Shown piece by piece: positions 1-64,000 of a DNA stretch of 64,000 bases. Origin of the DNA: Halobaculum sp. CBA1158 (GTDB lineage Archaea > Halobacteriota > Halobacteria > Halobacteriales > Haloferacaceae). A program made the position numbers and the translations under genes. A model generated the notes under the pieces. The model searched no databases and was not told where the DNA came from. It saw nothing but the letters and a program-made list of their open reading frames with translations. The DNA is taken from positions 248,001-312,000 of the forward strand of contig NZ_CP090371.1 in assembly GCF_021431925.1 (NCBI RefSeq). The letters are read 5' to 3'. Within the stretch, counting starts at the first letter, position 1; the number at the start of each line of letters is the position of its first letter.

Positions 1-96
1 CGCGGCCGTCTGGCGGTTCGGGTGACCGTCTCCGGGAGCAACAGCGGTCCCGAAATCGTCGACGGCTATTCCAATCGGCGTCCCGTCGTCGTGGTC

Positions 97-1482
97 ATGG
101 ATCGACACGAACGAGCCGCGTCGCTCGACCGGCGAGAACTCCTCCGTCGTACGGGAGCCGCGGGGACCCTCGCGGCGGTCGCCCTCCCGGGGTGTGTCGG
201 GTCCTCCGGTGCACCCCGGGCATCGACCGACGGGACGCCGTCGAGCGGACCCACGTCGACCACCTCGACCGAGCCGACCGAGCCGACTGAGGCGACCGCG
301 CCGACGGCCCTCGCGACCGACCTCGTCGCCGAGGGGTTCGACGCTCCGCTGGGGCTGGAAGCGCCCGCCGGCGTCGACGGCCGCCTGTACGTCGTCGACC
401 AGGGCGGCACGGTGACCGTCGTGAGCGGGAGCGGAGACGGGCGGTCGACGTTCCTCGACGTGACGGGGAGACTCGCCCGCGCGGGCGGCGAGATGGGGCT
501 GCTGGGCCTCGCGTTCCACCCCGAGTTCCCCGACGAGGACCGCGTTTACGTCCGGTACAGCGCCCCGCTGGGCGACGACGCGCCCGGCGAGTACAGCCAC
601 ACGTTCGCGCTCTCGGAGTTCCGCGCGACGCCCGAGGGGGCCGACCCCGACAGCGAGCGCGTCCTGCTCGAGGTCCCGGAACCGCAGCCCAATCACAACG
701 CGGGCTCGGTCGTCTTCGGCCCCGACGGTCTGCTGTACGTCGGGGTCGGCGACGGCGGCGGCGCGAACGACCGGGGGACGGGTCACGTCGAGGACTGGTA
801 CGACGCGGTCCCCGGCGGCAACGGCCAGGACCTGACCGAGAACCTCCTCGGGAGCGTCCTCCGGATCGACCCGCTCGGCGGCGACGGCGTGGGCGTCGAC
901 GGCGACGGCGACCCGTACGGGATCCCCGAGGACAATCCCCTCGTCGGGGTCGATGGCCTCGACGAGCAGTACGCGTGGGGACTCCGCAACCCCTGGCGGT
1001 TCGGCTTCGACCGCGAGACCGGCGACTTCCTCGTCGCCGACGTGGGACAAAGCGCGTACGAGGAGGTGAACCGGGTCGAACGCGGCGGCAACTACGGCTG
1101 GAACGTGCGGGAGGGGTTCCACCCGTTCGGGGCCGAGGAAGCCCCGACGGAGACGCCCGACGGCGAGCCGCTGCTCGACCCCGTGCTGGAGTACCCGCAC
1201 TCGGACGCCGAGGTGTCGGGCGTCTCGGTCATCGGCGGCTACGTCTACCGCGGCGACGCGGTCTCCGACCTCGCGGGGACGTACGTCTTCGGCGATTACC
1301 GACCCGGCGGCGACCTCTTCCTCGCGGAACCACGAGAGTCCGGGCGCTGGCCGATCCGGGCGGTGCCGACGGAGGGACTCGGCGAGGGCCTGCTGTCGTT
1401 CGGCGAGGGGCCCGACGGAGCGCTGTACGTCTGCACCGTCGGCGACGGCGGCGGCGCGGTGCGCCGGGTCGTGGACGCCTGA
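97..1482 (+). CDS. PQQ-dependent sugar (glucose/sorbosone-type) dehydrogenase, Tat lipoprotein
   Basis: Predicted secreted six-bladed beta-propeller oxidoreductase of the soluble aldose/sorbosone dehydrogenase family, which oxidises sugars with PQQ. The ATG at 97 gives an N-terminus with a twin-arginine motif (RRELLRRTG) followed by a lipobox ending in Cys (LPGC), so export by Tat and lipid anchoring outside the cell are inferred. A Ser/Thr/Pro/Glu-rich spacer of about 40 residues follows. Family motifs are visible: NHNAGSVVFGPDG, LRNPWRFGFD, and GGNYGWNVREG near the active site. An in-frame upstream start at 22 would place 25 residues before the Tat signal and is rejected. No PQQ synthesis genes lie nearby, so the cofactor source and substrate are unknown. 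Confidence 0.85.
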   Translation: MDRHERAASLDRRELLRRTGAAGTLAAVALPGCVGSSGAPRASTDGTPSSGPTSTTSTEPTEPTEATAPTALATDLVAEGFDAPLGLEAPAGVDGRLYVVDQGGTVTVVSGSGDGRSTFLDVTGRLARAGGEMGLLGLAFHPEFPDEDRVYVRYSAPLGDDAPGEYSHTFALSEFRATPEGADPDSERVLLEVPEPQPNHNAGSVVFGPDGLLYVGVGDGGGANDRGTGHVEDWYDAVPGGNGQDLTENLLGSVLRIDPLGGDGVGVDGDGDPYGIPEDNPLVGVDGLDEQYAWGLRNPWRFGFDRETGDFLVADVGQSAYEEVNRVERGGNYGWNVREGFHPFGAEEAPTETPDGEPLLDPVLEYPHSDAEVSGVSVIGGYVYRGDAVSDLAGTYVFGDYRPGGDLFLAEPRESGRWPIRAVPTEGLGEGLLSFGEGPDGALYVCTVGDGGGAVRRVVDA

Positions 1483-1501
1483 GATCGGGGGCGACCGGGA
1501 G

Positions 1502-2572
1502 TCACAGCCAGCCCTCTCGGCGGAAGTACGCGACGAGCACGACGGCGATGCCGGCCATCCCGAGCATCGTCGCGTGGTAGGCGTACGGCCACGTCAGCTC
1601 CGGCATCGTCTCGAAGTTCATGCCGAAGACGCCGGCGACGAACGTCAGCGGGAGGACGACCGTCGCGACGACGGTCAGCCGGCGCATCACCTCGTTGGTC
1701 GACTGCGAGAGTGTGTTGAGGTAGATGTCCCGCGCGCCCGCCGTGAGGTCGCGATACGTCTCGGTCAGCTCGACCAGCTGGACGAGGTGGTCGTACACGT
1801 CGCGGTAGTACTTCTCGGTCTCCCCGGCGACGTGGTCGGCGTCGCCCCGCGAGAGCGCGTTCATCGCGTCGCGCGTCGGCCACACGACACGCCGCACCGA
1901 CAGCAGCTCCCGCCGAAGCTCGTTGATCACCGGGAGGGTGTCCGGGTCGGGGGCCTCGACGACCCGCTCTTCGACGGTCTCGATGTCGTCCTCCAGCTCC
2001 TCCAGCAGGCGGAAGTAGCCGTCGACGATGCGGTCGACGACGAGATAGCCCGCGAAGTCGGGGCCGCGCGCGAGCGCCCGGCGCTCGGCCCCCGCGAGAC
2101 GCTCCCACACCGGCTCGACGGCGTCGCCGCCGTCGGTCGTCACCGTCACCAGCCAGTCGTCGCCGACGAACACGCCGACGGGTCGCGTGCGGATCTCCTC
2201 GAGGAACGTCGTCTCGCCCACCCGGAACTGTGCGGCCTTCACGAGCAGGAAGGCGTACTCCTCGAGCAGCTCCGACTTCGGGCGCGCATCGCCCAGCACG
2301 TCCTCGGCGTGCAGGGGGTGGATGCCGAACCGGTCGGTCACCTCGGCGAGGTCGCCCGTCGGATGGAGCGGTCCGCCGGATCGACCGGTCTCGTCGCCGA
2401 CGCGGTCGCTGTCGCCGATACTGCCGTCGCCGACGCGGTCGCTGTCGGCGTCGCGGTCGTCGTGCGACCCGTCAGCGTCGGCGACGTCGATCCAGACCCA
2501 GGTGGTGCCGGGGGCCGCCACGGCGGGCTCCGGCTCGTCGAAGGTGGACGCCTCGCCGTCGGTGTACGACAT
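1502..2572 (-). CDS. corA: CorA-type magnesium/divalent cation transporter
   Basis: Membrane cation channel of the CorA/2-TM-GxN family (356 residues). A cytoplasmic alpha/beta and long-helix domain is followed by two C-terminal membrane segments. The signature GMNF ends the first one and an acidic loop (ETMPELTW) follows, as in CorA. The N-terminal part carries an unusual Asp/Gly/Ser insert of about 35 residues with the repeat DSDRVGD. I chose the ATG at 2572; a GTG at 2584 would add four residues (MIRA). It lies just downstream of, and nearly overlaps, the small membrane-protein gene at 2581-2784, so the two are probably cotranscribed. Mg2+ as substrate is inferred from the family; Co2+ or Zn2+ efflux is possible. 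Confidence 0.88.
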   Translation of the reverse strand: MSYTDGEASTFDEPEPAVAAPGTTWVWIDVADADGSHDDRDADSDRVGDGSIGDSDRVGDETGRSGGPLHPTGDLAEVTDRFGIHPLHAEDVLGDARPKSELLEEYAFLLVKAAQFRVGETTFLEEIRTRPVGVFVGDDWLVTVTTDGGDAVEPVWERLAGAERRALARGPDFAGYLVVDRIVDGYFRLLEELEDDIETVEERVVEAPDPDTLPVINELRRELLSVRRVVWPTRDAMNALSRGDADHVAGETEKYYRDVYDHLVQLVELTETYRDLTAGARDIYLNTLSQSTNEVMRRLTVVATVVLPLTFVAGVFGMNFETMPELTWPYAYHATMLGMAGIAVVLVAYFRREGWL

Positions 2573-2580
2573 CGCTCGGA

Positions 2581-2784
2581 TCACGGCTCGGTCCCTCCCG
2601 TCGGCTCCGACCCGGCGTCCGTCGCGGTCCGCGATCGGCCGTACGTCACCGCCGCGAGCGTCACGCCGATCATCATTCCCGCGAGCGCCGCCTCTCGACC
2701 GGGGTACGCGGTCACGGTTCCGGCGAGGTAGCCGACCACCGAGAGCGCGGTCACCGCGATCGAGGCGAGAAACGTCCGGTCCAT
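2581..2784 (-). CDS. Small two-TM membrane protein
   Basis: A 67-residue protein that starts MDRTFLASIAV and has two hydrophobic segments (about residues 4-22 and 28-45), then a basic stretch (YGRSRTATD) and a polar tail. I do not recognise a family. Its stop codon is a few bases before the start of the CorA-like gene, which suggests cotranscription and perhaps an accessory role for the transporter (inference only). A longer reading from 2886 would run into the promoter region of the divergent gene at 2865 and is rejected. Confidence 0.6.
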   Translation of the reverse strand: MDRTFLASIAVTALSVVGYLAGTVTAYPGREAALAGMMIGVTLAAVTYGRSRTATDAGSEPTGGTEP

Positions 2785-2827
2785 GCCACCTCTCTCATCG
2801 CGGGGCTCCCTAACCGTTCGGGGGACG

Positions 2828-2842
2828 CACAACGCCCTTGTC
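2828..2842 (+). promoter_or_regulatory. Core promoter element CACAACGCCCTTGTC
   Basis: This 15-base sequence recurs without mismatch at 52100-52114. In both places its first base is exactly 37 bases before a start codon (2865 and 52137). The CCTTGT part sits where a TATA box is expected for a leaderless transcript. I infer a TATA-variant core promoter. Confidence 0.5.
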
Positions 2843-2864
2843 CTGTGATGTCGTATCTCATGGT

Positions 2865-3299
2865 ATGTCGTCCGAAGACACCGCAACTCGCGCCCCGGAC
2901 CTCGACTCCGACGAGCGCGCGGCGCTCCACTCGCTGCAGTTGGGCATCGAACACGTCTATCGGGCGTACGCCGACCTGCTCGCGTGTCACCACCGGACGG
3001 GGCACGCGATGGACCGCTTCGCCGACGCCGAGCGCCTGCTGCGTTCGGCCGGTCACGAGGCGTACGCCGACGACCTCCGCGACCGACTCCTGCCGGCCGG
3101 CGCTGTGGACGACCGGTGGACCTACGAACTGGTGACGGCCTTCAGGACGGGGCTCGTCGACGACCTCGACGCGTTCGAGTCGGCCGTTCGCGCGGACCTC
3201 GCCGACGGGGTCGACCACGTGAGCGAGCGCGCCCAGCAGCGCGCGTGGCGCGAGCGGGCGCGCTCACGGGCGTGGCGCGAGAGCGAACGGGAGCGATGA
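2865..3299 (+). CDS. Conserved acidic haloarchaeal protein of unknown function
   Basis: A 144-residue, mostly helical soluble protein starting MSSEDTATR. The middle (HSLQLGIEHVYRAYADLLACHHRTGHAMDRF, given here only as a landmark by its first residues HSLQLG) looks like a helical bundle of the kind seen in small haloarchaeal proteins. The C-terminus is Arg/Glu-rich (repeats of RAWRE) and probably disordered. The ATG at 2865 is preferred over an upstream in-frame start because the promoter element at 2828-2842 is correctly spaced from it. No function can be assigned. It is divergent from the corA pair. Confidence 0.6.
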   Translation: MSSEDTATRAPDLDSDERAALHSLQLGIEHVYRAYADLLACHHRTGHAMDRFADAERLLRSAGHEAYADDLRDRLLPAGAVDDRWTYELVTAFRTGLVDDLDAFESAVRADLADGVDHVSERAQQRAWRERARSRAWRESERER

Positions 3300-3311
3300 A
3301 AATCGGGGCGT

Positions 3312-3590
3312 TCAGTCGTCGTCGACGACGACCTCGACCGGCTCGGCCGCCTCGTCGTCGGCGTCTCCGTCGCGACTCCCCTGCTCCAGGTACAGCATGA
3401 GCCCCGCGACGACGAGCACGACCCACGACCGCCAGCTCGCGAGGTTGAGCGTGTAGCCGATGCCGAACGGCTTCTTCACCAACATTCCCTTGCCGGGCTG
3501 CCAGTACGAGGAGAGCAGGCGGCCGACGCTCGGGCGCTCGAAGTTGTACGGGATGCCGAAGAGTTCCCCCGATTGGGGTTTATCTGCCAT
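3312..3590 (-). CDS. DUF5808-type small membrane protein
   Basis: A 92-residue protein starting MADKPQSGELFG. The core LVKKPFGIGYTLNLASW matches my memory of the haloarchaeal DUF5808 family (bacterial relatives share a G-TLN motif). One transmembrane segment follows (WVVLVVAGLMLYL) and the C-terminus is very acidic (EPVEVVVDDD). The start at 3590 is preferred over 3641. A TATA-like GCGATAAA stretch lies about 30 bases upstream on the coding strand side (near 3612-3620). Function unknown. It is convergent with the gene at 2865. The following 286 bases to 3876 hold no gene I can support. Confidence 0.7.
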   Translation of the reverse strand: MADKPQSGELFGIPYNFERPSVGRLLSSYWQPGKGMLVKKPFGIGYTLNLASWRSWVVLVVAGLMLYLEQGSRDGDADDEAAEPVEVVVDDD

Positions 3591-3876
3591 GTCCACGACA
3601 ACGACGCCCCGCGATAAATCGTTTTGGCTCGCCGACGGCACCGCTCGGGCGAGCGTTTATCACCGATACCGACCCAGCCCTCCCGATGCGGTGACCATCG
3701 CGGCGCGTCGGGACGCGGATGCGAGGTCGACCGAACGGAGGCCTCGATGCGAACGGCGTCGGCCGTGAGCGCGTGCGGCCCGACGACGCGCCGACGGGAG
3801 CGACCGCGGGACCGACCGCGCCGTCGCCGGACGCTTCCCCTGCCCCGAGCACGGCCGCCGGTTCGCAATCGACCGG

Positions 3877-5562
3877 TTACTGGTAGCGACCGCGCCCCTC
3901 GACGCCGCGAAGTCGCTCCAGCACCGCGGGGTCGCCGACCGCGCGGTACCCCTCCTCGACGGCCGCGACGAGCGCGTCGGGCTCGTCGGCGGTCCCCTCG
4001 ATCGACTGCTCGAACACGTGCAGGTCCATCGCGTAGTCCTCGACGTGGTCGGAGTTGAACCCGAGGCCGAAGTCGATGCAGAAGAGGCGGTCCGCGTCGA
4101 AGTCGGTGTGTCCGTCGCTGTCGCCGACGCCGCCGGTCACGCGGACGTTCCGTGTCGTCGGGTCTCCGTGGACGATCCCCGCAGCGTGGAGTCGGGCGAG
4201 GTGTTCGCCGACGGTCCGGGCGCGCTCGACGCCGAGCGCCGCCGCCAGGTCGCGATCGCCGACGCGCTGGAGCCGCAGGGTCGCCTCGGACACATCCACG
4301 TCGTGCACGAGCGGCGTCGGGACGCCTGCCCGCCTGGCGGCCGCGAGCAGGCGCGCCTCCGCAACTGTTCGCTCGCGACGGAGCGTCGCGTCCAGTTCGG
4401 GATGGCGATACCCCTTCGGGAGCCGTCGCTTCGTCGCCGCGTCGGCGTCGACCGTGACGATCGCCTCAGCGCCGCGCAGGTCGCGGGCGTCGTCGTCCCC
4501 GGGGACGCGCGCGACCGACTCCTCCCCGTCGCGCCACGTCACCGGCACCTGGTCGGGACGGAAGTCGGGGTCGATGGCCGACTCGTCGACGGCGACGGCG
4601 TCGCCGGCGGCGGCCATCTTCGCGCCGAGCACGGCGATCATCCCCGCGTTGTCGCGGAGGAATCGCGGCTCCGGCGCGTGAAAGTCCGCGCCGCGCTCGT
4701 CGCACATCTCCGCGAGCATCTCACGGAGGCGGGCGTTCTGTCCGACGCCGCCGCCCAGCACCAGTTCGTCGGTGCCCGTCAGCGACAGCGCACGCTCGGC
4801 CACCTCGGTCAGCATCGCGAACACGTGTTCCTGCAGCGAGAAGCAGACGTCCTCGACGGGAACGCCGTCGTCGTACGCGGCCTTCGCGGCCGACATGATT
4901 CCCGAAAAGGAGAAATCCATCCCCTTCACCACGTACGGCAACTCGACGAACTCGCCCGACTTCGCGTGCTCTTCGATCTTCGGACCGCCGGGGTGGCTCC
5001 AGCCGACGTGACGGGTGAACTTGTCGAGGGCGTTGCCGACGCCGGTGTCCATCGTCTCCCCGAGCACGCGGTACCGGCCGTCGTGATACCCGAGTAGGTG
5101 CGCGTTCGCGCCCGAGGCGTTCAGACAGACCGGCGAGTCGAAGCCGGCGCGGTGGCGGCCGATCTCCAGGTGGGCGACCATGTGATTGACGCCGACCAGC
5201 GGCACGTCGAGTGTCCGCGCCAGCGCTCGCGCCGCCGTGGCGACGATCCGGAGACACGGGCCCAGTCCGGGGCCGCGCGAAAAGGCGACGGCGTCGACTG
5301 GCGAGTCGGTGGGGGAGTCGCCGGAGCCGTCGCCGTCGCTATCGCTGTCGTCGTCGTCGCCGTATTCGGTTCTCGCGTGATCCAGCGCCGTCTCGATCAC
5401 CCGCGGGATCGCCTCGCCCATGTGCTCTGCGGCCTCGCGCGGGTGAATGCCGCCGCTGTCGGGTTCGTACGGGTCCGAGTCGATGAACACGGAGTCGGTC
5501 TCGGCGTCGAACACCGCGGCGCTGGCGCACCAGGCCGTGCCCTCGACGCCGAGGACGCGCAT
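3877..5562 (-). CDS. kae1-bud32: Kae1-Bud32 fusion (KEOPS tRNA t6A synthase subunit and kinase)
   Basis: Bifunctional KEOPS component that makes N6-threonylcarbamoyladenosine at position 37 of ANN-decoding tRNAs in the cytoplasm. Residues about 1-330 are the ASKHA-fold Kae1: metal-binding HMVAH, the ATP-site segment DTGVGNALDKFTR, and LVLGGGVGQNAR. Residues about 355-561 are the Bud32 kinase: Lys-containing N-lobe, catalytic IVHGDPTTRNV, and DFGLGF in place of the DFG loop. An acidic Asp/Ser linker interrupts Kae1 near residues 70-85. The fusion is normal in halophilic and some methanogenic archaea. It starts six bases after rps24e and ends the translation operon. Confidence 0.95.
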   Translation of the reverse strand: MRVLGVEGTAWCASAAVFDAETDSVFIDSDPYEPDSGGIHPREAAEHMGEAIPRVIETALDHARTEYGDDDDSDSDGDGSGDSPTDSPVDAVAFSRGPGLGPCLRIVATAARALARTLDVPLVGVNHMVAHLEIGRHRAGFDSPVCLNASGANAHLLGYHDGRYRVLGETMDTGVGNALDKFTRHVGWSHPGGPKIEEHAKSGEFVELPYVVKGMDFSFSGIMSAAKAAYDDGVPVEDVCFSLQEHVFAMLTEVAERALSLTGTDELVLGGGVGQNARLREMLAEMCDERGADFHAPEPRFLRDNAGMIAVLGAKMAAAGDAVAVDESAIDPDFRPDQVPVTWRDGEESVARVPGDDDARDLRGAEAIVTVDADAATKRRLPKGYRHPELDATLRRERTVAEARLLAAARRAGVPTPLVHDVDVSEATLRLQRVGDRDLAAALGVERARTVGEHLARLHAAGIVHGDPTTRNVRVTGGVGDSDGHTDFDADRLFCIDFGLGFNSDHVEDYAMDLHVFEQSIEGTADEPDALVAAVEEGYRAVGDPAVLERLRGVEGRGRYQ

Positions 5563-5568
5563 CCGGCG

Positions 5569-5877
5569 TTAGGCTTCCTCTGCCTCGGCGTCCTCGTCGC
5601 CGGCGATGGCGTTGCGCTCGAGGACGTAGTCCTGCTCCACGTCGGTGGCGTGCTCGGCCGACTCGTACACCTTCGCGTAGCCGACGGTCTTGCGCATGCC
5701 GAACTTGGTGTCGAGCTCCTGAATGACGACCTCGTCGGAGCCCTTGTCGAGCTTGGCCGCCAGCGAGTCGCGGACCTGCAGGCGAGCGGGGGTGGCTTCC
5801 TCGTGACGCATCTCGAACCGGACGTCCGTCCGGTGGAGCATGGGGTTCTCCTCCTCGGAGATGATGTCGATGTCCAT
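5569..5877 (-). CDS. rps24e: Small ribosomal subunit protein eS24
   Basis: A 102-residue ribosomal protein. Recognised by the MDIDI start, the ENPMLHR motif, the KFGMRKTVGYAKVY strand, and the acidic tail typical of halophiles. Length matches archaeal eS24. TATA-like TCCTTTTCC lies about 40 bases upstream on the minus strand. In many archaea the 44-residue zinc-ribbon protein eS31 (S27ae) follows directly. Here only six bases separate this gene from kae1-bud32, so eS31 is not in its usual place. Confidence 0.95.
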   Translation of the reverse strand: MDIDIISEEENPMLHRTDVRFEMRHEEATPARLQVRDSLAAKLDKGSDEVVIQELDTKFGMRKTVGYAKVYESAEHATDVEQDYVLERNAIAGDEDAEAEEA

Positions 5878-5978
5878 GGTTCAGTTGTCAGTCAATGCAT
5901 CCGGCACCGGGAAAAGGACTTCGAAGCGCCGTGACTCCCGCCACGCCCGGCGACGCGGTGGCGTCGGCCGGCGACCGC

Positions 5979-6515
5979 TCACTCCCGCGCCACCAGTTCG
6001 AGTGCGGCCTCGGCGTCGCCGTCGAACCGCGCGAGCAACGCCCGCGCGTCCGCCGTCGTCTCGGCGGTCACGTCCACGAGCACCATCCCCTCGTCGGGCT
6101 GGCCGTAGACGACGCTCGCGCCCTCGGGGGCCGCGACGATCGCGGGGACGGTCGCGAGGTCCTCCTCGCCGGTCACGTGGATCACGACCGGCTCGTCGCT
6201 CGCGAGCGCCTCGACCAGCGACGAGAGCATCGCGCGAGAGAGCGTCGCCGGCTCGTTGTCGACCTCGATCCGGCGGCTCTCCCCGTCGAGCACGGCGGCG
6301 ATCTCCGCGCCGACGGCCTCCCGTTTGGTCTTTCCGTCGACCACCGCCACGTCGGGGTCGCGGCCGGCGACCCGGAGGTGGTAGGTGACCACGTCGCCGA
6401 CGGCGACGATCGGGTCGCCGGCCTCGGCCAGCAGGCGCTCCGTGTCGGTGTACACGGGACCCATCGGCTCTTTGAACGCGCCGCGAAGGTCGTCCGGAAG
6501 CGTGAGCAGCGTCAT
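5979..6515 (-). CDS. GTP-dependent dephospho-CoA kinase (DUF359)
   Basis: Last step of archaeal coenzyme A synthesis: GTP-dependent phosphorylation of dephospho-CoA. The 178-residue length and the conserved pieces identify the DUF359 family: LRGAFKEPMGP at the N-terminus, VGDVVTYHL, and VVDGKTKR. The family was assigned this activity in Thermococcus; here it is inferred by homology. It lies between spt4 (33 bases upstream) and rps24e (101 bases downstream), the common haloarchaeal order. Confidence 0.9.
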   Translation of the reverse strand: MTLLTLPDDLRGAFKEPMGPVYTDTERLLAEAGDPIVAVGDVVTYHLRVAGRDPDVAVVDGKTKREAVGAEIAAVLDGESRRIEVDNEPATLSRAMLSSLVEALASDEPVVIHVTGEEDLATVPAIVAAPEGASVVYGQPDEGMVLVDVTAETTADARALLARFDGDAEAALELVARE

Positions 6516-6548
6516 CGAGTACTGATCGGTATCGGCGTCGAGCCGTCG

Positions 6549-6746
6549 TTACCGGACCTTCAGCGCGTAGCTGCCCGGCTCCTGAACGTTCATCTCCGGA
6601 GCGATCTCGGACTTCTCGGGGTGCGGGATGATGACGTAGCCGGCCCAGTCCTCCGTCAGCGAGGAGGAGCCGCAGTTCTCGCACGTCTGGGCGTCGGGGC
6701 CGTTGACGAAGTGGCACTCGCGACACGCGAGGCGGTCCTCGGCCAT
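6549..6746 (-). CDS. spt4: Transcription elongation factor Spt4
   Basis: A 65-residue zinc-ribbon protein (CRECHF...CENCGS, four cysteines) with the DWAGYVIIPHPEKSEIA segment diagnostic of archaeal Spt4 (RpoE2). It binds Spt5 and keeps RNA polymerase processive. The ATG at 6746 overlaps the stop of rpo7 by one base (TAATG), so the pair is translationally coupled. A longer reading from 6803 would lie inside rpo7 and is rejected. Confidence 0.95.
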   Translation of the reverse strand: MAEDRLACRECHFVNGPDAQTCENCGSSSLTEDWAGYVIIPHPEKSEIAPEMNVQEPGSYALKVR

Positions 6747-7324
6747 TAGTTGCCCTCCGCGGGGGCCTCCTCGGCGCGTCGGCGCACGTCGGCCTCCAGC
6801 CACTCGTGCTTGCCGAGGCCGGGCTGCTTCGCCGTGAGCCCGATCTTCGAGTCGCGGGGGTTGCGCTCGTCGATGGACTTCGTGACCACCCGCACGCGGA
6901 CGGCGTCGTCGACGCCGAGCGTGTCGTCCGACTCCGTGGAGGCGAGCTGCTGGTTCTCGCCGTCGTACGCGAGGTACTCGTCGGAGATCTGCGAGACGTG
7001 CAGCAGGCCGTCAACGGGGCCGATACCGACGAAGGCACCGAACTCCACGACCTCGACGACGTTGCCGTCGACGACCTCCTGCATGTCCGGATCGAAGGTC
7101 ACGGCGTCGAACTCCGCCTGGTAGTAGACGCCCGGTCTGTTCGGGAGGACCGCGCCGTCGCCGATGTCTTGGACCTCGATGACGCTGACAACGCTGCCGA
7201 CGTCCTCGTCCATGCGTCCCTCCAACTTGTCCTGTAAGAGCTTGCGGACGCGGTCGCGGCTCACGTCCGCCAGATGCTCCGGCGGGACCTCGACCGTGTC
7301 CTTGAGTCGTACCCGTTTGTACAT
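6746..7324 (-). CDS. rpo7: DNA-directed RNA polymerase subunit Rpo7 (E')
   Basis: RNA polymerase stalk subunit that pairs with Rpo4 and binds emerging RNA. The N-terminal tip domain (MYKRVRLKDTVEVPPEHL) is followed by an S1/OB domain (NVVEVVEFGAFVGIGPVDGLLHVSQ). The 192-residue length is normal for the family. It starts one base after the PIN-domain gene's stop region (7326) and overlaps spt4, inside the aIF2 gamma operon. Confidence 0.95.
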   Translation of the reverse strand: MYKRVRLKDTVEVPPEHLADVSRDRVRKLLQDKLEGRMDEDVGSVVSVIEVQDIGDGAVLPNRPGVYYQAEFDAVTFDPDMQEVVDGNVVEVVEFGAFVGIGPVDGLLHVSQISDEYLAYDGENQQLASTESDDTLGVDDAVRVRVVTKSIDERNPRDSKIGLTAKQPGLGKHEWLEADVRRRAEEAPAEGN

Positions 7325-7325
7325 G

Positions 7326-7733
7326 CTATGGTTCTGTTACCGCGAGTGTGTTCGCGCCCCTTAAACCGATTACGCGTACGCCCCGAGCGAGGAGGCGCTC
7401 GCGCAGGGGGCGGTCGTTCGTGACGACGTAGCCGTCGAACTCCCCGCCGGCGTCGGTGCCGGAGTCGGCACCGCCGGAGGCGAGTTCGACGACCGCGTCG
7501 TCTGCGTACGATTCAGTAGTGGCGACGACCCGGCACCGCTCGACGAGGTCGTGGCCGACCGAGGCGGCCGTCGCCTCCGCGCCGGAGCCGTCGGCCGCCA
7601 GCTTCTCCAGTTCGGCGACGACCGCCTCCGGGGTGACGAGCTCGGGGTCGTCGAGGAGTCGGTCGAGTTCCTCGAACACGCGAACGTCGCACTCGACCGG
7701 CATCATGAGCGCGTTCGTGTCGAGGACAACCAT
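7326..7733 (-). CDS. PIN-domain protein (Fcf1/Utp24-like putative endoribonuclease)
   Basis: A 135-residue single PIN domain. Acidic metal ligands are visible in VVLDTNALMMP (N-terminal Asp), PEAVVAELEKL (Glu) and YVVTNDRPLRERL (Asp). In archaea this gene sits conservedly between aIF2 gamma and rpo7 and resembles eukaryotic Fcf1/Utp24, which cuts pre-rRNA, so an rRNA-processing role is inferred. I used the ATG at 7733; a GTG at 7739 adds two residues. It is 14 bases from aIF2 gamma and two bases from rpo7. A Gly/Ala/Ser-rich loop is inserted at about residues 86-99. Confidence 0.88.
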   Translation of the reverse strand: MVVLDTNALMMPVECDVRVFEELDRLLDDPELVTPEAVVAELEKLAADGSGAEATAASVGHDLVERCRVVATTESYADDAVVELASGGADSGTDAGGEFDGYVVTNDRPLRERLLARGVRVIGLRGANTLAVTEP

Positions 7734-7747
7734 CGTCACCGGATCTG

Positions 7748-8977
7748 TTACTCCGTGAGGGTCCCGACGCCGATGAGTCGCCAGCGCGCGCCCATCCGGC
7801 GGTTGATCGCGATCTTCGCGCCCTCCTCGGCACAGACGGGCCGCTTGAGGTTCACCTCGCACTCGCCCGTGCGAGCGCTGGTCACCGCGCCCACGGTGGT
7901 CGCTGTGCCGACGGTGAGCATCAGCGGCTCGCCGGTGGAGATCTCCTCGACTGCGCCCTCGCCGACGACGCGGTCGAGCAGTTCGACCTCCATTTCGAAG
8001 TCGTTCCGGGTGGGCGGGAGCGTTCCGGGCTCGCCGGCGACCTGGCCCGCGAGCGCGTCGCCCTTCGTCAGGCTGGGGTCCAGTCCGGTCCCGACGCCGA
8101 GCAGCCCGCCCGGTCCGACCTCCTCCTGCGACTGGCCGCCCGCCTGCAGCGAGCGAACGGAGGTCTCGATCGCGTGGTACTCCGAGGAGCCGCCCTCTTC
8201 GACCTCGCGGCCCGGCCGGAGTTCGATCTCGTCGTCGACCTCCAGGGTGCCCTGGGCGAGCGACCCGCCGATGACGCCGCCGAGCAGGTCGTCGGCCGTC
8301 GTGCCGGGGCGGTTGATGTCGAACGAGCGGGCGGTGTACATCCGCGACGGGAGGGACTCGTCCCGCTCGGGCGTGGGGATCTCCTCTTCCAGCGCCTGGA
8401 TCACGAGGTCGACGTTGACCTCCTGTTGAGCGCTGACGGGGACGATCGGAGCGTCCTCGGCGACGGTTCCTTCCACGAACTCCTGGATCTGTTCGTAGTT
8501 CTCGCGGGCGCGCTCGCCGTCGACGAGGTCGATCTTGTTCTGGGCGACGACGATGTTGTCGATGCCGATGATGTCCAGCGCCATCAGGTGCTCTTCGGTC
8601 TGCGCCTGCGGCACGTCCTCCGTGGCGCTCACCACCAGCACCGCGCCGTCCATGATCGATGCGCCCGACAGCATCGTCGCCATCAGCGTCTCGTGGCCCG
8701 GGGCGTCGACGAACGAGACCGTCCGCAGGGTCTCTGTGTCGACGCCGTGCTCCGGGCACGTCTCCTCGACGGTGTAACACTCGGGCTCGGCACAGTCCGG
8801 GCACCGACGCAGCGTCGCGTCGGCGTAGCCCAGACGGATGGAGATCCCGCGCTTCATCTCCTCGCTGTGCTGGTCGGTCCAGTCGCCCGACAACGCTTGC
8901 ACTAGCGTCGTCTTTCCGTGGTCGACGTGACCGACGAGTCCGATGTTCACCTCCGGTTGTGTTTGCTCCGTCACCAT
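7748..8977 (-). CDS. eif2g: Translation initiation factor aIF2 subunit gamma
   Basis: GTPase core of the heterotrimer that carries initiator Met-tRNA to the ribosome. Residues about 1-200 are the G domain: P-loop GHVDHGKTT, switch and zinc knuckle (CPDCAEPEC...CPEHG), DAPGHE, and NKID. Two beta-barrel domains follow. The 409-residue length is normal for the family. It is the first gene of a seven-gene minus-strand operon. A TATA-like CTTTATCA on the minus strand at 9021-9028 lies about 45 bases before the start. Confidence 0.97.
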
Positions 8978-9395
8978 GGGCCTCCGAGAGTAATCTCGTT
9001 GGAACTTCGCTCCGTGCGACTGATAAAGGTGCTGTTACGGCGATGTCGCCGATGCGTGCGTGTCTGTGTGTTTCACGGCTGATCCATGTGGGACCCGGCG
9101 GAGCCGTCGTGTCCGCCGTGACCGTCTCCTCGCCCTCCCCAGCCGACTCGCTCGCTCACTCCGAAGTGCGGTCCCGTGCACGCCGGACGGGACGGACGCG
9201 GTGCCCGGCCCGTCCGACTCGCGGGTGGACGGTCGGAAAGCAGGTGGACGGTCGGGACCCGCGTTCTCGCGGTCGCGGGTGCGGTGTCCGCGCGACGGAT
9301 CGAGTACCGTCGATGGGTGAGAACACACTCGAGAACACGCGAGACCCGAACGAACGGGCTTATACGCCGTCGTCGTCAACTCCCGGCAACTGACT
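8978..9395. other. Divergent intergenic region with two promoters and a repeated element
   Basis: No gene seen. The minus-strand box CTTTATCA (9021-9028) should drive the aIF2 gamma operon. A plus-strand box CTTATA near 9359-9365 lies about 30 bases before the Nog1-like gene. Between them is a copy of a dispersed element (9128-9145). Short reading frames here have no start context and look like noise. Confidence 0.6.
9128..9145 (+). repeat. Dispersed element core CCTCGCCCTCCCCAGCCG (copy 1)
   Basis: This 18-base sequence recurs exactly at 14953-14970. Both copies are intergenic and both are followed by a CTCACTC-type stretch. From memory, related CTCGCCCTCCCCAGC sequences are common between genes in haloarchaeal genomes; no function is known to me. 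Confidence 0.55.
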
Positions 9396-10364
9396 ATGAC
9401 ATTCGAAGACCTCCCCACCACCCCCCGCGCGGAGGAACTCCTCGACAAGGCGTTCTCGCGCGCCTCCCGGACGGGGCGCGCCAAGGACGGCTGGGACGCC
9501 CAGGAGTCGATGCTGATCACGGCCGCGAACATCCTCTCGGACAACCTCGCCAACGTCTCCACCTCCTGGCCCGACTTCGAATTCGAGGTCGAGCCCTTCT
9601 ACTACGAACTGGCCGACGCCGTCGTCGACGTGGACGAGCTCCGGCAGGCGCTCTCGGAGGTGAACTGGGCCGCCAATCGGATCGACGAACTCCGCTCGGA
9701 GTACCAGGCGAAGATGCGCAAGTCCGGCGTCGAGACCGCCCGCAAGCACCGCAAGCAGGCGTTCGCCCGGATGGCCGACATCATGGACGAGATCGAAGAC
9801 GATCTCCTGACGGTCGGCGAGGCCCGCGACGCGCTCAAGACGCTCCCCGACATCCGTCCCGACGAACCCGCCATCGTCGTCGCCGGGTACCCCAACGTCG
9901 GCAAGTCGTCGTTCGTCAACCGCGTGACGCGCGCCTCCAACGAGATCGCCTCCTACCCGTTCACGACGAAGGCGATCCAGATCGGTCACTTCGAGCGCGA
10001 CCGCATCCGGTATCAGATCATCGACACCCCCGGCATCCTCGACCGGCCCGAGGAGGAGCGAAACGGCATCGAGCGGCAGGCTGTCTCGGCGCTCACGCAC
10101 CTCGCCGACGCCGTCGTCTTCGTCCTCGACGCCTCCGGCGACTGCGGCTACCCGTTGGAGTCCCAACTCGAACTGCTCGCGGAGGTCGAGGAGCGGTTCG
10201 AGGCCCCGGTCCTCGTCGTCTGCAACAAGAGCGACCGCTCGAGGGACGTCGAGGCGGACGCGTACATGAGCGTCACGGAGGACGAGAACGTCGAGGGCGT
10301 GCTCGACATGGCCGTCGAGGCGGTCGGCTTCGAGCCGGATCTGCCCTCGCGCGGCGAGAGCTGA
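9396..10364 (+). CDS. Nog1-like TRAFAC GTPase
   Basis: A 322-residue GTPase of the Obg/Nog1 family, probably in large ribosomal subunit assembly. An N-terminal helical region (about 1-165) is followed by the G domain: P-loop GYPNVGKSS, switch II DTPG, specificity motif NKSD. The helical extension plus YPFTTKAIQIGHF near switch I matches archaeal Nog1. A TATA-like box about 30 bases upstream implies a leaderless mRNA. No other Nog1 domains (NOGCT) are present, as usual in archaea. Confidence 0.88.
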   Translation: MTFEDLPTTPRAEELLDKAFSRASRTGRAKDGWDAQESMLITAANILSDNLANVSTSWPDFEFEVEPFYYELADAVVDVDELRQALSEVNWAANRIDELRSEYQAKMRKSGVETARKHRKQAFARMADIMDEIEDDLLTVGEARDALKTLPDIRPDEPAIVVAGYPNVGKSSFVNRVTRASNEIASYPFTTKAIQIGHFERDRIRYQIIDTPGILDRPEEERNGIERQAVSALTHLADAVVFVLDASGDCGYPLESQLELLAEVEERFEAPVLVVCNKSDRSRDVEADAYMSVTEDENVEGVLDMAVEAVGFEPDLPSRGES

Positions 10365-10379
10365 CCCGATCCGGCTGAA

Positions 10380-10835
10380 CTACTCCGATTCCCGACGCCG
10401 CTCGGTGACGGCTTCGTCGCGCCGGTTTCTCCCCTTGGCCCTGTCGTGCTGGCCTCTCCCGTCGTCCCCGTCGGCGTGCTCCGCCCGGCTGTCGGCGTCG
10501 AGCAGGCGGTCGAGCCGGCGCTCGAACTCCTCGTCGGAGATCTCGCCGTCGGCGTAGCGGCGCTTGAGACGGACGAGCGGGTCGGCGTCGTCGGGATCGC
10601 TCACGGTCGATGACTCGCCGGCGTCGGCCGCCGTGGACCTCCGGAGACGGACCCACCGGACGGCGACCCACAGCGCGAAGCCGGCGAGGATCGCGGCCGA
10701 GACGCCGCCCGCGACCGCGCCGGGGAGCCGGTCGACGTACCACAGCGCCGCGACGATCACGATCACGTCGACGCCGAACGCGAGGAACGCGCCGAGCATC
10801 GCGCCCGTGACCACTCGCTCGTCGGAGTCGCTCAC
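10380..10835 (-). CDS. SHOCT-domain membrane protein
   Basis: A 151-residue protein with two transmembrane segments (about residues 10-30 and 38-60) and a SHOCT motif (DPLVRLKRRYADGEISDEEFERRLDRLL, landmark DPLVRLKRRYADGE) at about residues 85-113. SHOCT modules are short oligomerisation motifs found at the C-terminus of many membrane proteins. The last 40 residues are charged and low complexity. Function unknown. It is convergent with the Nog1-like gene, separated by 15 bases. Confidence 0.8.
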   Translation of the reverse strand: MSDSDERVVTGAMLGAFLAFGVDVIVIVAALWYVDRLPGAVAGGVSAAILAGFALWVAVRWVRLRRSTAADAGESSTVSDPDDADPLVRLKRRYADGEISDEEFERRLDRLLDADSRAEHADGDDGRGQHDRAKGRNRRDEAVTERRRESE

Positions 10836-10960
10836 GGGGCGACCTCTCCGGCGCGTCGCCTTTGCGATTGCGGTCGGGTCGATCGCGGCGGCGACTCGGT
10901 CGCCCCGGGGATTCGGTCGCCCCGGCGATCCGGTCGGTCGAAGCGACCGACCGGGCGGCC

Positions 10961-11731
10961 TCAGTCGAGTTCGTACGTAACCGTCACCGTCGCGGACACG
11001 GTCACGCTCCCGGGTTCGAAGGAGGTGGACGCGCTGTCGGCGGCGACGGTCTCGTAGGCGACGCGGGGCTCGTACGGCGAGACGCCCGCGGACCCGACAG
11101 CGATCGACAGCTCGGTGCCGACCGAGCGGTTCGCCGCGTCGGCGACGGTCGTCGCCGTATCGCGCGCGTCGTCGACGGCGTCGGCGAGCGCCTCCTCGCG
11201 GAGTTCGGCGCGGCGCTCATCAGTCAGCGTGAACTGCACGTTCTGGACGCGCGTCGCGCCGTTGTCGACGGCGGTGTCGACGGCGCTGCCGGCGTCGTCG
11301 GGTTCGGTCTCGAACGTCAGCGTGTGGGCGGCTCGGTAGCCCACGAGTTCGCGCTCGTCGCGGGAGTGGTCGTACTCGGGCGAGAGGCGGAAGTCGACCG
11401 TCTCGGGCTCGTAGCCCGCCTCGGTCAGCGCCGAGCGGAGCCGCTCGACGTCGGCGGCGACCGCCGAGCGGGCCGCGCTGGCGTTCTCTGCGGTCGCCTC
11501 GACGGCGACCGTGATCCGCGCCAGATCGGGCTCGGCGCTCACGGTCGCGGTACCGTCAGTAGTGATGTCGTTCACGTCGGCGGCGGCCGTCGCGTCGGTC
11601 GCGTCCGTCGCGCCGACGGCGTCGGTCGCCGCGCCCGGATCGGGCGTGTCGCTGGTGACCGCACCGGCGCAGCCGGCGACGACGAGCATCGTCGCGACCG
11701 CCAGCGCGGGGAGGAGTTTGTCGGATCTCAC
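10961..11731 (-). CDS. SIMPL-domain (DUF541) lipoprotein
   Basis: A 256-residue exported protein. A signal peptide ends in a lipobox (VVAGC), so it is likely anchored on the outer face of the membrane. An Asp/Thr/Ala-rich linker leads to the SIMPL domain: GTATVSAEPDLARITVAVEA at its start and FEPGSVTVSATVTVTYEL at its end (shown as landmarks). DUF541 proteins are widespread and poorly understood; bacterial members affect envelope stress. The C-terminal strand of the domain is complete. No operon partner is evident. Confidence 0.85.
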   Translation of the reverse strand: MRSDKLLPALAVATMLVVAGCAGAVTSDTPDPGAATDAVGATDATDATAAADVNDITTDGTATVSAEPDLARITVAVEATAENASAARSAVAADVERLRSALTEAGYEPETVDFRLSPEYDHSRDERELVGYRAAHTLTFETEPDDAGSAVDTAVDNGATRVQNVQFTLTDERRAELREEALADAVDDARDTATTVADAANRSVGTELSIAVGSAGVSPYEPRVAYETVAADSASTSFEPGSVTVSATVTVTYELD

Positions 11732-11821
11732 GACCGGTGAGACGCGGTCTCGGGGCTTCAGCGTGCCGTAAACTCAAACGTCGGTTTGTGTCACGATTCG
11801 CGCCTCGTCGCGTCCGTTCGG

Positions 11822-11878
11822 ATTCCCGCTCTGTTCGCTTCGGTTCACGCTCTGTTCGCTCCGGTTCACGCTCCGTCC
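11822..11878. repeat. Short tandem repeat, about 21-base unit
   Basis: Roughly two and a half copies of a unit containing TTCACGCTCTGTTCGCT occur just past the stop of the DUF389 gene (last copy overlaps the end of its coding region). Low-level duplication with no evident function. Confidence 0.5.
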
Positions 11879-13194
11879 GATCCGACGCGGGCGTCCTCGA
11901 CGGCGACGTACCGCACGGACACGTCGACGGTCGCCGGCTCCCCCAGGCCGAGCGGCGCTCCGGCCTCGTCGTCCAGCGCCCGGCTCAACTCCGCGGCGAT
12001 CCCCGGCGGCGGCGCGTCCGGCGGGTGGCCGACCGTGACCGTCACCGCCGTGGGCTGGCGGAACGGGAAGCCGCCGTAGGTGACCGCCACGTCGAGCACG
12101 TACGCGTCGCCCGACAACAGCGCGTCGGCCTCTTCGTGGGCGGCCGATTCGAACTGCGCGCTCTCGTAGGACGCGACCGTCACGCCCGCGAGCACGGCCG
12201 TCGACAGCAGGATGGCGACGCCGAGCACGCCGACCCGCCGGATGGTCGTCGCGCGCGCCTCGTCGAGGCGCCAGAACGACTCCGGTCGGTACCCCTTGTA
12301 CCACAGCGTCGCCAGCGCGGCGAAGTTGATCGCCACGAAGTTGACGACGACCAGAAGCGCCGCGCCCGCGACGGTGCCCGGACGACCCCACGCGATGCCG
12401 ATACCCACGACGGCCGTCGGCGGGACCAGCGCCGCCGCGATCATGACGCCGACGAGCGCCGACGAGACGCCGGAGGCGAGCGACAACGCGCCGGCGACGC
12501 CCGATCCCAGCGCGATGGGCAGCGAGAGCACGTCGGGCGCGAGTCGCTCCCGGACCTCCGCGATCGAGAACACCTCCTCGACGCCGAAGGGGACGACCCG
12601 CCCGTACCGAAGTATCGCCGCGAACACGGCCGCGCTCGCCACCCCCAGAACGGCTCCGAACGCCTGGAGCTTCACCCCGCGAGCGAACAGTTCGTCGTTG
12701 TCGAGTACGGTGCCGACGCTGGCGGCCATCGCCGGCCCGATCAACGGCGCTATCACCATCGACCCGACGACGACCGCCGCCGAGTCGAGCAGCAGCCCCG
12801 CCGTGGCGACGACGGTGCTGATGACTGTCATCGTCACGAACGCGCCCAGCCGGGGCGACATCTCCGTCGCGCGCGCCTCCAGTTCTTCGCGGGCGATCCG
12901 GTCGCCGTTGCCGTTCTCGTCCTCGGCGTACCGCTCTTCCAACTTCTCGAAGCGCTTCGAGACGACCGTCTCGGCGTTGAGGACGACCGTGTACGCGTCG
13001 CGCTCGAGGCCGGCGTCGCGAAGCTCCGCGAGCACCGGCTCGACGGCCTCCGTCGGCAGCGGGAACGAGACGACCGCCGTGTACTCCCGGCCGCTCGTCT
13101 CGTCGGAGAGCACGTAGTCGATCTCCTCCCCGTCGAGCGTCGAGAGGACCGTCTCGCGCTTGCCCGCCGGCACCATCACCTGAACGAGTCGCAC
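11866..13194 (-). CDS. DUF389 (TIGR00341) membrane protein
   Basis: A 442-residue protein. The N-terminal soluble part (about 1-110) resembles a small alpha/beta domain (MRLVQVMVPAGKRETV). Multiple transmembrane helices follow, with the conserved VVVGSMVIAPLIGPAMA and LVGVMIAAALVPPTAVVGIG segments of DUF389. The tail after the last helix is predicted to lie outside the membrane. The family is widespread in halophiles; its role (possibly transport) is not established. Single gene, 66 bases from the cyclo-ligase-like gene in the same direction. Confidence 0.87.
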   Translation of the reverse strand: MRLVQVMVPAGKRETVLSTLDGEEIDYVLSDETSGREYTAVVSFPLPTEAVEPVLAELRDAGLERDAYTVVLNAETVVSKRFEKLEERYAEDENGNGDRIAREELEARATEMSPRLGAFVTMTVISTVVATAGLLLDSAAVVVGSMVIAPLIGPAMAASVGTVLDNDELFARGVKLQAFGAVLGVASAAVFAAILRYGRVVPFGVEEVFSIAEVRERLAPDVLSLPIALGSGVAGALSLASGVSSALVGVMIAAALVPPTAVVGIGIAWGRPGTVAGAALLVVVNFVAINFAALATLWYKGYRPESFWRLDEARATTIRRVGVLGVAILLSTAVLAGVTVASYESAQFESAAHEEADALLSGDAYVLDVAVTYGGFPFRQPTAVTVTVGHPPDAPPPGIAAELSRALDDEAGAPLGLGEPATVDVSVRYVAVEDARVGSDGA

Positions 13195-13260
13195 GGGCGA
13201 ACCTCGGGGACAGGACAGTTATAATCGACGGGCGGAGCAGCCGTCGACGTCGCCCCGCGC

Positions 13261-14028
13261 TCACTCGGGGGAGAGCCGACGCAACGCCGGGATCGACTCC
13301 AGTTTCTCCTCCGGGAGCGCCTCCCAGTCGATCCCGTCGGGTCGCGGCGGCCGGTCGACGCGTCGCCGACCATCGTCGCGGTCGGGGTAGCTGTCGTCGT
13401 CAACGCCCCGAGAATCCGCCGTCCGGACCGTCCGTTTCGGGGTACAGATCAGGTCCAGCGGCACGTCGTGGGCGGCCAACTCGACCGCGCGGTCGACGAC
13501 CTGCATCGGGTGCACAGTCGTCGCGACGGTCGTCCCGTCGTCGACCGCACCAAACTCCGACAGCACGGCGAACTCAAGGTCGGCGAACCCCTCGCCCTTC
13601 CCCACGCGGCCGCCGGACTCGGTGACCGCGACGCTCCCCGAGACGATCAGGTCGACGTGCGGCATCTCGTCGGGGTCGACCGGGACGCCGTGGTTCGAGG
13701 ACCCGGACACCGTGGTCGCCTCGTCGATGTCGGGCACCTCCTCGGGCGCGAGACGGAGGAACGGCCGCTCCTCGCGGAGGCGGGGGACGGCCATGTACAC
13801 CGTCTTTCCGGCCCGGAGGGCGGCGCGACGCACCGGAAGCTGCGGGGCGTCGGGGTTCGCCTTGATCGCGTCGGCCGCCTCCCACTCCGGGGTGTCGGTC
13901 AACCGCCGGCAGGCGGCGTCTGCGCCCGCGAAGTTCGGGATCCGGCCGTGCGGCGGGAACGGGAATCGGGCCTCGCCCGACGTCTCCAGGGCGTCCCAGA
14001 CTCGCTCACGGAGGGGCTGTTTGTCCAT
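13261..14028 (-). CDS. 5-formyltetrahydrofolate cyclo-ligase-like protein
   Basis: A 255-residue member of the MTHFS superfamily, which converts 5-formyl-THF to methenyl-THF using ATP. Visible features are a basic N-terminal region (PPHGRIPNFAGADAA), AGKTVYMAVPRLREERPFL, the glycine-rich GGRVGKGEGFADLEFA loop, and TVHPMQVVD. The archaeal members are closer to the MTHFSD group than to bacterial YgfA, so the substrate is uncertain. The ATG at 14028 is chosen; a much longer upstream reading crosses the engB promoter and is a shadow. The Arg/Asp-rich tail is poorly conserved. Confidence 0.82.
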   Translation of the reverse strand: MDKQPLRERVWDALETSGEARFPFPPHGRIPNFAGADAACRRLTDTPEWEAADAIKANPDAPQLPVRRAALRAGKTVYMAVPRLREERPFLRLAPEEVPDIDEATTVSGSSNHGVPVDPDEMPHVDLIVSGSVAVTESGGRVGKGEGFADLEFAVLSEFGAVDDGTTVATTVHPMQVVDRAVELAAHDVPLDLICTPKRTVRTADSRGVDDDSYPDRDDGRRRVDRPPRPDGIDWEALPEEKLESIPALRRLSPE

Positions 14029-14164
14029 GTCCGTGCGTCGACGGGCGGAGACTTGGGCGCGTCGCTGCCCGCGGGCGACTCGGGGGGCGTCCGCGAACGG
14101 CTCGTAGTCGCGTTCGTCGCGCGCACCCGCGTCCCTTATCCGCCGCGGCGGCCCACCACCGGAC

Positions 14165-14797
14165 ATGACCTTCGAGGGGCGGCCCGACCGGGACGCGGAG
14201 GTCGTCCTCGTCGGGCGGTCGAACGTCGGCAAGTCGACGCTGATGCGCGAGCTGACCGGCCACGACGTGGCGACGGGCAAGAAGCCGGGCGTCACCCGGA
14301 AACCGAACCACTTCGACTGGACCGGCCAGTCGTTCATGTTCACGGACCTCCCGGGGTTCGGATTCATGTCCGGCGTCGAGGAGGAGCAGCGCGAGGCGAT
14401 CAAGACGGACGTGGTGCGCTACGTCGAGAAGAACGCCGACTCGATCATCGCGGGCGTGCTCGTCGTCGACGGGAAGTCCGTGATCGACATCATCGACCGG
14501 CACAGCGGCGAGGGCGAGATCCCGCACGACGTGGAGCTGTTCGGCTTCCTCCAGGACGTGGACGTGGCTCCGGTCGTCGCGGTGAACAAGATGGACAAGG
14601 TGGACGACCGCGACGAGCGCCTGAACGAGCTGTGCGACCGGCTGGGGCTGTACCCGCCGTGGCAGCAGTGGTCGGGCGAGGGCGGAACGATCGCGCCGAT
14701 CACAGCGAAGAAGGGTCGGATCGAGCCGCTGAACGAGGCGCTCCGGGGGCACTTTCGGGAGGCGAAACGCGACGACCTGTTGCAGTTCGTGAAGTGA
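14165..14797 (+). CDS. engB: EngB-type ribosome-assembly GTPase
   Basis: A 210-residue single G domain of the YihA/EngB family, which helps mature the large ribosomal subunit. Motifs in order: P-loop GRSNVGKST, switch I Thr in [18 protein letters not shown], and NKMDKVDD, then ITAKKG near the end. The EngB-specific PGFGF sequence is clear. It starts 136 bases from the divergent cyclo-ligase-like gene. TATA-like CTTATC lies about 30 bases before the start. Confidence 0.92.
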
Positions 14798-15191
14798 CCT
14801 CGATCCGATCGCCGTCCGGGTCGGGACCGCCGTCCGGGTCGGGACCGTCGTCCGGGTCGGTTCGACGACCTCGGCGGCGACGCTCTCGAACGCCCCCGGC
14901 ACGTCGGCTCCTTGCGGTTCCACCCACAGCGACTGCACCCGCCTGCACCGCGCCTCGCCCTCCCCAGCCGCCTCACTCCCTCGCTTCGCTCGGTCGTTCG
15001 CCCCTCGCACGCGGCGGCCGCGCACGAGGCGCGGCCGGTCGCGCGCCACCGCGGTCGCGCTCCCGCGCACGCAGTCTCCCCATCCGTCCTCAGTAGCCGG
15101 ACTATCCGTCCCCGGTAGCCGAACCGACTCCCGGTCGACCACCGTCAGAGTACGAGCGTTTATCCCGGAGAACGCCTCACCCTCGCACAGG
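14798..15191. other. 394-base intergenic region with repeats
   Basis: No gene seen. It holds three copies of an 18-base tandem unit (14811-14864, unit beginning GCCGTCCGGGTCGGG), then the dispersed element core (14953-14970) followed by self-complementary CTCGCTTCGCTC-type sequence, then the promoter of the RecJ-like gene (box GTTTATCC near 15159, about 30 bases before the ATG). Confidence 0.6.
14953..14970 (+). repeat. Dispersed element core CCTCGCCCTCCCCAGCCG (copy 2)
   Basis: Identical over 18 bases to 9128-9145. The flanks here are longer and include GCTCCTTGCGGTTCCACCC before the core and alternating GCTCGCTTCGCTCGG after it, a pattern I recall from other haloarchaeal intergenic regions. 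Confidence 0.55.
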
Positions 15192-16661
15192 ATGGCGAGC
15201 GCGGACAGCGAGGACGAGGCGGAATCGGTCGCGAGCGAGGGGTTTCCCGTCCCCGAACTCCGCGAGCGCGCCGAGGCGTGCGCCGCCCGGCTCCGCGACG
15301 CCCGGGAGTTCCTCCTGTGCTCGCACATCGACGCGGACGGCCTCACCAGCGCCGCCGTCGCCGTCGCCGCGTTCGAGCGCGCCGGCCTCGACTTCGAGAC
15401 GGCCTTCTTCAAGCAGCTCGACGCCGACGCCGTCGCCTCCATCGCCGCGACCGACTACGACGTCATCTGCTTCACCGACTTCGGCAGCGGCCAGCTCGAC
15501 GTGATCGCACCGCACGAGGACGCCGGCGAGTTCGTTCCCGTGATCGTCGACCACCACCAGCCCGCGGAGGCAGACACCGAGTTCCACCTCAACCCCCTGC
15601 TCGAGGGGCTCGACGGCGCGAGCGAACTGTCGGGCGCGGGAGCCGCGTACCTCCTCGGGCGCGCACTCGGGGACGCGACGGGCGTCGACAACCGCGACCT
15701 CGCGGCGCTCGCGGTCGTCGGCGCGGTCGGCGACATGCAGGACACCGAGGGCGGACTCTCGGGTGCTAACGAGGCGCTCGTCGCCGACGCCGTCGCCGCC
15801 GACGCGCTGGAGGAGGTGACCGATCTGGCGCTGTACGGGCGACAGACCCGGCCGCTTCCCAAGCTCCTCGAGTACGCCAGCGAGGCACGGATTCCCGGGA
15901 TATCGAACGACGAGGCGGGTTCGATCGAGTTCCTCTCGGGGCTCGACGTGCCGATGAAAGACGACGACGGCGAGTGGCGGCGCTGGGTCGACCTCGACGC
16001 CGAGGAGCGACGCACCGTCGCCAGCGCGCTCATCCGGCGGGCGGTCTCCTCGGGGGTGCCGAGCGAGCGCGTCGACGGGCTCGTCGACACCACCTACGTC
16101 CTCGCCGACGAGGAGCCCGGCACCGAACTGCGCGACGTGAGCGAGTTCTCGACGCTCCTGAACGCGACCGCGCGATACGAGCGCGCCGACGTGGGACTCG
16201 CTGTGTGTCTCGGCGACCGCGAGGAGGCGTTGGCGGAAGCCAGGGCCCTGCTGCGCAACCACCGCCGGAATCTCTCGGAGGGGCTCCGGTGGGTGACGAA
16301 CGAGGGCGTCGAGCGCGAGGAGCACCTCCAGTGGTTCGACGCCGGCACCCGGATCCGCGAGACGATCGTCGGGATCGTCGCGGGCATGGCCGTCGGGGCC
16401 GACGGCGTCTCCCGGCAGAGACCGATCGTCGCGTTCGCGGACGCGGGCGACGGCGAGACGAAGGTCTCCGCCAGGGGAAGCGGCCACCTCGTGCGCGAGG
16501 GACTGGACCTGTCGGCGGTGATGCGCCAGGCCAGCCGCGCGGTCGGCGGCGACGGCGGCGGGCACGACGTCGCCGCGGGCGCGACGATCCCGGCGGACGA
16601 GCGCGACGCGTTCCTCGAGGCGGCCGACGATCTGATCGGCGAGCAGATCGGTGAAGAGTAG
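15192..16661 (+). CDS. DHH-family phosphoesterase / RecJ-like exonuclease
   Basis: A 489-residue DHH-DHHA1 protein of the archaeal RecJ/GAN group, which degrade single-stranded DNA or RNA and associate with the replisome or RNA turnover. Metal-binding motifs: HIDADGL (residues 45-51), FTDFGSG (about 94-100), VDHHQP (119-124), and GAVGDMQ. A C-terminal DHHA1-like glycine-rich segment (SARGSGHLV, GGDGGGHD) is present. Halophiles carry several paralogues, so which activity this one has cannot be told from sequence. It is a single-gene unit with its own TATA box and a leaderless start. Confidence 0.88.
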   Translation: MASADSEDEAESVASEGFPVPELRERAEACAARLRDAREFLLCSHIDADGLTSAAVAVAAFERAGLDFETAFFKQLDADAVASIAATDYDVICFTDFGSGQLDVIAPHEDAGEFVPVIVDHHQPAEADTEFHLNPLLEGLDGASELSGAGAAYLLGRALGDATGVDNRDLAALAVVGAVGDMQDTEGGLSGANEALVADAVAADALEEVTDLALYGRQTRPLPKLLEYASEARIPGISNDEAGSIEFLSGLDVPMKDDDGEWRRWVDLDAEERRTVASALIRRAVSSGVPSERVDGLVDTTYVLADEEPGTELRDVSEFSTLLNATARYERADVGLAVCLGDREEALAEARALLRNHRRNLSEGLRWVTNEGVEREEHLQWFDAGTRIRETIVGIVAGMAVGADGVSRQRPIVAFADAGDGETKVSARGSGHLVREGLDLSAVMRQASRAVGGDGGGHDVAAGATIPADERDAFLEAADDLIGEQIGEE

Positions 16662-16679
16662 GCGAGTCGAGCCGGCGAG

Positions 16680-17273
16680 TCAGGCGGACTCGGAGGCCGA
16701 CGACCGGGACTCGCCCATGTCACGGAACAGCATCCGGTAGTCGTCCGGGGAGAACGCGGCCGCGAGATCGTCGAGGTCGGACTGGAGGGCGTCGATGCTC
16801 GACAGCAGGTCCTCGTACTTCGGCGAGGAGCGAAGCTCCGCCGGCGTTCGCTCCGCCTCGAGGACGGCTCGTTTCGTCACGAGCGAGGCCGTGCGCTGGA
16901 GGGTGTCGTCGTACTGCGCTCGGGTACCGAGGCGCTCGACGGCCGACTGGATGTCGTCGCGCGTCGCCGGCTTGACGAGATACAGGTCGAAGCCCATCTC
17001 GACGATGTCGACGTCGGGCTCGACGGCCGTCACCATCGCGACGCGGCAGTCGAGGTCGCGGTCGCGGATCTCCGCGAGGATCTCCGAGCCGGACGTATCG
17101 GGCAGCCGACGGTCGAGCAGCACGGCGTCGGTGTCGGCGTCGACGCGCTCGAGGGCCTCCTCGCCGGTGTTCGCGACGGACACGTCGTAGTCTCCCGCGA
17201 GGTATCCACGGTACAATTCCGCTACCTCGGGCTCGTCCTCGACGATGAGCACGCGGCGCGTCACCGGATCCAC
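16680..17273 (-). CDS. HalX-domain response regulator
   Basis: A 197-residue two-component response regulator. The receiver domain (about 1-115) keeps the acidic pair E12/D13, phospho-acceptor D54 (VLLDRRLPDTSG), T82 and K101. The C-terminal HalX domain (about 125-190, EAERTPAELRSSPKYEDL as landmark) is helical and specific to haloarchaea. No DNA-binding domain is seen. No histidine kinase is adjacent. The minus-strand TATA box AGTTTTAAG at about 17344-17353 lies about 75 bases before the start, so a short leader is expected. It borders the archaellum locus; a motility role is possible but not shown. Confidence 0.88.
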   Translation of the reverse strand: MDPVTRRVLIVEDEPEVAELYRGYLAGDYDVSVANTGEEALERVDADTDAVLLDRRLPDTSGSEILAEIRDRDLDCRVAMVTAVEPDVDIVEMGFDLYLVKPATRDDIQSAVERLGTRAQYDDTLQRTASLVTKRAVLEAERTPAELRSSPKYEDLLSSIDALQSDLDDLAAAFSPDDYRMLFRDMGESRSSASESA

Positions 17274-17476
17274 CTCCGGCCCCGATAGCTCCCGGCGCGT
17301 CGACCCCCGCCGTCAGTCATGTTCGTCATCCGGATGTGTTTGAGCTTAAAACTGTCGCACGCGAGGGGCGGTCTCGCGCCCGAAATTTCAGGCGTAGTGA
17401 CACGACACCGCGGCGCGGAGGCGACACGGTCGTCGGCCACACGGCGGAACCGTTTTCATTTGTGAGGACGGCGGGT

Positions 17477-18214
17477 ATGCACATGGTAGGTACGGTTCCG
17501 ACCGGAGTCGACGGACTCGACTCGGTTCTCAACGGCGGGCTGGTGGAGAACGCGACGGTACTGGTGAGCGGCAACCCCGGTACCGGGAAGTCGCTGTTCG
17601 GTATACAGTACCTCTACAACGGCGTTCAGGAGTACGACGAACACGGCATCTACATCTCCTTCGAGGAGAACGAGGAGGACATCCGGCAGGCCGCCGAGTC
17701 GATCGGCTTCGACGAGTGGGGCGACCTCGTCGACAGCGGCGCGATCAAGGTGTACGACAAACAGCACATGCTCCGCGAGGGCGACTTCTCGTCGGCGCTC
17801 GACACGCTGATGGAAGACTTCGCGAACACCTCCTACGATCGGCTCGTGCTCGACTCGCTGACGATGTTCTCGCTGTTCTTCGACGACGAGAAGGAGAAGC
17901 GCACCTATCTCCTGAAGTTCTCTGACATCCTGAAGCAGAACGGACTCACGTCGCTTCTCATCAACGAGCAGGGCGCTGTGTTCCCACAGACGGAGATCGG
18001 CCTGGAAAACTTCCTCACCGACGGCAACATCTACTTCATCCAGACGCCGACGGACTCCGGCGTCAACCGCTACGTCTGGGTGGCGAAGATGCGCAAACAG
18101 GACATCGACACCGACATCTTCCCGATGGAGATCGACGACGGCGGCCTCAAGGTGTACGACCGCGCCGGCGGGTTCTCGATGATGGGACGCGACGGTCCAG
18201 AGGCCGGGTTCTGA
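17477..18214 (+). CDS. cirA: KaiC-like ATPase, probable CirA
   Basis: A 245-residue single-domain RecA/KaiC-family ATPase. Walker A GNPGTGKS at residues 32-39, tandem acidic FEENEED after strand 2, and Walker B LVLDSLTMF. KaiC-like CirA proteins are encoded at haloarchaeal archaellum loci and have been linked to motility and cell shape, so the name rests on family and position. Starts at 17477 and 17483 are both plausible; the TTTTCA stretch at 17453 fits a leaderless start at 17483. ArlH in the same locus is a distant relative. It lacks the palindromic operator found at the other motility promoters. Confidence 0.8.
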   Translation: MHMVGTVPTGVDGLDSVLNGGLVENATVLVSGNPGTGKSLFGIQYLYNGVQEYDEHGIYISFEENEEDIRQAAESIGFDEWGDLVDSGAIKVYDKQHMLREGDFSSALDTLMEDFANTSYDRLVLDSLTMFSLFFDDEKEKRTYLLKFSDILKQNGLTSLLINEQGAVFPQTEIGLENFLTDGNIYFIQTPTDSGVNRYVWVAKMRKQDIDTDIFPMEIDDGGLKVYDRAGGFSMMGRDGPEAGF

Positions 18215-18262
18215 GGCGTCGCCTCGCCGTCGCGTCGATCCCCTCGCGACGACCCCGACGGC

Positions 18263-18604
18263 TCAGCCGTCGGTCATCGTCCGCCACACGTCGTCGAGTT
18301 TGTTCTTGACCTCCGAGCGCTCCTCCAGTTCCACGGTCAGGCCGTCGCGGAACGTCACGTTCACTCCGTCGACGCACCGACGGTACACCTTGATTCGACG
18401 GTGTTCCTCCGACAGCGGTCGGTCGTGTAGCTCCAGGAGCTCGGTGTCCTCGAGCTCGTTGATCCGACGATAGCAGGTGGCGATCGGCACGTCGAGCTGG
18501 TTCGACAGCTCCTGTGCCGACTTCGGCTCGCCCGCCGCGTCGAGGATCTCGGGGTTGTACTTGTTCCCCAGCACCTCGATGACTTCCTCGTCGTCCGCAG
18601 CCAT
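18263..18604 (-). CDS. Winged-helix transcriptional regulator (ArsR-like)
   Basis: A 113-residue protein with a winged helix-turn-helix at about residues 8-75: LGNKYNPEILDAAG, then the HTH AQELSNQLDVPIATCYRRINEL, then a wing EEHRRIKVYRR. The C-terminal part (VEERSEVKNKLDDVW region) is helical and could dimerise. It is encoded between cirA and the archaellin genes and transcribed towards cirA, from a box CTTATC (minus strand, 18634-18629) 30 bases before its ATG. This position makes it the best candidate in the window for the protein that binds the palindromes at the motility promoters; that is inference. Confidence 0.82.
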   Translation of the reverse strand: MAADDEEVIEVLGNKYNPEILDAAGEPKSAQELSNQLDVPIATCYRRINELEDTELLELHDRPLSEEHRRIKVYRRCVDGVNVTFRDGLTVELEERSEVKNKLDDVWRTMTDG

Positions 18605-18689
18605 GCTCTCAGTACTGATTGTGAATGGGATAAGCGTACCGCCTCGACCCCCATCCAGTCGCTCGATCTCTTCGAGAGCGTGATATCGC

Positions 18690-18703
18690 TATCGCGATCG
18701 ATA
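18690..18703 (+). promoter_or_regulatory. Distal archaellin operator TATC-N6-GATA
   Basis: A perfect match to the motility palindrome, lying exactly 28 bases upstream of the proximal operator (18718). It has no TATA box at the standard distance on either strand, because that place is taken by the proximal operator. Probably a second binding site for the same regulator. Confidence 0.55.
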
Positions 18704-18717
18704 CGCACACTCCGAAT

Positions 18718-18751
18718 TATCGAATGTGAATTTTGGTGCCGTGGCTTTAAT
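18718..18751 (+). promoter_or_regulatory. Archaellin promoter: operator TATC-N6-GAAT, N14, box TTTAAT
   Basis: Left half TATC 18718-18721, right half GAAT 18728-18731, then 14 bases, then the TATA box TTTAATAT from 18746. This is the architecture shared by the motility promoters. Transcription should begin near 18772-18776, leaving a leader of about 46-50 bases before the archaellin ATG, unlike the other sites, which are leaderless. Confidence 0.7.
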
Positions 18752-18821
18752 ATGCAATTCGGTGTCGAACTGCCTACAACTCGTCCTCTACCGCGGGGGC
18801 GGGACCGAGAGAACCACAGCA

Positions 18822-19424
18822 ATGTTCGAGTTCATCACGGACGAGGAGGAGCGCGGGCAAGTGGGAATCGGGACGCTCATCGTGTTCATCGCGATGGTAC
18901 TGGTGGCGGCGATCGCCGCCGGCGTCCTGATCAACACCGCCGGCTTCCTCCAGTCCAAGTCACAGGAAACGGGACAACAGAGCAGTAAACAGGTCAGCGA
19001 CCGCCTCCAGGAAGTCGTCACCGTCGGTCAAGTGAAAGATAACGGTGCCGATCCGAACACCATCGACGCGGTGAACGTGACGGTCACGCAGGCACCGGGT
19101 GCCGGCGAGATCGACCTCCAGAACGCCACGATCAACTGGATCGGTCCATCGGGCACCGAGACGCTGGTCCACGATCAGGCGTCCGGAACCGACTGGAAGT
19201 TCAACACCACCGCGGTCAAGAACACCGACGACTCGAAGACCGTCCTCAACGACCCGGACGACCGGTTCAACATCAACTTCGACCTCACCGCGACCGATGC
19301 GCCTGATACCCTCCAGGAGGGGCAGGAAGTGACGATCAAGATCAACACGATGGCCGGCGCGACGACGACGATCCGGTTCACCGTGCCCGAGTCGCTCGGG
19401 CAGAAGAGCGCCGTCGAGCTGTAA
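18822..19424 (+). CDS. arlA1: Archaellin 1 (archaellum filament subunit)
   Basis: A 200-residue type IV-pilin-like archaellin that forms the rotating filament. The class III signal peptide [12 protein letters not shown] is expected to be cut by prepilin peptidase PibD between ERG and QVG; the hydrophobic [20 protein letters not shown] helix follows. N-glycosylation sequons visible include NVT, NAT and NTT. The ATG at 18822 is required for a normal signal peptide; an in-frame GTG at 18741 would put 27 extra residues in front of it. The first 46 residues are identical to archaellin 2, which starts two bases after this stop. Confidence 0.96.
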
Positions 19425-19426
19425 CC

Positions 19427-20038
19427 ATGTTCGAGTTCATCACGGACGAGGAGGAGCGCGGGCAAGTGGGGATCGGGACGCTCATCGTGTTCATCGCGAT
19501 GGTGCTGGTGGCGGCGATCGCCGCCGGCGTCCTGATCAACACCGCCGGCTTCCTCCAGTCCAAGGCGCAGGAAACGGGTCAGCAGTCGACCCAGCAGGTC
19601 AGCGACCGACTGCAGGAGGTTGCGACCGTTGGGAACGTCACGGAGAACAACGGTGAATCGGTCATCGACGCGGTGAACGTGACGGTCACGCAGGCACCGG
19701 GTGCCGGCGAGATCGACCTCCAGAACGCCACGGTCACGTGGATCGGGCCGGAGGGAACGTTCATACTCAACCACGAGAACGCCGGCAGCTCGATCGACGA
19801 CACGTTCACCACCGAGGCCGTGAAGGACGCCGACGGCGGCGCTGACAGCACGGTGTTGAACGATCCCGACGACCGGTTCAACATCCAATTCAACCTCAGC
19901 ACGGCCTCAGAGAAACCCAACCTGCTCCACGAGGGTGAGGAGGTGACGGTCAAGATCAACACGATGGCCGGCTCGACGACGACGATCCGGTTCTCCGTGC
20001 CCGAGTCGCTCGGGCAGAAGGAGGGCGTCGAGCTGTAA
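19427..20038 (+). CDS. arlA2: Archaellin 2 (archaellum filament subunit)
   Basis: A 203-residue paralogue of archaellin 1 with the same signal peptide and cleavage site (ERG/QVG). The first 46 residues, an internal [20 protein letters not shown] block and the end SLGQK are shared; the middle differs. Sequons include two NVT sites, NAT and NLS. It has no promoter of its own and must be cotranscribed. Near-identical DNA at the two N-termini indicates a recent tandem duplication or gene conversion. Confidence 0.96.
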
Positions 20039-20094
20039 GCCGTCGCGACCACCGCCGACTACACTTTTCACGTGCGCGTCCCAACCGACCACGC

Positions 20095-21090
20095 ATGAGC
20101 GACGACGCCCCGCGCGGCAACCCCGGTGTCGACCCGGACGACCTCGACATCTCCGAGAGCGAGTACGTCCGCGAACTGGGCGAGGACCGCTACGTCGTCT
20201 CGGCGGGGAGCCGCCCTCCGCGGGTCGGGGACCGCGCGGGCGACGCCGACGGGGATCCGGACGGGGACGCCGCGCCCGAGGCGAGACAGGACCCCCGTAC
20301 CGAGGACCCCCGTTCCGAGGACGCTCCCGACGCCGCGTCGCTGGCCGAGGCCGCGCGCGAGGGACTCGCGCCCGACGAGGGGCCGGGAGCCGCCGCCGTC
20401 GACGACGGCGTCGCCGACGCGGACGCCGCCGCTGGTCCGCCGGCCGCCGACACCGACACCCATGCCGAAACCGACACCGGTGTTCGTTCGGGCGGAGGCA
20501 CCGCTGATGCGAGTGCCCGAACGGACGAGACCGCCCCCGGAGCCGCTCGTCCCGCGGACGCCGGGTTGCCGGACGCCGGGTCGTCGGACGCCGGGTCGTC
20601 GGACACCGGATCGTCGGACGCCGGCACGGCCAGGGATCGATCGACCGCACGCGACCGCCCGGCATCACACGAGCGACGGGGCGCGCCGCGCCGCGAGGAC
20701 GCCGGCGCGACGGACGCCGGCACGGCCGATCCGGCGGCGCTCGACGCTGGGGCGGTCGGCCAGTGGCTCGCGGCGTCGCTGGCTGACTCGGAGTTCGCGT
20801 ACGGCTTCGACGCGACGCTGTCGCTGAACGGGAGGACCGCCCGTCACCGGATGGCCTCCGACGACGTGGGCGAGACGTTCGAGACGCTCGTCACCTGGTT
20901 CGCGGGGGCCGCCGGCGGCGACACCCCGACCGAGGACGCCCTCGGGATCCTCTTGGCCGGAATGGACAACGGCCCGCGGGTTCCCCCGAACGCCGTCCGA
21001 TCGGCGCTGGGGCGGCTCGGGCTCTCACGCGACGACTCGATGGAGGATCTCCTCGAGGCGCTGGAGCGCGAGGGCGGACTCCGACTGTAG
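20095..21090 (+). CDS. Archaellum-locus protein of unknown function
   Basis: A 331-residue, very acidic protein. A short conserved-looking N-terminus (GVDPDDLDISESEYVREL, then DRYVVSAG) resembles a small haloarchaeal domain I cannot name with certainty (DUF7500-like). About 170 residues of Ala/Asp/Pro/Thr low complexity follow, with GSSDAGSSDTGSSDAG repeats. The C-terminus (about 220-331) is a folded domain beginning VGQWLAASLADSEFAYGFDA and ending in two short helices. It lies between the archaellins and cheY, so a motility role is likely. A TATA-like TTTTCA 30 bases upstream implies a leaderless transcript, without the motility palindrome. Confidence 0.6.
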   Translation: MSDDAPRGNPGVDPDDLDISESEYVRELGEDRYVVSAGSRPPRVGDRAGDADGDPDGDAAPEARQDPRTEDPRSEDAPDAASLAEAAREGLAPDEGPGAAAVDDGVADADAAAGPPAADTDTHAETDTGVRSGGGTADASARTDETAPGAARPADAGLPDAGSSDAGSSDTGSSDAGTARDRSTARDRPASHERRGAPRREDAGATDAGTADPAALDAGAVGQWLAASLADSEFAYGFDATLSLNGRTARHRMASDDVGETFETLVTWFAGAAGGDTPTEDALGILLAGMDNGPRVPPNAVRSALGRLGLSRDDSMEDLLEALEREGGLRL

Positions 21091-21121
21091 CGCCGGCCCG
21101 TCGCGACTTCGGCCCCCGCGT

Positions 21122-21155
21122 TTTCACGCCTGATACCTACGGGGATGCGTTTATC
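21122..21155 (+). promoter_or_regulatory. cheY operon promoter: operator TTTC-N6-GATA, N14, box TTTATC
   Basis: Left half TTTC 21122-21125, right half GATA 21132-21135, then 14 bases, then TTTATC at 21150-21155. The cheY ATG is 32 bases after the first base of the box, so the mRNA should be leaderless. Confidence 0.7.
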
Positions 21156-21181
21156 ATCGCCGCCGGAAGCCGATCCCGTAT

Positions 21182-21544
21182 ATGCCGACCAGCGTTCTGA
21201 TCGCGGACGACTCGGAGTTCATGCGGAACCTCCTGCGGGAGATCCTCGAGGGGGAGTTCGAGATCGTCGGCGAGGCCGAGAACGGCGTCGAGGCGGTCGA
21301 CCTCTACGGCGAGCACTCGCCCGACATCGTGATGATGGACATCGTCATGCCGATCCGCAACGGGATCGAGGCGACCACCGAGATCACGGAGGAACACCCC
21401 GACGCGAACGTCATCATGTGCACGAGCGTCGGGCAGGAGGAGAAGATGAAGGCCGCGATCAAGGCGGGTGCGGAGGGGTACATCACGAAACCGTTCCAGA
21501 AGCCGAACGTGCTCGAAGCCATCAACGACGCCGTCCCCGCGTAG
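21182..21544 (+). CDS. cheY: Chemotaxis response regulator CheY
   Basis: A 120-residue single-domain response regulator that carries the signal from CheA to the archaellum motor. The acidic pair D9/D10, phospho-acceptor D53 (MMDIVMP), T81 and K103 are all present. In haloarchaea CheY-P acts through CheF rather than on a bacterial switch. It opens the cheY-cheC-cheD operon; its stop is two bases before the cheC ATG. Confidence 0.96.
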   Translation: MPTSVLIADDSEFMRNLLREILEGEFEIVGEAENGVEAVDLYGEHSPDIVMMDIVMPIRNGIEATTEITEEHPDANVIMCTSVGQEEKMKAAIKAGAEGYITKPFQKPNVLEAINDAVPA

Positions 21545-21546
21545 GG

Positions 21547-22746
21547 ATGTACGTCGACATCCAGTCGCTGGGGGAGTTCTCCGACCTCGCGAGCCAGGGG
21601 GCCGACCGCGCGGCGGACGCGCTCGGACAACTCGCCGACGCGAACGTGTACGTCGACGTGACGGACGTGACGCTGATGGCCGCCGGCGACCTCCGGGAGG
21701 CGTTCGCCGGCCGGGAGTTCGTCGGCGTCGAGATCGGGCTGGAGGGCGGTATCGCCGGACAGACCGTGATGGCGTTCGAACTGGAGGCGGCCGAGAGCCT
21801 CGTCGACCGACTCATGCCCGGCGGCGGCGACGGGGAGTTCGTCAGAAGCGGCGTCACCGAGGCGGGCAACATCATGACCTCGGGGTTCATCGACGGCTGG
21901 GCCGACCACCTCGGCGTCGCCATCGACATGACCCCGCCCGCGTACGTCCGCGCCTCCGGCACCGACATCCTGCCCGACGGCGCGTTCGACGACGCCCGCG
22001 AGGGCGTGTTCATGTTCGAGTCGAAGGTGTCCTCGATGGACGAGGAGCTCGAGTTCATGATCTACATGCTCCCCGAGTACGCCGGGTTCACCGACATGCT
22101 GGGTCACGACAGCCCCGTCGGCGACGCCGGCGAGGCGGTCCCGGTGGAGAAGCTGCCGACGTTCAACGAGATGACTCGGCAGGGCGCGTCGTCGGCCGCC
22201 GATAACATCACGATGATGACCGGCACCGAGACTGACGTGGACGTGTCGCGTCTCCGGTTCGTTCCCGTGCAGGACGTGCCCGCGGAACTCGGCGAGGAGA
22301 CCGTCGCCGGGACGGTGTTCGAGCTCCACGGCGACCCCAGCGGCTACCTCGCCATCCTCTTCGACGAGGCCTCCGCCGAGGAGGTCGCCGGCGGGATGAT
22401 CCCCACGGAGACTGATCCGGGGATCGGCGACATGGAGAAGGGCGCGCTCCGGGAGCTGGGCAACATCATGACCTCGGGGTTCATCGACGGCTGGGCGAAC
22501 GTGCTCGGCACGAGCATCGAGCACACCCCGCCGCAGTTCGTCCACGACATGGGATCGGCGGTGATGAGCCCGCTCGTGAGCCGGCTCGGGAAGACGCAGG
22601 ACCACGCGTTCATCATCGACTCCACGGTCCGAACCCCCGACGGCAGCGTCCGCTGTGACATCTACGCCCTGCCGGACCAACGCGAACTGGCCGCGGCCCT
22701 CGACCGGATCGAGCCCGCCGCGACCGACGGCGGCCACGCCCGGTGA
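21547..22746 (+). CDS. cheC: CheC, two-domain chemotaxis phosphatase
   Basis: A 399-residue protein with two CheC-like domains (about 1-200 and 215-399). CheC-type proteins dephosphorylate CheY-P and bind CheD. Each half contains GNIMTSGFIDGWA, the signature helix with the catalytic Asn; a Glu six residues earlier is seen in both (VTEAGN, LRELGN has E too). The DNA for this motif is identical in the two halves over 39 bases. Haloarchaea encode several CheC paralogues, one of them double-length. It starts two bases after cheY and ends seven bases before cheD. Confidence 0.9.
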   Translation: MYVDIQSLGEFSDLASQGADRAADALGQLADANVYVDVTDVTLMAAGDLREAFAGREFVGVEIGLEGGIAGQTVMAFELEAAESLVDRLMPGGGDGEFVRSGVTEAGNIMTSGFIDGWADHLGVAIDMTPPAYVRASGTDILPDGAFDDAREGVFMFESKVSSMDEELEFMIYMLPEYAGFTDMLGHDSPVGDAGEAVPVEKLPTFNEMTRQGASSAADNITMMTGTETDVDVSRLRFVPVQDVPAELGEETVAGTVFELHGDPSGYLAILFDEASAEEVAGGMIPTETDPGIGDMEKGALRELGNIMTSGFIDGWANVLGTSIEHTPPQFVHDMGSAVMSPLVSRLGKTQDHAFIIDSTVRTPDGSVRCDIYALPDQRELAAALDRIEPAATDGGHAR

Positions 22747-22753
22747 CCCCCAC

Positions 22754-23293
22754 GTGAGCCCCTCCGACTCCACGCCGGCGGACGCGGGCGCGTCCCCGTC
22801 GTCGCCCGACGCGTCGGTTCCGCGCCGGAAGGTCGGGCTCTCGGAGTCGGCGGTCGCCGGCGACGACGCGCTGCTGGTCACCAGCGGACTCGGCTCGTGT
22901 CTCGGGATCGCGGTGTACCACCCGGAGACCGGGGTCGGCGGGCTGCTCCACGCGATGCTCCCCGCGGCCGACGGTCGCCCCGGGGTCGACGAGAAGTACG
23001 TCGAGGAGGGCGTCGCCGCCCTGGTCGAGGCGGTGGTCGACGCGGGCGGCGACTCGACGGCGCTTCGCGCGAAGATGGCCGGGGCCGCCGAGATGATCGA
23101 GTTCGACCGCACGGGCGGCGGCGACTCGGTCGGCAGGCGCAACGTCGCCGCGGCCCGCGCGGCGCTCGACGCCCGCGGGATCCCGCTCGTCGCCGCCGAC
23201 ACCGGCGGCGACCGCGGCCGCTCGCTCCGGTTCGAGACCCGCTCGGGCCGACTGCACGTCTCGTACGCCGGCGGCGAGACGGTCGTTCTCTAG
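22754..23293 (+). CDS. cheD: CheD, receptor glutamine deamidase
   Basis: A 179-residue protein that deamidates receptor glutamines and partners with CheC. Catalytic Cys49 (GLGSCLGIAVY) and His66 (GGLLHAMLP) are in the expected motifs. The start is a GTG at 22754: no ATG is available and the first family motif (RRKVGLSESAVAG) begins about residue 24. The first 20 residues are Ser/Pro/Ala-rich. It ends the cheY-cheC-cheD operon; the next gene has its own promoter. Confidence 0.92.
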   Translation: MSPSDSTPADAGASPSSPDASVPRRKVGLSESAVAGDDALLVTSGLGSCLGIAVYHPETGVGGLLHAMLPAADGRPGVDEKYVEEGVAALVEAVVDAGGDSTALRAKMAGAAEMIEFDRTGGGDSVGRRNVAAARAALDARGIPLVAADTGGDRGRSLRFETRSGRLHVSYAGGETVVL

Positions 23294-23411
23294 CGCCGAG
23301 AGCACCGCTGCACAGGATTCATCGATCCGTGTCGCCTCCGTCCGTGTCGATCGAGTCGTCCCCGTCCGTACCGCTCGTTTCGTCACCGTCCGTACGGCCC
23401 GTGTCGTCCGT

Positions 23412-23445
23412 TATCGGGGGCGATAATCCGCGGGATGGGTTTAAG
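23412..23445 (+). promoter_or_regulatory. arlCE promoter: operator TATC-N6-GATA, N14, box TTTAAG
   Basis: With one base on each side the palindrome is perfect: TTATC-GGGGGC-GATAA. The box TTTAAG is at 23440-23445 and the arlCE ATG 31 bases after its first base. From 23411 to the ATG the sequence aligns without gaps with 26721 to the mini-ORF ATG before arlI. Confidence 0.75.
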
Positions 23446-23470
23446 TTTTGTTCGGAGGTGTCTCGTGGTA

Positions 23471-24967
23471 ATGGGTCTCCTCACCGCACTATCGGGAGTC
23501 GGGGTCGCTGGGGTGCCGGGAGCCGAGGCGGGGCTGCTGGTCTCGCTGGGGCTTCTGGGTGCCAGCCTCCTCGATCGCTTCCGCGACGGCGACGACGGAC
23601 CCGGGGACGTCGAGGCCGACGACGACGACGATGACCTGTTGGGCGGCGACGACGGCGCGTTCGGCGGCGACGACGGCGGCGACGACGACCTCGGCGACCT
23701 CGGTGGTATGGACGACTGGGACGACGACGGCGACGACCCCTTCGGCGGCGACGACGGTGGCGACGACGGCGTCGCCGAGTTGGAGAAGCGCGTCGACGAC
23801 CTGGAAAACGAGGTCGCGAGCCTCTCCTCGACGGTCAACACCGTCCGTTCGGAGAACGAGGAGATCTCCGGGAAGGTCGAGGACATGGGCGAGGACGTCC
23901 GGAGCCTGCTCGACATCTACGAGATGGTCACGCGCGGGATCAATCCCTTCGTCGACGACGTGCAGGGCGGGGGCGATCTCGGCGGTGCCGGCGAGGGCGG
24001 CTTCGGTCTGTTCGACGACGCCGGCGAGGAGGAGGAGACGGACGACGAACTCGACGAGGACCTCGCCAGCGCCGACGCCGAGGGGTTCTTCGACGACGAC
24101 CTCGCCGGCGACGACGAGGACGAGTTCGGGGACGACCTCGGTGACGGGGACGACCTCGACGGCATGGACGACATGGACGGCATGGACGACATGGACGGGG
24201 GGATGGACGACGGCTTCGAGGACGGAGCTGAGTTCGACGACGACCTCGACGGCGACTTCGAGGACGAGGAGACCGACGACACCGATTCAGAACCCATGGG
24301 GACCGACAACGGCAGCGGCAAGAGCTTCAGTGAACTGAAAGACGAGTACGAGTCCGGCGACGCCGACTGGGACGAGGGCGAGGAGCCGGCCGGCGAGGCG
24401 GACGCCGGCGGCGACGCGCTCGACGCCGAGCCGGAGTCGAACGGCCACGACGCCGGCGGCGACCTCGGTCTCGACGACGGGTCGGATCCGGAGCCCGAAC
24501 CGGAGCCGGAGTCGACGGCCGGGCCGACCGATCCGAGCCGACGCGGCGAGGGGGTCGACGAGAACGGCGGCTTCGAGTTCGTCGAGGAGGACGACCTCTC
24601 CGACGAGCCGGACAAGCCGTACCTCACCAGCCTGCCGGGCGACTACGTGGGCGACCTGATGGTGATGGAGTGGCTGGAGTTCCTCGTCGAGGAGTCGACC
24701 ACGACCGACGCCGTACGGGCGGTCAACTACTACGAGCGCGTCGAGTGGATCGACGGGGAGGTCGCAGACCAACTCAAGGGCTTCCTCTCCGGGTTCGGCG
24801 ACATCGACCGCAACCTGATGGACCGGCCCGGCACGGACCAGCTCGACCTCGATCACCACACTCGGAGCCTCAAGTACATCATGCAACTGACCGACGCCAC
24901 CGCGGAGTCGGTGGTCATCGACCGCTGGCCGCAGCTCTCCGGAGGCATGCATGGGCCTCAGCGTTAG
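23471..24967 (+). CDS. arlCE: ArlCE, archaellum motor-associated protein (FlaC/D-E fusion)
   Basis: A 498-residue fusion that in euryarchaea forms the cytosolic ring or switch that receives CheF/CheY input. A hydrophobic N-terminus (about 1-35) is followed by an Asp/Gly-rich stretch, a coiled-coil FlaC-type segment (ELEKRVDDLENEVASL, about 105-150, ending GINPFVDD), a long acidic linker with DGMDDMDGMDDMDGG repeats, and the C-terminal FlaD/E domain (PYLTSLPGDYVGDLMVMEWL). The ATG at 23471 fits the promoter; an upstream in-frame start is rejected. The N-terminal hydrophobic helix could attach the ring to the membrane. Its end overlaps arlF by 17 bases. Confidence 0.92.
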   Translation: MGLLTALSGVGVAGVPGAEAGLLVSLGLLGASLLDRFRDGDDGPGDVEADDDDDDLLGGDDGAFGGDDGGDDDLGDLGGMDDWDDDGDDPFGGDDGGDDGVAELEKRVDDLENEVASLSSTVNTVRSENEEISGKVEDMGEDVRSLLDIYEMVTRGINPFVDDVQGGGDLGGAGEGGFGLFDDAGEEEETDDELDEDLASADAEGFFDDDLAGDDEDEFGDDLGDGDDLDGMDDMDGMDDMDGGMDDGFEDGAEFDDDLDGDFEDEETDDTDSEPMGTDNGSGKSFSELKDEYESGDADWDEGEEPAGEADAGGDALDAEPESNGHDAGGDLGLDDGSDPEPEPEPESTAGPTDPSRRGEGVDENGGFEFVEEDDLSDEPDKPYLTSLPGDYVGDLMVMEWLEFLVEESTTTDAVRAVNYYERVEWIDGEVADQLKGFLSGFGDIDRNLMDRPGTDQLDLDHHTRSLKYIMQLTDATAESVVIDRWPQLSGGMHGPQR

Positions 24968-25400
24968 CGCCTCCGCCGGCGTCGTCTTCCTGGGCGTGTT
25001 CCTCGCGGTCGGCATCGCCTACCCCGCCGCGGCGAACGGCTTCGAGCGAGTGACGGACGCCCGCGGCGACGCAGCCGACCGCGCGCTCGAGCGCGCCAAC
25101 ACCGACGTCGAGGTGACGAACGCGACGTACTTCGAGGCCAACGAGACGCTCGTGGTGCGCGCCGACAACGACGGCACCACGAGCGTCGGCGTCGAGGACG
25201 CAACGCTGTTCGTCGACAACGTGATCCCGGCGGCCGCGAACACGACCGTCACCGTCGAGGGCGACGGCGACACCGGGCTGTGGCTCCCCGGCGAGACGGC
25301 GCGCTTCGAGGTCGACCTCGCCGGCGAGCCGACGCCCGAGCGGGCCCAGGTCGTCGTCGACCACGGCGTCCGCGACGCGAGCGAGGTCGGGGTGAACTGA
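24951..25400 (+). CDS. arlF: ArlF, archaellum stator-like protein
   Basis: A 149-residue protein with one N-terminal membrane helix (about 8-28) and an outer beta-sandwich domain (ANTDVEVTNATYFEANETL as landmark). ArlF and ArlG form a filament that binds the S-layer and is thought to be the stator. The ATG at 24951 overlaps arlCE and has a GGAGG ribosome binding site at about 24940-24944. ArlG follows after one base. Confidence 0.9.
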   Translation: MGLSVSASAGVVFLGVFLAVGIAYPAAANGFERVTDARGDAADRALERANTDVEVTNATYFEANETLVVRADNDGTTSVGVEDATLFVDNVIPAAANTTVTVEGDGDTGLWLPGETARFEVDLAGEPTPERAQVVVDHGVRDASEVGVN

Positions 25401-25401
25401 G

Positions 25402-25854
25402 ATGGCGGGTGGGAGCGCCGCCGAACTCATCCTGTTCATCGCGGCGATCGTCATCGCCGCGTCGGTCGCGGGCACCCTCACGAGCGAGGTCACCCGCGTC
25501 AGCGACGCCCTCTCGGCGAAGTCGCTCGACGTCGCCGGCGACATCCGCGCCGACGCCGAGATCGTCTCCGACGCCGGATCGCGGGTGTACAACCGGTCGG
25601 GGAACGGAAACGTCACGATCCACGTCCGCAACACGGGTGCATCGGATCTCCCGGCGGACCCCGGGACGATCGACGTCCTCCTCGACGGCGAGTACCGGAC
25701 GGACGTGACCGTCACCACCGTCGACGGCGACGCGACGTGGCACACCGGCGACGTGGTGCGCCTCGAGTTCCCGGCCGACCTCGACCCCGACACCGACCAC
25801 CGCCTGAAGCTGGTCGTCCGCGGCGACGAGGAAGTGTTCCGCTTCAGGACCTGA
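25402..25854 (+). CDS. arlG: ArlG, archaellum stator-like protein
   Basis: A 150-residue partner of ArlF: an N-terminal membrane helix (AAELILFIAAIVIAASVAG, about 6-24), then a helix and a beta-sandwich (NVTIHVRNTGASDLPADPG). It sits between arlF and arlH in the invariant archaeal order. The membrane helix includes an Ile/Ala-rich stretch like that of archaellins, consistent with packing into a pilin-like filament. Confidence 0.9.
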   Translation: MAGGSAAELILFIAAIVIAASVAGTLTSEVTRVSDALSAKSLDVAGDIRADAEIVSDAGSRVYNRSGNGNVTIHVRNTGASDLPADPGTIDVLLDGEYRTDVTVTTVDGDATWHTGDVVRLEFPADLDPDTDHRLKLVVRGDEEVFRFRT

Positions 25855-25881
25855 ACCGACGCGACTCACCGACTCACACCA

Positions 25882-26640
25882 ATGTCACGAGCACAACAGA
25901 ATACGCTGCTATCGATCGGGATGCCCGAGCGCGACCAACTGAACAAGGAGCTCGGCGGGGGGATCCCCCGCGGGTCGATCGTCCTCATGGAGGGCGACTA
26001 CGGCGCGGGGAAGTCCGCGCTCTCCCAGCGATTCTCCTACGGTCTCGTCGACGAGGGGTCGACGGTCACCCTGCTGTCGACGGAGATGACCGTCTCGGGG
26101 TTCATCGACCAGATGTACTCCCTGGGGTACGACGTGACGAAGCCCCTGCTCAACGAGGAGCTCCTCTTCCTGGCGGCGGACTTCGACTCCGGCGGTAACT
26201 TCTCCGAGAGCGACGGCGACCGCAAGGAGCTGCTCAAGCGCCTGATGGAGGCGGAGGCGATGTGGCAGTCGGACGTGATCATCCTCGACACGTTCGACTC
26301 CATCCTCCGCAACGATCCCACCTTCGAGGCGCTCGTCCGCAACAACGACGAGCGCCAGGCGGCCCTGGAGATCATCTCCTTCTTCCGGGACATGATATCC
26401 AACGGGAAGGTGATCGTTCTCACCGTCGACCCCTCCGCCGTCGGCGACGACGCCATCGGTCCGTTCCGCTCCATCGCCGACGTGTTCCTCGAACTGCAGA
26501 TGGTCGAGGTCGGCTCCGACGTGCGCCGCAACATCGCCGTCAAGCGCTTCGCCGGCATGGGGAGTCAGGTCGGCGACTCCATCGGCTTCTCGGTGCGCTC
26601 GGGCACCGGGATCGTCATCGAGTCCCGCAGCGTCGCCTGA
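25882..26640 (+). CDS. arlH: ArlH, archaellum motor regulatory ATPase
   Basis: A 252-residue RecA/KaiC-like protein that binds ATP and docks on ArlI. Walker A GDYGAGKSA (about residues 38-46) and Walker B VIILDTFDS are intact. It starts 27 bases after arlG. CirA at 17477 belongs to the same superfamily. The gene ends the arlCE operon; a new promoter follows before arlI. Confidence 0.95.
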   Translation: MSRAQQNTLLSIGMPERDQLNKELGGGIPRGSIVLMEGDYGAGKSALSQRFSYGLVDEGSTVTLLSTEMTVSGFIDQMYSLGYDVTKPLLNEELLFLAADFDSGGNFSESDGDRKELLKRLMEAEAMWQSDVIILDTFDSILRNDPTFEALVRNNDERQAALEIISFFRDMISNGKVIVLTVDPSAVGDDAIGPFRSIADVFLELQMVEVGSDVRRNIAVKRFAGMGSQVGDSIGFSVRSGTGIVIESRSVA

Positions 26641-26721
26641 GCGGTCCCTCGATTCCTCGACGGCATCGTCGCGGTCGCTGTGGCGGTCGCCGTCGATCCC
26701 TCTCGTCGCCCCCGGCCTCGT

Positions 26722-26755
26722 TATCCGAGCTGATAGCTCGCGGGGAGGGTTTAAG
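26722..26755 (+). promoter_or_regulatory. arlI promoter: operator TATC-N6-GATA, N14, box TTTAAG
   Basis: TATC 26722-26725, GATA 26732-26735, 14 bases, TTTAAG 26750-26755. An ATG lies 31 bases after the box, at 26781, the same spacing as in arlCE. That ATG opens the mini-ORF and not arlI itself. Confidence 0.72.
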
Positions 26756-26780
26756 CCTCGTTCGCGGGTGTGTCGTCGTA

Positions 26781-26879
26781 ATGAGTGCCACCCCTGGAGG
26801 GAGTCGGGGGCCCGGGGCCGCTGCACGCGCGGTGACGGACGCGCGCCGGGTGATGCCGGCGCGGAGGTGTGATCCATGA
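26781..26879 (+). CDS. Mini-ORF upstream of and overlapping arlI
   Basis: A 32-codon frame (begins MSATPGGSRG, ends ARRCDP) whose ATG is exactly where a leaderless transcript from the arlI promoter should begin. Its TGA overlaps the arlI ATG (ATGA). A GGAGGT ribosome binding site for arlI lies inside it at 26863-26868. It is Arg/Pro/Ala-rich and not acidic, unlike normal proteins of this organism. It may be a leader frame that couples translation to arlI, or only a transcribed leader. Confidence 0.45.
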   Translation: MSATPGGSRGPGAAARAVTDARRVMPARRCDP

Positions 26880-28543
26880 CCGACCAAGGACAGGCGAACC
26901 CGTCGAGCGAGCTGAAGCAGATGGCGATGAAGCGACCGCATCTGCGCGAGCACCTGCAGAAGTTCAAGCAGATCACCGGCGAGTTCCCGATGTTCGTCGA
27001 CGACATCGAGGGCGAACACGAGGCCCAGCGTCCGAACGTGCTGTACCCCGTGGGCGGTCCGATCTTCTGTCACGTGTACGGCGACTTCGGACAGGACACG
27101 AAGTACTACACCGTCGAGCCGACCCTCTCGGGGGCCGAGGAGGAGGTGCTCGACTCGGTGAAGTCGAAGCTCCTGCGCCAGAGCGGCCACAAGCCCGCAC
27201 CCGAGGAGGAGTCGGGGTACGACGACCTGATCGAGGAGTTGCTGGAGGAGGTAACCGCGATCACCGAAGAACAGGGGCGACGCAACGTCCTCTCGTCGAT
27301 CAAGAACTTCGGTCGGATCGAGGTGTCCAAGCAGACGTACGACAACATCCGCTACCGACTCAACCGCGACATCGTGGGCTTCGGCCCGCTGGAGCCGGTG
27401 ATGCGCGACCCGGAGAACGAGGACATCCACGTCATCGGCCCGAAGGAGTGCCACGTCGACCACGGCGTCTTCGGCATGCTGGAGACGACCGTCGACTTCG
27501 GTACGCCGAGGGAGTTCGACAACTGGCTGCGCAACATGGGCGAGCGGATGGGCGACCCGGTCTCCGACTCCAACCCGATCGTCGACTCGACGCTGCCGGA
27601 CGGGTCGCGCATCAACATCATCTACTCCGACGACGTCTCCATCAAGGGGTCCTCGCTCACCATCCGCCAGGGCGAGGAGACCCCCCTCTCGATCAACCAG
27701 ATCACGAAGTGGGGGACGCTCAGCCCCGAACTGGCGGCGTACCTCTGGCTGTGTCTGGAAAACGAGCAGACGGTGTTCGTCGTCGGGGAGACGGCGTCCG
27801 GGAAGACGACGACGCTCAACGCCGTCCTCTCGTACATCCCCCGCGACTCGAAGATATACACCGCGGAGGACACCGCCGAGGTCGTCCCGCCCCACAGCAC
27901 CTGGCAGCAGCTCCTGACCCGCGAGGGCGACGGCGGCGAGTCCAACGACGTGGACATGTTCGACCTCGTCGCCGCGGCGCTGCGCTCGCGCCCCGACTAC
28001 ATCATCGTGGGGGAGGTCCGCGGGGCCGAGGGGCGCATGGCGTTCCAGGCGGCCCAGACGGGTCACCCGGTGATGCTCACCTTCCACGCCTCCGACATCG
28101 TCTCGATGATCCAGCGGTTCACGTCCGAGCCGATCAACGTCCCCGAGACGTTCATGGACGTGGCCGACGTGGCGCTGTTCCAGAACCGCGTCAAGCAGGG
28201 CGACGAGGTCCTGCGCCGGGTCACCTCCGTTCAGGAGATCGAGGGATACTCCAAGGAGATGGACGGCGTCGTCACGCGGCAGGTGTTCGACTGGGACCCC
28301 GTGGAAGACGAGATCGTCTTCCGCGGACGCAACAACTCCTACGTGCTCGAAGAACAGATCGCGACGCTGCTGGGGTACGCCGACACCCGCGACATCTACG
28401 ACGACCTGAGCTTCCGCGCGGAGCTCATCGAGCGGATGATCCAGGAGGGCATCCTCGGCTACCACGAGGTGAACGAGGCGATCACCTCCTTCCAGCGCGA
28501 CGGCGTCGACGGGCTCCCCTTCGACATGCACCGCAGCACCTGA
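26876..28543 (+). CDS. arlI: ArlI, archaellum assembly and rotation ATPase
   Basis: A 555-residue secretion-superfamily ATPase that powers filament assembly and rotation. An N-terminal domain (about 1-230) leads to the RecA-like core: Walker A GETASGKTTT (about 303-312), Asp box with YIPRDSKIYTAEDTAE, Walker B IIVGEVRG (about 376-383), and the His box GHPVMLTFHASD. It starts in the ATGA overlap with the mini-ORF, with a GGAGGT site eight bases upstream. ArlJ follows after nine bases. Confidence 0.96.
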   Translation: MTDQGQANPSSELKQMAMKRPHLREHLQKFKQITGEFPMFVDDIEGEHEAQRPNVLYPVGGPIFCHVYGDFGQDTKYYTVEPTLSGAEEEVLDSVKSKLLRQSGHKPAPEEESGYDDLIEELLEEVTAITEEQGRRNVLSSIKNFGRIEVSKQTYDNIRYRLNRDIVGFGPLEPVMRDPENEDIHVIGPKECHVDHGVFGMLETTVDFGTPREFDNWLRNMGERMGDPVSDSNPIVDSTLPDGSRINIIYSDDVSIKGSSLTIRQGEETPLSINQITKWGTLSPELAAYLWLCLENEQTVFVVGETASGKTTTLNAVLSYIPRDSKIYTAEDTAEVVPPHSTWQQLLTREGDGGESNDVDMFDLVAAALRSRPDYIIVGEVRGAEGRMAFQAAQTGHPVMLTFHASDIVSMIQRFTSEPINVPETFMDVADVALFQNRVKQGDEVLRRVTSVQEIEGYSKEMDGVVTRQVFDWDPVEDEIVFRGRNNSYVLEEQIATLLGYADTRDIYDDLSFRAELIERMIQEGILGYHEVNEAITSFQRDGVDGLPFDMHRST

Positions 28544-28552
28544 GCGCCGCGC

Positions 28553-30301
28553 ATGAGCACGAACAGCGCGTCCGCGTCCGACTTCTTCCCCGATTCGGCG
28601 GCCGACCTCGCCGCCGACCTGCTGGAGTCGTACGACGCGCTCGACATGTCCAAGCGGAAGTACGTCGGCTACATCCTCGCGCCCTCGGCGGCGTTCCTCC
28701 TGCTCACGATCGCGGGGGCGTTCCTGCTCCCGCTGCCGCTGACGGTCCGGCTGCCGATCCCGGCGCTCGGCCTGCTGGTGTTCGCCTCGGCCGTCTTCTA
28801 CCCGAAGCTGTACCTCAACGGCCGCCAGGTGGCCATCGAGAACCAGCTCCACCTCGTGATGACGCACATGACCGTGCTGTCGACGACGAACATCGACCGG
28901 ATGGAGGTGTTCCGAACGCTCGCTCGCGAGGAGGAGTACGGCGCGGCCGCCGACGAACTCGCGCGCGTCGTCCACCTCGTCGACACCTGGAACCAGTCGC
29001 TCGACGACGCGCTGCGCCGCCGTGCCAAGGAGGTGCCCTCGGACGCCTTCTCTGACTTCTTCGACCGCCTGGGCTACACGATCGGCGCGGGCCAGTCGCT
29101 CGACGAGTTCCTCCTCTCGGAGCAGGACGCGGTCATCCAGAACTACATCACCGTGTACGAGGGCGCGCTGGCGAACCTGGAGGTCATGAAGGACCTCTAC
29201 ATGTCGATGATCCTCTCGATGACGTTCGCGCTGGTGTTCGCCATCGTCCTCCCGATCCTCACCGGGGACAACCCCACGCGGACCGTCTCGGCGGTCATCG
29301 TCCTGTTCATGCTGGTCCAGTTGGGCTTCTACGTCGTCATCCGAGCGATGTCGCCCCACGACCCGGTGTGGTTCCACTCCGAACAGGGCGCGCCCTCGGA
29401 CTTCCGGCTGTGGGCCAGTTTCGCCGTCGGCGTCGCCGGCACCGCCGCGCTCGTCGTCTTCGTCGGGGCGGGGCTGTTCGGGTACGGCCCCGGGCTTCGG
29501 GGACTGTTGTTCTTCCTCGAGAACATCCCGCTCGCGCTGTACATCTGCGTCCCGATCACGCCGATGGCGATCACCGGCGTCATGCTCCGGCTGGAGGAGC
29601 GCAACATCGAGGAGCGCGACTCGGAGTTCCCGTCGTTCATCCGCGCGCTCGGGGCGGCCGAGTCGGCCAAGCAGTCCACCACCGGCGACGTGCTCGCGAC
29701 GCTCCATCAGAAGGACTTCGGTGCGCTCACGCCGGCGATCATCCGGCTGTACCGGCGGCTCAACATGCGGATCAGCTCGGAGGAGTCGTGGTACTCCTTC
29801 GCGACCGACACGCGCTCGTACCTCATCCAGAAGTTCTCAGACATGTACCTCGAGGGTCGGTCGATGGGCGGTCGGCCGAAGCTGCTGGGGGAGCTCATCT
29901 CCCAGAACATGAACACCGTCATGCAGCTTCGCGAGCAGCGCCGGCAGGCGACGATGACGATGATCGGCCTGCTGTACGGGATCACCTCCGCGTCGGCGTT
30001 CGCGTTCTTCATCGGCCTCCAGGTCGTGAACATCCTCGCAGACCTGTCCCAGCAGTTCGACGTGACAAACGCCGGCGGCGTCGGGCAGATCATCTACGCC
30101 GGCGTGTACGACATCGCGCTCATCGAGTTCCTGCTCCTGTTAGTCATCCTGTTCAACGCCGTCCTCTCGTCGGTGATGATCCGCACCATCGACGGCGGCA
30201 ACAAGGCCAACGCCTACCTCCACTTCGTGCTCATGACGTGGCTCGGCTCCGGCGTGGCCATCTTCACGAAGTACCTCGTCAGCACCATCCTCACGATCTG
30301 A
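28553..30301 (+). CDS. arlJ: ArlJ, archaellum platform membrane protein
   Basis: A 582-residue polytopic protein with two T2SF-type (GspF/PilC-like) cytoplasmic domains. Membrane pairs are visible at about residues 38-75, 215-265, 290-345 and near the C-terminus. It anchors ArlI and nucleates the filament. Charged cytoplasmic segments such as RRAKEVPSDAFSDFFDRLG and MRISSEESWYSFA mark the T2SF folds. It is the last gene of the archaellum locus; the sequence after it contains an orphan copy of the motility promoter and then unrelated genes. Confidence 0.95.
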   Translation: MSTNSASASDFFPDSAADLAADLLESYDALDMSKRKYVGYILAPSAAFLLLTIAGAFLLPLPLTVRLPIPALGLLVFASAVFYPKLYLNGRQVAIENQLHLVMTHMTVLSTTNIDRMEVFRTLAREEEYGAAADELARVVHLVDTWNQSLDDALRRRAKEVPSDAFSDFFDRLGYTIGAGQSLDEFLLSEQDAVIQNYITVYEGALANLEVMKDLYMSMILSMTFALVFAIVLPILTGDNPTRTVSAVIVLFMLVQLGFYVVIRAMSPHDPVWFHSEQGAPSDFRLWASFAVGVAGTAALVVFVGAGLFGYGPGLRGLLFFLENIPLALYICVPITPMAITGVMLRLEERNIEERDSEFPSFIRALGAAESAKQSTTGDVLATLHQKDFGALTPAIIRLYRRLNMRISSEESWYSFATDTRSYLIQKFSDMYLEGRSMGGRPKLLGELISQNMNTVMQLREQRRQATMTMIGLLYGITSASAFAFFIGLQVVNILADLSQQFDVTNAGGVGQIIYAGVYDIALIEFLLLLVILFNAVLSSVMIRTIDGGNKANAYLHFVLMTWLGSGVAIFTKYLVSTILTI

Positions 30302-30669
30302 GGCCGTCGCGATCGCGGTTGCCGTCGTCGTTGTCGATGCGGGTGCCGTCGCTGCCGGTGCGGTTCTCGTCGTCGTTGTCGCCGACCGCCTCGAGCGCTC
30401 CCGTCGCTCTCGGAGCTGATATCCGGCGGCGAACGATTTTAGGTCGGCGTTCGAACGATCGGACAGCGGCGGCCGGTGGGACGATGGGAGTCGGCCGCCG
30501 TCGGGTCACGGCGAAGCCATGGGTAGGGACCTGGCGTTCGACCGCCGACTCCGACATCGGTTTTCACGCACCGTCGCCGGCGAGTCCCGGCCCCGTTCGC
30601 GGTCGCTCGCGTCGCCGGTGTTCACGTGCGTCGAAAAATCGGAACCGCGATCGGCGGTCGACCGTGCGG
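30302..30669. other. 368-base gap after arlJ with an orphan motility promoter
   Basis: No gene I can support. It contains a full operator-plus-box (30408-30441, plus strand) and a perfect 10-base palindrome CGTTCGAACG at 30448-30457. ATG codons at 30484 and 30519 open frames that run into the antisense strand of cstA without family resemblance. Confidence 0.55.
30408..30441 (+). promoter_or_regulatory. Orphan motility promoter: operator TCTC-N6-GATA, N14, box ATTTTA
   Basis: TCTC 30408-30411, GATA 30418-30421, 14 bases, ATTTTA 30436-30441. Spacing is the same as at the gene-linked copies. No start codon occurs 29-32 bases after the box; the next ATG is at 30484 (48 bases). It may drive a small RNA or be the remnant of a lost neighbour. 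Confidence 0.5.
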
Positions 30670-32547
30670 TTAGTCGTCGCCGCGGCCGCCGTCGGTGGCC
30701 ACGGCACCGCCCTCGCCGCCCGCGCCGCTGCGGGCGTTCTGGATGTTGTCGTACCCTATCTTCACCAGCGACAGCCCCAGGTACAGCAGGACAAACGCGA
30801 TCACGATCTGGACGACCGCCGACAGCATCGCGAAGACGCCCGCGTCGGCCATCCACTCGCTGTTGAGGAACTTCGCGTAGATGTTGTCGTGCAGCGCGAG
30901 CCACAGCAGGGCCAGCGAGGTGATCGTCACCATGATCGCCATCGGGCCGCCCGTGGAGAGGAGCTGCTTCGAGTCGCTCCAGTTGGCCAGCCACACCGTC
31001 GCAGTGAGCAGCGCCAGCGCCGCGAGCAGCTGGTTCGCGCTGCCGAACAACTGCCACAGCGTCAGCCACGAACCGCTCGTGATGAGGACGTACGCCGGCA
31101 GCGCCTGCACGGCCGCGTTGCCGTAGCGGTCGGCCGCGACCTCCTCGGCCGTGGTCTCGGGGGTGCCGACGATCTCCTCCATCATGTACCGCCCCAGCCG
31201 GACGGCGGTGTCCGTCGAGGTGAGCAGGAAGCTCACCAGCACCAGCGCCATGAACGGAGCGCCGAGGCTGGTCGGAATGCCGAAGCTCGTCAGGATCACG
31301 CCCCCGCCGGTCGCGAACGTCGGCAGCGCGAGCCCGATGCCGCCGCCGACCTCCGGCGCGACGAGCGCCACGGTGATCAGCGCGACCGTCGCGAGCAGCC
31401 CCTCGCCGAGCATCCCGCCGTAGCCGATGGCGCGGGCGTCGGTCTCCTTGTTCAGCTGCTTCGAGGTCGTCCCCGAGGACACCAGCGAGTGGAACCCGGA
31501 AATGGTCCCGCACGCGATGGTGATGAACAGCAGCGGGAACAGCGGCGCGCCGGAGCGGCCGATGAACCCGTAGAACGGTTCGAGGTTCGTCACCAGCGGC
31601 TGGCTCGGCGAGATCGCCGCGATGCCGAGCGCGCCGCCGAGCGTGCCGACGATGATCGCCAGCAACGCCCCGCCGACCCCCGTGTACAGGAGGAACGACG
31701 AGAGGTAGTCACGCGGCTGCAACAGCACCCAGACCGGAAGGGCGCTCGCGATCGCTCCGTACACGAGGATGAACGGCACCCACGCCGCGGTGTTGGGTGT
31801 GAGGGTCGCGCTCGCGTCGACGACGGCCCCCGGGAGCCACCCACCGTTGCCCAACATCGACAGCAGGACGATGGTCCCCTGGGGGTAGGTACCGGCCTCG
31901 ACTGCCGGGAACAGCGCCACGGGGTACTGAATGCCGACCCAGACCCCGGCGAACATCGCGATGACGAACGCGATCGTTCCCGGGATGAACGGGAGGTCCA
32001 ACTGGTACAGGTACACCCCGAGCAACACGGCCAGCCCGATGTAGATCAGGCTCGCCGTCGCCGCCTGCGGGAAGGCGTTGAACACGATCGCGACGACGAG
32101 CGCGAACACGGCCACGACGAGGATGATCGTCAGGAACGCGAACCACAGCAGCATGTTCTTGCCGCGTTCGCCGACGTACTCGCCGATGATGTACCCGACC
32201 GACTTCCCCTCGTGCCGGAGGCTCGCCGACAGCGAGACGAAGTCGTGAACCGCTCCCATCAGGGGGTTCCCGATCGCGATCCACAAGATCGCGGGTACCC
32301 AGCCCCACACGACGCCGGCCGTGATCGGACCGACGATGGGCGCGCCGCCCGCGATACTCGAATAGTGATGCCCTAGGAGCACCGGCTTCTTGGCCGGAAC
32401 GTACTCCTGTCCGTCTTCGTATTTGTGTGCCGGCGTCTCACGGTCGTCGTCCAGTTCGACGAACTGGGACAGATACCGGGAGTACCCGAGGTACCCCGCG
32501 CTGAACAGCACGAGCACCGCGAGCACCAGCCACATCGCAGCCACCAT
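30670..32547 (-). CDS. cstA: CstA-family carbon starvation / pyruvate-peptide transporter
   Basis: A 625-residue membrane protein with about 16-18 helices. CstA signatures are clear: HHYSSIAGGAPIVGP near the N-terminus, and SGFHSLVSSGTTSKQLNKETDA in the middle. Bacterial CstA proteins take up peptides or pyruvate during carbon limitation; the substrate here is unknown. A TATA box TTTTTATACC (minus strand, about 32594-32584) lies 35-45 bases before the ATG at 32547. It is convergent with arlJ and may mark the point where the motility region was split. Confidence 0.93.
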   Translation of the reverse strand: MVAAMWLVLAVLVLFSAGYLGYSRYLSQFVELDDDRETPAHKYEDGQEYVPAKKPVLLGHHYSSIAGGAPIVGPITAGVVWGWVPAILWIAIGNPLMGAVHDFVSLSASLRHEGKSVGYIIGEYVGERGKNMLLWFAFLTIILVVAVFALVVAIVFNAFPQAATASLIYIGLAVLLGVYLYQLDLPFIPGTIAFVIAMFAGVWVGIQYPVALFPAVEAGTYPQGTIVLLSMLGNGGWLPGAVVDASATLTPNTAAWVPFILVYGAIASALPVWVLLQPRDYLSSFLLYTGVGGALLAIIVGTLGGALGIAAISPSQPLVTNLEPFYGFIGRSGAPLFPLLFITIACGTISGFHSLVSSGTTSKQLNKETDARAIGYGGMLGEGLLATVALITVALVAPEVGGGIGLALPTFATGGGVILTSFGIPTSLGAPFMALVLVSFLLTSTDTAVRLGRYMMEEIVGTPETTAEEVAADRYGNAAVQALPAYVLITSGSWLTLWQLFGSANQLLAALALLTATVWLANWSDSKQLLSTGGPMAIMVTITSLALLWLALHDNIYAKFLNSEWMADAGVFAMLSAVVQIVIAFVLLYLGLSLVKIGYDNIQNARSGAGGEGGAVATDGGRGDD

Positions 32548-32808
32548 GGTGTGTTACCTCACCGCAGGCGTGTGTGGAGTGGGTATAAAAACATTCACTT
32601 TCAGTTCCGGTCCACGGATCGCTGAACACCCGTTCGACGGCCTGTGACGCCACTACAACTTTCGGATTCGGATCGAACGACCGAAAATTTCGGGGTCCCT
32701 TCCGTTTGAGTACTTTGTGGGCCCCGCCTGACCGATCGTTCACCACGGTCTGCGCGTTCGCGCGCGGACCTCGCGCGCCGATGGAGAGTCGGGGTTCGCC
32801 GGCGGGGA

Positions 32809-33801
32809 TCAGGTCGCCCCGGCGTGCTCGGTCGGGGGCGCTACGGGTGCGTCGGTGTCGATTGTCAACTCGGCGGCGACCTCGGTGAGGAAGTCCCCCC
32901 GGATCTCCTCGACGCGGGTCTCGATCTCGGCGACTACGGGCTGATCAAACTCCTCACGGAGCGTTCGGAGGTGAGCGCGTTCGGTCGCGACGCGGTCGCG
33001 GAGATAGCGTGCACCCCGCCCGTTCTCGTCGGGATCCGGCTCGGGCGTCAGGCGGTTCACCGCGAGACCGCGGACCGATAGGCCGCGGTCGGCGAGACCG
33101 TCGGCCGCGCGGCGCGTCTCCCGCACGGAGAGTTCGTCGGGGTTGACCACGAGGAAGAAGGCGGCGTGCTCGCGGAGCGTCCGGCCGGCGTACTCGAAGA
33201 ACTCCTTGCGCTCGCGCAGGCGGTCCAGTATCGGGTCCCCCTCCATGACGCGGCGCGGTTCGGCGTTGCCGACCGCGGCCTTCTCGAACAGGTCGATCGA
33301 CTGCTCACGCTTGCGTCGAAGGCGGTCGATCCACCCCTCCAAGAACTCCGGCAGGCCGAGCAGTCGGAGGGTGCCGCCGGTGGGCGAGGTGTCGAAGACG
33401 ACCCGGTCGAACGCCTCGCTGGAGCGCATCACGTCGACGAAGCGGTCGAACAGCGCCGCCTCGTACGCGCCGGGCGTCTGGTGGGCCATCTCGATCTGTC
33501 TGTCGATCTCGTTGACCATCGCGGCGCTCACCTGGTCGCCGAGCGCGCGCTTCGTCTCCATGAGGTGGTGTTCTACCTCCTCGTCGGGGTCGATCTCCAT
33601 CGCCCACAGCCCGTCCCGCCCGGCGATCTCACTCGGCTCGTCGCCCAACTCCTGGTCGAACACGTCGGCGGTCGAGTGGGCCGGGTCCGTCGAGACGACG
33701 AGCGTCTCTAACCCCGCGTCGGCGCACTTGACCGCGTACGCCGCCGACATGGTCGTCTTGCCGACGCCGCCTTTCCCGCCGAAGAACACGAACTTCTCCA
33801 T
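32809..33801 (-). CDS. ArsA/Get3-type ATPase
   Basis: A 330-residue SIMIBI ATPase. The deviant P-loop GKGGVGKTT (residues 9-17), switch I STDPAHST, and A-loop region VVNPDELSVRE are visible. Single-domain members include Get3, which delivers tail-anchored membrane proteins, and arsenite ATPases; the metal-binding DTAPTGHTLRLL motif of ArsA reads DTSPTGGTLRLL here. No arsenic genes are adjacent, so a Get3-like or unknown role is more likely. It forms an operon with the 141-residue protein upstream (9 bases apart). Confidence 0.88.
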   Translation of the reverse strand: MEKFVFFGGKGGVGKTTMSAAYAVKCADAGLETLVVSTDPAHSTADVFDQELGDEPSEIAGRDGLWAMEIDPDEEVEHHLMETKRALGDQVSAAMVNEIDRQIEMAHQTPGAYEAALFDRFVDVMRSSEAFDRVVFDTSPTGGTLRLLGLPEFLEGWIDRLRRKREQSIDLFEKAAVGNAEPRRVMEGDPILDRLRERKEFFEYAGRTLREHAAFFLVVNPDELSVRETRRAADGLADRGLSVRGLAVNRLTPEPDPDENGRGARYLRDRVATERAHLRTLREEFDQPVVAEIETRVEEIRGDFLTEVAAELTIDTDAPVAPPTEHAGAT

Positions 33802-33810
33802 GTGTCTCGG

Positions 33811-34236
33811 TCAGAAGTGGTACTGCGAGCCCTTCCGTTCGAGCAGGGAGCCGCGGTCCCACATCCGGCGTTCCCACGCCTCGAATTCCGACTCCAGATA
33901 CGGGAGCAGCTCGGCGGTGTAGTACGACACCGGCGACGGAATGCCGAATGCGTCGGGGAAGCACGCCAGCATGAACGTGTCCTCGAGGTCCTCGGCCTCC
34001 TTCTCGATCTTCTCGTAGGCCGGATGCGAGACGAGGCCGTGATACAGCCCCGCGGCCCACTCGCGAACGGCCGCGAGGAGCCGGTCGATCCGCTCGGACA
34101 GGGCTGTCTCCCCAGCTTCGCCGTCATCGGCGTCGCCGCCGGCGTCGCCAGCGATCCCGCCGGTCCGGGCGTCGTCCCCCGGCCCGGAGGCGCTCGCGTC
34201 GCCGGCGGCTGTGCCGCCGTCCGTGTCGTCGGTCAT
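33811..34236 (-). CDS. Conserved protein encoded with the ArsA/Get3-like ATPase
   Basis: A 141-residue protein. The first 45 residues are Gly/Ala/Asp low complexity; the rest is a compact helical domain beginning ERIDRLLAAVREWAAGLYHG and ending GSLLERKGSQYHF. Conserved-looking aromatic residues (YYTAELLPYLESEFEAWERRMW) suggest a fold that binds a helix or partner. It is nine bases upstream of the ATPase, so it is probably its substrate or regulator (inference). The true start may be further in than 34236, since the N-terminus is not conserved-looking. Confidence 0.6.
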   Translation of the reverse strand: MTDDTDGGTAAGDASASGPGDDARTGGIAGDAGGDADDGEAGETALSERIDRLLAAVREWAAGLYHGLVSHPAYEKIEKEAEDLEDTFMLACFPDAFGIPSPVSYYTAELLPYLESEFEAWERRMWDRGSLLERKGSQYHF

Positions 34237-34429
34237 CGTCCGTGTGTGGGGCGGTAGCGTGGATAAGGCTGTTGCGGTCGGCGGACGCCGTCGTCGCCGT
34301 CGTTGTCGCCAGCGGCGTCGCTGTCGTTATCGTCAGCGTCGTCGCCCTCATCCCGGCTGACGAGGCCGGTCGTCGCGCGAGTGAGCGGGACCAACGGGCA
34401 CAAGTACCACACCGCCCCATCTCGGGGCA

Positions 34430-35785
34430 ATGACGCCCGGACGCGGCCTCGGCGGCGGTCCCGGAGCGGCCGACGACGACGCGGTCCCGGTGACCGTGCT
34501 CTCGGGGAGTCTCGGCGCGGGAAAGACGACGTTCGTGAACCACCTGCTGTCGACTGCGGGCGAGCGCGACATCGCTGTGCTCGTCAACGACGTGGGCGCG
34601 GTGAACGTCGACTACGACCTGCTCTCCGGCGACGACCTGCCCGCCGTCGGTGTCGCGGAGCTGTCGAACGGCTGCATCTGCTGTGAGCTGCGCGACGACC
34701 TCGAACGCGCGGTCGTCCAGCTCGCCGACGGGAGGGAGTTCGACCACCTCGTGGTCGAGCCCTCCGGCATCAGCGAGCCGGGGCCGGTCGCCCGGCAGTT
34801 CACGAACGGTCCCGCCGCCGCGCGTTATCGGATGGACGCCGTCGTCACCGTCCTCGACACGCCGCAGTTCCTCGACGCCTTCGCCGGCGAGGGGACGCCC
34901 CGACGCCGTGGAACAGCCACGCACGGCGACCGCGCGGGCGACGGAAGTACCGACGACTACGCGGGCGACGGGAGTACGGCCGACCGCGCGGGCGACGACC
35001 CTCGACCGCTGTCGGACCTGCTGGTCGAGCAGGTCGAGGCCGCGGACGTAGTGCTGTTGAACAAGGCCGACCTGTGCTCCGACGCCGACCTCACGGAGGC
35101 CGACGAGCTGGTTCGCGCGCTCCGTCCCGGCGTCGAGACGATCCGGACCGAACACTCGGCTGTCGACCCCGAGCGCGTGCTCGGCGTCGATCTGTACGAA
35201 CACCGTGAGGACGCCGAACGCGGTCGCGGGCAGGGACCCCGCGACCACACCGACGGCCACGAGCGGGGACACCACGAGGACGGATCCCACGATCACGGCT
35301 CTCACGACCACGCCCACCCGGACGAGGTGTACGGCGTCACCTCGTTCGTCTACCGGGAGCGCCGACCGTTCCACCCCGAGCGACTCGCCGGCTACCTCGC
35401 GGACCTGCCCGAGTCGGTCGTGCGCTCGAAGGGAACCCTCCACGTCGCCGACACCGACCGACGGCTGAACTACAGCCACGCCGGTCCCTCGGTTCGGGTG
35501 GAGGCGGTCGGTCCCTGGGTCGACGCGATGGCCGAGGCCGACCGGGAGCTGTACCGCGCGAACCGCGGCGGCGACGCCGACTGGCACGACGAGTGGGGCG
35601 ACCGACACACGGAACTGGTCGTCATCGGCGTCGACCTCGACGAATCGGCGATACGGAACGCTCTGGACGACTGCCTGCTCACGGACCGAGAGCTTCGGGA
35701 CGGGATCGACGCCGACCCGGCGACGTGGTTTCCCGACGGCGACGGGAACGACGGAAGCGAAGTCCTCGCCTCGCCGGTCGACTGA
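34430..35785 (+). CDS. COG0523 (CobW/ZNG1) GTP-dependent metallochaperone
   Basis: A 451-residue G3E GTPase. P-loop GSLGAGKTT (residues 26-34), metal-binding CICC (residues 82-85 in NGCICCEL), EPSGISEP, and NKADL are all present. An insert at about residues 155-190 carries [18 protein letters not shown]-type repeats. A His-rich linker near residues 265-300 ([22 protein letters not shown]) can bind zinc or a similar metal. The CobW C-terminal domain follows. Zinc transfer is the best-supported role for this group; cobalt or another metal is possible. It is transcribed alone, divergently from the ATPase pair. Confidence 0.9.
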
Positions 35786-36007
35786 TCAGCAGGCGCAGCC
35801 GGTCGTTCCGGGCGAGCGCTCGAACTCCATCTCGTCGCCGCAGTCGGGACACGACGGCGGTCCCTCGCCCTCGACGTTCAGGTCCAGCAGGCGCTCGTCA
35901 CAGTCGTGACACCAGTACGCCCCCGTCGACTCCTCGGTCCCGCCGCCCCGGTTCGGCGACTCGGTCGAGGCCTTCAGCGTCTCCGTGAGCGTGCCGAGCA
36001 GTCCCAT
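35786..36007 (-). CDS. Small zinc-ribbon protein
   Basis: A 73-residue protein starting MGLLGTLTETLKAS, with a zinc ribbon made by CHDC (about residue 33) and CPDCG (about 52). The last residues contain two more cysteines (GCAC). Such small two-CxxC proteins are numerous in haloarchaea and mostly of unknown function. TATA-like ATTTATTC about 30 bases upstream supports the ATG at 36007 and a leaderless mRNA. It is convergent with the COG0523 gene, whose stop is one base away. Confidence 0.75.
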   Translation of the reverse strand: MGLLGTLTETLKASTESPNRGGGTEESTGAYWCHDCDERLLDLNVEGEGPPSCPDCGDEMEFERSPGTTGCAC

Positions 36008-36133
36008 GATACCCCATAGCAGGCAGGATCGAATAAATCCCGACGGATGTTCCCGCATGCGACGCACGACCGTCGGAGAGACGGTGTCGTCGCCGCCGAC
36101 GGCCGACTCGGCGTCCTCGCTGTCGCCAGCGTT

Positions 36134-36538
36134 CTACCCGTCGTCGGCGACGGCGTCGAGCAACCGGCGAAGTTCGCCGCGGCGCTTCCAGCCGGCGATC
36201 CGGTCGACGAGCGGCACCGGCAGCCCCAGCGAGACGCGCGAGACCGCGCGCACTCGGCTCCCCTCGTTCGCCGGCTCGACGGTCACGGTCGTCTCCATCG
36301 AGTCGAACGGGCCGCGGTCGCCGGCCTGTTCGTACCGCCAGCCGTCGTCGGTCTCGACGAACCGGAGGTCGAACTCCAGGCCGCCGCCGGCGACGGTGAC
36401 GACGGTTGCGTCGCCGTCCGTCCGACTCGCTCGCGGCGCGAAGCTCCCCTCGTACTCGACGAGCGCCGTCGGCGACAGCGACCGCCTGAGGGCGGCGGGC
36501 GACGACGCGACGAACCGGTCGGCGGCGACCTCGCGCAT
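36134..36538 (-). CDS. SRPBCC-fold protein
   Basis: A 134-residue protein with the START/SRPBCC pattern: an N-terminal REVAADRFVASSPAALRR segment, alternating strands (EYEGSFAPRASRT, VVTVAGGGLEFDLRF), and a long C-terminal helix (WKRRGELRRLLDAV). This fold binds hydrophobic ligands. No ligand can be predicted. The ATG at 36538 is chosen over an upstream start that would lie in the neighbouring spacer. It is a single gene. Confidence 0.75.
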   Translation of the reverse strand: MREVAADRFVASSPAALRRSLSPTALVEYEGSFAPRASRTDGDATVVTVAGGGLEFDLRFVETDDGWRYEQAGDRGPFDSMETTVTVEPANEGSRVRAVSRVSLGLPVPLVDRIAGWKRRGELRRLLDAVADDG

Positions 36539-36656
36539 ACCGCCCCAATTCGGTCGGCTCGGTAAAAGCACGCCGACCGGCGTGATCGACGGCGATTTGG
36601 TCACGGCTGGCGGCGGTCCCCAGCATGCGGCGGCCACCGGAATCCGTTCGGGCTCG

Positions 36657-36980
36657 CTACCAGTCGACGAACGGGAGCGACAGCAGCAGGAGAACGAGCA
36701 CGAGTGCGAGCGCGGCGTACAACAGTCGCCGGAACCGCCACGACGCGGGCAGTTCGTCGCGGAGGTCCGGCCGAACCGACCACACGAGCCGGTGGTAGGC
36801 CACGGCGGCTAGCGGACCGAACACCGCGGCCGACCCGGCCAGCGCGACCGGCACGTCGACGCCGAACAGCGTCATCAGGTATATCGGGCCGGCGGAGAAG
36901 ACGACCATGAACGCGATCCCCGCGACGACGAGGAACGGGACGGGGTCGACGGAGTCGCCCTCGCGGTTCCGGGGACGCAT
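36657..36980 (-). CDS. Small membrane protein (three predicted helices)
   Basis: A 107-residue protein starting MRPRNREGDSVDP. Hydrophobic segments lie at about residues 14-38, 46-62 and 84-107. The cytoplasmic loop contains VRPDLRDELPASWRFRR. I recognise no family; similar small membrane proteins are common in haloarchaea. It is divergent from the 59-residue membrane protein at 37033, with 52 bases between. Confidence 0.6.
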   Translation of the reverse strand: MRPRNREGDSVDPVPFLVVAGIAFMVVFSAGPIYLMTLFGVDVPVALAGSAAVFGPLAAVAYHRLVWSVRPDLRDELPASWRFRRLLYAALALVLVLLLLSLPFVDW

Positions 36981-37032
36981 ACGACCGCGTACGACCGCGA
37001 GAGCCAAGTAGGTGGTACCCGCACGGCGGGGC

Positions 37033-37212
37033 ATGGCAAGCGACGGCGACCCTCGCGTGTTGCTGGCGATGAACGTCATCCTCTCGACCCTGTTCGCGAC
37101 CGTCGTCGTGTGGGGGCTGTCGTACCTCGATCTCGTCGCTCAGACGCTGGAGAACGTCGCCGGCCTCGCGGTCGTCATCTTCGCGGCCACGTACCTGGTC
37201 GTCCTCCGGTGA
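37033..37212 (+). CDS. Small two-TM membrane protein
   Basis: A 59-residue protein starting MASDGDPRVLLAMNVILS, with two hydrophobic segments (about 8-26 and 36-57). I chose the ATG at 37033 over an upstream in-frame start that adds a basic, unlikely leader. Function unknown. It is convergent with the dolichol kinase-like gene (33 bases). Confidence 0.6.
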   Translation: MASDGDPRVLLAMNVILSTLFATVVVWGLSYLDLVAQTLENVAGLAVVIFAATYLVVLR

Positions 37213-37245
37213 CGGGGGCGCTCCGGCGCGCGTCGACCGACGGAC

Positions 37246-37878
37246 TCAGGCCGCCAGCACGAGCACCGCCGTCATCGCCGCGCCCGACGCCGGCGAGATG
37301 GTGAGGTTGTCGTCGATCACGTAGCCGCGGATCACCGGCTTGAGCCCGTCGGCGACGGTCGCGCCGAGCGCGCCCGCGACCGCGGCGGCGACGCCGACGA
37401 CCTCGCCGGCGTGGAGGACGGTGAACGGCACGGCCAGCGCGAAACAGACGAGGAACATCACCCCGAGCACGCCCACCTCCTTGGCCGTCGTCGCGTCGTT
37501 GCTGCCGAGGTAGCCCGAGACGGGGTCGCCGATCGAGAGCATGAGAATCGCCGGCACGGCGAGCGGCGGCTCGAACGCGACGGATTCGGGGCCGTACGGC
37601 GGCGCGAACGCCAGCGCCGCCGCGGTCGCGCCCACCATGAACAGCGCGTAGCCGGCGACGTTGTCGGCCTCGTACTCCCTGGTCAGCTCGTCGTACACGC
37701 GGTTCAACGGCCCCCAACTGACCTCGACGACGAGCCGCAGGAACTCCAGGAGGAACACGGCGGCGGTCCCCGCGATCAGCAGCGCCTGAAGCTGCCGCCA
37801 CGTCACGACTTCGAGCAGGTAGATCGCCGGGAACCCGGTGCCCGCGAGGTGGACCGCCCGCCGCTTCAGCTCGCCCAT
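37246..37878 (-). CDS. Dolichol kinase / SEC59-family membrane enzyme
   Basis: A 210-residue membrane protein of the polyprenol kinase/cytidylyltransferase superfamily. The N-terminal RRAVHLAG, middle IGDPVSGYLGS, and C-terminal GATVADGLKPVIRGYVIDDN (first residues of the signature) motifs are typical of the CTP-dependent dolichol kinase group. It may supply dolichol phosphate for N-glycosylation of archaellins and S-layer protein; that link is inferred. It is six bases downstream of glyS and in the same operon (CBS protein, glyS, this gene). Confidence 0.8.
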   Translation of the reverse strand: MGELKRRAVHLAGTGFPAIYLLEVVTWRQLQALLIAGTAAVFLLEFLRLVVEVSWGPLNRVYDELTREYEADNVAGYALFMVGATAAALAFAPPYGPESVAFEPPLAVPAILMLSIGDPVSGYLGSNDATTAKEVGVLGVMFLVCFALAVPFTVLHAGEVVGVAAAVAGALGATVADGLKPVIRGYVIDDNLTISPASGAAMTAVLVLAA

Positions 37879-37883
37879 CCGTC

Positions 37884-39680
37884 TCAGGCCGTCTCCACGT
37901 CGGTCTCTATCTCGTCGTACGCCGTCGACAGCGCGTCGAACGCGCGCCCGTCTTCCGGATCCAGCAGCGAGGCGAGTTCGCTCGCGACCTCGCTCACGGG
38001 GACTCTGACCTGTCGGGCCGAGTCGCGCTCGCGGACGGTGACGGTGTCGGGCCCGTCGCCCTCGAGGCCGTCGCGGTCGACGGTGACGCAGAACGGGGTG
38101 CCGACCTCGTCCTGCCGACGGTACCTGCGGCCGATGGAGCCGGAGTCGTCGTACTCGACGGAGAGGCCCGCCCCGCGCAGGTCGTCGGTCACGTCGTCCG
38201 CCAACTCCAGCAGGCGGTCGTCGTTGGAGACGAGCGGGAAGACGGCGGCGTCGGTCGCGGCCATCTCCGGGTCGAGCGCGAGGTAGGTGCGCTCCTCGCC
38301 GTCGACTTCGTCCTCGCGGTAGGCGTGCTCGATCACGGTGTAGACGATGCGGTCGACGCCGAACGACGGCTCGACGACGTGCGGGGTGATGTGCTCGCCG
38401 TTCTCGGTCACGGTCTCGACCGAGAAGTTCGCCACGTCGCTGTCGACCGTGTGCGTCTCGCCGCCGACCTCGACGTCGACCTCGTCGGCGTCGAAGGCGT
38501 CGGGGTCGCGCTCGGCGAGCGTCTGCAGGGCGTCGGCGACCGCGCCGGCGTCGCCGCCGAACTCGGGACCGAGCGTCGCCATGTCGGGATCGACCGTCGC
38601 GCGCTCGACCGTCTTGGGCTCGTCGTACTGCTTGAACACGGTGAACGACTCGCCGGAGTGGTCGGCGTGCTTCGAGAGGTCGTAATCGGAGCGGTACGCG
38701 AAGCCGGTGATCTCGATCCAGTCGCCGCCGACTTCCGACTCGGCGTCCCAGCAGTCGGCTGCGTAGTGGGCCAACTCGCCGGGGAGGTGCTGGCGAAAGC
38801 GGAACCGGTCCATGTCGACGCCGACGCGCTCGTACCACTCCTGTGCGACGCCGAGGTAGTAGCCGACCCACTCCGAGCCGATGACGCCCTCCTCGACGGC
38901 CTCGCCGACGGTCGTCGTGTGCGCCTCGCCGTCCTCCGATTCCTGCTCGTCTGCGGGGTACAGCGTGACCTCGACGTCCGCGACCTCGTGGAGCGGCGGC
39001 TCGTCCTCCTCCGGATCGATGAACGTCTCCAGTTCGGCCTGCGTGAACTCGCGCACGCGGATGATGCCCTTTCGGGGGCTGATCTCGTTGCGGTAGGCGG
39101 GACCGATCTGGGTGACGCCGAACGGGAGGCGGTTCCTGGCGTACTCCTTGAGCCGCGGGAACTCCACGAAGATGCCCTGTGCCGTCTCCGGGCGCATGTA
39201 GCCCGCCTGGCCCGAGCCGGGGCCGATGCTCGTCTCGAACATGAGGTTGAACTCCTCGACCGGCTCGCCGCCGAGGGGGGCGTCACACGAGGGACACCGC
39301 AGGTCGTGCTCGCGGATCAGCTCCTCGACCTCCGGGATCGGCAGCGACTCCGCCTCTTCGATCTCCGTGTTGTCCTCGATGAGGTGGTCGGCGCGGTGTG
39401 ACTCGCCGCACTCGGGGCAACTGACGAGCATGTCGTCGAAGCCGTCGAGGTGGCCCGACGCCTCGAAGACGGCCTCGGGCATGATCGTCGGGGCCTCGAT
39501 CTCCATGTTGCCCTGGCGGACCGTGAACCGATCGCGCCAGGCGGACTCGAGGTTGTCCTTCACGGCCGCGCCGTTCGGGCCGTACGTGTAGAAGCCGGCG
39601 ACGCCGCCGTACGCGCCGTTCGCGCCGAAGAAGAAGCCCCGGCGCTTCGCCAGTTCGATCACGTCCTCCTGTGCGACCAT
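37884..39680 (-). CDS. glyS: Glycyl-tRNA synthetase (class II)
   Basis: A 598-residue enzyme that charges tRNA-Gly. Motif 2 (FRNEISPRKGIIRVREFTQAE, landmark FRNEISPR) and motif 3 region (VEPSFGVDRIVYT) are present, along with a zinc ribbon (CPECGESH...CPSCDAP). The C-terminal anticodon-binding domain contains VFPLVSNDDRLLELA. The length fits archaeal/eukaryal GlyRS. It overlaps neither neighbour: the CBS gene ends two bases away and the kinase-like gene starts six bases on. Confidence 0.96.
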   Translation of the reverse strand: MVAQEDVIELAKRRGFFFGANGAYGGVAGFYTYGPNGAAVKDNLESAWRDRFTVRQGNMEIEAPTIMPEAVFEASGHLDGFDDMLVSCPECGESHRADHLIEDNTEIEEAESLPIPEVEELIREHDLRCPSCDAPLGGEPVEEFNLMFETSIGPGSGQAGYMRPETAQGIFVEFPRLKEYARNRLPFGVTQIGPAYRNEISPRKGIIRVREFTQAELETFIDPEEDEPPLHEVADVEVTLYPADEQESEDGEAHTTTVGEAVEEGVIGSEWVGYYLGVAQEWYERVGVDMDRFRFRQHLPGELAHYAADCWDAESEVGGDWIEITGFAYRSDYDLSKHADHSGESFTVFKQYDEPKTVERATVDPDMATLGPEFGGDAGAVADALQTLAERDPDAFDADEVDVEVGGETHTVDSDVANFSVETVTENGEHITPHVVEPSFGVDRIVYTVIEHAYREDEVDGEERTYLALDPEMAATDAAVFPLVSNDDRLLELADDVTDDLRGAGLSVEYDDSGSIGRRYRRQDEVGTPFCVTVDRDGLEGDGPDTVTVRERDSARQVRVPVSEVASELASLLDPEDGRAFDALSTAYDEIETDVETA

Positions 39681-39681
39681 C

Positions 39682-40536
39682 CTACAGCGCCTCCAGGAGG
39701 TTCACGTCGCGGACGACGCCGACGAGTTCGCCGCCCGCGAGAAGCGGGATCTGCTCGATGTCGTCGGTGATCATCGCCTGTGCGGCCTCCGTGACGCTCC
39801 GACGACGGGAGACGGTGACCACGTCGGCGGTCATGAACTCCTCGACCGGTTGGATCGGGATCTCGACGTTCCGCGTCGGGACGTAGGAGCTGCCGACGGC
39901 CTTGATCCCCTCCCACTTCCAGTCGTCGTCCTGGTCGGCGATGGAGTCGCCGGTGTCGTCCTCGCCCTCGACGACGCGGGCCACGTCGAGCACGTCGACC
40001 TCCGTGAGCACGCCCGCCATCTCGCCGTCGTCGTCGAGCGCGACCGCGTACGGGACGTTCGCGAAGAACAGTTGGCGCTCGGCGACCGTCAGCGGCGTGG
40101 CGGTGTACACGGTGTTCACTTCGGTCCCGGCGACCGCGTCGCAGTCGGCGTCGGCGTCGACCTCCTCGCGGGCGATGGCGCGCACGATGTCGGTGACGGT
40201 GACGATGCCCGCGAGAGTGTCGCTGTCGTGGTCCTCCAGGACGGGGACGCGCCGGGAGCCGCCGAGCATCACCTGCGCGGCGTCGCGGAGGTTCGTGTCG
40301 GGCGTCACCGTCGGCACCTCCCGCATGAGCAGCGCCAGTTGGTCCTCGTCGGGTTCGTCGATGAGGTCGTCGCGGGAGACGAGTCCGCGGTACACCTCCT
40401 CGTCGCCCTCGCCTTTCACGACCGGGACCGAGGAGAATCGGTACTCCTGCAGGTAGGTGAGCACGTCCTCGCGGCTGCCGGGCAGCGATACGGTAACGAG
40501 GTCCGCCCGGGGAGTCATCGCGTCGGCTACGTTCAT
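39682..40536 (-). CDS. Four-CBS-domain protein
   Basis: A 284-residue protein of two tandem CBS pairs, the adenosyl-ligand sensor module. Repeats are recognised by the VADAMTPRADLVTV start, VTPDTNLRDAAQVML, VAERQLFF, and PIQPVEEFMTADVVTVSRRRSVTEA (landmark VEEFMTADVVTV). No effector domain is attached, so it is probably a regulatory subunit. It is directly upstream of glyS (two bases), which suggests a link to translation or nucleotide state. Confidence 0.88.
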   Translation of the reverse strand: MNVADAMTPRADLVTVSLPGSREDVLTYLQEYRFSSVPVVKGEGDEEVYRGLVSRDDLIDEPDEDQLALLMREVPTVTPDTNLRDAAQVMLGGSRRVPVLEDHDSDTLAGIVTVTDIVRAIAREEVDADADCDAVAGTEVNTVYTATPLTVAERQLFFANVPYAVALDDDGEMAGVLTEVDVLDVARVVEGEDDTGDSIADQDDDWKWEGIKAVGSSYVPTRNVEIPIQPVEEFMTADVVTVSRRRSVTEAAQAMITDDIEQIPLLAGGELVGVVRDVNLLEAL

Positions 40537-40690
40537 GCCCCGTACTGCGCCCCGCCGCCTCTTGTATCATACGAACGTGTGGTGAGCGGTGTGAGACGGG
40601 GCGATCACGTCGCCCCGTCCCGATCGGCGCGCTCGCTCGATCGGCTGTCGATCCGACGAGTTTATACTTCCGCACATGAGACTCATAAAC

Positions 40691-40843
40691 ATGGCAACGA
40701 GGCACACGGGGTGTGAACCCGGTGAGGTGATGGCGTCGGTAGACGAGGCCGCCGCGGAGTTCGTCATCGCGGACCTCGGGTGTGACGACGCGTGGGTCTC
40801 GGTCAGCGAGGCCGACGCCCCTGTGCTCGAGAACTGGTGTTGA
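40691..40843 (+). CDS. 50-residue conserved protein (DUF7556-like)
   Basis: A very short acidic protein starting MATRHTGCEPGEVMASVDE and containing EFVIADLGCDDAWVSV, which I associate with the haloarchaeal DUF7556 family. It ends ENWC. A TATA box GTTTATACTT begins about 32 bases before the ATG, so the transcript is leaderless. Function unknown; two cysteines and one C-terminal cysteine are unusual for a halophile protein of this size. Confidence 0.72.
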   Translation: MATRHTGCEPGEVMASVDEAAAEFVIADLGCDDAWVSVSEADAPVLENWC

Positions 40844-40970
40844 CGCCGCCGGGGACGCTCCCCCGGTCGCGCCCGCAGTCGATGTATCGAGACGACGCGC
40901 CGATTCTCCAGCGACGCGTCGCCCCCCTCCGGCGTGTGAGTCTTCCCCCGCCGGCCCCGCCGTGCTCCCG

Positions 40971-41222
40971 TCAGACTTCGTCGTCCGGGTCGTGGCCGGC
41001 GGCCATCCGTTCGGCCTCGGCCGCGTACCGCTCGCGGATCTCCGCGTCTTCGACGCGTTCGGTTTCGGCCTTCTCGCGGTCGATACCGGCGGTGACGGGG
41101 TTTCGCTGGAGCAGTTCGATCGACGCCTGCCGGGTGTAGGAACGCTCGCCGTCGACGCTCGCGTACGTGAGCGTGACGGTCTGTCTGGTGTCGTACTCGC
41201 GAGCGACGAGCCACAGGCGCAT
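40971..41222 (-). CDS. Small conserved haloarchaeal protein
   Basis: An 83-residue charged protein: a beta-strand-rich N-terminus (MRLWLVAREYDTRQTVTLTYA) and a helical Glu/Arg-rich C-terminus (ETERVEDAEIRERYAAEAER). The family is unknown to me. It stands alone, 127 bases from the DUF7556-like gene and 127 from the transducer gene. Confidence 0.6.
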   Translation of the reverse strand: MRLWLVAREYDTRQTVTLTYASVDGERSYTRQASIELLQRNPVTAGIDREKAETERVEDAEIRERYAAEAERMAAGHDPDDEV

Positions 41223-41349
41223 GTCACGGCGTACGCTCGCGGGGGAGAAAGGATACGGGGGTCGAGAGCCGTCGAATCGGTGAGGACTCAGCGCGAGCAG
41301 TCGGGTCAGTACGGACCCAGCGCGAGCCGTCGAAGTCGGGGGCAGCCGG

Positions 41350-43149
41350 TCAGTTGCCGAACTGGAAGCCGCCGTACTCGTCGTCGGATTCGCGTTCCGC
41401 CCGATCGGGTTCGTGGCTCTCGCCGTCGAGGTCCACGTCCGCGGGTTCGACGGTGATCCCCCGCCCGTCGCCGGCGCGGTCGCCGGTGTCGCCGTCGTCC
41501 TCGTTGCTCGCGGGAGCGTCGATCGTGATCCCGCCGTCGGTCCGGAACTGCGGCTCGACCCGACCGCCGTCCGTGCTCACCCCGCTGGCCTCGGCGTCAG
41601 CGCCCCGGAGTTCGGCGACGCGCTCGGCCAGCGTCTCGATCGCCTGGCTCTGCTCGTCGGTCGCGGCGACGATCCGGTCGGCGGCCTCCTCGGTGTCGTC
41701 GGAGCGCTCGCGGACCTCCTCGATCGTCGCGGTGAGCTCCTCGACGGTGGCCGCCTGGTCGTCGGTCGCACGCGACACCTCGGCGATGCCGTCGGCCGCC
41801 TGGTCGATGGAGGAGGCGATGTCCTCGAACGCCGCCAGCACGTCGTCGATCTGGTCGGCCGCGTGGTCGATCTGTTCGTGGCTCTGTTCGGCAGCGACGA
41901 CCGTCGAGTCGGTCTGGTTCTGCAGCTGTTCGATGTTGCCCGTGATCTCCTCGGTGTGCTGGCGGGTCTCGTCGGCGAGCGTCTTCACCTCCTCGGCGAC
42001 GACCGCGAAGCCGTCGCCGTCCTTGCCCGCGCGGGCGGCCTCGATGTTGGCGTTGAGCGCCAGCAGGTTCGTCTGCTCGGCCACGTCGGAGATCACCTCG
42101 ACGACCGCCTCGATGTCGTCCATCCGGTCGCCCAGGCTCGTCACGGAGTCGACGAGCTCCTCGCCGATCTCGGTCACGTCCTCCGTCGCCTCGCGGGCGT
42201 CTTCGCTGGCGTCGAGGCCGTCGGTCGCGGCCTCGCGGGCCTCCTCTGCGGCGGTGTCGACCTCCTCTGCGGTGGCGGCGACCTCCTCCATCGACGCCGA
42301 GAACGTCTGCATCTCCGAAACGCCCTCCGAGAGCAACTCGTTCTGCTCGCTGACGTTCTCGGCGATCTTTTCGGCCGACTCGACCGCTTCTTCGACGGAG
42401 CTCTCGAGGCGAACGGTCCCCTCGTCGACGCCGGCGACCGTCTTCTCGAACGCCTCGGCCATGTCGTTGAGGTCGTCGGTGACATCGAGGAGTCGATCGT
42501 CGAGGCAGTCGTCCTCGTCGGCGAACGACGCACGCGCGTCGAGGTCACCCTCCATCAGCGCACCCATCGTCCTCCCGAGTTCGTCGACGAGCCCCTCGAC
42601 CGCCTGCTGTCGGCGCACCTGATCGGTTCGGTCGCGGACGGTCTCGACGACGGCGACGAGATCGCCCTCCTCGTACAGCGGCATCGCCGTGAAGTAGATG
42701 TGACGCTCGTCGCCGTGTTGGTCGGTCATCACGCTCTCGTCGCAGTAGAGCCACGTCGACTCGTCTTTCAGCTCGACGTCGAACTCCTCGTGGACCGACT
42801 TCGGGTTCTCCAGCACCTTGTCTGCAAGCGTCTGTGCGCGCCGACCGTCGGGATAGAACATCTCGCTGGCGTGGTCGTGTCCGATCGCCTCCTCGGCGGT
42901 GGCACCGGTCAGCTCCTCGATCGCGGAGTTCCAGGCGACGATCTCACCGTCGCCGTCTAGCATGAACACGGCCGACCCCACGCCGTCGAGCAGCATGTCG
43001 TCGTCAACGTTCAGTTCATCGTCGTCGTCCTCTTCCTCGGGCGACGGGACGGTGTCGCCGCCAGACTGGACGGTGACGCCGCCGTCGGCCATCGGCTCCT
43101 CCCGATTCGCCCCCGCGACCCACTCCCGGAAGCGGGCGAGTAGTGACAT
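41350..43149 (-). CDS. Soluble haloarchaeal transducer (MCP) with a PAS domain
   Basis: A 599-residue cytoplasmic chemoreceptor. It has no transmembrane helix. A PAS domain at about residues 50-175 ([19 protein letters not shown]) senses an internal signal. A HAMP-like helical linker follows and then the long signalling coiled coil, whose CheA/CheW-binding tip is [18 protein letters not shown]. Methylation regions flank the tip. The C-terminal 100 residues are acidic and disordered. It is 26 kb from the che cluster and is controlled by its own copy of the motility promoter (43173-43206). Confidence 0.93.
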
Positions 43150-43172
43150 ACCCGTAGGCTCGGCGATTTCCG

Positions 43173-43206
43173 TTTAATGCTTGCCGTCAGAGTATCGATA
43201 CTGATA
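43173..43206 (-). promoter_or_regulatory. Transducer promoter: operator TATC-N6-GATA, N14, box ATTAAA
   Basis: On the minus strand: TATC at 43206-43203, GATA at 43196-43193, 14 bases, ATTAAA at 43178-43173. The transducer ATG (43149) is 29 bases after the box. The N6 is AGTATC. The divergent uvrC gene has no box at the mirror position. Confidence 0.7.
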
Positions 43207-43285
43207 GAACCCTCGACGGTTCCGGTCGGTCGCGACCGCCACCGACGCGTCAGCCTCAAACGCGCGCGGCACCCACCGTTCACCG

Positions 43286-45019
43286 ATGGACGCGAGCGCG
43301 GTTCGCGAGCGCGCGACCGATCTCCCGCGCGAGCCGGGGGTGTACCAGTTTCTCGACGGCGACACCGTCCTCTACGTCGGGAAGGCGCTCGACCTCCGCG
43401 ACCGGGTGCCGTCGTACGCCGATCCCCGCTCGGCGCGCGTCGCGCGGATGGTCGACCGAGCGGACGCGATCGACTTCGCGGTGACCGACACCGAGACACA
43501 GGCGCTCCTGCTCGAGGCGAACCTGATCAAGCGACTCAACCCCCGATTCAACGTTCGACTCAAGGACGACAAGTCGTACCCGCTGGTCCAGCTTACGGAC
43601 CACCCCGTGCCGCGGATCGAGGCGACGCGCGCCCCCGAGGAGGCGGCCACCGTCTTCGGCCCCTTCACCGACAAGGGCCGCGTCGACACCGTGATCAAGG
43701 CGCTTCGCGAGACGTACGGGCTTCGCGGCTGTTCCGATCACAAGTACGAGGGGCGCGACCGCCCCTGCCTCGATCACGAGATGGGGCTGTGTTCGGCCCC
43801 CTGTACCGGCGAGATCGACGCGGACGCGTACCGCGAGCACGTCGAGTCCGCGGTCCGCTTCTTCGAGGGGGAAACCGGCGCGCTCGCGGATCCGCTTCGC
43901 CGCGAGATGGAGGCCGCCGCCCAGGCGCAGGAGTTCGAGCGCGCGGCGAACCTCCGCGACCGACTCGATGCCGTCGAGTCGTTCCACGGTGCGGGCGAGG
44001 AGGCCGTCGCCGATCGGACCGACGAACGTACCGTTGACGTGCTCGGCGCGGCAGTCGAGGGCGATTCAGCGGTCGTCGCCCGCCTCCACAGCGAACGCGG
44101 CCAACTCGTCGACCGGTCTCGCCACTCGTTGGACGCGCCCGACGCCGAGGACCGCGTCGCCGAGGTGCTGTCGGCGTTTCTCGTCCAGTACTACGCCGAG
44201 AGAGAGCTTCCTGACGCCGTCCTGCTTTCGGAACGACCGGCAGACGACGACGTGCTCGCGTGGCTGGAAGCCGAGGGCGTCGCCGTCCGCGTTCCCGGGG
44301 CCGGCCGAGAGGGGAAGCTCGTCGATCTCGCGCTCAAGAACGCCCGCAGCGGTCCGACTCGCCGCGACGAACTGGCGGCGCTGGCCGACGCGCTCGGGAC
44401 CGACCGTCCCGAGCGCATCGAGGGCTTCGACGTGAGCCACGCCCAGGGGAAACAGGTCGTCGGCTCGAACGTCTGTTTCGTCGACGGCAGCGCCGAGACG
44501 GCCGACTACCGCCGCAAGAAACTCACCGACCGCAACGACGACTACGCCAACATGCGCGAACTCGTCCGCTGGCGCGCCGAGCGCGCGGTCGAGGGCCGCG
44601 ACGATCGGCCCGATCCCGACCTGCTGCTCATCGACGGCGGCGACGGGCAGCTCGGTGCCGCACGCGACGCGCTCGCGGAGGTCGGCTGGACGGTTCCGGC
44701 GGTGGCGCTCGCCAAGGAGGAGGAGCTGGTGATCACGCCCGACGGCGTTCGCCGGTGGGACGACGACGCCCCGCATCTCCACCTGCTTCAGCGCGTGCGC
44801 GACGAGGCGCACCGCTTCGCCGTCCAGTACCACCAGACGCTGCGCGACGACGTGTCCACGGTGCTCGACGAGGTTCCCGGCGTCGGTCCCGAGACACGCC
44901 GCCGACTCCTCCGACGCTTCGGGTCCGTGGAGAACGTCCGCGCGGCCAGCGAGGCCGACCTCCGCGACGTGCCCGGCGTCGGTGCGAAGACGGCGAGCGA
45001 GCTGGCGGCGCGGCTCTGA
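43286..45019 (+). CDS. uvrC: UvrABC excinuclease subunit C
   Basis: A 577-residue nucleotide-excision-repair nuclease. In order: GIY-YIG domain ([20 protein letters not shown]), a cysteine cluster (CSDH...[13 protein letters not shown]), UVR motif ([18 protein letters not shown]), RNase H-like domain ([19 protein letters not shown]) and two helix-hairpin-helix motifs at the end ([25 protein letters not shown]). Complete and near usual length. It is divergent from the transducer gene. Confidence 0.96.
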
Positions 45020-45214
45020 CCCGACCGTTCGGTCCGTTCTTTCGGTGCTAACAGGCGACCCGTCGTCGACCCGAGACGCCGGGGGTGGGTCACGCAACCG
45101 CCGTGTTCCCCGACGCCGAACGCTACGTCACGCGACGGGGTGGTCGCGCTCTCGAATAAGAACGTTCGTACCCATCGCCCGTCGAACCGGCGTTCCGAGG
45201 GCGTACGTCCGCGC

Positions 45215-45892
45215 TTACTGTGTTCGGAACGCGCGGTCGCCGGCGTCGCCGAGGCCCGGGACGATGAACCCCTCGTCGTTGAGTTCCTCGTCGATGGCGA
45301 CGGTGAGGAGGTCGGCCTCGTCGAACTCATCGCCGACGCGGGTGAGCCCGTCGGGCGCGGAGACCGCCGAGAGGACGAACAGGTCCTCCGGATCGGGGTT
45401 GTTCGCGAGGACGTGATCGAGCACCGCGCACATCGTCGACCCGGTGGCGAGCATGGGGTCGGCGACGATGACCGTGTCGTCGTCGGTGATGTCCGGAAGC
45501 TTCGTGTAGTCGATCTCGATCGGGAACGTGCCGTCGTCGTCCATGCCGGCGGCCTCGTTGCGACCGGCGGAGATGACGCCCTGCTTGGCTCGCGGGAACG
45601 CCTTCAACAGCCCCTCGACGAACGGCGTCGCCGCACGCAGGACGTTGATGATGACGACGTTGTCGAGTCCCTTCACGCGTTCGCCGGTCGTCTCCGCCAG
45701 CGGCGTCTCGATGGAGACGAACTCGGTCCCCATCGCGCCGTCGATGATCTCGTACCCGCAGATGCGACCCAGCTTCACGAGCCCCTTGCGAAACGCGACC
45801 TGTTCGGTTTCCACGTCACGGAGTCGCGAGAGCGTGTCTTTCGCCAGCGCGTGCGTGATGAGGTGTGCGTCCCCTCGTTCCTCGATGGGCAT
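45215..45892 (-). CDS. upp: Uracil phosphoribosyltransferase
   Basis: A 225-residue pyrimidine-salvage enzyme that makes UMP from uracil and PRPP. PRPP loop [10 protein letters not shown], uracil-binding region [16 protein letters not shown] at the C-terminus, and [12 protein letters not shown] are present. The ATG at 45892 is chosen; a TATA box GTTTATCATC lies about 35-40 bases upstream. A much longer frame running back over mdh is a shadow. Confidence 0.95.
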
Positions 45893-46063
45893 CGTTGTCC
45901 AGACGATGGCGCGCGGCCGATGATAAACCCCGTTGGCTCCCGTCGCCCGTGTGCCCACCTGTAGCGTGATGACGACGACTGTCGATCCGAGGTTCGTCGT
46001 CCCCCCGTCGAGATCGAATCCTTCGAAACGCTTACCGGCGATTCCGTCGAACGTCCACGCGAC

Positions 46064-46978
46064 ATGACGAAAGTCAGCGTGATCGGCGCGGCGGGGACGG
46101 TGGGTGCCGCGGCCGGCTACACAATTGCGCTCAGGGACATCGTCGACGAACTCGTGTACGTCGACATCCCCGACATGGAAGAGACGACGGTCGGGCAGGC
46201 GGCCGACACCAACCACGGCGTCGCTTACGACGCCAACACGCGGGTCCGACAGGGCGGCTACGAGGCGACCGAGGGCTCGGACGTGGTCGTCATCACGGCG
46301 GGGATCCCGCGCAAGGAGGGCCAGACTCGGATCGACCTCGCGGGCGACAACGCCCCGATCATGGAGGACATCGGCGAGTCGCTGCGCGAGTACAACGACG
46401 ACTTCGTCTCGATCACCACCTCGAACCCGGTCGATCTGCTCAACCGCCACCTGTACGAGAGCGGAGAGCGCGCCCGCGAGAAGGTGATCGGCTTCGGCGG
46501 CCGCCTCGACTCCGCACGCTTCCGTTACGTCCTCTCCGAGCGCTTCGACGCCCCCGTGACGAACGTGGAGGCGACGATCCTCGGCGAGCACGGCGACGCG
46601 CAGGTGCCCGTGTTCTCGAAGGTCCGCGTCGACGGCGCGGATCCCGAGTTCACCGACGACGAGCGCGAGGAGATCCTCGGCGACCTCCAGGAGTCGGCGA
46701 TGGACGTGATCTCCCGCAAGGGCGCGACCGAGTGGGGCCCCGCGACGGGCGTCGCCCACATGGTCGAGGCGGTCGTCCGCGACACCGGCGAGGTGCTCCC
46801 CGGATCCGTCCCCCTTGATGGCGAGTTCGGCCACGAAGACACAGCCTTCGGCGTCCCCCTGAAACTGGGGTCCGACGGCGTCGAGGAGGTCGTCGAGTGG
46901 GACCTCGACGACTACGAGACCGAACTCATGGACGAAGCCGCCGAGAAACTCCGCGATCAGTACGGGAAGATCGCGTAA
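46064..46978 (+). CDS. mdh: Malate dehydrogenase (LDH-like)
   Basis: A 304-residue NAD(P)-dependent dehydrogenase of the TCA cycle. Rossmann motif [11 protein letters not shown], cofactor Asp in VYVDIPDME, active-site RKEGQTR with the substrate arginine, NPVDLLNRH, and catalytic His in [10 protein letters not shown]. The LDH-like type is typical for haloarchaea and highly acidic. Single gene with its own promoter, divergent from upp. Confidence 0.96.
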
Positions 46979-47280
46979 GCGGTCGATTCTCTCTCGCGAT
47001 CGATCTCTCCGGGTGCGCTCGCGTACCGGGCACGCCGGCGTATCCCGGAGTCGCGTTGTCGCTCCCCAGCCGCGAGTTTATCTCGGATGACGGACCCAGT
47101 CTCCGCGTGACCTGACGCCGGCCGCGGCGGGTTCGCGGGTGTGCGGCACCCCCGTCGCGGACGCGGTCCGCCGAGCGGACCGTTCGCCCGTGCCGCCTGT
47201 TCGCCCACCCGCCGTCGCGAGCGACGCGACCGCCGAGAACCGAGGCAACGACTATACCCCTGGCTCGCCCAGCCGTGGGT
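46979..47280. other. 302-base gap with an orphan TATA box and two hairpins
   Basis: No protein gene seen. A TATA-like GAGTTTATC near 47075-47082 is followed by two perfect inverted repeats: CGGTCCGC-CGA-GCGGACCG (47164-47182) and GTCGCG-AGCGA-CGCGAC (47214-47230). A second box (CTATACC near 47250) belongs to the next gene. The first box plus hairpins could be a small RNA gene of about 130 bases; this is a guess. Confidence 0.4.
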
Positions 47281-47484
47281 ATGGCCGACTCCTGTGACGC
47301 CTGCGGCTCGCCGACCGAGGACGCGCTCGCCCGGACGGTTCGGCTGTCGGTGGATCGCTCGACCGTCGACGAGCAGCGGCTGTGCCCGGGCTGTTTCGCC
47401 GACTGGATCGACCGGTACGGGGATCACATGCAGTCTGAACCGGACGTGACGATCGACGAGGAGAACGACATCATCGTCGACTGA
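47281..47484 (+). CDS. Small zinc-finger protein
   Basis: A 67-residue acidic protein starting MADSCDACGSPTED. Two CxxC knuckles (CDAC at residues 5-8 and CPGC near residue 38) should bind one zinc. The C-terminus is very acidic. TATA-like ACTATACC lies about 30 bases before the ATG, so it is leaderless. A GTG six bases upstream is an alternative start. Function unknown. Confidence 0.75.
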   Translation: MADSCDACGSPTEDALARTVRLSVDRSTVDEQRLCPGCFADWIDRYGDHMQSEPDVTIDEENDIIVD

Positions 47485-47533
47485 CCGACACCGATCGATC
47501 TCCCCTACGCGTCCGGTTCTCTCGACCGCCGCG

Positions 47534-47710
47534 TCAGATCTCGATCGAACAGGTCGTCCCCGTCGCGAGTCCGTCCTCTTTGATGCGAGCACCCAGACAG
47601 CCGTAGTTACAGTAGGGCGTTTCGACTCCCTCGTCGGCCTCGCGGACGTACACCGGGTCGTGTGCGGTCACGTCGCAGCCGCAGTACGCGCAGTCGATGG
47701 CATCGCTCAT
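47534..47710 (-). CDS. 58-residue small zinc-binding protein
   Basis: Starts MSDAIDCAYCGCDVTAHDP and contains CAYCGC and, later, CNYGC, plus a single Cys near the end. The pattern resembles a TRASH- or CPxCG-type zinc finger. A TATA-like GTTTTACG lies about 30 bases upstream on the minus strand. It is convergent with the zinc-finger gene at 47281 and 79 bases after the S9 peptidase gene's stop in the same direction. Function unknown. Confidence 0.75.
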   Translation of the reverse strand: MSDAIDCAYCGCDVTAHDPVYVREADEGVETPYCNYGCLGARIKEDGLATGTTCSIEI

Positions 47711-47789
47711 CGAACAACTCTACGCCGACTCGACGTAAAACGGACCGGCAGTCGTGCGTGCTGTCCTTCCGAGCGGATCTATCGCTCGC

Positions 47790-49862
47790 TCACTCCTCGT
47801 CGCCGTCGTCGCCCCCATCGTCGCTCTCACTCCCGTCGTCGCCCTCGCCGGCACTCAATCCGTCGTCGTCCGGCCGGTCGAGCGCCCGCTCGGCGTCGTG
47901 ATGCTCGGAGTAGCCGTCGAACCAGCGGACGATCCGCTCGATCCGGTCGACCATGTGCGCGGGCTCGCCCGATCGCGACAGCTCGTGTCCCTCGCGGGGA
48001 TAGCGGACGAGTCGCGTGTCGACGCCGTGCTTGCGGAGGATCCGGTGGAACAGCTCCGCCGTGTTGTCCGGCGTCCGGAAGTCCTCGTCGGAGTGCAACA
48101 CCAGCGTCGGCGTCTCCACCCCGTCGGCGTGCGCGACCGGCGAGTGCTCCCAGAGGAGCTCCGGCTCCTCCCACGGCGTCGCGTCGTAATCGCCCTCGAC
48201 CAGCTTGTACGCGCCGTCGGTCGAGCCGTAGAACCCGGTGAAGTCGTAGACGCCGCGCTGGGAGACGGCCGCGCGGAAGTAATCGGTCTGCCCGACCGTC
48301 CACGAGGTCATGTAGCCGCCGAAGGAGCCGCCCGTGAGGAAGACGTTCGTCTCGTCGACGTAGTCGCGGGCGGCGACCTCCTCGACGCCGGCCATCACGT
48401 CGGTGAGCGTCACGTCGCCCCAGTCCCGCTCGATGGCCTGCATGAACTCCTCGCCGTACCCCGTCGACCCGCGCGGGTTCGACCAGAAGACGACGTAGCC
48501 GCGGGCCGCGAGCGTCTGGAACTCGTGCCACATCGTCCCGCTGGTCGTCCACATCGCGTGCGGACCGCCGTGGACCTCGACGGCGAGGGGGTACGTTCCG
48601 CCCTCCTCGAACTCGGGCGACGTCAACACCCACCCCTCGACGGGACCCTGCTCGGACTCGAAGGAGAGCGGCTCCGGCTCGGGAACCGCGACGGAGTCCA
48701 GGTACTCGGCGTTCAGTTCGGTGAGTCGGCGCTCCGCCCCGCCTTCCAGGTCCAAAGCGAACACGTCGCCGGGGTGGTCCCACTCGCTCTTCGTGACCGC
48801 GGTGACGCCGTCGGCGACGTGACCACCGTCGACCGCGCCGCCGCGGTACTCGCGCTCCGGTTGCGCGCGTGCGTCGGCGGGAGCCGACCAGAGGCTCGTC
48901 GCCCCCTCGTCGGGCGTCGTGAAGAACACTCGGTCCTCGTCGGGACCCCACTGCGGGGCGGCCTCGTAGCCCAGCGTCCGGTCGAGGTCGGCGGTGAGGT
49001 CGTGTGTCTCGCCGCTCCCGCGGTCGTACACGCGGAGGTCCGTCGGCTGAATGCTCGCCCGTTCCGCCTCGGTGTGGGTGTAGGCGATCCGGTGGTCCTC
49101 GGCGACCGAAAGCGTCGTTCCCCAGCCGGTGGTCCGGTGAACGTCCTCGGTCTCGCCCGACTCCGTGTCGTGGGCGACGATATCGATCCGGTAGCTGTCG
49201 TCGGGGTCCTCGCCCGCCTTCTGCGCCGTGAAGTACAGCGTGGAGTCGTCGCCCCACGTCGGAGAGCCGTGGTCGTGATCGCCGTCGGTGACGCGTGTGA
49301 GGTCGCCCGATTCCACGTCGAGGACGTACACCTGCGGGCGCTTTCCGTCGAAGTAGTTCGTCCCGGTCCGGTAGACGGTCCGGTCGATGACGCGCGGATC
49401 CGGCTCCTCGTGCTCGTAGTCGTCGGGGACGTCGAGGTCTCGCTCCTCCTCGCGGTCCTCGTCGGTCACCGACTGGAGGAACGCGATCCGGCTCCCGTCC
49501 GGGCTCCACTCGATCCCGCTCACGCCGCCGACCACGTCGGTCACCCGCTCGGCCTCGCCGCCGACGCCGTCTAACGGGAGCAGCCACAGCTGTTGGGTGT
49601 CGTCGTCCTTCCCCCGGGTCGAGGTGAACGCCAGGCGGTCGCCGGACGGCGAGAAGCGCGGCTCCGCGTCGGTACCCTCCGCCAGCGTCAGGCGTCGGGC
49701 GTCCCCGCTCCCGTCGGTCGGCACGAGGTACACCGTCGACTCGTAGCTGTCGTCGCCGTCGGGTTCGGTTCTGACGAACGCGACGCGCTCGCCGTCGGGC
49801 GACACGCGGGGATCGCTCGGCGTGGCGAGGTCGCGGACGTCGCTCGCCTGTATCGTCTCCAT
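47790..49862 (-). CDS. S9 (prolyl oligopeptidase) family serine peptidase
   Basis: A 690-residue cytoplasmic peptidase of the acylaminoacyl-peptidase type. An N-terminal beta-propeller (WD40-like PD40 repeats, e.g. SPDGERVAFVR, SPSGDRLAFTS) gates a C-terminal alpha/beta hydrolase. The catalytic triad is visible: Ser in GGSFGGY, Asp in LHSDEDFRTPDN, His in PREGHELSR. The ATG at 49862 gives the usual METIQASDV start. The acidic tail is halophile-specific. It is encoded 71 bases downstream of the IMPACT-family gene. Confidence 0.93.
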   Translation of the reverse strand: METIQASDVRDLATPSDPRVSPDGERVAFVRTEPDGDDSYESTVYLVPTDGSGDARRLTLAEGTDAEPRFSPSGDRLAFTSTRGKDDDTQQLWLLPLDGVGGEAERVTDVVGGVSGIEWSPDGSRIAFLQSVTDEDREEERDLDVPDDYEHEEPDPRVIDRTVYRTGTNYFDGKRPQVYVLDVESGDLTRVTDGDHDHGSPTWGDDSTLYFTAQKAGEDPDDSYRIDIVAHDTESGETEDVHRTTGWGTTLSVAEDHRIAYTHTEAERASIQPTDLRVYDRGSGETHDLTADLDRTLGYEAAPQWGPDEDRVFFTTPDEGATSLWSAPADARAQPEREYRGGAVDGGHVADGVTAVTKSEWDHPGDVFALDLEGGAERRLTELNAEYLDSVAVPEPEPLSFESEQGPVEGWVLTSPEFEEGGTYPLAVEVHGGPHAMWTTSGTMWHEFQTLAARGYVVFWSNPRGSTGYGEEFMQAIERDWGDVTLTDVMAGVEEVAARDYVDETNVFLTGGSFGGYMTSWTVGQTDYFRAAVSQRGVYDFTGFYGSTDGAYKLVEGDYDATPWEEPELLWEHSPVAHADGVETPTLVLHSDEDFRTPDNTAELFHRILRKHGVDTRLVRYPREGHELSRSGEPAHMVDRIERIVRWFDGYSEHHDAERALDRPDDDGLSAGEGDDGSESDDGGDDGDEE

Positions 49863-49933
49863 ACGCCGGCGTCGGGGTCGCGCGGCAAGTACGTTCGGAA
49901 GGCGGAACGCGGCTTCGTCGACCTGCGGCGCGG

Positions 49934-50566
49934 TCACCCGATGTCGACCCGTCCGCTCGTCGCCGAGCGCAGGCGATCGCGTAGCTCCGGCGCATCGGCG
50001 ACGGGAACGCGCGCTTCGAACGTCACCTCGGCGTCGTAGTCGGCGTCGAACTCGACGTCGGTCGACTCGAGGACGCTCCTGACGGTACCGGAGTCGTCGT
50101 ACGCGACCGTGAGCGAGACGTGCTCGTGTGGCCTCTCCTCGACGACCCCTGCGGCGTCGACCCCGTCCTTCACCCCGCGGGAGTAGGCCCGTGCGAGCCC
50201 GCCGACGCCGAGGTTCGTCCCGCCGTAGTAGCGCGTGACGACGGCGACGACGTTCCGGATCTCCTGCTGTTGGAGGACGTTCAGGGCGGGCTTGCCCGCT
50301 GAGCCGGTCGGCTCGCCGTCGTCGCTGGCGTACTCTCTGAGCATGACCTCCCCGGTCGACCGCGACGCGCCGTCGTCGGCGGGGACGCGGTACGCGGGGA
50401 CGTTGTGCGTCGCGTCGTCGTACCCCGTCTCGACCTCGTCGACGAACGCCTCCGCCTCGGCGACGCCGTCGGCCGGTGCGACGTGACCGATGAACCGCGA
50501 TCCCCGGATCGCGAACTCGGCGGACGCGCGTTCGGCGACGGTTCGGTACGGCTCAGGCGACGCCAT
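49934..50566 (-). CDS. IMPACT/YigZ-family protein
   Basis: A 210-residue protein with an N-terminal UPF0029/IMPACT domain (RGSRFIGHVAPADGVAEA, then THNVPAYRV and DDGEPTGSAGKPALNVL) and a small ferredoxin-like C-terminal domain. Bacterial YigZ and eukaryotic IMPACT are implicated in translational control; the archaeal role is unknown. The GGTNLGVGGLARAY loop is well conserved. The ATG at 50566 is chosen; the longer frame lies in the next gene's promoter. Confidence 0.88.
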   Translation of the reverse strand: MASPEPYRTVAERASAEFAIRGSRFIGHVAPADGVAEAEAFVDEVETGYDDATHNVPAYRVPADDGASRSTGEVMLREYASDDGEPTGSAGKPALNVLQQQEIRNVVAVVTRYYGGTNLGVGGLARAYSRGVKDGVDAAGVVEERPHEHVSLTVAYDDSGTVRSVLESTDVEFDADYDAEVTFEARVPVADAPELRDRLRSATSGRVDIG

Positions 50567-50601
50567 GGAGTGTCGGTGTGTTCGCGGCCGCGGTGAAAGG
50601 A

Positions 50602-51123
50602 TTACTCGTCGGTGTCGCCGCGATCGGTGTCTCTCGTCGCGGTCGCGGTGTCGCTCGTCGCGGTCGCGGTGTCGTCGGCGGACGCGGATAGCGCCGGATC
50701 CCCGACGAACAGCGCGAGGAACGCGGCCGCACCGACCACCTGCGCGACGTACGCGACCAGCGCGAGCGGGTCGGTCACGAGGTGTTCGAGCACCTGCGCC
50801 ACCGGGTTCGTGACCTCGTGGCTGGGGACGAGACCGCCGTGGTCGGTGAGGTGCCACCACGCGTAGCCGGCGGTGTACGCCAGCAGAACGCCGGCGCTCA
50901 GCGAGTACAGGCGGCGGTGGCGCGCCCCGCGGACGATCACCGTCGCGAGCGCGACGAGCAGCAGCGCGGAGGGGACGAACAGGTACGGACGCGGGTCCCG
51001 AACCGACAGCAGCGGGAGGTACACGAACAGGTCCGGAAGCCCTTCGATCAGGTGGATCGCCGCCGAGACGAGCGCCCCCTGCACGCCGACGACGCGCAGC
51101 ACGCTCGCGGTTCGGTCGTCCAT
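50602..51123 (-). CDS. Four-helix membrane protein of unknown function
   Basis: A 173-residue protein with hydrophobic segments at about residues 10-40, 48-66, 74-90 and 118-140, and a Thr/Ala/Asp tail (TATATSDTATATRDTD). A conserved-looking N-terminus (MDDRTASVLRVVGVQGALVSAAIHLIEG) with His in the first helix resembles small haloarchaeal membrane proteins I cannot name. It lies 35 bases upstream of the IMPACT gene and may share its transcript. Confidence 0.65.
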   Translation of the reverse strand: MDDRTASVLRVVGVQGALVSAAIHLIEGLPDLFVYLPLLSVRDPRPYLFVPSALLLVALATVIVRGARHRRLYSLSAGVLLAYTAGYAWWHLTDHGGLVPSHEVTNPVAQVLEHLVTDPLALVAYVAQVVGAAAFLALFVGDPALSASADDTATATSDTATATRDTDRGDTDE

Positions 51124-51189
51124 TATCGGCCGAAGATCGGTGGCACGCGGTGAAAGCGGCGTCGGTTTCGCGGCCCCGAGGCCGCCGCC

Positions 51190-51690
51190 TCAGAACTCGA
51201 CGCTGCGCACGTACCCGAGCTCCCGGATCGCGACGAGCAGGTCGCCCGGGAGTTCCTCGTCGGTGATGAGGTACAGCTTCGGTTCGTCCGCGAACTCCGG
51301 GTCGTCCGAGAGCACCTGCCGTAGCGAGATATCCGCGTCGGCGAGCATCCCCGTGATCTCGGCGACGATGCCGGAGGCGTCGGGGTCGCCCACCTCCACG
51401 GTGAGCACGGTCAGGTCCAGCACCGGCGCGAGGTCCATCAGGCTCGCGACGGCTGTGATGTTGGCGAAGATCCGGCGGAGCTGCTCGTCCGCCCGGATCG
51501 CCGTCGTCGTCGTGTCGACGACGCGGCGGTCGACGCCCGCCTCGCGGGCGATGCCCGTGTCCGGGATCTCGATCCCGCCGGAGACGACGCGGCCCTCCTC
51601 GTTCACGGAGAAGCCGCGCTCGAGCAACAGCCGTACGACCGCCTGCTGCCCGGGAGAGCCCTCGAACTTCTCCATGATCTCGTCGAACAT
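51190..51690 (-). CDS. ACT-domain regulator of amino-acid metabolism (HTH-ACT)
   Basis: A 166-residue protein. An N-terminal wHTH-like region (EKFEGSPGQQAVVRLLLERGFSV) and a repeat (PDTGIAREAGVDRRVVDTTTTAI) precede a C-terminal ACT domain (LTVLTVEVGDPDASGIVAEITGML and DEELPGDLLVAIRELGYV as landmarks), which binds amino acids. In haloarchaea such proteins act on amino-acid gene expression; targets here are unknown. The ATG at 51690 is used. A continuous frame extends another 149 codons upstream, but it only reads through the 63-base repeats and is not part of the protein. Confidence 0.82.
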   Translation of the reverse strand: MFDEIMEKFEGSPGQQAVVRLLLERGFSVNEEGRVVSGGIEIPDTGIAREAGVDRRVVDTTTTAIRADEQLRRIFANITAVASLMDLAPVLDLTVLTVEVGDPDASGIVAEITGMLADADISLRQVLSDDPEFADEPKLYLITDEELPGDLLVAIRELGYVRSVEF

Positions 51691-51750
51691 CCGTGTCCGT
51701 CGTCGGCCACCTGCGGGCATAACTGTTCGGAGTCGATCGCTGATCGCGGG

Positions 51751-52080
51751 GTGCTCGCTTCGCTCGGTGACCGCCCGCTCACGGGTCGTTCCACTCCCCG
51801 TTCGCGTCCCGAGGTGCTCGCTTCGCCCGGTGACAGCCTGCTCACGGCTCCCTTCGGTCGCCGTTCGCGTCTCGAGGTGCTCGCTTCGCCCGGTGACAGC
51901 CTGCTCACGGCTCCCTTCGGTCGCCGTTCGCGTCTCGAGGTGCTCGCTTCGCCCGGTGACAGCCTGCTCACGGCTCCCTTCGGTCGCCGTTCGCGTCTCG
52001 AGGTGCTCGCTTCGCCCGGTGACAGCCTGCTCACGGCTCCCTTCGGTCGCCGTTCGCGTCTCGAGGTGCTCGCTTCGCTC
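51751..52080. repeat. Tandem array of a 63-base repeat (five units plus a partial sixth)
   Basis: Units start at 51751, 51814, 51877, 51940, 52003 and 52066, each with GTGCTCGCTTCG. Units 2-5 appear identical; unit 1 differs at several positions, and the sixth breaks off after about 15 bases. Because 63 is a multiple of three the array stays open in several frames and produces spurious long ORFs on both strands. It fills the divergent gap between the ACT gene and the zinc-finger gene at 52137. Sequence 51691-51750 and 52081-52099 holds no gene. Confidence 0.85.
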
Positions 52081-52099
52081 GCACCTCGCACACCTCACC

Positions 52100-52114
52100 C
52101 ACAACGCCCTTGTC
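52100..52114 (+). promoter_or_regulatory. Core promoter element CACAACGCCCTTGTC (second copy)
   Basis: Identical to 2828-2842 and at the same 37-base distance from a start codon (52137). It follows directly after the 63-base array. Confidence 0.5.
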
Positions 52115-52136
52115 GTCCCCCACCGACCACCCGCCA

Positions 52137-52817
52137 ATGCGTGAACTCGACTGCGACTTCTGCGGCGCGACCGCCGCCGGCGCGTACGAGGTCGTCCCCG
52201 CGGACCTCGACCCCGCCCCCGACGAACAGGTTCGCGTCGTGCTGTGTCCCGCCTGTCGCGACACCCTCGACGACGTGCTCGCGCCCCTGCTGGACCGCCT
52301 CGACGCCGACGCGCCGACGCCCGAGTCGTCCGAGCCGCCGGCGATCGACGACGACGCGGCCGGACACGCCAGCCCCAACGCGTCGCCGCCGGCGGACGAC
52401 GGCGTCGACCACGACCCGGTCGACTCGGCGACCGACGCCGCCGGCCGCTCGCTCGCGGCGGCCGATCCCGACCCTGATCCCGACCCCAACCCCGACGCCG
52501 ATCCCGACCTCAACGGCGATCCCGAACCCGACGGCGACGACGAGAACGACGCCGACCCGGACGACCCCGCGGGTGCCGACGTATCGGCCGTCGCCGCCAG
52601 CGGGTCGGATGTCGCCGGCGGCGACGCGGAGCCGCCGGCGTTCCGGAAGGTGATGCGCCTGCTCAACAACCGCGAGTTCCCCGTCGAGCGCGCGGCCGTG
52701 ACGGAGTTGGCCGCCGGTGCATACGACCTCGACGACCGCGAGGTCGACGAGATACTCGAGCACGCGATCGACCGCGGGATCCTCGCCGAGGACGGCAACC
52801 GACTTCGGAAGGCCTGA
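52137..52817 (+). CDS. Zinc-finger and winged-helix protein with Asp-rich linker
   Basis: A 226-residue protein. The N-terminal zinc finger has CDFC (residues 5-8) and CPAC (about 40-43). A long Asp/Pro linker contains PDPDPDPNPDADPD. The C-terminal domain (about 168-226: FRKVMRLLNNREFPVERAAV and REVDEILEHAIDRGILAEDG) is a winged-helix-like fold. It may bind nucleic acid; no target is known. An upstream TTG at 52110 is rejected because the promoter element would overlap it. It ends 12 bases before hisB, convergently. Confidence 0.72.
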   Translation: MRELDCDFCGATAAGAYEVVPADLDPAPDEQVRVVLCPACRDTLDDVLAPLLDRLDADAPTPESSEPPAIDDDAAGHASPNASPPADDGVDHDPVDSATDAAGRSLAAADPDPDPDPNPDADPDLNGDPEPDGDDENDADPDDPAGADVSAVAASGSDVAGGDAEPPAFRKVMRLLNNREFPVERAAVTELAAGAYDLDDREVDEILEHAIDRGILAEDGNRLRKA

Positions 52818-52829
52818 CGCCTCCGTTTC

Positions 52830-53420
52830 TCACAGCTCGCCTTTCGTGCTCGGCGTGTCGCTGCGGCGTTCGTCGAGCCGCGTCGCGTCGTCCATCGCCC
52901 GCGCTAGCGCCTTGAACAGCGCCTCGACCTCGTGGTGGGCGTTGACGCCGCGCTCGACCTCCGCGTGCAGCGTCAGACCGGCGTTCATCGCCAGCGAGTA
53001 CGCGAAGTGCCGGGCCATGTCGCTGGTCATGTCGCCGACCTCGTCCTGGGAGAACTCGCCGGCGAACTCGAAGTACGGCCGGCCGCTCACGTCGACGACG
53101 ACGCCCGCGACCGCCTCGTCCAGCGGCACCCTTCGGTCCGCGTACCGACGGATGCCGCGCTTGTCGCCCAGGGCCTCCGTGAACGCCTCGCCCAGCGCGA
53201 TCCCCACGTCCTCGACGGTGTGGTGGTCGTCGACGTGCGTGTCGCCGTCGCACCGGACCGTCAGGTCGAACAGGCCGTGTTTGGCGAACGACGCGAGCAT
53301 GTGATCGAGGAAGCCGACGCCGGTGTCGACCTCGCTGTCGCCGTCGCCGTCGATCGCGAGGGTGAGGTCGACGTCGGTCTCGGCCGTCTCGCGCGCGACG
53401 GCCGCCGTTCGGTCGCTCAT
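52830..53420 (-). CDS. hisB: Imidazoleglycerol-phosphate dehydratase
   Basis: A 196-residue histidine-synthesis enzyme (sixth step). Metal-binding His clusters are visible: [20 protein letters not shown], and later [13 protein letters not shown]. Length is typical of the monofunctional archaeal enzyme. The ATG at 53420 is used. hisA lies 104 bases upstream in the same direction, so the two may be cotranscribed. Confidence 0.96.
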
Positions 53421-53524
53421 GTGGGCCGCGTCGCGGCCGGCGGGCAAGACGGTTCCGGCTCTCCGCGCGCACCGGTCTCACGTCCCCGCGGCGACGCGTC
53501 GACGCGCTGACCCGCGCTCGCGAC

Positions 53525-54247
53525 TCACGCCGACTGCGCTTCCTCGAGCGTGAACCGACCCTCGTACAGCGCGGTGCCGACGACGACCGCGGCCGCGCCG
53601 GCGTCGCGCAGTTCCTCGACGTCGGACAGCGTGGCGACGCCGCCGGAGGCGACGACCGGAACCTCGACGGCGTCGACGACGCGCTCGACGATCGCCCGAT
53701 TGACGCCCTCCAGTTGGCCCTCCACGTCGACGTCGGTGAACAGGATCGCGCCCGCGCCCAGTTCCTCGTAGCGTTCGGCGGCCTCGGCGGGGTCGAGCCC
53801 GGTCCCCTCCGTCCACCCGGAGACGACGACCTCGCCCGCTTTCGCGTCGAGGCTGACCATCACGCTTCCGGGATGTTCGGCGGAGATGTCGGCAACGATA
53901 TCGGGGTTTTCGACGGCGGCGGTGCCGAGGATGACGCGGTCGACGCCCCGATCCAGGAGATCGATCGCGTCCGCCGCGGTGCGGATCCCCCCGCCGAGCT
54001 GGACCGGCACGTCGACCGCGTCGAGGACGGCGTCGACGGCGGCGGCGTTGGCGCGCTCGCCCTCGAAGGCACCGTCGAGGTCGACGAGGTGGAGCGTCTC
54101 GGCCCCCTCGTCGACCCACCGGCGGGCCGCCTCGACCGGATCGCCGTAGCGCGTCGCCGTGCCGCGCTCGCCCTGCACGAGCTGGACGACCTCGCCGTCC
54201 TGCATGTCGACCGCGGGGATCACCTCGAACTCCGGGAAATGGCTCAT
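53525..54247 (-). CDS. hisA: ProFAR isomerase (histidine synthesis)
   Basis: A 240-residue TIM-barrel enzyme that isomerises ProFAR to PRFAR. Catalytic Asp in PAVDMQDGEVVQLVQG, phosphate loops QLGGGIR and ASGGVAT, and the second Asp in TDVDVEGQLEG are present. The ATG at 54247 starts MSHFPEFEVIP. It is followed by hisB. Confidence 0.96.
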   Translation of the reverse strand: MSHFPEFEVIPAVDMQDGEVVQLVQGERGTATRYGDPVEAARRWVDEGAETLHLVDLDGAFEGERANAAAVDAVLDAVDVPVQLGGGIRTAADAIDLLDRGVDRVILGTAAVENPDIVADISAEHPGSVMVSLDAKAGEVVVSGWTEGTGLDPAEAAERYEELGAGAILFTDVDVEGQLEGVNRAIVERVVDAVEVPVVASGGVATLSDVEELRDAGAAAVVVGTALYEGRFTLEEAQSA

Positions 54248-54401
54248 GTGAGTCGGTGGGACGGGCCGGCGGGTAAGTGGTCGGTTCCCGTCACTCTCTC
54301 GCCGACACTCGTCGACGTTCACCGACGCTCGCCGACGCCGGCAGCCGTCAGGCGCTCGTCGTCGTGTTTAAGCCGCGACCGACCGCACCGCTTGTCAACG
54401 T

Positions 54402-54950
54402 ATGACCGTCTACGAGTCCGACCTGCCCGGGGTGGGCAAGAAACACGAGATCGAACTCGACGGCGACGAGCGCCTCGTCATCGTCACGCACAACACCGGC
54501 AAGCGGGAGGTGTTCCGACGGGCTGACGCCGACAGCGACGCCGAGCGGCTGCTCGAGCTGTCGGACGGCCTCGCGCGCACCGTCGGCACGATCCTCGAGG
54601 GGGCGTACTTCCAGCCGGTCGCCACGGAGAACATCGACACCGTCCTCGGCGGCGACGCGCTCATCGAGTGGTACGACGTGCCCGAGGGCTCCGAACTGGC
54701 CGGCGGGACGATCGAGGCGGCCGACGTGCGCCAGCGCACCGGCGCGTCGATCATCGCCGTCGAACACGGCGACGAGGTGACGCCCAACCCCGACCCCGGG
54801 GCCGGCGTCCGCGCCGGCGACACCGTCGTCGTCATCGGCTCGCGCGCCGAGGTCGACGACTTCCACGCGACCTTCATCGACACCGACGCCGACGCCGGGA
54901 CGACCACGGGAGCTGACGACACCGACGCCGACGCCGACGGCGGCGACTGA
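54402..54950 (+). CDS. KhtT-like regulatory subunit with TrkA-C domain
   Basis: A 182-residue cytoplasmic protein that gates the antiporter encoded next to it. An N-terminal DUF/KhtT-type domain (LPGVGKKHEIELDGDERLVIVTHNTG as landmark) is followed by a TrkA-C/RCK_C domain (GASIIAVEHGDEVTPNPDPG, then DTVVVIGSRAEVDDF). The tail is acidic. A TATA box GTTTAAG lies about 34 bases before the ATG. Its stop overlaps the antiporter start (TGATG), so the proteins are coupled. Confidence 0.9.
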   Translation: MTVYESDLPGVGKKHEIELDGDERLVIVTHNTGKREVFRRADADSDAERLLELSDGLARTVGTILEGAYFQPVATENIDTVLGGDALIEWYDVPEGSELAGGTIEAADVRQRTGASIIAVEHGDEVTPNPDPGAGVRAGDTVVVIGSRAEVDDFHATFIDTDADAGTTTGADDTDADADGGD

Positions 54951-56149
54951 TGGCGGCCGGATCGGCCGCGGGCGGTGACCTCCACGGCCTCCTCGCGCTC
55001 GGGGTCGTGCTGGCCGTCGCGGCTGCCGTCGCGGCGGCGGGCCGGCGCGTCGGGATTCCCTCGGTGCCGCTGTACGTGCTCGGGGGCGTCCTCGTCGGCC
55101 CGCACGTCGCCGGCGCGGTCGGGCTCCCGTCGATCGCGCCGGCCGAAGTGGCGACGCTCGCCGAGGTCGGCGTCGTCCTCCTGCTGTTCTTCCTCGGACT
55201 GGAGTTCAGCATCGACCGGCTGATCGCCGCCCGCAAACGGCTCTCGCTGGCCGCCGCCGTCGACCTGTTCGTGAACTTCCCCGTCGGCGTCGTCGTCGGG
55301 TTCGCGTTCGGCCTCGGCCCGATCGGGGCGTTTCTCCTCGGCGGCATCGTCTACATCTCCTCGTCGGCGGTGATCACCAAGTCGCTGGTCGACCTCGGCT
55401 GGATCGCCGACCCCGAGGCCGAACCGGTGCTGGGGACGCTCGTCGCCGAGGACCTCGTCATCGCCGTTTACCTCGCGCTGGCGGTCGCGCTCGTCGCCGG
55501 CGGTTCGCCCGTCGACGCGCTCCCCCGGATCGGGATCGCGCTGGGGTTCCTGTTCGCGGTCGCGGCGGCCGCACAGCTACTCGCGCCGCGACTCGCGCCG
55601 TATCTCGGCACCACCGACGAGGACCTCGTCGTCCGGACGCTGGCGGTCGCGCTCGTCGTCTCGGGGCTGGCGCTGGCGGTCGGCGCGAGCGAGGCGGTGG
55701 CGGGCTTCTTCGTCGGCGTGGGTATCGGCGCGACCCCGCTGCACGACCGCGTCGCCGACCGGATCGCCCCGCTTCGAGACGCGTTCGCGGTCGTGTTCTT
55801 CGCGTGGATCGGGCTCAACACCGACCCCGTGGCCGTCGCGGGCGTCGCCGTCCCGGTCGCCGTGGCGGCGGTGCTGTCGGGGCCGGCGAAGGTGATCAGC
55901 GGGGGGATTAGCGGCCGGATCTACGGACTCTCGCCGCGCCGGTCGCTGCGAACGGGGCTCGCGCTCGTCCCCCGCGGGGAGTTCTCGCTCATCATCGCCG
56001 CCCTGGCGGCGTCCTCGCCGGACCCGACGATCGCCCGCGTGATCCCGGCGTTCGCCGTCGGCTACGTGCTCGTGATGTCGCTCGCCGGCACGCTCGCGAT
56101 GAGCGAGTCGGCCCGGATCGAACGCCTCGTGGGGATCGCGGACGGCTGA
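54950..56149 (+). CDS. CPA2 cation/proton antiporter (KhtU-like)
   Basis: A 399-residue membrane protein with about 12 helices of the CPA2 family. The IPSVPLYVLGGVLVGPHV start, LFFLGLEFS, and VPRGEFSLIIAALA near the end are family signatures. It probably exchanges K+ (or Na+) for H+, with the upstream TrkA-C protein as regulator, as in the bacterial KhtTU pair. This fits the potassium economy of a salt-in halophile. The next gene downstream (cheF2) has its own promoter. Confidence 0.93.
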   Translation: MAAGSAAGGDLHGLLALGVVLAVAAAVAAAGRRVGIPSVPLYVLGGVLVGPHVAGAVGLPSIAPAEVATLAEVGVVLLLFFLGLEFSIDRLIAARKRLSLAAAVDLFVNFPVGVVVGFAFGLGPIGAFLLGGIVYISSSAVITKSLVDLGWIADPEAEPVLGTLVAEDLVIAVYLALAVALVAGGSPVDALPRIGIALGFLFAVAAAAQLLAPRLAPYLGTTDEDLVVRTLAVALVVSGLALAVGASEAVAGFFVGVGIGATPLHDRVADRIAPLRDAFAVVFFAWIGLNTDPVAVAGVAVPVAVAAVLSGPAKVISGGISGRIYGLSPRRSLRTGLALVPRGEFSLIIAALAASSPDPTIARVIPAFAVGYVLVMSLAGTLAMSESARIERLVGIADG

Positions 56150-56160
56150 TCGCCCCCAGT

Positions 56161-56194
56161 TTTCAGCGTTGAATGCGGGTGCGAAACGGTCAAG
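56161..56194 (+). promoter_or_regulatory. cheF2 promoter: operator TTTC-N6-GAAT, N14, box GTCAAG
   Basis: TTTC 56161-56164, GAAT 56171-56174, 14 bases, GTCAAG 56189-56194. The cheF2 ATG is 31 bases after the first base of the box. The weakest box of the set, but every spacing is exact. Confidence 0.62.
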
Positions 56195-56219
56195 TCGACC
56201 GCCTCTCTGTCGACTGGTA

Positions 56220-57086
56220 ATGAGCGAGACGGTCGTCGCCGACTTCATCGGCCGCTTCTTCGCCCCCGGAATCGCCGGGGAGCCCCCGACCGGCCGCGTC
56301 CTCCTGAGCCGGCGACGCCTCGTGCTGGCGGGCGACGACTACAAGGAGACGATCCCGCTGTCGGCGGTGTTCGACGTGAAGGTCGGACAGGTCCCCCCGG
56401 AGATGGAGGGATACTTCAACGACACCGTCACCGTCGCCTACCGCCGCGACGACGGTCGCGCCGTCGCCGCCATCGAAGGGAAGGACACGAACATCGACCG
56501 CTTCGCGACGGTGCTGTTCAAGGTGTTGCTCAACGGCACGAAGGCGCTCACGCGCCACCCCGCGAAGGTCGGTGGGCGCGTCGTCGACAGCGAGACGCAC
56601 ACGGCTCGCCTGGACGTGACACGGGGGTCGCTCGCGTTCGACGACCGCCCCGATCCGTTCTCGGTCGAGTTGACGAGGGTCGTCTCCGTCGAGCGCGCCG
56701 ACCGCGACCTGGGCAACGGCAGCCACCCCGTCATCTCGTTTCGACACGTCGAGGACGGCACCGCCGTCACGACCCAGGTCGGGATGACCTCGAATCGGCT
56801 GACGAACATCCTCGGCCGGTACGTCCGCCTGCGGTACGCCGACGTGCGCGAGGAACTGGAGGACGTCGACCTCGGCGAGGAGGAGACGGAGGTGCTCGTG
56901 GCGGCTTACTCGGCGGGACCGGGGGTCTCGCTGGCGAAGGTGGTCGACATCGACCCCCAGCGGCTCACGATGCTGCTCAACGGCCTCATCGACGAGGGCC
57001 TGCTCGTCGACACCGACGAGGGGACGCAACTCACGGCCAAGGGCCGCGTGATCGTCGACCAGCGGATCGAGTCGGTCAACACCTGA
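56220..57086 (+). CDS. cheF2: CheF family archaellum-switch adaptor (copy 2)
   Basis: A 288-residue DUF439 protein. CheF binds CheY and the archaellum motor protein ArlCE and is required for switching. The N-terminus (FIGRFFAPGIAGEPPTGRVLL) and the segment TALTRHPAKVGG are family features. A winged-helix-like C-terminus (VDIDPQRLTMLLNGLIDEGLL) is shared with the CheF1 gene. It is convergent with cheF1. Haloarchaea often carry two CheF genes, consistent with this pair. Confidence 0.9.
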   Translation: MSETVVADFIGRFFAPGIAGEPPTGRVLLSRRRLVLAGDDYKETIPLSAVFDVKVGQVPPEMEGYFNDTVTVAYRRDDGRAVAAIEGKDTNIDRFATVLFKVLLNGTKALTRHPAKVGGRVVDSETHTARLDVTRGSLAFDDRPDPFSVELTRVVSVERADRDLGNGSHPVISFRHVEDGTAVTTQVGMTSNRLTNILGRYVRLRYADVREELEDVDLGEEETEVLVAAYSAGPGVSLAKVVDIDPQRLTMLLNGLIDEGLLVDTDEGTQLTAKGRVIVDQRIESVNT

Positions 57087-57180
57087 CCCCGACGAGGTCC
57101 CGCACCTCGGAGCGTTCGGTTCTGTCGCTCGCGGCGTTCGGGTCCGCCGCTCGCGACGCACGGGTCCGTCGACCGCGACG

Positions 57181-58095
57181 TTACTGCTCGTTCATCGCCT
57201 CGCTGGCGATGTTGCGGCCGCGGGGCTCCAGCGCGACCTCCCGACGGGTGCGCACCTCCTCCAGCACCTCCGCCTCGATGAGGTGGTCGAAGATCTCCTC
57301 GACGCGGTCGACGTCCATCCCGAGGAAGTTCGGCACCTCGAACGACGAGACGCCCGAGTACAGCGCCATCAGCACCTCTCGCTCGGACTCGGAGAGCTCG
57401 ACCGCGCCGCGGTTCCGGTCGCGCCCCTGCCCGAGGTACGACTTGATCACCGCGACCGTCCACGGCTCGCCCGAGAGGTACGTCTGGACGCTCGTCCCCT
57501 CGTCGTCGGTGTGTTCCGCCTCGATGACCGCCGCCTTCTCGTCCATCACGGTCCGTTCGGTCTCCTCGAGGGTGCCGATGTCGTCGAGTTCGAGCCGGAC
57601 GAACGCGCCGCTTTGCTGGGCGACGGAGATCCCGTCCGCCTCGACCTTCAGGCGCGCCTGCTCCCACTCGGTGTCCTGGACGACGCCGCCTTTGATCGCG
57701 GGGTGGCGCGCCTTGATCACCGTGCGGTCGAGGAACGCACGGTACAGGTCCGTCCGGAACTCCTCGTGTTCCTCGGCGGCGATGAGGAACACGTCCTCGT
57801 CGATCCGGAGGCTGACGTAGTTGGAGACGCGCTGAATCTCCTGGTTCGCGTCGTAGCGCCCGCCGATGCCGTCGACCGAGGACAACGCGATCGTGCGCTT
57901 TCCGCCGTTGCCGACGAGGACGACCCGCTTGTTCGAGAGGACGATCCGGCCGTTCGTCCACCCGACGTCGTTGAGCTTGCGCCCGGCCTTCATCGCCTGC
58001 GCGAACTTGCCGCGCGTGTCGGCGACCTTGTACTCCTCCTCGCCGTCTCCTCGCCCTCCGGCGGGGGCTTCGTTCCGCTGTGATCCGTTGCTCAT
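57181..58095 (-). CDS. cheF1: CheF family archaellum-switch adaptor (copy 1)
   Basis: A 304-residue DUF439 protein paralogous to CheF2. Core motifs include KVADTRGKFAQAMKAGRKLND, TVIKARHPAIKGG (compare RHPAKVGG in copy 2), and VDRVEEIFDHLIEAEVL at the end. It links phosphorylated CheY to the motor. It overlaps the HEAT-repeat gene by four bases (ATGA) and is the last gene of the cheB operon. An N-terminal Gly/Glu-rich stretch of about 25 residues precedes the domain. Confidence 0.92.
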   Translation of the reverse strand: MSNGSQRNEAPAGGRGDGEEEYKVADTRGKFAQAMKAGRKLNDVGWTNGRIVLSNKRVVLVGNGGKRTIALSSVDGIGGRYDANQEIQRVSNYVSLRIDEDVFLIAAEEHEEFRTDLYRAFLDRTVIKARHPAIKGGVVQDTEWEQARLKVEADGISVAQQSGAFVRLELDDIGTLEETERTVMDEKAAVIEAEHTDDEGTSVQTYLSGEPWTVAVIKSYLGQGRDRNRGAVELSESEREVLMALYSGVSSFEVPNFLGMDVDRVEEIFDHLIEAEVLEEVRTRREVALEPRGRNIASEAMNEQ

Positions 58096-59318
58096 TGTCT
58101 AACACCTCCGAGCTTCGACAGCGACGCGAACGCGCGCTTGCGGATCTGCTTGTCCACGTCGCCGTCGGTGATCGCGTCCAACACCTCCCGCGCGCGGTCG
58201 CCGCCGACGTCGCCGAGGGCGTAGGCGGCCTTCGCCCGCGCGTCGACCGTCGCGTCGTCGTCTTTCACCACCTCGATGAGCGTCGACTCCACGCGGTGGC
58301 CCTCCAGGTTGGTGATGCTCGTCGCCGCGAACTGGGCGGTCATCTTGTCGTCGTCGTCGAGCGCGCCCACGAGCGCGTCGAGCACGTGATCGGGCGGCTC
58401 CGAACTCGTCACCCGACCGAGGAACCACACGGCGTTGCGGCGCTGGCGCGCCTGCGTCGCCTCGTCGAGGATCTCGACCAGTGGGCCGAGCACCGTTTCG
58501 TCGTCGGCGTCTTTGAGCTCCGAGACGACGGCGTCGCGGACGGCGTGGCTCTGTTTCGTCGGCGCGTTCGACAGCAGTTCGATGATCGAGAACACCGCCG
58601 AGCGCCGGACGGTGTCGTGCTCGTCGCCCAGCGCCGCCGCCAGCTTCGGCACCGGTTGGGCGGAACTGGCGTTGCCCAGCGCCGACGCCGCCAGCCGCCG
58701 GAGGCTGGCGTTGTCGTCCTCCAGCAGGTCGACCAGCGCCGACAGCGCCTCGCCGGAGGCGATGGTGCCGAGCGCGTCGGCGGCGGCCGCCTTCACCGCC
58801 GGGTGGTCGTCGTCGAGCTTCCGCCGCAGACGCCCGACCGGTCGGTCGTCGCCGATCCGGCCCAGGGCGAGACAGGCGCGCTCGCGGACCCGCGGGTCGG
58901 GGTCGTCGAGCCGCTTGGCGAGCGGCCCGACGGCGTCCTCGTCGCCCATCCGACCGAGCGCGTTCGCGGCGGCCATGCGGTACTCCGGGATGCTCGCGCC
59001 ACCGAGGACCTTCGCGAACGCCCGGACGGCCGCCCAGTCGGCCGCGTTCGGATCGACGCCCGTCTCCTTGGCGATGAGCCGTTCGAGCCCCCCGCCGCCG
59101 AGCTCGTCGAGGCCGTCGACCGCGGCCGCGCGCACCCCGTCGTCGTCGTCCTCGCGCGCGAGGTGGATGAGCACGTCGACGGTCCGGTCGTCCTCGGGGT
59201 CGCCCACGTCGCCGAGCATCTCCGCCGCCCGCCGGCGCACGGCCGCGCTGTCGCTGTTCTTGGCGGTGTCGGTGAGCTGTTCCATGTCCCCGTCGCGGGC
59301 GAGCGTGTACAGCGACAT
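58092..59318 (-). CDS. HEAT (PBS-lyase type) repeat protein of the chemotaxis operon
   Basis: A 408-residue alpha-solenoid of about 12 repeats (for example AVRRRAAEMLGDVGDPED, DDDGVRAAAVDGLDELG, DPRVRERACLALGRIGDD). In Halobacterium a protein of this type interacts with CheF and CheY, so it is probably a scaffold between the signalling system and the archaellum. It starts in a TAATG overlap with the cheR stop and ends overlapping cheF1. The ATG at 59318 begins MSLYTLARDGD. Acidic surfaces dominate. Confidence 0.9.
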   Translation of the reverse strand: MSLYTLARDGDMEQLTDTAKNSDSAAVRRRAAEMLGDVGDPEDDRTVDVLIHLAREDDDDGVRAAAVDGLDELGGGGLERLIAKETGVDPNAADWAAVRAFAKVLGGASIPEYRMAAANALGRMGDEDAVGPLAKRLDDPDPRVRERACLALGRIGDDRPVGRLRRKLDDDHPAVKAAAADALGTIASGEALSALVDLLEDDNASLRRLAASALGNASSAQPVPKLAAALGDEHDTVRRSAVFSIIELLSNAPTKQSHAVRDAVVSELKDADDETVLGPLVEILDEATQARQRRNAVWFLGRVTSSEPPDHVLDALVGALDDDDKMTAQFAATSITNLEGHRVESTLIEVVKDDDATVDARAKAAYALGDVGGDRAREVLDAITDGDVDKQIRKRAFASLSKLGGVRQ

Positions 59319-60151
59319 TATCCCGTGTACCGGTAGATCCGACTTCGTTTCGCAACCGGCTCGAACGACTCGCGAACGTCCGGGGGAACCGTCTCGGTCT
59401 TCCCGAGCACGAGGTAGCCGCCGTCCCGGAGCGACTCGCTGAGCGTCTCGAACAGCTGACCCTTGAACGCCGAGTCGATGTAGATCAGGAGGTTGCGACA
59501 GAACACGAGGTCCTTGCCCGGGGCCGGCCCGTCGCGGATGAGATCGTACGGCTCGAACGTCACCCGGGACTTCACCGACTCCCGAACCCGAAACACGTCG
59601 TCCTCGCGCTCGACGTACGCGCCCGGGTCCGACAGCGGGGCCAACTCCTCGCCGATGTCGGTCGTTCGCGTCGTCTCGTACACGCCGGCGCGGGCGGCCG
59701 CGAGCGCCTCCTCGCTGATGTCGACGGCGGTGATCCGGACCCGGCGTTCGTCGACCTCGTCGTCGTCGGCCGCCAGCATCGACAGCGAGTACGGCTCGCG
59801 GCCGTCGGCACAGGGGGCGCTCCACACGTCGACGCCGGCGCGCCCGTTCTCCGCCGAGAGGTCCCGCAACACCGGCCGGAGGTCCGCCCACATGTCGGGG
59901 TCGCGGAAGAACCCCGTCACGTTGATCGTCAGGGCGTCCAGCAGCGCCTCGCGCTCCTCGTCGTCGTCCTCCAGGATGGCGCGGTACTCGGCGTGGTCGT
60001 CGGCGCTCCGGCGCTGCATCCGCGCGGCGATCCGCCGACCGAGGTACGCCTCGTTGTAGTACCCCGGCTCGAACGGGACGGAGTCCTCCACGAAGTCGAT
60101 GACCCCCTGGAGGTCGTCCCCGTCGCCGTCGTCGCCCCGAGCGCGGCTCAT
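59318..60151 (-). CDS. cheR: CheR, chemoreceptor methyltransferase
   Basis: A 277-residue SAM-dependent methyltransferase that methylates receptor glutamates. The N-terminal helical domain (EPGYYNEAYLGRRIAARM) is followed by NVTGFFRDPDMW, the SAM loop WSAPCADGREPYSL (most CheR proteins have WSAGCSTGEEPYS), and CRNLLIYID with the PLxF-like strand DLVFCRN. The ATG overlaps the cheA stop (ATGA) and the stop overlaps the HEAT gene. Confidence 0.94.
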   Translation of the reverse strand: MSRARGDDGDGDDLQGVIDFVEDSVPFEPGYYNEAYLGRRIAARMQRRSADDHAEYRAILEDDDEEREALLDALTINVTGFFRDPDMWADLRPVLRDLSAENGRAGVDVWSAPCADGREPYSLSMLAADDDEVDERRVRITAVDISEEALAAARAGVYETTRTTDIGEELAPLSDPGAYVEREDDVFRVRESVKSRVTFEPYDLIRDGPAPGKDLVFCRNLLIYIDSAFKGQLFETLSESLRDGGYLVLGKTETVPPDVRESFEPVAKRSRIYRYTG

Positions 60152-62544
60152 CTGCGCCCCCCGAGCGTCTCCACGTCGAGGATGCTCACCACGTCGCCGT
60201 CGCCGAGAACCGCCGTTCCCGAGAGGCCGGGAATCCCCGAGAGGATGCCCTCCAGCGGTTTCACGACGACCTCCTCCTGGTGGAGCACGTCGTCGCAGTG
60301 GAGCGCGATCGGGCGCTTCTCCTCGCGGATCCGCAGGAGCATGCCGTCGCCCGCGTCGTCGGGGGCGTCGTCGCCGAGCGCGTCGACGCCGTCACGGTCG
60401 GCGCGTCCGGCGTCCCCGCCCGCCTCGTCCTCGCGTCCCCCGTCCGCGAGCGCGCCGCCCGACCCGCCGGCAGCGCCCGCCGCGCCGGCGGTGCCGAGCA
60501 CCTCGCTCAGCCTGAGGACCGGGTAGATGTCGCCGTCGTGGCGAACTACCTCCTCGCCGTTGGCCACGTCGACGCCGGACGCGCGGCTCACCTCCGCGAT
60601 GTTCTTGATCGGGACGCCGTACTCGACGCCGTCGACCTCGACGAACATCACGCGGACGATGGCGACCGTGACGGGCAGCTTGATCTCGAAGCGCGTCCCC
60701 TCGCCGGGCGTCGAGTCGAGCGTGACGCTCCCGTCGAGGTCCTTCACGGTCGTCCGAACCACGTCCATCCCGACGCCGCGGCCGGACACGTCCGTCACCT
60801 CCTCGTTCGTGGAGAAGCCGGGGTGGAACACGAGCTCCCGGGCCTCCGCGTCGGACATCGCCTCGACCTCGGCCTCGGTCTTGACGCCCTCCTCGACGGC
60901 CTTCTCGCGCAGCGCGTCCGCCTCGATGCCGCCGCCGTCGTCCTCGACGACGATGGTGACGTGGTCGCGCTCGCGACTCGCCGTCAGTTCGATCGTGCCC
61001 GTCGGGTCCTTGCCCGCGGCCTCGCGCTCCTCCGGGGGTTCGATGCCGTGGTCGACGGCGTTGCGGAGGATGTGGACCAGCGGGTCGCGGATCTCGGTGA
61101 GGATAGTGCGGTCCAACTCGATGTCGCGACCGTCGATCTCGAAGTCGACCTCCTTCGACTGGTCGCGAGCCAGGTCGCGAACGAGCCGCGGGAACGTGTC
61201 GACGACCGCGGACAGCGGGATGAGCCGCATGTCCATCACCGTGTCCTGGAGGCTCGAGGAGATCTTGTCCAGTTCGTCGAGGTTGTCGGAGTCGATCCCC
61301 GACTCCTCCATCTCCCGCCGGAGCTTGATCCGGCTGGTCACCAGTTGCTCGACCAGGCCGTACAGGTCGTCCAACTGCTCCACGTCGACCCGGACCGACG
61401 AGATGCTGTCGGAGGTCGACGACGACCCCGTCGAGTCGCCGCCCGTACCGCCGCCCTCGCTGTCGCCGTCGGCGTCGCCGGCGGAGCCGTCGTCGTTTCC
61501 GTCGCCGTCCTCGTCGTTCACGCCGGCGTCGCCGGCGACCCCGATCGCGTCGTCGGCAGCTCCGGTCGCGTCGCCGGCTCCCGAGGCGTCGCCGGAGTCC
61601 TCGCCGTCCGCGGCCCCGCCATCGTCGCCGGCGGCGTCCGCCTCGCCCGCGGCCCCCTCGTCACCGGGGGCGGGCTCGACGGCGTCGACTGCGACGGCGT
61701 CGACCTGGCTCACGGCGTCGACGCCGGCCTCGACGGTCGCCGCCGCCGCCGCGGACACGTACAGGTCGAACGTCCCCTCGAACTCGCCCTCCTCGATCGA
61801 CTCGCGGTCGGGGTCGCACGACAGGCCGCCGAAGCCGTCCTCGGCGGCCTCCAGCACGAACATCGCGTCGATGCCGGGCATGTCGGCGTCGCCGAGGTCC
61901 ACCGTCGCGCGGTAGACGCCCTCGTCGTCGGCCGGGTCGAGCCCGTGGTCGAAGTCCGGGTCGATCGGGTCGGAGTCGGCGGCTTCCCCGTCCCCGTCGG
62001 TGCCGCCGCCCGCACCGTCCGCGGCGTCGGGACCGTGCTCGCCGTCGTCGTCGGTGGCGTCGTCGCCGGCGGCGTCCGCGCTCGCGTCGCCGTCGAGCGC
62101 GTCCGCCCCGTCCTCACGGGCCGCTTCGCTCCCCGTTCGACCCGAGGACTCGCTCAGCCCGTCCACCCCTTCCTCGGCCATCGTCCGGAGGTCGTCCTCG
62201 ACGCCGGTCGGATCGATGTCGGTCCCGCCCGTCTCGTCGATCTCGCCGAGCATCGCGTCGAGCAGGTCGACCGCCTCGAACAGCCGGTCCATCAGGTCGC
62301 CCGACACCGTCATGTCGCCGCCGCGGACCTCGTCGAGCAGGTCCTCCATCGCGTGCGCGAGCCCGGAGAAGTCGCCGAAGCCCATCGCCGCGGCGTTCCC
62401 CTTCAGCGTGTGGGCGGTCCGGAAGATGGCGTCCATCGCCTCCGGGTCGTCCGGGTCCGACTCCAGCGCGAGCAGCGAGTTGTTCAGCTCCGTGATCCCC
62501 TCCTCGGACTCGCGGACGAACGCGCGGATGTGGGCGTCGCTCAC
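60148..62544 (-). CDS. cheA: CheA, chemotaxis histidine kinase
   Basis: A 798-residue kinase. The Hpt domain (residues 1-110) has His45 in AHTLKGNAAAMGF. An acidic linker, a P2-like domain (about 240-345), and a second long Asp/Gly/Ala linker (about 350-440) follow. P3 dimerisation (LDDLYGLVEQLVTSRIKL), the ATPase (HILRNAVDHGIEPP, DDGGGIEADALREKA, GRGVGMDVVRT) and the CheW-like P5 domain complete it. I used the GTG at 62544 (VSDAHIRAFVRE); GTG codons at 62553 and 62607 are alternatives. Its linkers are longer than in bacteria, as expected for halophiles. Confidence 0.94.
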   Translation of the reverse strand: MSDAHIRAFVRESEEGITELNNSLLALESDPDDPEAMDAIFRTAHTLKGNAAAMGFGDFSGLAHAMEDLLDEVRGGDMTVSGDLMDRLFEAVDLLDAMLGEIDETGGTDIDPTGVEDDLRTMAEEGVDGLSESSGRTGSEAAREDGADALDGDASADAAGDDATDDDGEHGPDAADGAGGGTDGDGEAADSDPIDPDFDHGLDPADDEGVYRATVDLGDADMPGIDAMFVLEAAEDGFGGLSCDPDRESIEEGEFEGTFDLYVSAAAAATVEAGVDAVSQVDAVAVDAVEPAPGDEGAAGEADAAGDDGGAADGEDSGDASGAGDATGAADDAIGVAGDAGVNDEDGDGNDDGSAGDADGDSEGGGTGGDSTGSSSTSDSISSVRVDVEQLDDLYGLVEQLVTSRIKLRREMEESGIDSDNLDELDKISSSLQDTVMDMRLIPLSAVVDTFPRLVRDLARDQSKEVDFEIDGRDIELDRTILTEIRDPLVHILRNAVDHGIEPPEEREAAGKDPTGTIELTASRERDHVTIVVEDDGGGIEADALREKAVEEGVKTEAEVEAMSDAEARELVFHPGFSTNEEVTDVSGRGVGMDVVRTTVKDLDGSVTLDSTPGEGTRFEIKLPVTVAIVRVMFVEVDGVEYGVPIKNIAEVSRASGVDVANGEEVVRHDGDIYPVLRLSEVLGTAGAAGAAGGSGGALADGGREDEAGGDAGRADRDGVDALGDDAPDDAGDGMLLRIREEKRPIALHCDDVLHQEEVVVKPLEGILSGIPGLSGTAVLGDGDVVSILDVETLGGRR

Positions 62545-62593
62545 GCGGACCACCTCCGGCGGAACGCGGTCGCCCGACGCGACTCGCCGCGGA

Positions 62594-63679
62594 TCACGCG
62601 TGCTCACCCGTGATTCCCGCGGCGATGTCCTCGAGCGGCGCGACGGTGTCGACGCAGCCGGTCTCGGCGGCCCGCTTGGGCATCCCGTACACGACGCAGG
62701 AGTCCTCGTCCTGTGCGAGCACGCGAGCGCCGGCACGCGAGAGCGCCCGCACCCCGTCGGTGCCGTCCGACCCCATGCCGGTGAGGACGACGCCGACGAC
62801 CGGGTCGTCGACCACCTCGGCGACGGACTCCATCGTCACGTTCGCCGAGGGGCGCACGCCCTGTCCGCGGTCCTCGTCGATCACGCTCAGGCGCAGACGA
62901 CCGTCGCGTGCGTTCGCTACCTCCAGGTGGTGCCCGCCGCGGGCGACCGCGAGTTCGCCGCGCCCGATGCGCATGCCGTCCTCTGCCTCTCGGACCGACA
63001 GCTCGCAGGCGGCGTCGAGTCGGTCGGCGAACCGACCGGTGAACGCCTCCGGCATGTGTTGGACGACGATCCCGCGCAGGTCCGCGCCGCCCGGCAGCGC
63101 CGAGAGAACGCGCTCGACGGCGTCGGGACCGCCGGTCGACGAGCCGATGACCAGCGTCGTGTTGGGTTCGATCGCCGTCGCCGTCGGCTCGCTCTCGGTC
63201 GCTTCGGCCGCTCCGGCGCTGCCGGCGGCGGCGGTCGCTCGCGCCTCGCGGCGTTCCGAGCCCGCCGTCGAGAGGTCCGCCTTCGCGACCGAGCGAACCG
63301 TCTCGACGAGCTGTTCCTCCATCCGGGAGACGCCCATCGACACCTCGCCGCCGGGCTTGGCGAAGAAGTCGACCGCGCCGGCGTCCAGCGCCTCGAACGT
63401 CTCCTCGGCCCCCTCGGCGGTGTACGCCGACAGCATCAGCGTCGGCGTCGGTGTGTCCGCCATCAGCCGCTCGACGGCTTCGATGCCGTCCATCCCGGGC
63501 ATCTCCACGTCCATCGTGACCACGTCCGGGTCGCGGTCGGCGACGACCGACAGCGCCTCCCGCCCGTCGCTCGCCTGGCCGACGACCTCCACTCCCCCGG
63601 ACTCCAGGATGTCCGTGATGAGCCCCCGCATGAACCGCGAGTCGTCCACCACGACCGTCCGCGGCGCGCGAGCGCTCAC
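62594..63679 (-). CDS. cheB: CheB, chemoreceptor methylesterase
   Basis: A 361-residue response-regulator methylesterase. The receiver domain has VVDDSRFM and phospho-acceptor Asp in VTMDVEMPGMDG. The catalytic triad is Ser in IGSSTGGPDAVE, His in VQHMPEAFTGRF, and Asp in LTGMGSDGTDG. The start is a GTG at 63679 that overlaps the stop of a 13-codon mini-ORF (GTGA). It is the first full gene of the operon cheB-cheA-cheR-HEAT-cheF1. Confidence 0.95.
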   Translation of the reverse strand: MSARAPRTVVVDDSRFMRGLITDILESGGVEVVGQASDGREALSVVADRDPDVVTMDVEMPGMDGIEAVERLMADTPTPTLMLSAYTAEGAEETFEALDAGAVDFFAKPGGEVSMGVSRMEEQLVETVRSVAKADLSTAGSERREARATAAAGSAGAAEATESEPTATAIEPNTTLVIGSSTGGPDAVERVLSALPGGADLRGIVVQHMPEAFTGRFADRLDAACELSVREAEDGMRIGRGELAVARGGHHLEVANARDGRLRLSVIDEDRGQGVRPSANVTMESVAEVVDDPVVGVVLTGMGSDGTDGVRALSRAGARVLAQDEDSCVVYGMPKRAAETGCVDTVAPLEDIAAGITGEHA

Positions 63680-63717
63680 GGCGCACCCCCAGCCGTCCGG
63701 TCGGCGTCTCGAGTCAT
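63676..63717 (-). CDS. Mini-ORF (13 codons) upstream of and overlapping cheB
   Basis: Starts at an ATG 30 bases after the cheB TATA box, exactly where a leaderless transcript should begin (sequence begins MTRDADRT). Its TGA overlaps the cheB GTG. As with the mini-ORF before arlI it may couple translation; a plain leader is the alternative. Confidence 0.4.
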   Translation of the reverse strand: MTRDADRTAGGAP

Positions 63718-63741
63718 GTTCCGGCGTACCGATACGCGGTT

Positions 63742-63795
63742 ATTGAAGGCTCCGTCCCGAATTTCAGGCGTGATACCTCGTGCGCTACCGTTAAG
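63742..63795. promoter_or_regulatory. Bidirectional cheB/cheW promoter sharing one operator
   Basis: One palindrome TTTC-N6-GATA (63762-63775). To the right, 14 bases then GTTAAG (63790-63795), 30 bases before the cheW ATG. To the left, 14 bases then TTCAAT on the minus strand (63747-63742), 30 bases before the cheB mini-ORF ATG. Spacings are the same on both sides, so one bound dimer could act on both promoters. Confidence 0.72.
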
Positions 63796-63819
63796 CGGAG
63801 CCCTCGAGGGAGTGGTGAT

Positions 63820-64000
63820 ATGGCAAGCAGCCAGCGCGCGACCGACGCCGACGCCGGCGGCGACGAGCCGACGCAGGTGCTCGAGTTCGGACTGGGCGAG
63901 GAGACGTACTGCCTCGACATCGCGTACATCGACGAGATCGTCGACGCGGGCGATCTCACGGCGATCCCCAACTCCCCGCGCCACGTCGAGGGCGTGATGG
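63820..64000 (+). CDS. cheW: CheW, chemotaxis coupling protein (5' part only)
   Basis: The first 60 codons of a CheW gene cut off by the window end. An Asp/Gly/Glu-rich N-terminus (about 20 residues) leads into the CheW fold: VLEFGLGEETYCLDIAYIDEIVDAGDL and the strand AIPNSPRHVEGVM (landmarks VLEFGLGEETYCLDI, IPNSPRHVEGVM). CheW links transducers to CheA. The start ATG at 63820 is 30 bases after the GTTAAG box, a leaderless arrangement. Confidence 0.92.
   Translation, partial: MASSQRATDADAGGDEPTQVLEFGLGEETYCLDIAYIDEIVDAGDLTAIPNSPRHVEGVM

Follow-up and report, generated by a model that had tools for sequence, protein, structure and literature searches.

The locus downstream of arlJ raises the question of what a motility-type promoter does in a gap with no recognisable gene. 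We analysed a window of 64,000 nucleotides from Halobaculum sp. CBA1158 (NZ_CP090371.1, positions 248,001 to 312,000); its genome is G000 of the eleven Halobaculum species compared here (G000 to G010), and H. saliterrae, H. gomorrense and H. litoreum are among the named species closest to it. The archaellum cluster within the window consists of a csmR-like gene, arlA, cheY, arlCE, arlH, arlI and arlJ. A preliminary description had placed a complete operator and box in the gap between arlJ and cstA, and had suggested that they drive a small RNA or were left behind when a chemotaxis gene was moved. The gap spans 368 bp from the arlJ stop (30301) to the convergent cstA stop (30670), and its borders are:

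28553..30301, plus strand: arlJ, upstream neighbour of the candidate RNA gene (NF004704 ArlJ, 720 bits against a cut-off of 550)
30670..32547, minus strand: cstA, convergent neighbour (PF02554 CstA, E 6e-131)

CsmR is the archaellum regulator of Haloferax volcanii, and its site, TATCA(N4)TGATA, adjoins BRE/TATA (PMC13286277). Two elements of this kind follow arlJ:

30408..30422, plus strand: CsmR-type operator TCTCG(GAGC)TGATA+T, TCTCGGAGCTGATAT, sharing 8/10 half-site bases with the published TATCA(N4)TGATA
30430..30441, plus strand: BRE-like CGAACG (30430-30435) and TATA-type box ATTTTA (30436-30441), 68% identity in nine species

The left half-site is degenerate (TCTCG versus TATCA), and in relatives the match to the CsmR consensus half-sites reaches 9/10. 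By a weight matrix trained on protein-coding motility promoters alone, with the focal sites left out, the post-arlJ site scored 18.5 bits, near the top of the nine window sites with scores of at least 9 (cheY, 22.5; cheW, 20.2; pre-arlI, 18.7 bits). In simulated sequence, 0.0 sites with this score plus a box are expected per 64 kb. The operator and box thus lie on the strand and at the place first described. CsmR-type sites in the window also precede arlA, cheY, arlCE, a small ORF before arlI, cheW, cheB and a methyl-accepting transducer gene; four of them are:

21122..21154, plus strand: CsmR-type promoter of cheY, with a leaderless ATG at 21182
23412..23444, plus strand: CsmR-type promoter of arlCE, with a leaderless ATG at 23471
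26722..26754, plus strand: CsmR-type promoter of a 32-aa ORF overlapping the arlI start
63762..63794, plus strand: CsmR-type promoter of cheW

The operator-to-box distance at the post-arlJ site (19) equals that at cheY, arlCE and cheW. Start codons at the CsmR-type sites of the window usually lie 29-32 bp past the box (32 bp for cheY, 31 for arlCE, 31 for the small ORF before arlI). However, the post-arlJ site precedes a non-coding block, whereas the other window sites precede protein-coding genes, and no ATG, GTG or TTG was found 22-39 bp past its box, as had been remarked. Judged by sequence, the post-arlJ operator and box are a non-chance site of the same type as the promoters of motility genes.

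The small ORF before arlI is a separate observation. In 10/10 Halobaculum clusters examined, arlI is preceded by a leaderless ORF of 28-32 aa (MSATPGGSRGPGAAARAVTDARRVMPARRCDP; 26722-26879 in the window) that has a CsmR-type promoter of its own. The stop codon of this ORF overlaps the start of arlI or directly adjoins it, resembling a leader peptide for translational coupling; the ORF has no Pfam match.

A candidate regulator is encoded at the other end of the cluster:

18263..18604, minus strand: csmR-like gene beside arlA, coding for a 113-aa winged-helix protein (PF12840 HTH_20, 35.2 bits against a cut-off of 27)

This gene was found in 10/10 clusters examined. It was likened to hvo_1209 (PMC13286277) by size and position rather than by direct alignment, and probably encodes CsmR. 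The arrangement resembles the CsmR promoters of Haloferax volcanii, where a TATCA(N4)TGATA-type operator stands directly 5' of BRE/TATA and csmR lies beside the archaellin genes (PMC13286277). Given the operator and the csmR-like gene, we infer that CsmR control is likely; transcription of an RNA from this site is equally likely.

The region 3' of arlJ was compared across ten further Halobaculum genomes and many genera besides. The same promoter was found in 8/10 Halobaculum relatives, that is, in 9/11 species including the window's own, so that the site is conserved. In these nine species a block, AGCGGCGG...GACCGCCGTCGGGTCGCGGCGAAGCCATGGGTAGGGACCTGG, begins abruptly 30-32 nt past the box:

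30465..30534, plus strand: conserved core of the candidate sRNA gene, about 70 nt, about 85-90% identity in nine Halobaculum species, predicted +1 at A30465

The core is about 85% identical position by position, with 90% mean column identity when aligned. Mean pairwise identity is 78% for the operator and 68% for the BRE/box, and falls to 34% in the 22 nt preceding the predicted +1. Identity in the flanks is low (36% in the 30 bp upstream of the operator, about 31% at 20-60 nt past the core). Since operator, box, spacing and core are jointly kept between unconserved flanks, they point to a transcribed unit starting at the predicted +1. The small-RNA proposal therefore gains strong support from sequence conservation. 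The extent given for it (30408-30490) holds for the operator and box but ends too early, within a block that runs to 30534 and is followed by a T-run at 30561-30564.

The block occurs once per genome, and H. gomorrense and H. saliterrae are among its carriers. Rfam 15 returned chance-level matches only, with no family at gathering score, and viral contigs and plasmids lacked the RNA. A sequence model run against 170 genomes of the family and 391 of the class, two sets that partly overlap, rose above noise in Halobaculum only; matches outside the genus scored 17-25 bits and were judged, as a group, to be GC-rich chance. Around arlJ in other genera, 4/54 CsmR-type sites had no start codon at the leaderless position, and in two of these four (L096 and L097), read from sequence, an ATG lies slightly beyond that position. 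The sole start-less site directly after arlJ belongs to L044, an uncultured haloarchaeal MAG (2181-2330), where the CsmR-type site is weaker. Likeness to the Halobaculum RNA is confined there to the 5' end (GGTAGCGGCGG), which stands at a similar distance from the CsmR-type site as in Halobaculum. The L044 element is perhaps a diverged counterpart.

Alternatively, the block may belong to the 3' end of the arlJ transcript, as a terminator or an element for processing or stability, or may be conserved as DNA, with no separate RNA gene. It always lies behind arlJ on the same strand, and its structure could serve an operon 3' end. However, a conserved operator and BRE/TATA of its own stand at a constant distance, the stretch from arlJ to the operator is unconserved (35.6% identity), and the element is missing from Halobonum and other genera that have arlJ. 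We regard this reading as improbable, though it fares best among the alternatives.

Less probable still is that the promoter serves a short mRNA, leaderless or nearly so, for a peptide of 11-28 aa that ends in ...AVGSRRSHG before a UAG stop. A GTG or ATG opens the frame ...AVGS(R/Q)RSHG plus stop in G000, G007, G004 and G008, and a TTG does so in G009. However, G003 and G005 lack a start codon for it, G002 has lost its stop, and in G001 it is frameshifted. One-nucleotide indels occur within the block in G000 and G001. What is conserved is the nucleotide sequence as such, with no concentration in the first two codon positions, and differences, read from the alignment, do not cluster at third positions. 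Across the nine species we found no conserved reading frame downstream of the promoter, in line with the initial impression that nothing there resembles a protein.

The presumed transcript was also examined for structure and a 3' end, which gave the following features:

30466..30501, plus strand: 5' stem-loop SL1 in the RNAalifold consensus, with two compensatory pairs (U-A/C-G, G-C/A-U) and also some broken cells
30500..30555, plus strand: second structured part in single-sequence folds, a closing stem GUCGGGUC/GACUCCGAC around an apical hairpin
30561..30564, plus strand: TTTT, probable terminator; a T4-5 run stands at RNA position 93-96 in 4/9 species

With a stop at the T-run, the predicted RNA would be about 97-100 nt long. 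Single-sequence folds expose a GUAGGGA loop (30523-30529) in the apical hairpin in most species, and those that include the 3' part form the closing stem as GUCGGGUC/GACNCCGAC. Arm-to-tail pairing of this stem gave a combined P-value of 0.02 against shuffles and 0.005 against background, and the signal is clearest in G001, whose arm is changed; in these models the structural support for the closing stem is suggestive only. Folding energies of single sequences were no better than those of shuffles, 29/500 shuffles matched the observed covariation, and 15/200 the RNAalifold energy. Because the whole-alignment structure tests are marginal, we treat the fold as a working model.

The distribution of the RNA gene links it to one of its neighbours. 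The gene is missing in 2/11 species, G006 and G010, both without an intact cluster arlA. In G010 the arl operon has been deleted, and an arlA N-terminus fused to an arlJ C-terminus remains next to cirA (L023). G006, which nests within Halobaculum beside G005 (96/96 support), retains the arl cluster with an intact arlJ (L226), and the archaellin genes of the cluster (arlA) are pseudogenes; several full-length archaellins are kept elsewhere in its genome. Cluster archaellins are kept in 9/9 species carrying the RNA. This co-loss pattern would arise by chance 1 time in 55, eleven species being few. In G001 the cstA gene has diverged (69%) and the RNA element still accompanies arlJ. On this sequence pattern, the candidate RNA is tied to the archaellum cluster, not to cstA.

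Two further features of these genomes stand beside this pattern. In Halobaculum genomes of the motile type, several full-length archaellin genes are dispersed over the chromosome, many with promoter-like upstream regions (L199, L227-L233), a possible sign of archaellin switching. The cstA next to arlJ is diverged in G001, G006 and G010 (62-69% identity) versus about 82-88% in other species, which possibly reflects gene replacement.

An antisense RNA regulating the convergent cstA is a very improbable reading. Convergent cstA lies 3' of the site in every Halobaculum and Halobonum cluster checked. However, the conserved core ends about 135 bp short of the cstA stop with unconserved DNA beyond, and the element persists in G001 despite its diverged cstA. 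Least credible of all is a promoter left as a relic by a gene that formerly stood behind arlJ and has since moved: a protein-coding gene is indeed missing downstream and chemotaxis genes do lie elsewhere in the genome, but the gene order after arlJ shows no gene before cstA in any Halobaculum or Halobonum relative examined, and we reject the idea because a relic would not retain operator, box, spacing and a non-coding transcribed sequence genus-wide between flanks of 30-36% identity.

We conclude that the element after arlJ is, with good confidence, a non-coding sRNA gene of about 97 nt belonging to the haloarchaeal archaellum/chemotaxis (CsmR) regulon. The sequence itself shows how the promoter is built, that promoter and block are conserved, that the block does not code for protein, and that the element is missing where the cluster arlA is not intact. 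In the mechanism that we propose, CsmR, probably the product of 18263-18604, would bind the operator at 30408-30422 and control recruitment of the basal machinery, as at cheY, arlCE and cheW. Transcription from about A30465 to the T-run near 30561-30564 would yield an RNA of about 97 nt. The RNA would form a stem-loop at its 5' end and another hairpin in which the nearly invariant, purine-rich GUAGGGA loop is exposed. It would be produced whenever the archaellum is made and would act in trans, after transcription, tuning a motility-related mRNA most likely through pairing of the GUAGGGA loop or through protein binding. The trans-acting mechanism is a tentative part of this scheme, falling somewhat short of probable.

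The co-loss pattern points to the cluster archaellin mRNA as a target, and this mRNA has a structured leader, unlike cheY and arlCE. The arlA leader of about 45-50 nt (18746-18821 in the window) contains a conserved hairpin-like stretch and a block, GGGACCGAGAGAACC, before the ATG; cheY and arlCE are leaderless. It is a possible site of post-transcriptional control. Searches of 11 genomes for a conserved long antisense match (17-mer, at most 2 mismatches) returned none besides the gene itself and one 2-mismatch hit in G009. Duplex energies against arl/che mRNA starts of the arl cluster showed no excess pairing (z mostly about 0 or positive), and the motif common to the RNA and the arlA leader (both contain GGGACC) was not above background (P-value 0.38). 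We consider archaellin mRNA an unlikely candidate target. The RNA may act by shorter pairing or by binding a protein.

Among known systems, the regulatory RNA hvo_1211s of the Haloferax volcanii archaellum locus is a RosR-linked RNA of about 420 nt, located between arlA2 and cirA and running antisense to the latter (PMC13286277). Like it, the Halobaculum candidate is an unannotated non-coding RNA in an arl locus; the effect on motility is a feature of hvo_1211s. Unlike it, the Halobaculum RNA, of about 97 nt, is predicted to come from a CsmR-type promoter of its own behind arlJ, and its core faces no gene on the other strand. Being 420 nt long and antisense to cirA, hvo_1211s is not the RNA described here. 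The intergenic sRNAs of Haloferax volcanii (PMC5892119) are similar as haloarchaeal sRNAs with their own BRE/TATA, but come from RNA-seq in another genus. The Sigma28-dependent flagellar sRNAs of E. coli (UhpU, MotR, FliX and FlgO; PMC10578931) offer a comparison in the way of working, as sRNAs expressed with a motility regulon; however, they are bacterial, derived from UTRs, have known targets and show no homology to the Halobaculum RNA. In the open-licence literature we found no sRNA described with this sequence or as a member of the archaellum regulon. The candidate RNA is thus, on its sequence, a new, undescribed RNA family.

The fullest version of this proposal would be a dedicated archaellum-regulon sRNA with a CsmR-type operator, lost together with the cluster archaellin genes and acting on archaellin or motility mRNAs through GUAGGGA, an archaeal equivalent of the sRNAs in bacterial flagellar regulons. 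We advance it tentatively, as an idea somewhat more likely to need revision than to stand whole. Post-transcriptional control is almost unexplored in archaeal motility, and hvo_1211s is the one archaellum-tied regulatory RNA that we found in the literature. Looking for CsmR-type operators is a way to uncover members of the regulon that do not code for protein. The candidate RNA is short, conserved and present once per genome, and its predicted regulator and co-loss pattern make it a case that can be tested directly.

Follow-up and report, generated by a model that had tools for sequence, protein, structure and literature searches.

Extragenic palindromes of 20-40 nt that occur in tens to hundreds of copies per genome, clustered or in tandem and sometimes behind stop codons, are known as REP, BIME and REPIN elements (available parts of PMC2817692 and PMC12306157). 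According to the accessible portion of PMC2817692 (Table 1), the REPs of Citrobacter, Enterobacter and Klebsiella contain GCGAAGC, GCGGAGC or GCGCAGC, the first of which forms, as DNA, a mini-hairpin melting at 78 °C (PMC4686876, in extract). Haloarchaea harbor small transposase-free repeats, some with palindromes, namely the PATEs, MITEs and SMRs of Haloquadratum (PMC3119063, in extract), as well as intergenic terminators, of which those mapped in Haloferax volcanii are mainly T stretches (PMC7237163, in extract).

The tandem array reported here lies in a 64,000-nt stretch of Halobaculum sp. CBA1158 (contig NZ_CP090371.1, positions 248,001 to 312,000), the whole of which is referred to as the window. 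Its unit is a copy of a hairpin family dispersed throughout the class Halobacteria and not a private satellite, which the preliminary description of this DNA had missed. The array alone is ordinary; what deserves attention is the family behind it. This family of GA hairpins resembles the REP-type elements in the properties named above, the Haloquadratum repeats in being small, haloarchaeal and transposase-free, haloarchaeal terminators in lying partly behind genes, and d(GCGAAGC) in its core, which is C-GNA-G with at least one further pair and with the loops GAA, GGA, GCA and GTA. Unlike in REP/BIME elements, the loop core is fixed while the stems are free. In contrast to d(GCGAAGC), a designed or in-vitro DNA motif in the extracts at hand, the GA hairpin is genomic and possesses an outer stem and GA/GA steps, its stability being predicted. 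Whereas the H. volcanii terminators contain T stretches, the GA-hairpin core is devoid of them, and whereas PATEs resemble IS605 ends (PMC3119063, in extract), no such link was seen, at the Y1 loci examined, for the GA unit of about 62 bp with its two hairpins.

A comparable dispersed palindromic family of haloarchaea was not found in the open-licence literature, subscription journals being beyond the scope of the search. The available text of PMC3733652, PMC6006769 and PMC12306157 contains no haloarchaeal family of this kind, and RepRanger (PMC12306157), which surveys archaea, is without any word beginning with "halo" in the available main text. The literal core strings retrieved, from the open-licence literature, only titles on human or duck genes. 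The GA-hairpin family seems undescribed so far.

A 63-bp tandem array between two divergent genes

The features of the locus are as follows (window coordinates):

51190-51690, minus strand: flanking gene, ACT-type, below the Pfam cut-off (Pfam, gene caller)
51719-51734, minus strand: conserved block ATAACTGTTCGG.GT. upstream of the ACT-type gene, probable core promoter (11-genome comparison)
51750-52078, minus strand: tandem array of a 63-bp unit, 5.2 copies (TRF, unit comparison)
51813-52064, minus strand: four identical units, 2 to 5 (unit comparison)
51844-51864, minus strand: type B hairpin copy 1, 5-bp stem, core GACCGAAGGGA, GA/GA outside the stem
51907-51927, minus strand: type B hairpin copy 2
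51970-51990, minus strand: type B hairpin copy 3
52033-52053, minus strand: type B hairpin copy 4
52062-52088, minus strand: type A hairpin, 8-bp stem, core GAGCGAAGCGA
52102-52114, plus strand: conserved block CAACGCCCTTGTC before the Cys-rich gene, probable core promoter (11-genome comparison)
52137-52817, plus strand: flanking gene without a Pfam family, two CxxC pairs close to its start (Pfam, gene caller)

TRF assigns to the array a period of 63, 95% matches, 0% indels and a score of 581, the highest of the 45 TRF rows for the whole window. Of the 63 positions, 52 are shared by unit 1 (51750-51812) and unit 2. Units 2-5 show no difference over their entire length, and a partial copy begins at 52065. 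The five units plus a partial one, the identity of units 2-5 and the divergent intergenic position had all been recognized in the preliminary description, and the recent local expansion proposed there is borne out by the identical units. The purine-rich, hairpin-forming strand is the minus strand. All four type B hairpins are intact; of the type A hairpins only the last one is, the internal copies being without one arm. Another 17 partial matches of the array region within the source genome gave the first indication that the unit also occurs elsewhere.

The gene names given earlier are confirmed weakly or not at all. An ACT domain is found weakly in the minus-strand gene (E 4e-4, below Pfam's cut-off), whereas the plus-strand gene, formerly named zinc-finger/winged-helix, belongs to no Pfam family at E 0.01. 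Inside this Cys-rich gene an 18-bp coding repeat rich in Pro-Asp is located at 52461-52537.

Rfam yielded three sub-threshold matches at E up to 1 between window positions 50000 and 54000, none of them within the array; one, to a CRISPR, sits outside it. A CRISPR array was rejected, as units 2-5 are identical and without unique spacers. An assembly artefact, which had been named as a possible refutation, is unlikely, since the source genome is in four contigs and the assemblies of other species carry different repeats of the same family at this site.

Comparison of the site among Halobaculum genomes

The site was compared in 11 Halobaculum genomes, including the source (G000), H. gomorrense (G001), H. 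litoreum (G004) and H. saliterrae (G009). The two flanking genes are divergent neighbors in all 11. The block ATAACTGTTCGG.. stands at an identical distance to the ACT-type start in every genome, and in 10 of the 11 searched CAACGCCCTTGTC or a close variant precedes the start codon of the Cys-rich gene by 21-22 nt, no such block being found in G002. The latter block matches the promoter element described earlier at 20 bases past the array; judged from position, it and ATAACTGTTCGG.GT. are probable core promoters. In the 10 genomes where both blocks were found, the filler between them measures 63-506 bp while the blocks keep their distances to the genes, so that length variation, anticipated between strains, is strong here between species.

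A hairpin is counted as strict if an inner-paired core is combined with an outer stem of at least 4 bp. At this site five strict hairpins are present in G000 and G001 each, four in G008 and G007 each, and one in G005, G009 and G003 each (the last with a 4-bp stem), while none was found in G002, G004, G006 and G010; all 21 share one strand. H. gomorrense possesses a different 63-bp unit of its own, and in G008 the spacing is 61 bp. In G007, inserts of 66 and 123 bp (L014:2117-2182 and 2287-2409) reside within the loops of two GA hairpins and have hairpins of their own and TTCGAG..CTCGAA-like ends, recalling the SMR-A elements that insert into Haloquadratum palindromes (PMC3119063, in extract).

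According to the preliminary description the copy number of the array could alter expression, which would mean a tuning of one or both divergent promoters. The end of the array does adjoin a conserved block and its length does differ between species; yet both blocks lie outside the array and are kept across fillers of 63 to 506 bp, and four of the 11 species are without a strict hairpin at the site, which makes such tuning distinctly unlikely. Among 76 further loci from the search with the ACT-type protein (L041-L116), the Cys-rich gene adjoins in 39, with spacers of 94-223 bp, and a strict hairpin is found in two (L064, L083), both without the Cys-rich gene next door.

Architecture of the hairpin

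On the purine-rich strand the hairpin reads stem - GA - N C GNA G N' - GA - stem', the stems being free but complementary. Its statistics were obtained from six genomes with 400 kb each, evenly spaced (2.4 Mb in total), a sample that is not independent because four of the six genomes are from one genus. The core occurs 289 times, 199 times with the inner pair. A stem of at least 4 bp surrounds 99 of the 199 inner-paired cores versus 1 of the 90 unpaired ones (Fisher p 1e-19), and 93 of these 99 hairpins are distinct, flanks included. Sixteen altered core patterns with 12-1314 occurrences each gave 0-8 cases with a stem, by which chance or GC bias as a source of the hairpins is rejected. The highest stem rates among them, ANA loop (8 of 22) and T-A closed (5 of 16), look like minor variants, and other altered loops seldom sit on stems (CNA 2, TNA 0, GNC 6, GNT 1). 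Ordinary hairpins with 7-bp arms and 11-nt loops show a slight excess over a Markov resample (126 vs 116 and 136 vs 112).

Within the 99 hairpins the N-N' pair is G-C in 53, A-T in 25 and C-G in 21, the loop is GAA in 33, GGA in 32, GCA in 26 and GTA in 8, and the base preceding GA is C in 84. A GNA loop closed by C-G with a second pair, as in the mini-hairpin, is given by construction of the motif. Two types are distinguished: the stem of type A measures about 7-8 bp and is often CGNGG.., while that of type B measures 5 bp and is bordered on the outside by a second GA/GA step. This outer step is found in 17 of 22 five-bp stems versus none of 68 stems of 4, 6, 7 or 8 bp. A second hairpin often stands a few nucleotides past type A in Halobaculum; by eye it is either of type B or a GGCGGCGAG..GAGCCGCC form, and the two together span about 62 nt, the length of the array unit.

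A chance sequence that slippage has multiplied into a plain neutral satellite with no structural meaning, or else an in-frame coding repeat, could be suspected from the identical tandem units, from a period divisible by three and from several frames that are open through the array. Both flanking genes start outside the array according to the gene caller, and a coding array is rejected because other arrays of the family have periods of 61, 70 and 77 (66 also occurs). As the core, the stems and the control patterns exclude chance, either origin is hardly credible.

Distribution in the class Halobacteria

A 25-nt covariance model, applied to Halobaculum at E ≤ 0.1 and to the class at E ≤ 0.01, gave 19-119 matches per genome among at most 150 scored candidates in all 11 Halobaculum genomes. 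Across the class, 114 of 116 genomes, representing 45 of 46 genera, have a match; at E ≤ 0.01 no match was found in G024 and G031. Outside the class, 5 of 124 genomes of the phylum have 1-7 weak matches, G178 being the only one with several (seven, best E 6.5e-4). Matches to a five-hairpin cluster of G008 (L032) occur on 13 plasmid records from Halobaculum and eight other haloarchaeal genera. In the source genome an 80-bp stretch at about L195:5208-5287, which recurs in G006 at two places with 98-99% identity and has similar counterparts in several other species, is likely a separate dispersed repeat.

Comparison with REP elements and IS200/IS605 ends

The palindromic, dispersed and extragenic nature of REP/BIME elements is found again in the GA hairpins, with 91 of 99 in intergenic regions and 19-119 matches per Halobaculum genome. 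For the elements to be REPINs, or IS200/IS605 ends moved by a Y1 transposase (RAYT or TnpA), would agree with their being palindromic, dispersed, polar and clustered, with the IS605-related PATEs known in haloarchaea (PMC3119063, in extract), and with Y1_Tnp matches in 6 of 11 Halobaculum genomes. Hairpins, however, are present in all 11: the five without a Y1_Tnp match carry 19-104 hairpin matches (G004 is 85% and G010 93% complete). At the six Y1 loci examined out of 10 matches no strict hairpin was found, neither as a PATE-like IS605 end nor as an element adjoining a cognate Y1 gene. The 5' flanks of 47 type A hairpins lack a GTAG/CGTC-type tag, with G at -1 in 37 and no consensus from -2 to -4. 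Unlike alternating BIMEs, 12 of 16 multi-hairpin clusters keep a single orientation and four are mixed. A Y1-driven origin is very improbable; the family works like REP/BIME elements but lacks three defining properties of the RAYT-associated kind. The GNA core of the enterobacterial REPs is perhaps a convergence on the same fold.

Placement relative to genes

The placement of the hairpins was derived from a purpose-written gene caller trained on acidic ORFs, with 2381 genes called. Intergenic sequence makes up 12.6% and harbors 91 of the 99 hairpins and 59 of their 64 clusters, of which 36 lie between tandem, 13 between convergent and 10 between divergent genes. The five clusters inside called genes (8 of 99 hairpins) are 17-36 nt from one end of the called gene, in four cases its start end, and possibly reflect miscalled starts. 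In the source genome, three GA hairpins (L201:11132-11291) are enclosed by a called gene, some 3 kb long, that runs on the opposite strand.

The clusters are polar. Where a stop codon is on the 5' side, 10 of 37 clusters start 0-3 nt past it, all of them sense. On the 3' side a gene end is never closer than 16 nt (25 cases) and a gene start never closer than 72 nt (34 cases); a second, non-strict hairpin, often located on the 3' side, may account for some of the polarity. At the 778 gene ends that are followed by 100 nt or more of free space, nine GA-core hairpins are found at offsets 0-4 and five at offsets 5-59. Since hairpins in general are only weakly enriched behind stops (43 in the first 5 nt vs 19-38 in later 5-nt bins), the stop-adjacent placement is particular to the GA-core family. 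Two single cases may be added. In G095 (L240:8720) the GA core sits on an 11-bp stem flanked by T- and A-rich sequence, at a distance of 16 nt to a stop codon, and perhaps forms a terminator. In G045 (L260:14540-14610, minus strand) a GA hairpin directly precedes a stretch resembling by eye the 3' half of a tRNA, where ARAGORN called no tRNA, the only one being tRNA-Gly at 14792-14863.

Such placement would suit a family acting primarily at the RNA level, as a 3'-UTR hairpin after the stop that serves mRNA protection or termination or slows translation, with the intergenic arrays as by-products. The concentration of GA-core and not of ordinary hairpins next to stops argues for this, as do the 10 of 37 clusters starting 0-3 nt past a 5' stop against none of 25 nearer than 16 nt to a 3' stop; E. 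coli REPs less than 16 nt from the stop codon lower translation (PMC12306157, in extract, citing earlier work). On the other side, 12 of the 36 clusters between tandem genes run antisense, and the space between divergent genes, in which the window array lies too, holds 10 of 59. The intergenic terminators mapped in H. volcanii are mainly T stretches, and one tested hairpin ends 59% of transcripts (PMC7237163, in extract). A gene start is on the 5' side in 22 of the 59 intergenic clusters, so that a 3'-UTR role cannot cover all; five of the 22, the window array among them, are at 40-48 nt from the start, about the edge of the core promoter.

Hairpins at orthologous gene ends

Two hairpin-bearing gene ends of the source genome, those of an HVO_2718-like regulator (PF24250) and of aconitase (PF00330), were compared across the 11 Halobaculum genomes. 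At both, the hairpin starts 0-2 nt past the stop. Behind the HVO_2718-like gene the strict motif is present in 5 of 11 species, with the stems CGAGGGC, CGAGACGC, CGAGGCC (twice) and CGGGGCC; G006 keeps the stem with an AAC loop, G002, G004, G008 (by an insertion) and G009 are altered, and none is found in G003. In G008 (L285) two GAGCGAAGCGAG cores enclose another hairpin pair, which gives the impression of an insertion or duplication within the first hairpin. Behind aconitase the strict motif is found in 4 of 11 species, among which G003 shows compensation in two pairs and G001 a stem of 4 bp; near variants occur in G006, G007 and G008, other pairable sequence in G002 and G004, and none in G009 and G010.

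Alignment A3 comprises the 25-nt cases at the place after the orthologous stops, 11 rows, to which the HVO_2718-like gene contributes 6 of 11 genomes and aconitase 5 of 11. Cases that were 27 nt long, inserted, extended, other or absent were left out (G002, G003, G004, G007 and G008 for the former; G002, G004, G006, G008, G009 and G010 for the latter). In A3, 96.0% of cells are paired versus 82.1% after shuffling and 30.3-41.6% after sliding, and five pairs change on both sides, which is reached by 1 of 500 shuffles; since place and length decided which rows entered, these figures are not fully free of selection for the hairpin. The covariation in alignment A1 is circular, because its rows were selected for pairing. 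For an action at the RNA level, the compensating stem changes at two orthologous gene ends are favorable evidence. The presence of the strict motif behind these stops in just 5 and 4 of 11 species speaks against the preferred reading given below.

Folding and proposed mechanism

Tandem G.A steps are stable following a pyrimidine. For three hairpins the energy model gave, for the purine strand versus its complement, -9.2/-8.8, -6.4/-5.3 and -7.6/-7.2 kcal/mol as DNA and -16.6/-14.5, -14.3/-9.7 and -12.9/-10.9 kcal/mol as RNA. The purine strand is thus predicted to fold better in all three, by little as DNA (0.4-1.1 kcal/mol, the core remaining unformed in the third hairpin) and by more as RNA. 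The preference in RNA, 3 of 3, is a further point for an RNA-level function of the whole family, which taken together is possible rather than probable.

The preferred reading, to which a probability of roughly 70% is assigned, is that the 63-bp unit is a dispersed, polar, two-hairpin element of the class Halobacteria that has been tandemly amplified at this locus, presumably by folding and slippage, and is most likely tolerated as a spacer. A single purine-rich strand, be it lagging-strand DNA or RNA, would fold into a stable stem closed by the C-GNA-G mini-hairpin and tandem G.A steps. Folding during replication, together with slippage or unequal exchange between identical units, would move the copy number up and down, and arrays would grow within the free space between the two core promoters. 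Behind stop codons the same fold has probably been selected as a 3'-UTR hairpin of the upstream mRNA, for protection, termination or translation control. We infer both the driving of copy-number change by purine-strand folding and the selection of the fold in mRNA behind stops. The window array, which is upstream of both genes, most likely does not regulate them but is an unstable spacer that is tolerated. Counting against the preferred reading are the small strand differences predicted for DNA, the gene starts on the 5' side of 22 of 59 intergenic clusters, the single genus behind four of the six sampled genomes and the 8 of 99 hairpins within called genes. More tentatively, the family may represent an undescribed, class-wide, GNA-capped hairpin with tandem G.A pairs that undergoes compensatory evolution behind stops and has a dedicated protein reader of RNA or single-stranded DNA, its arrays being selfish or slippage-driven.

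Haloarchaea are model archaea for genetics, yet no such dispersed palindromic family turned up in the open-licence literature. The hypervariable spacer and its tandem array are accounted for as expansions of a structured element, and the GNA-matching core with covarying stems in 114 of 116 genomes constitutes a testable candidate for a 3'-UTR or single-stranded-DNA signal.
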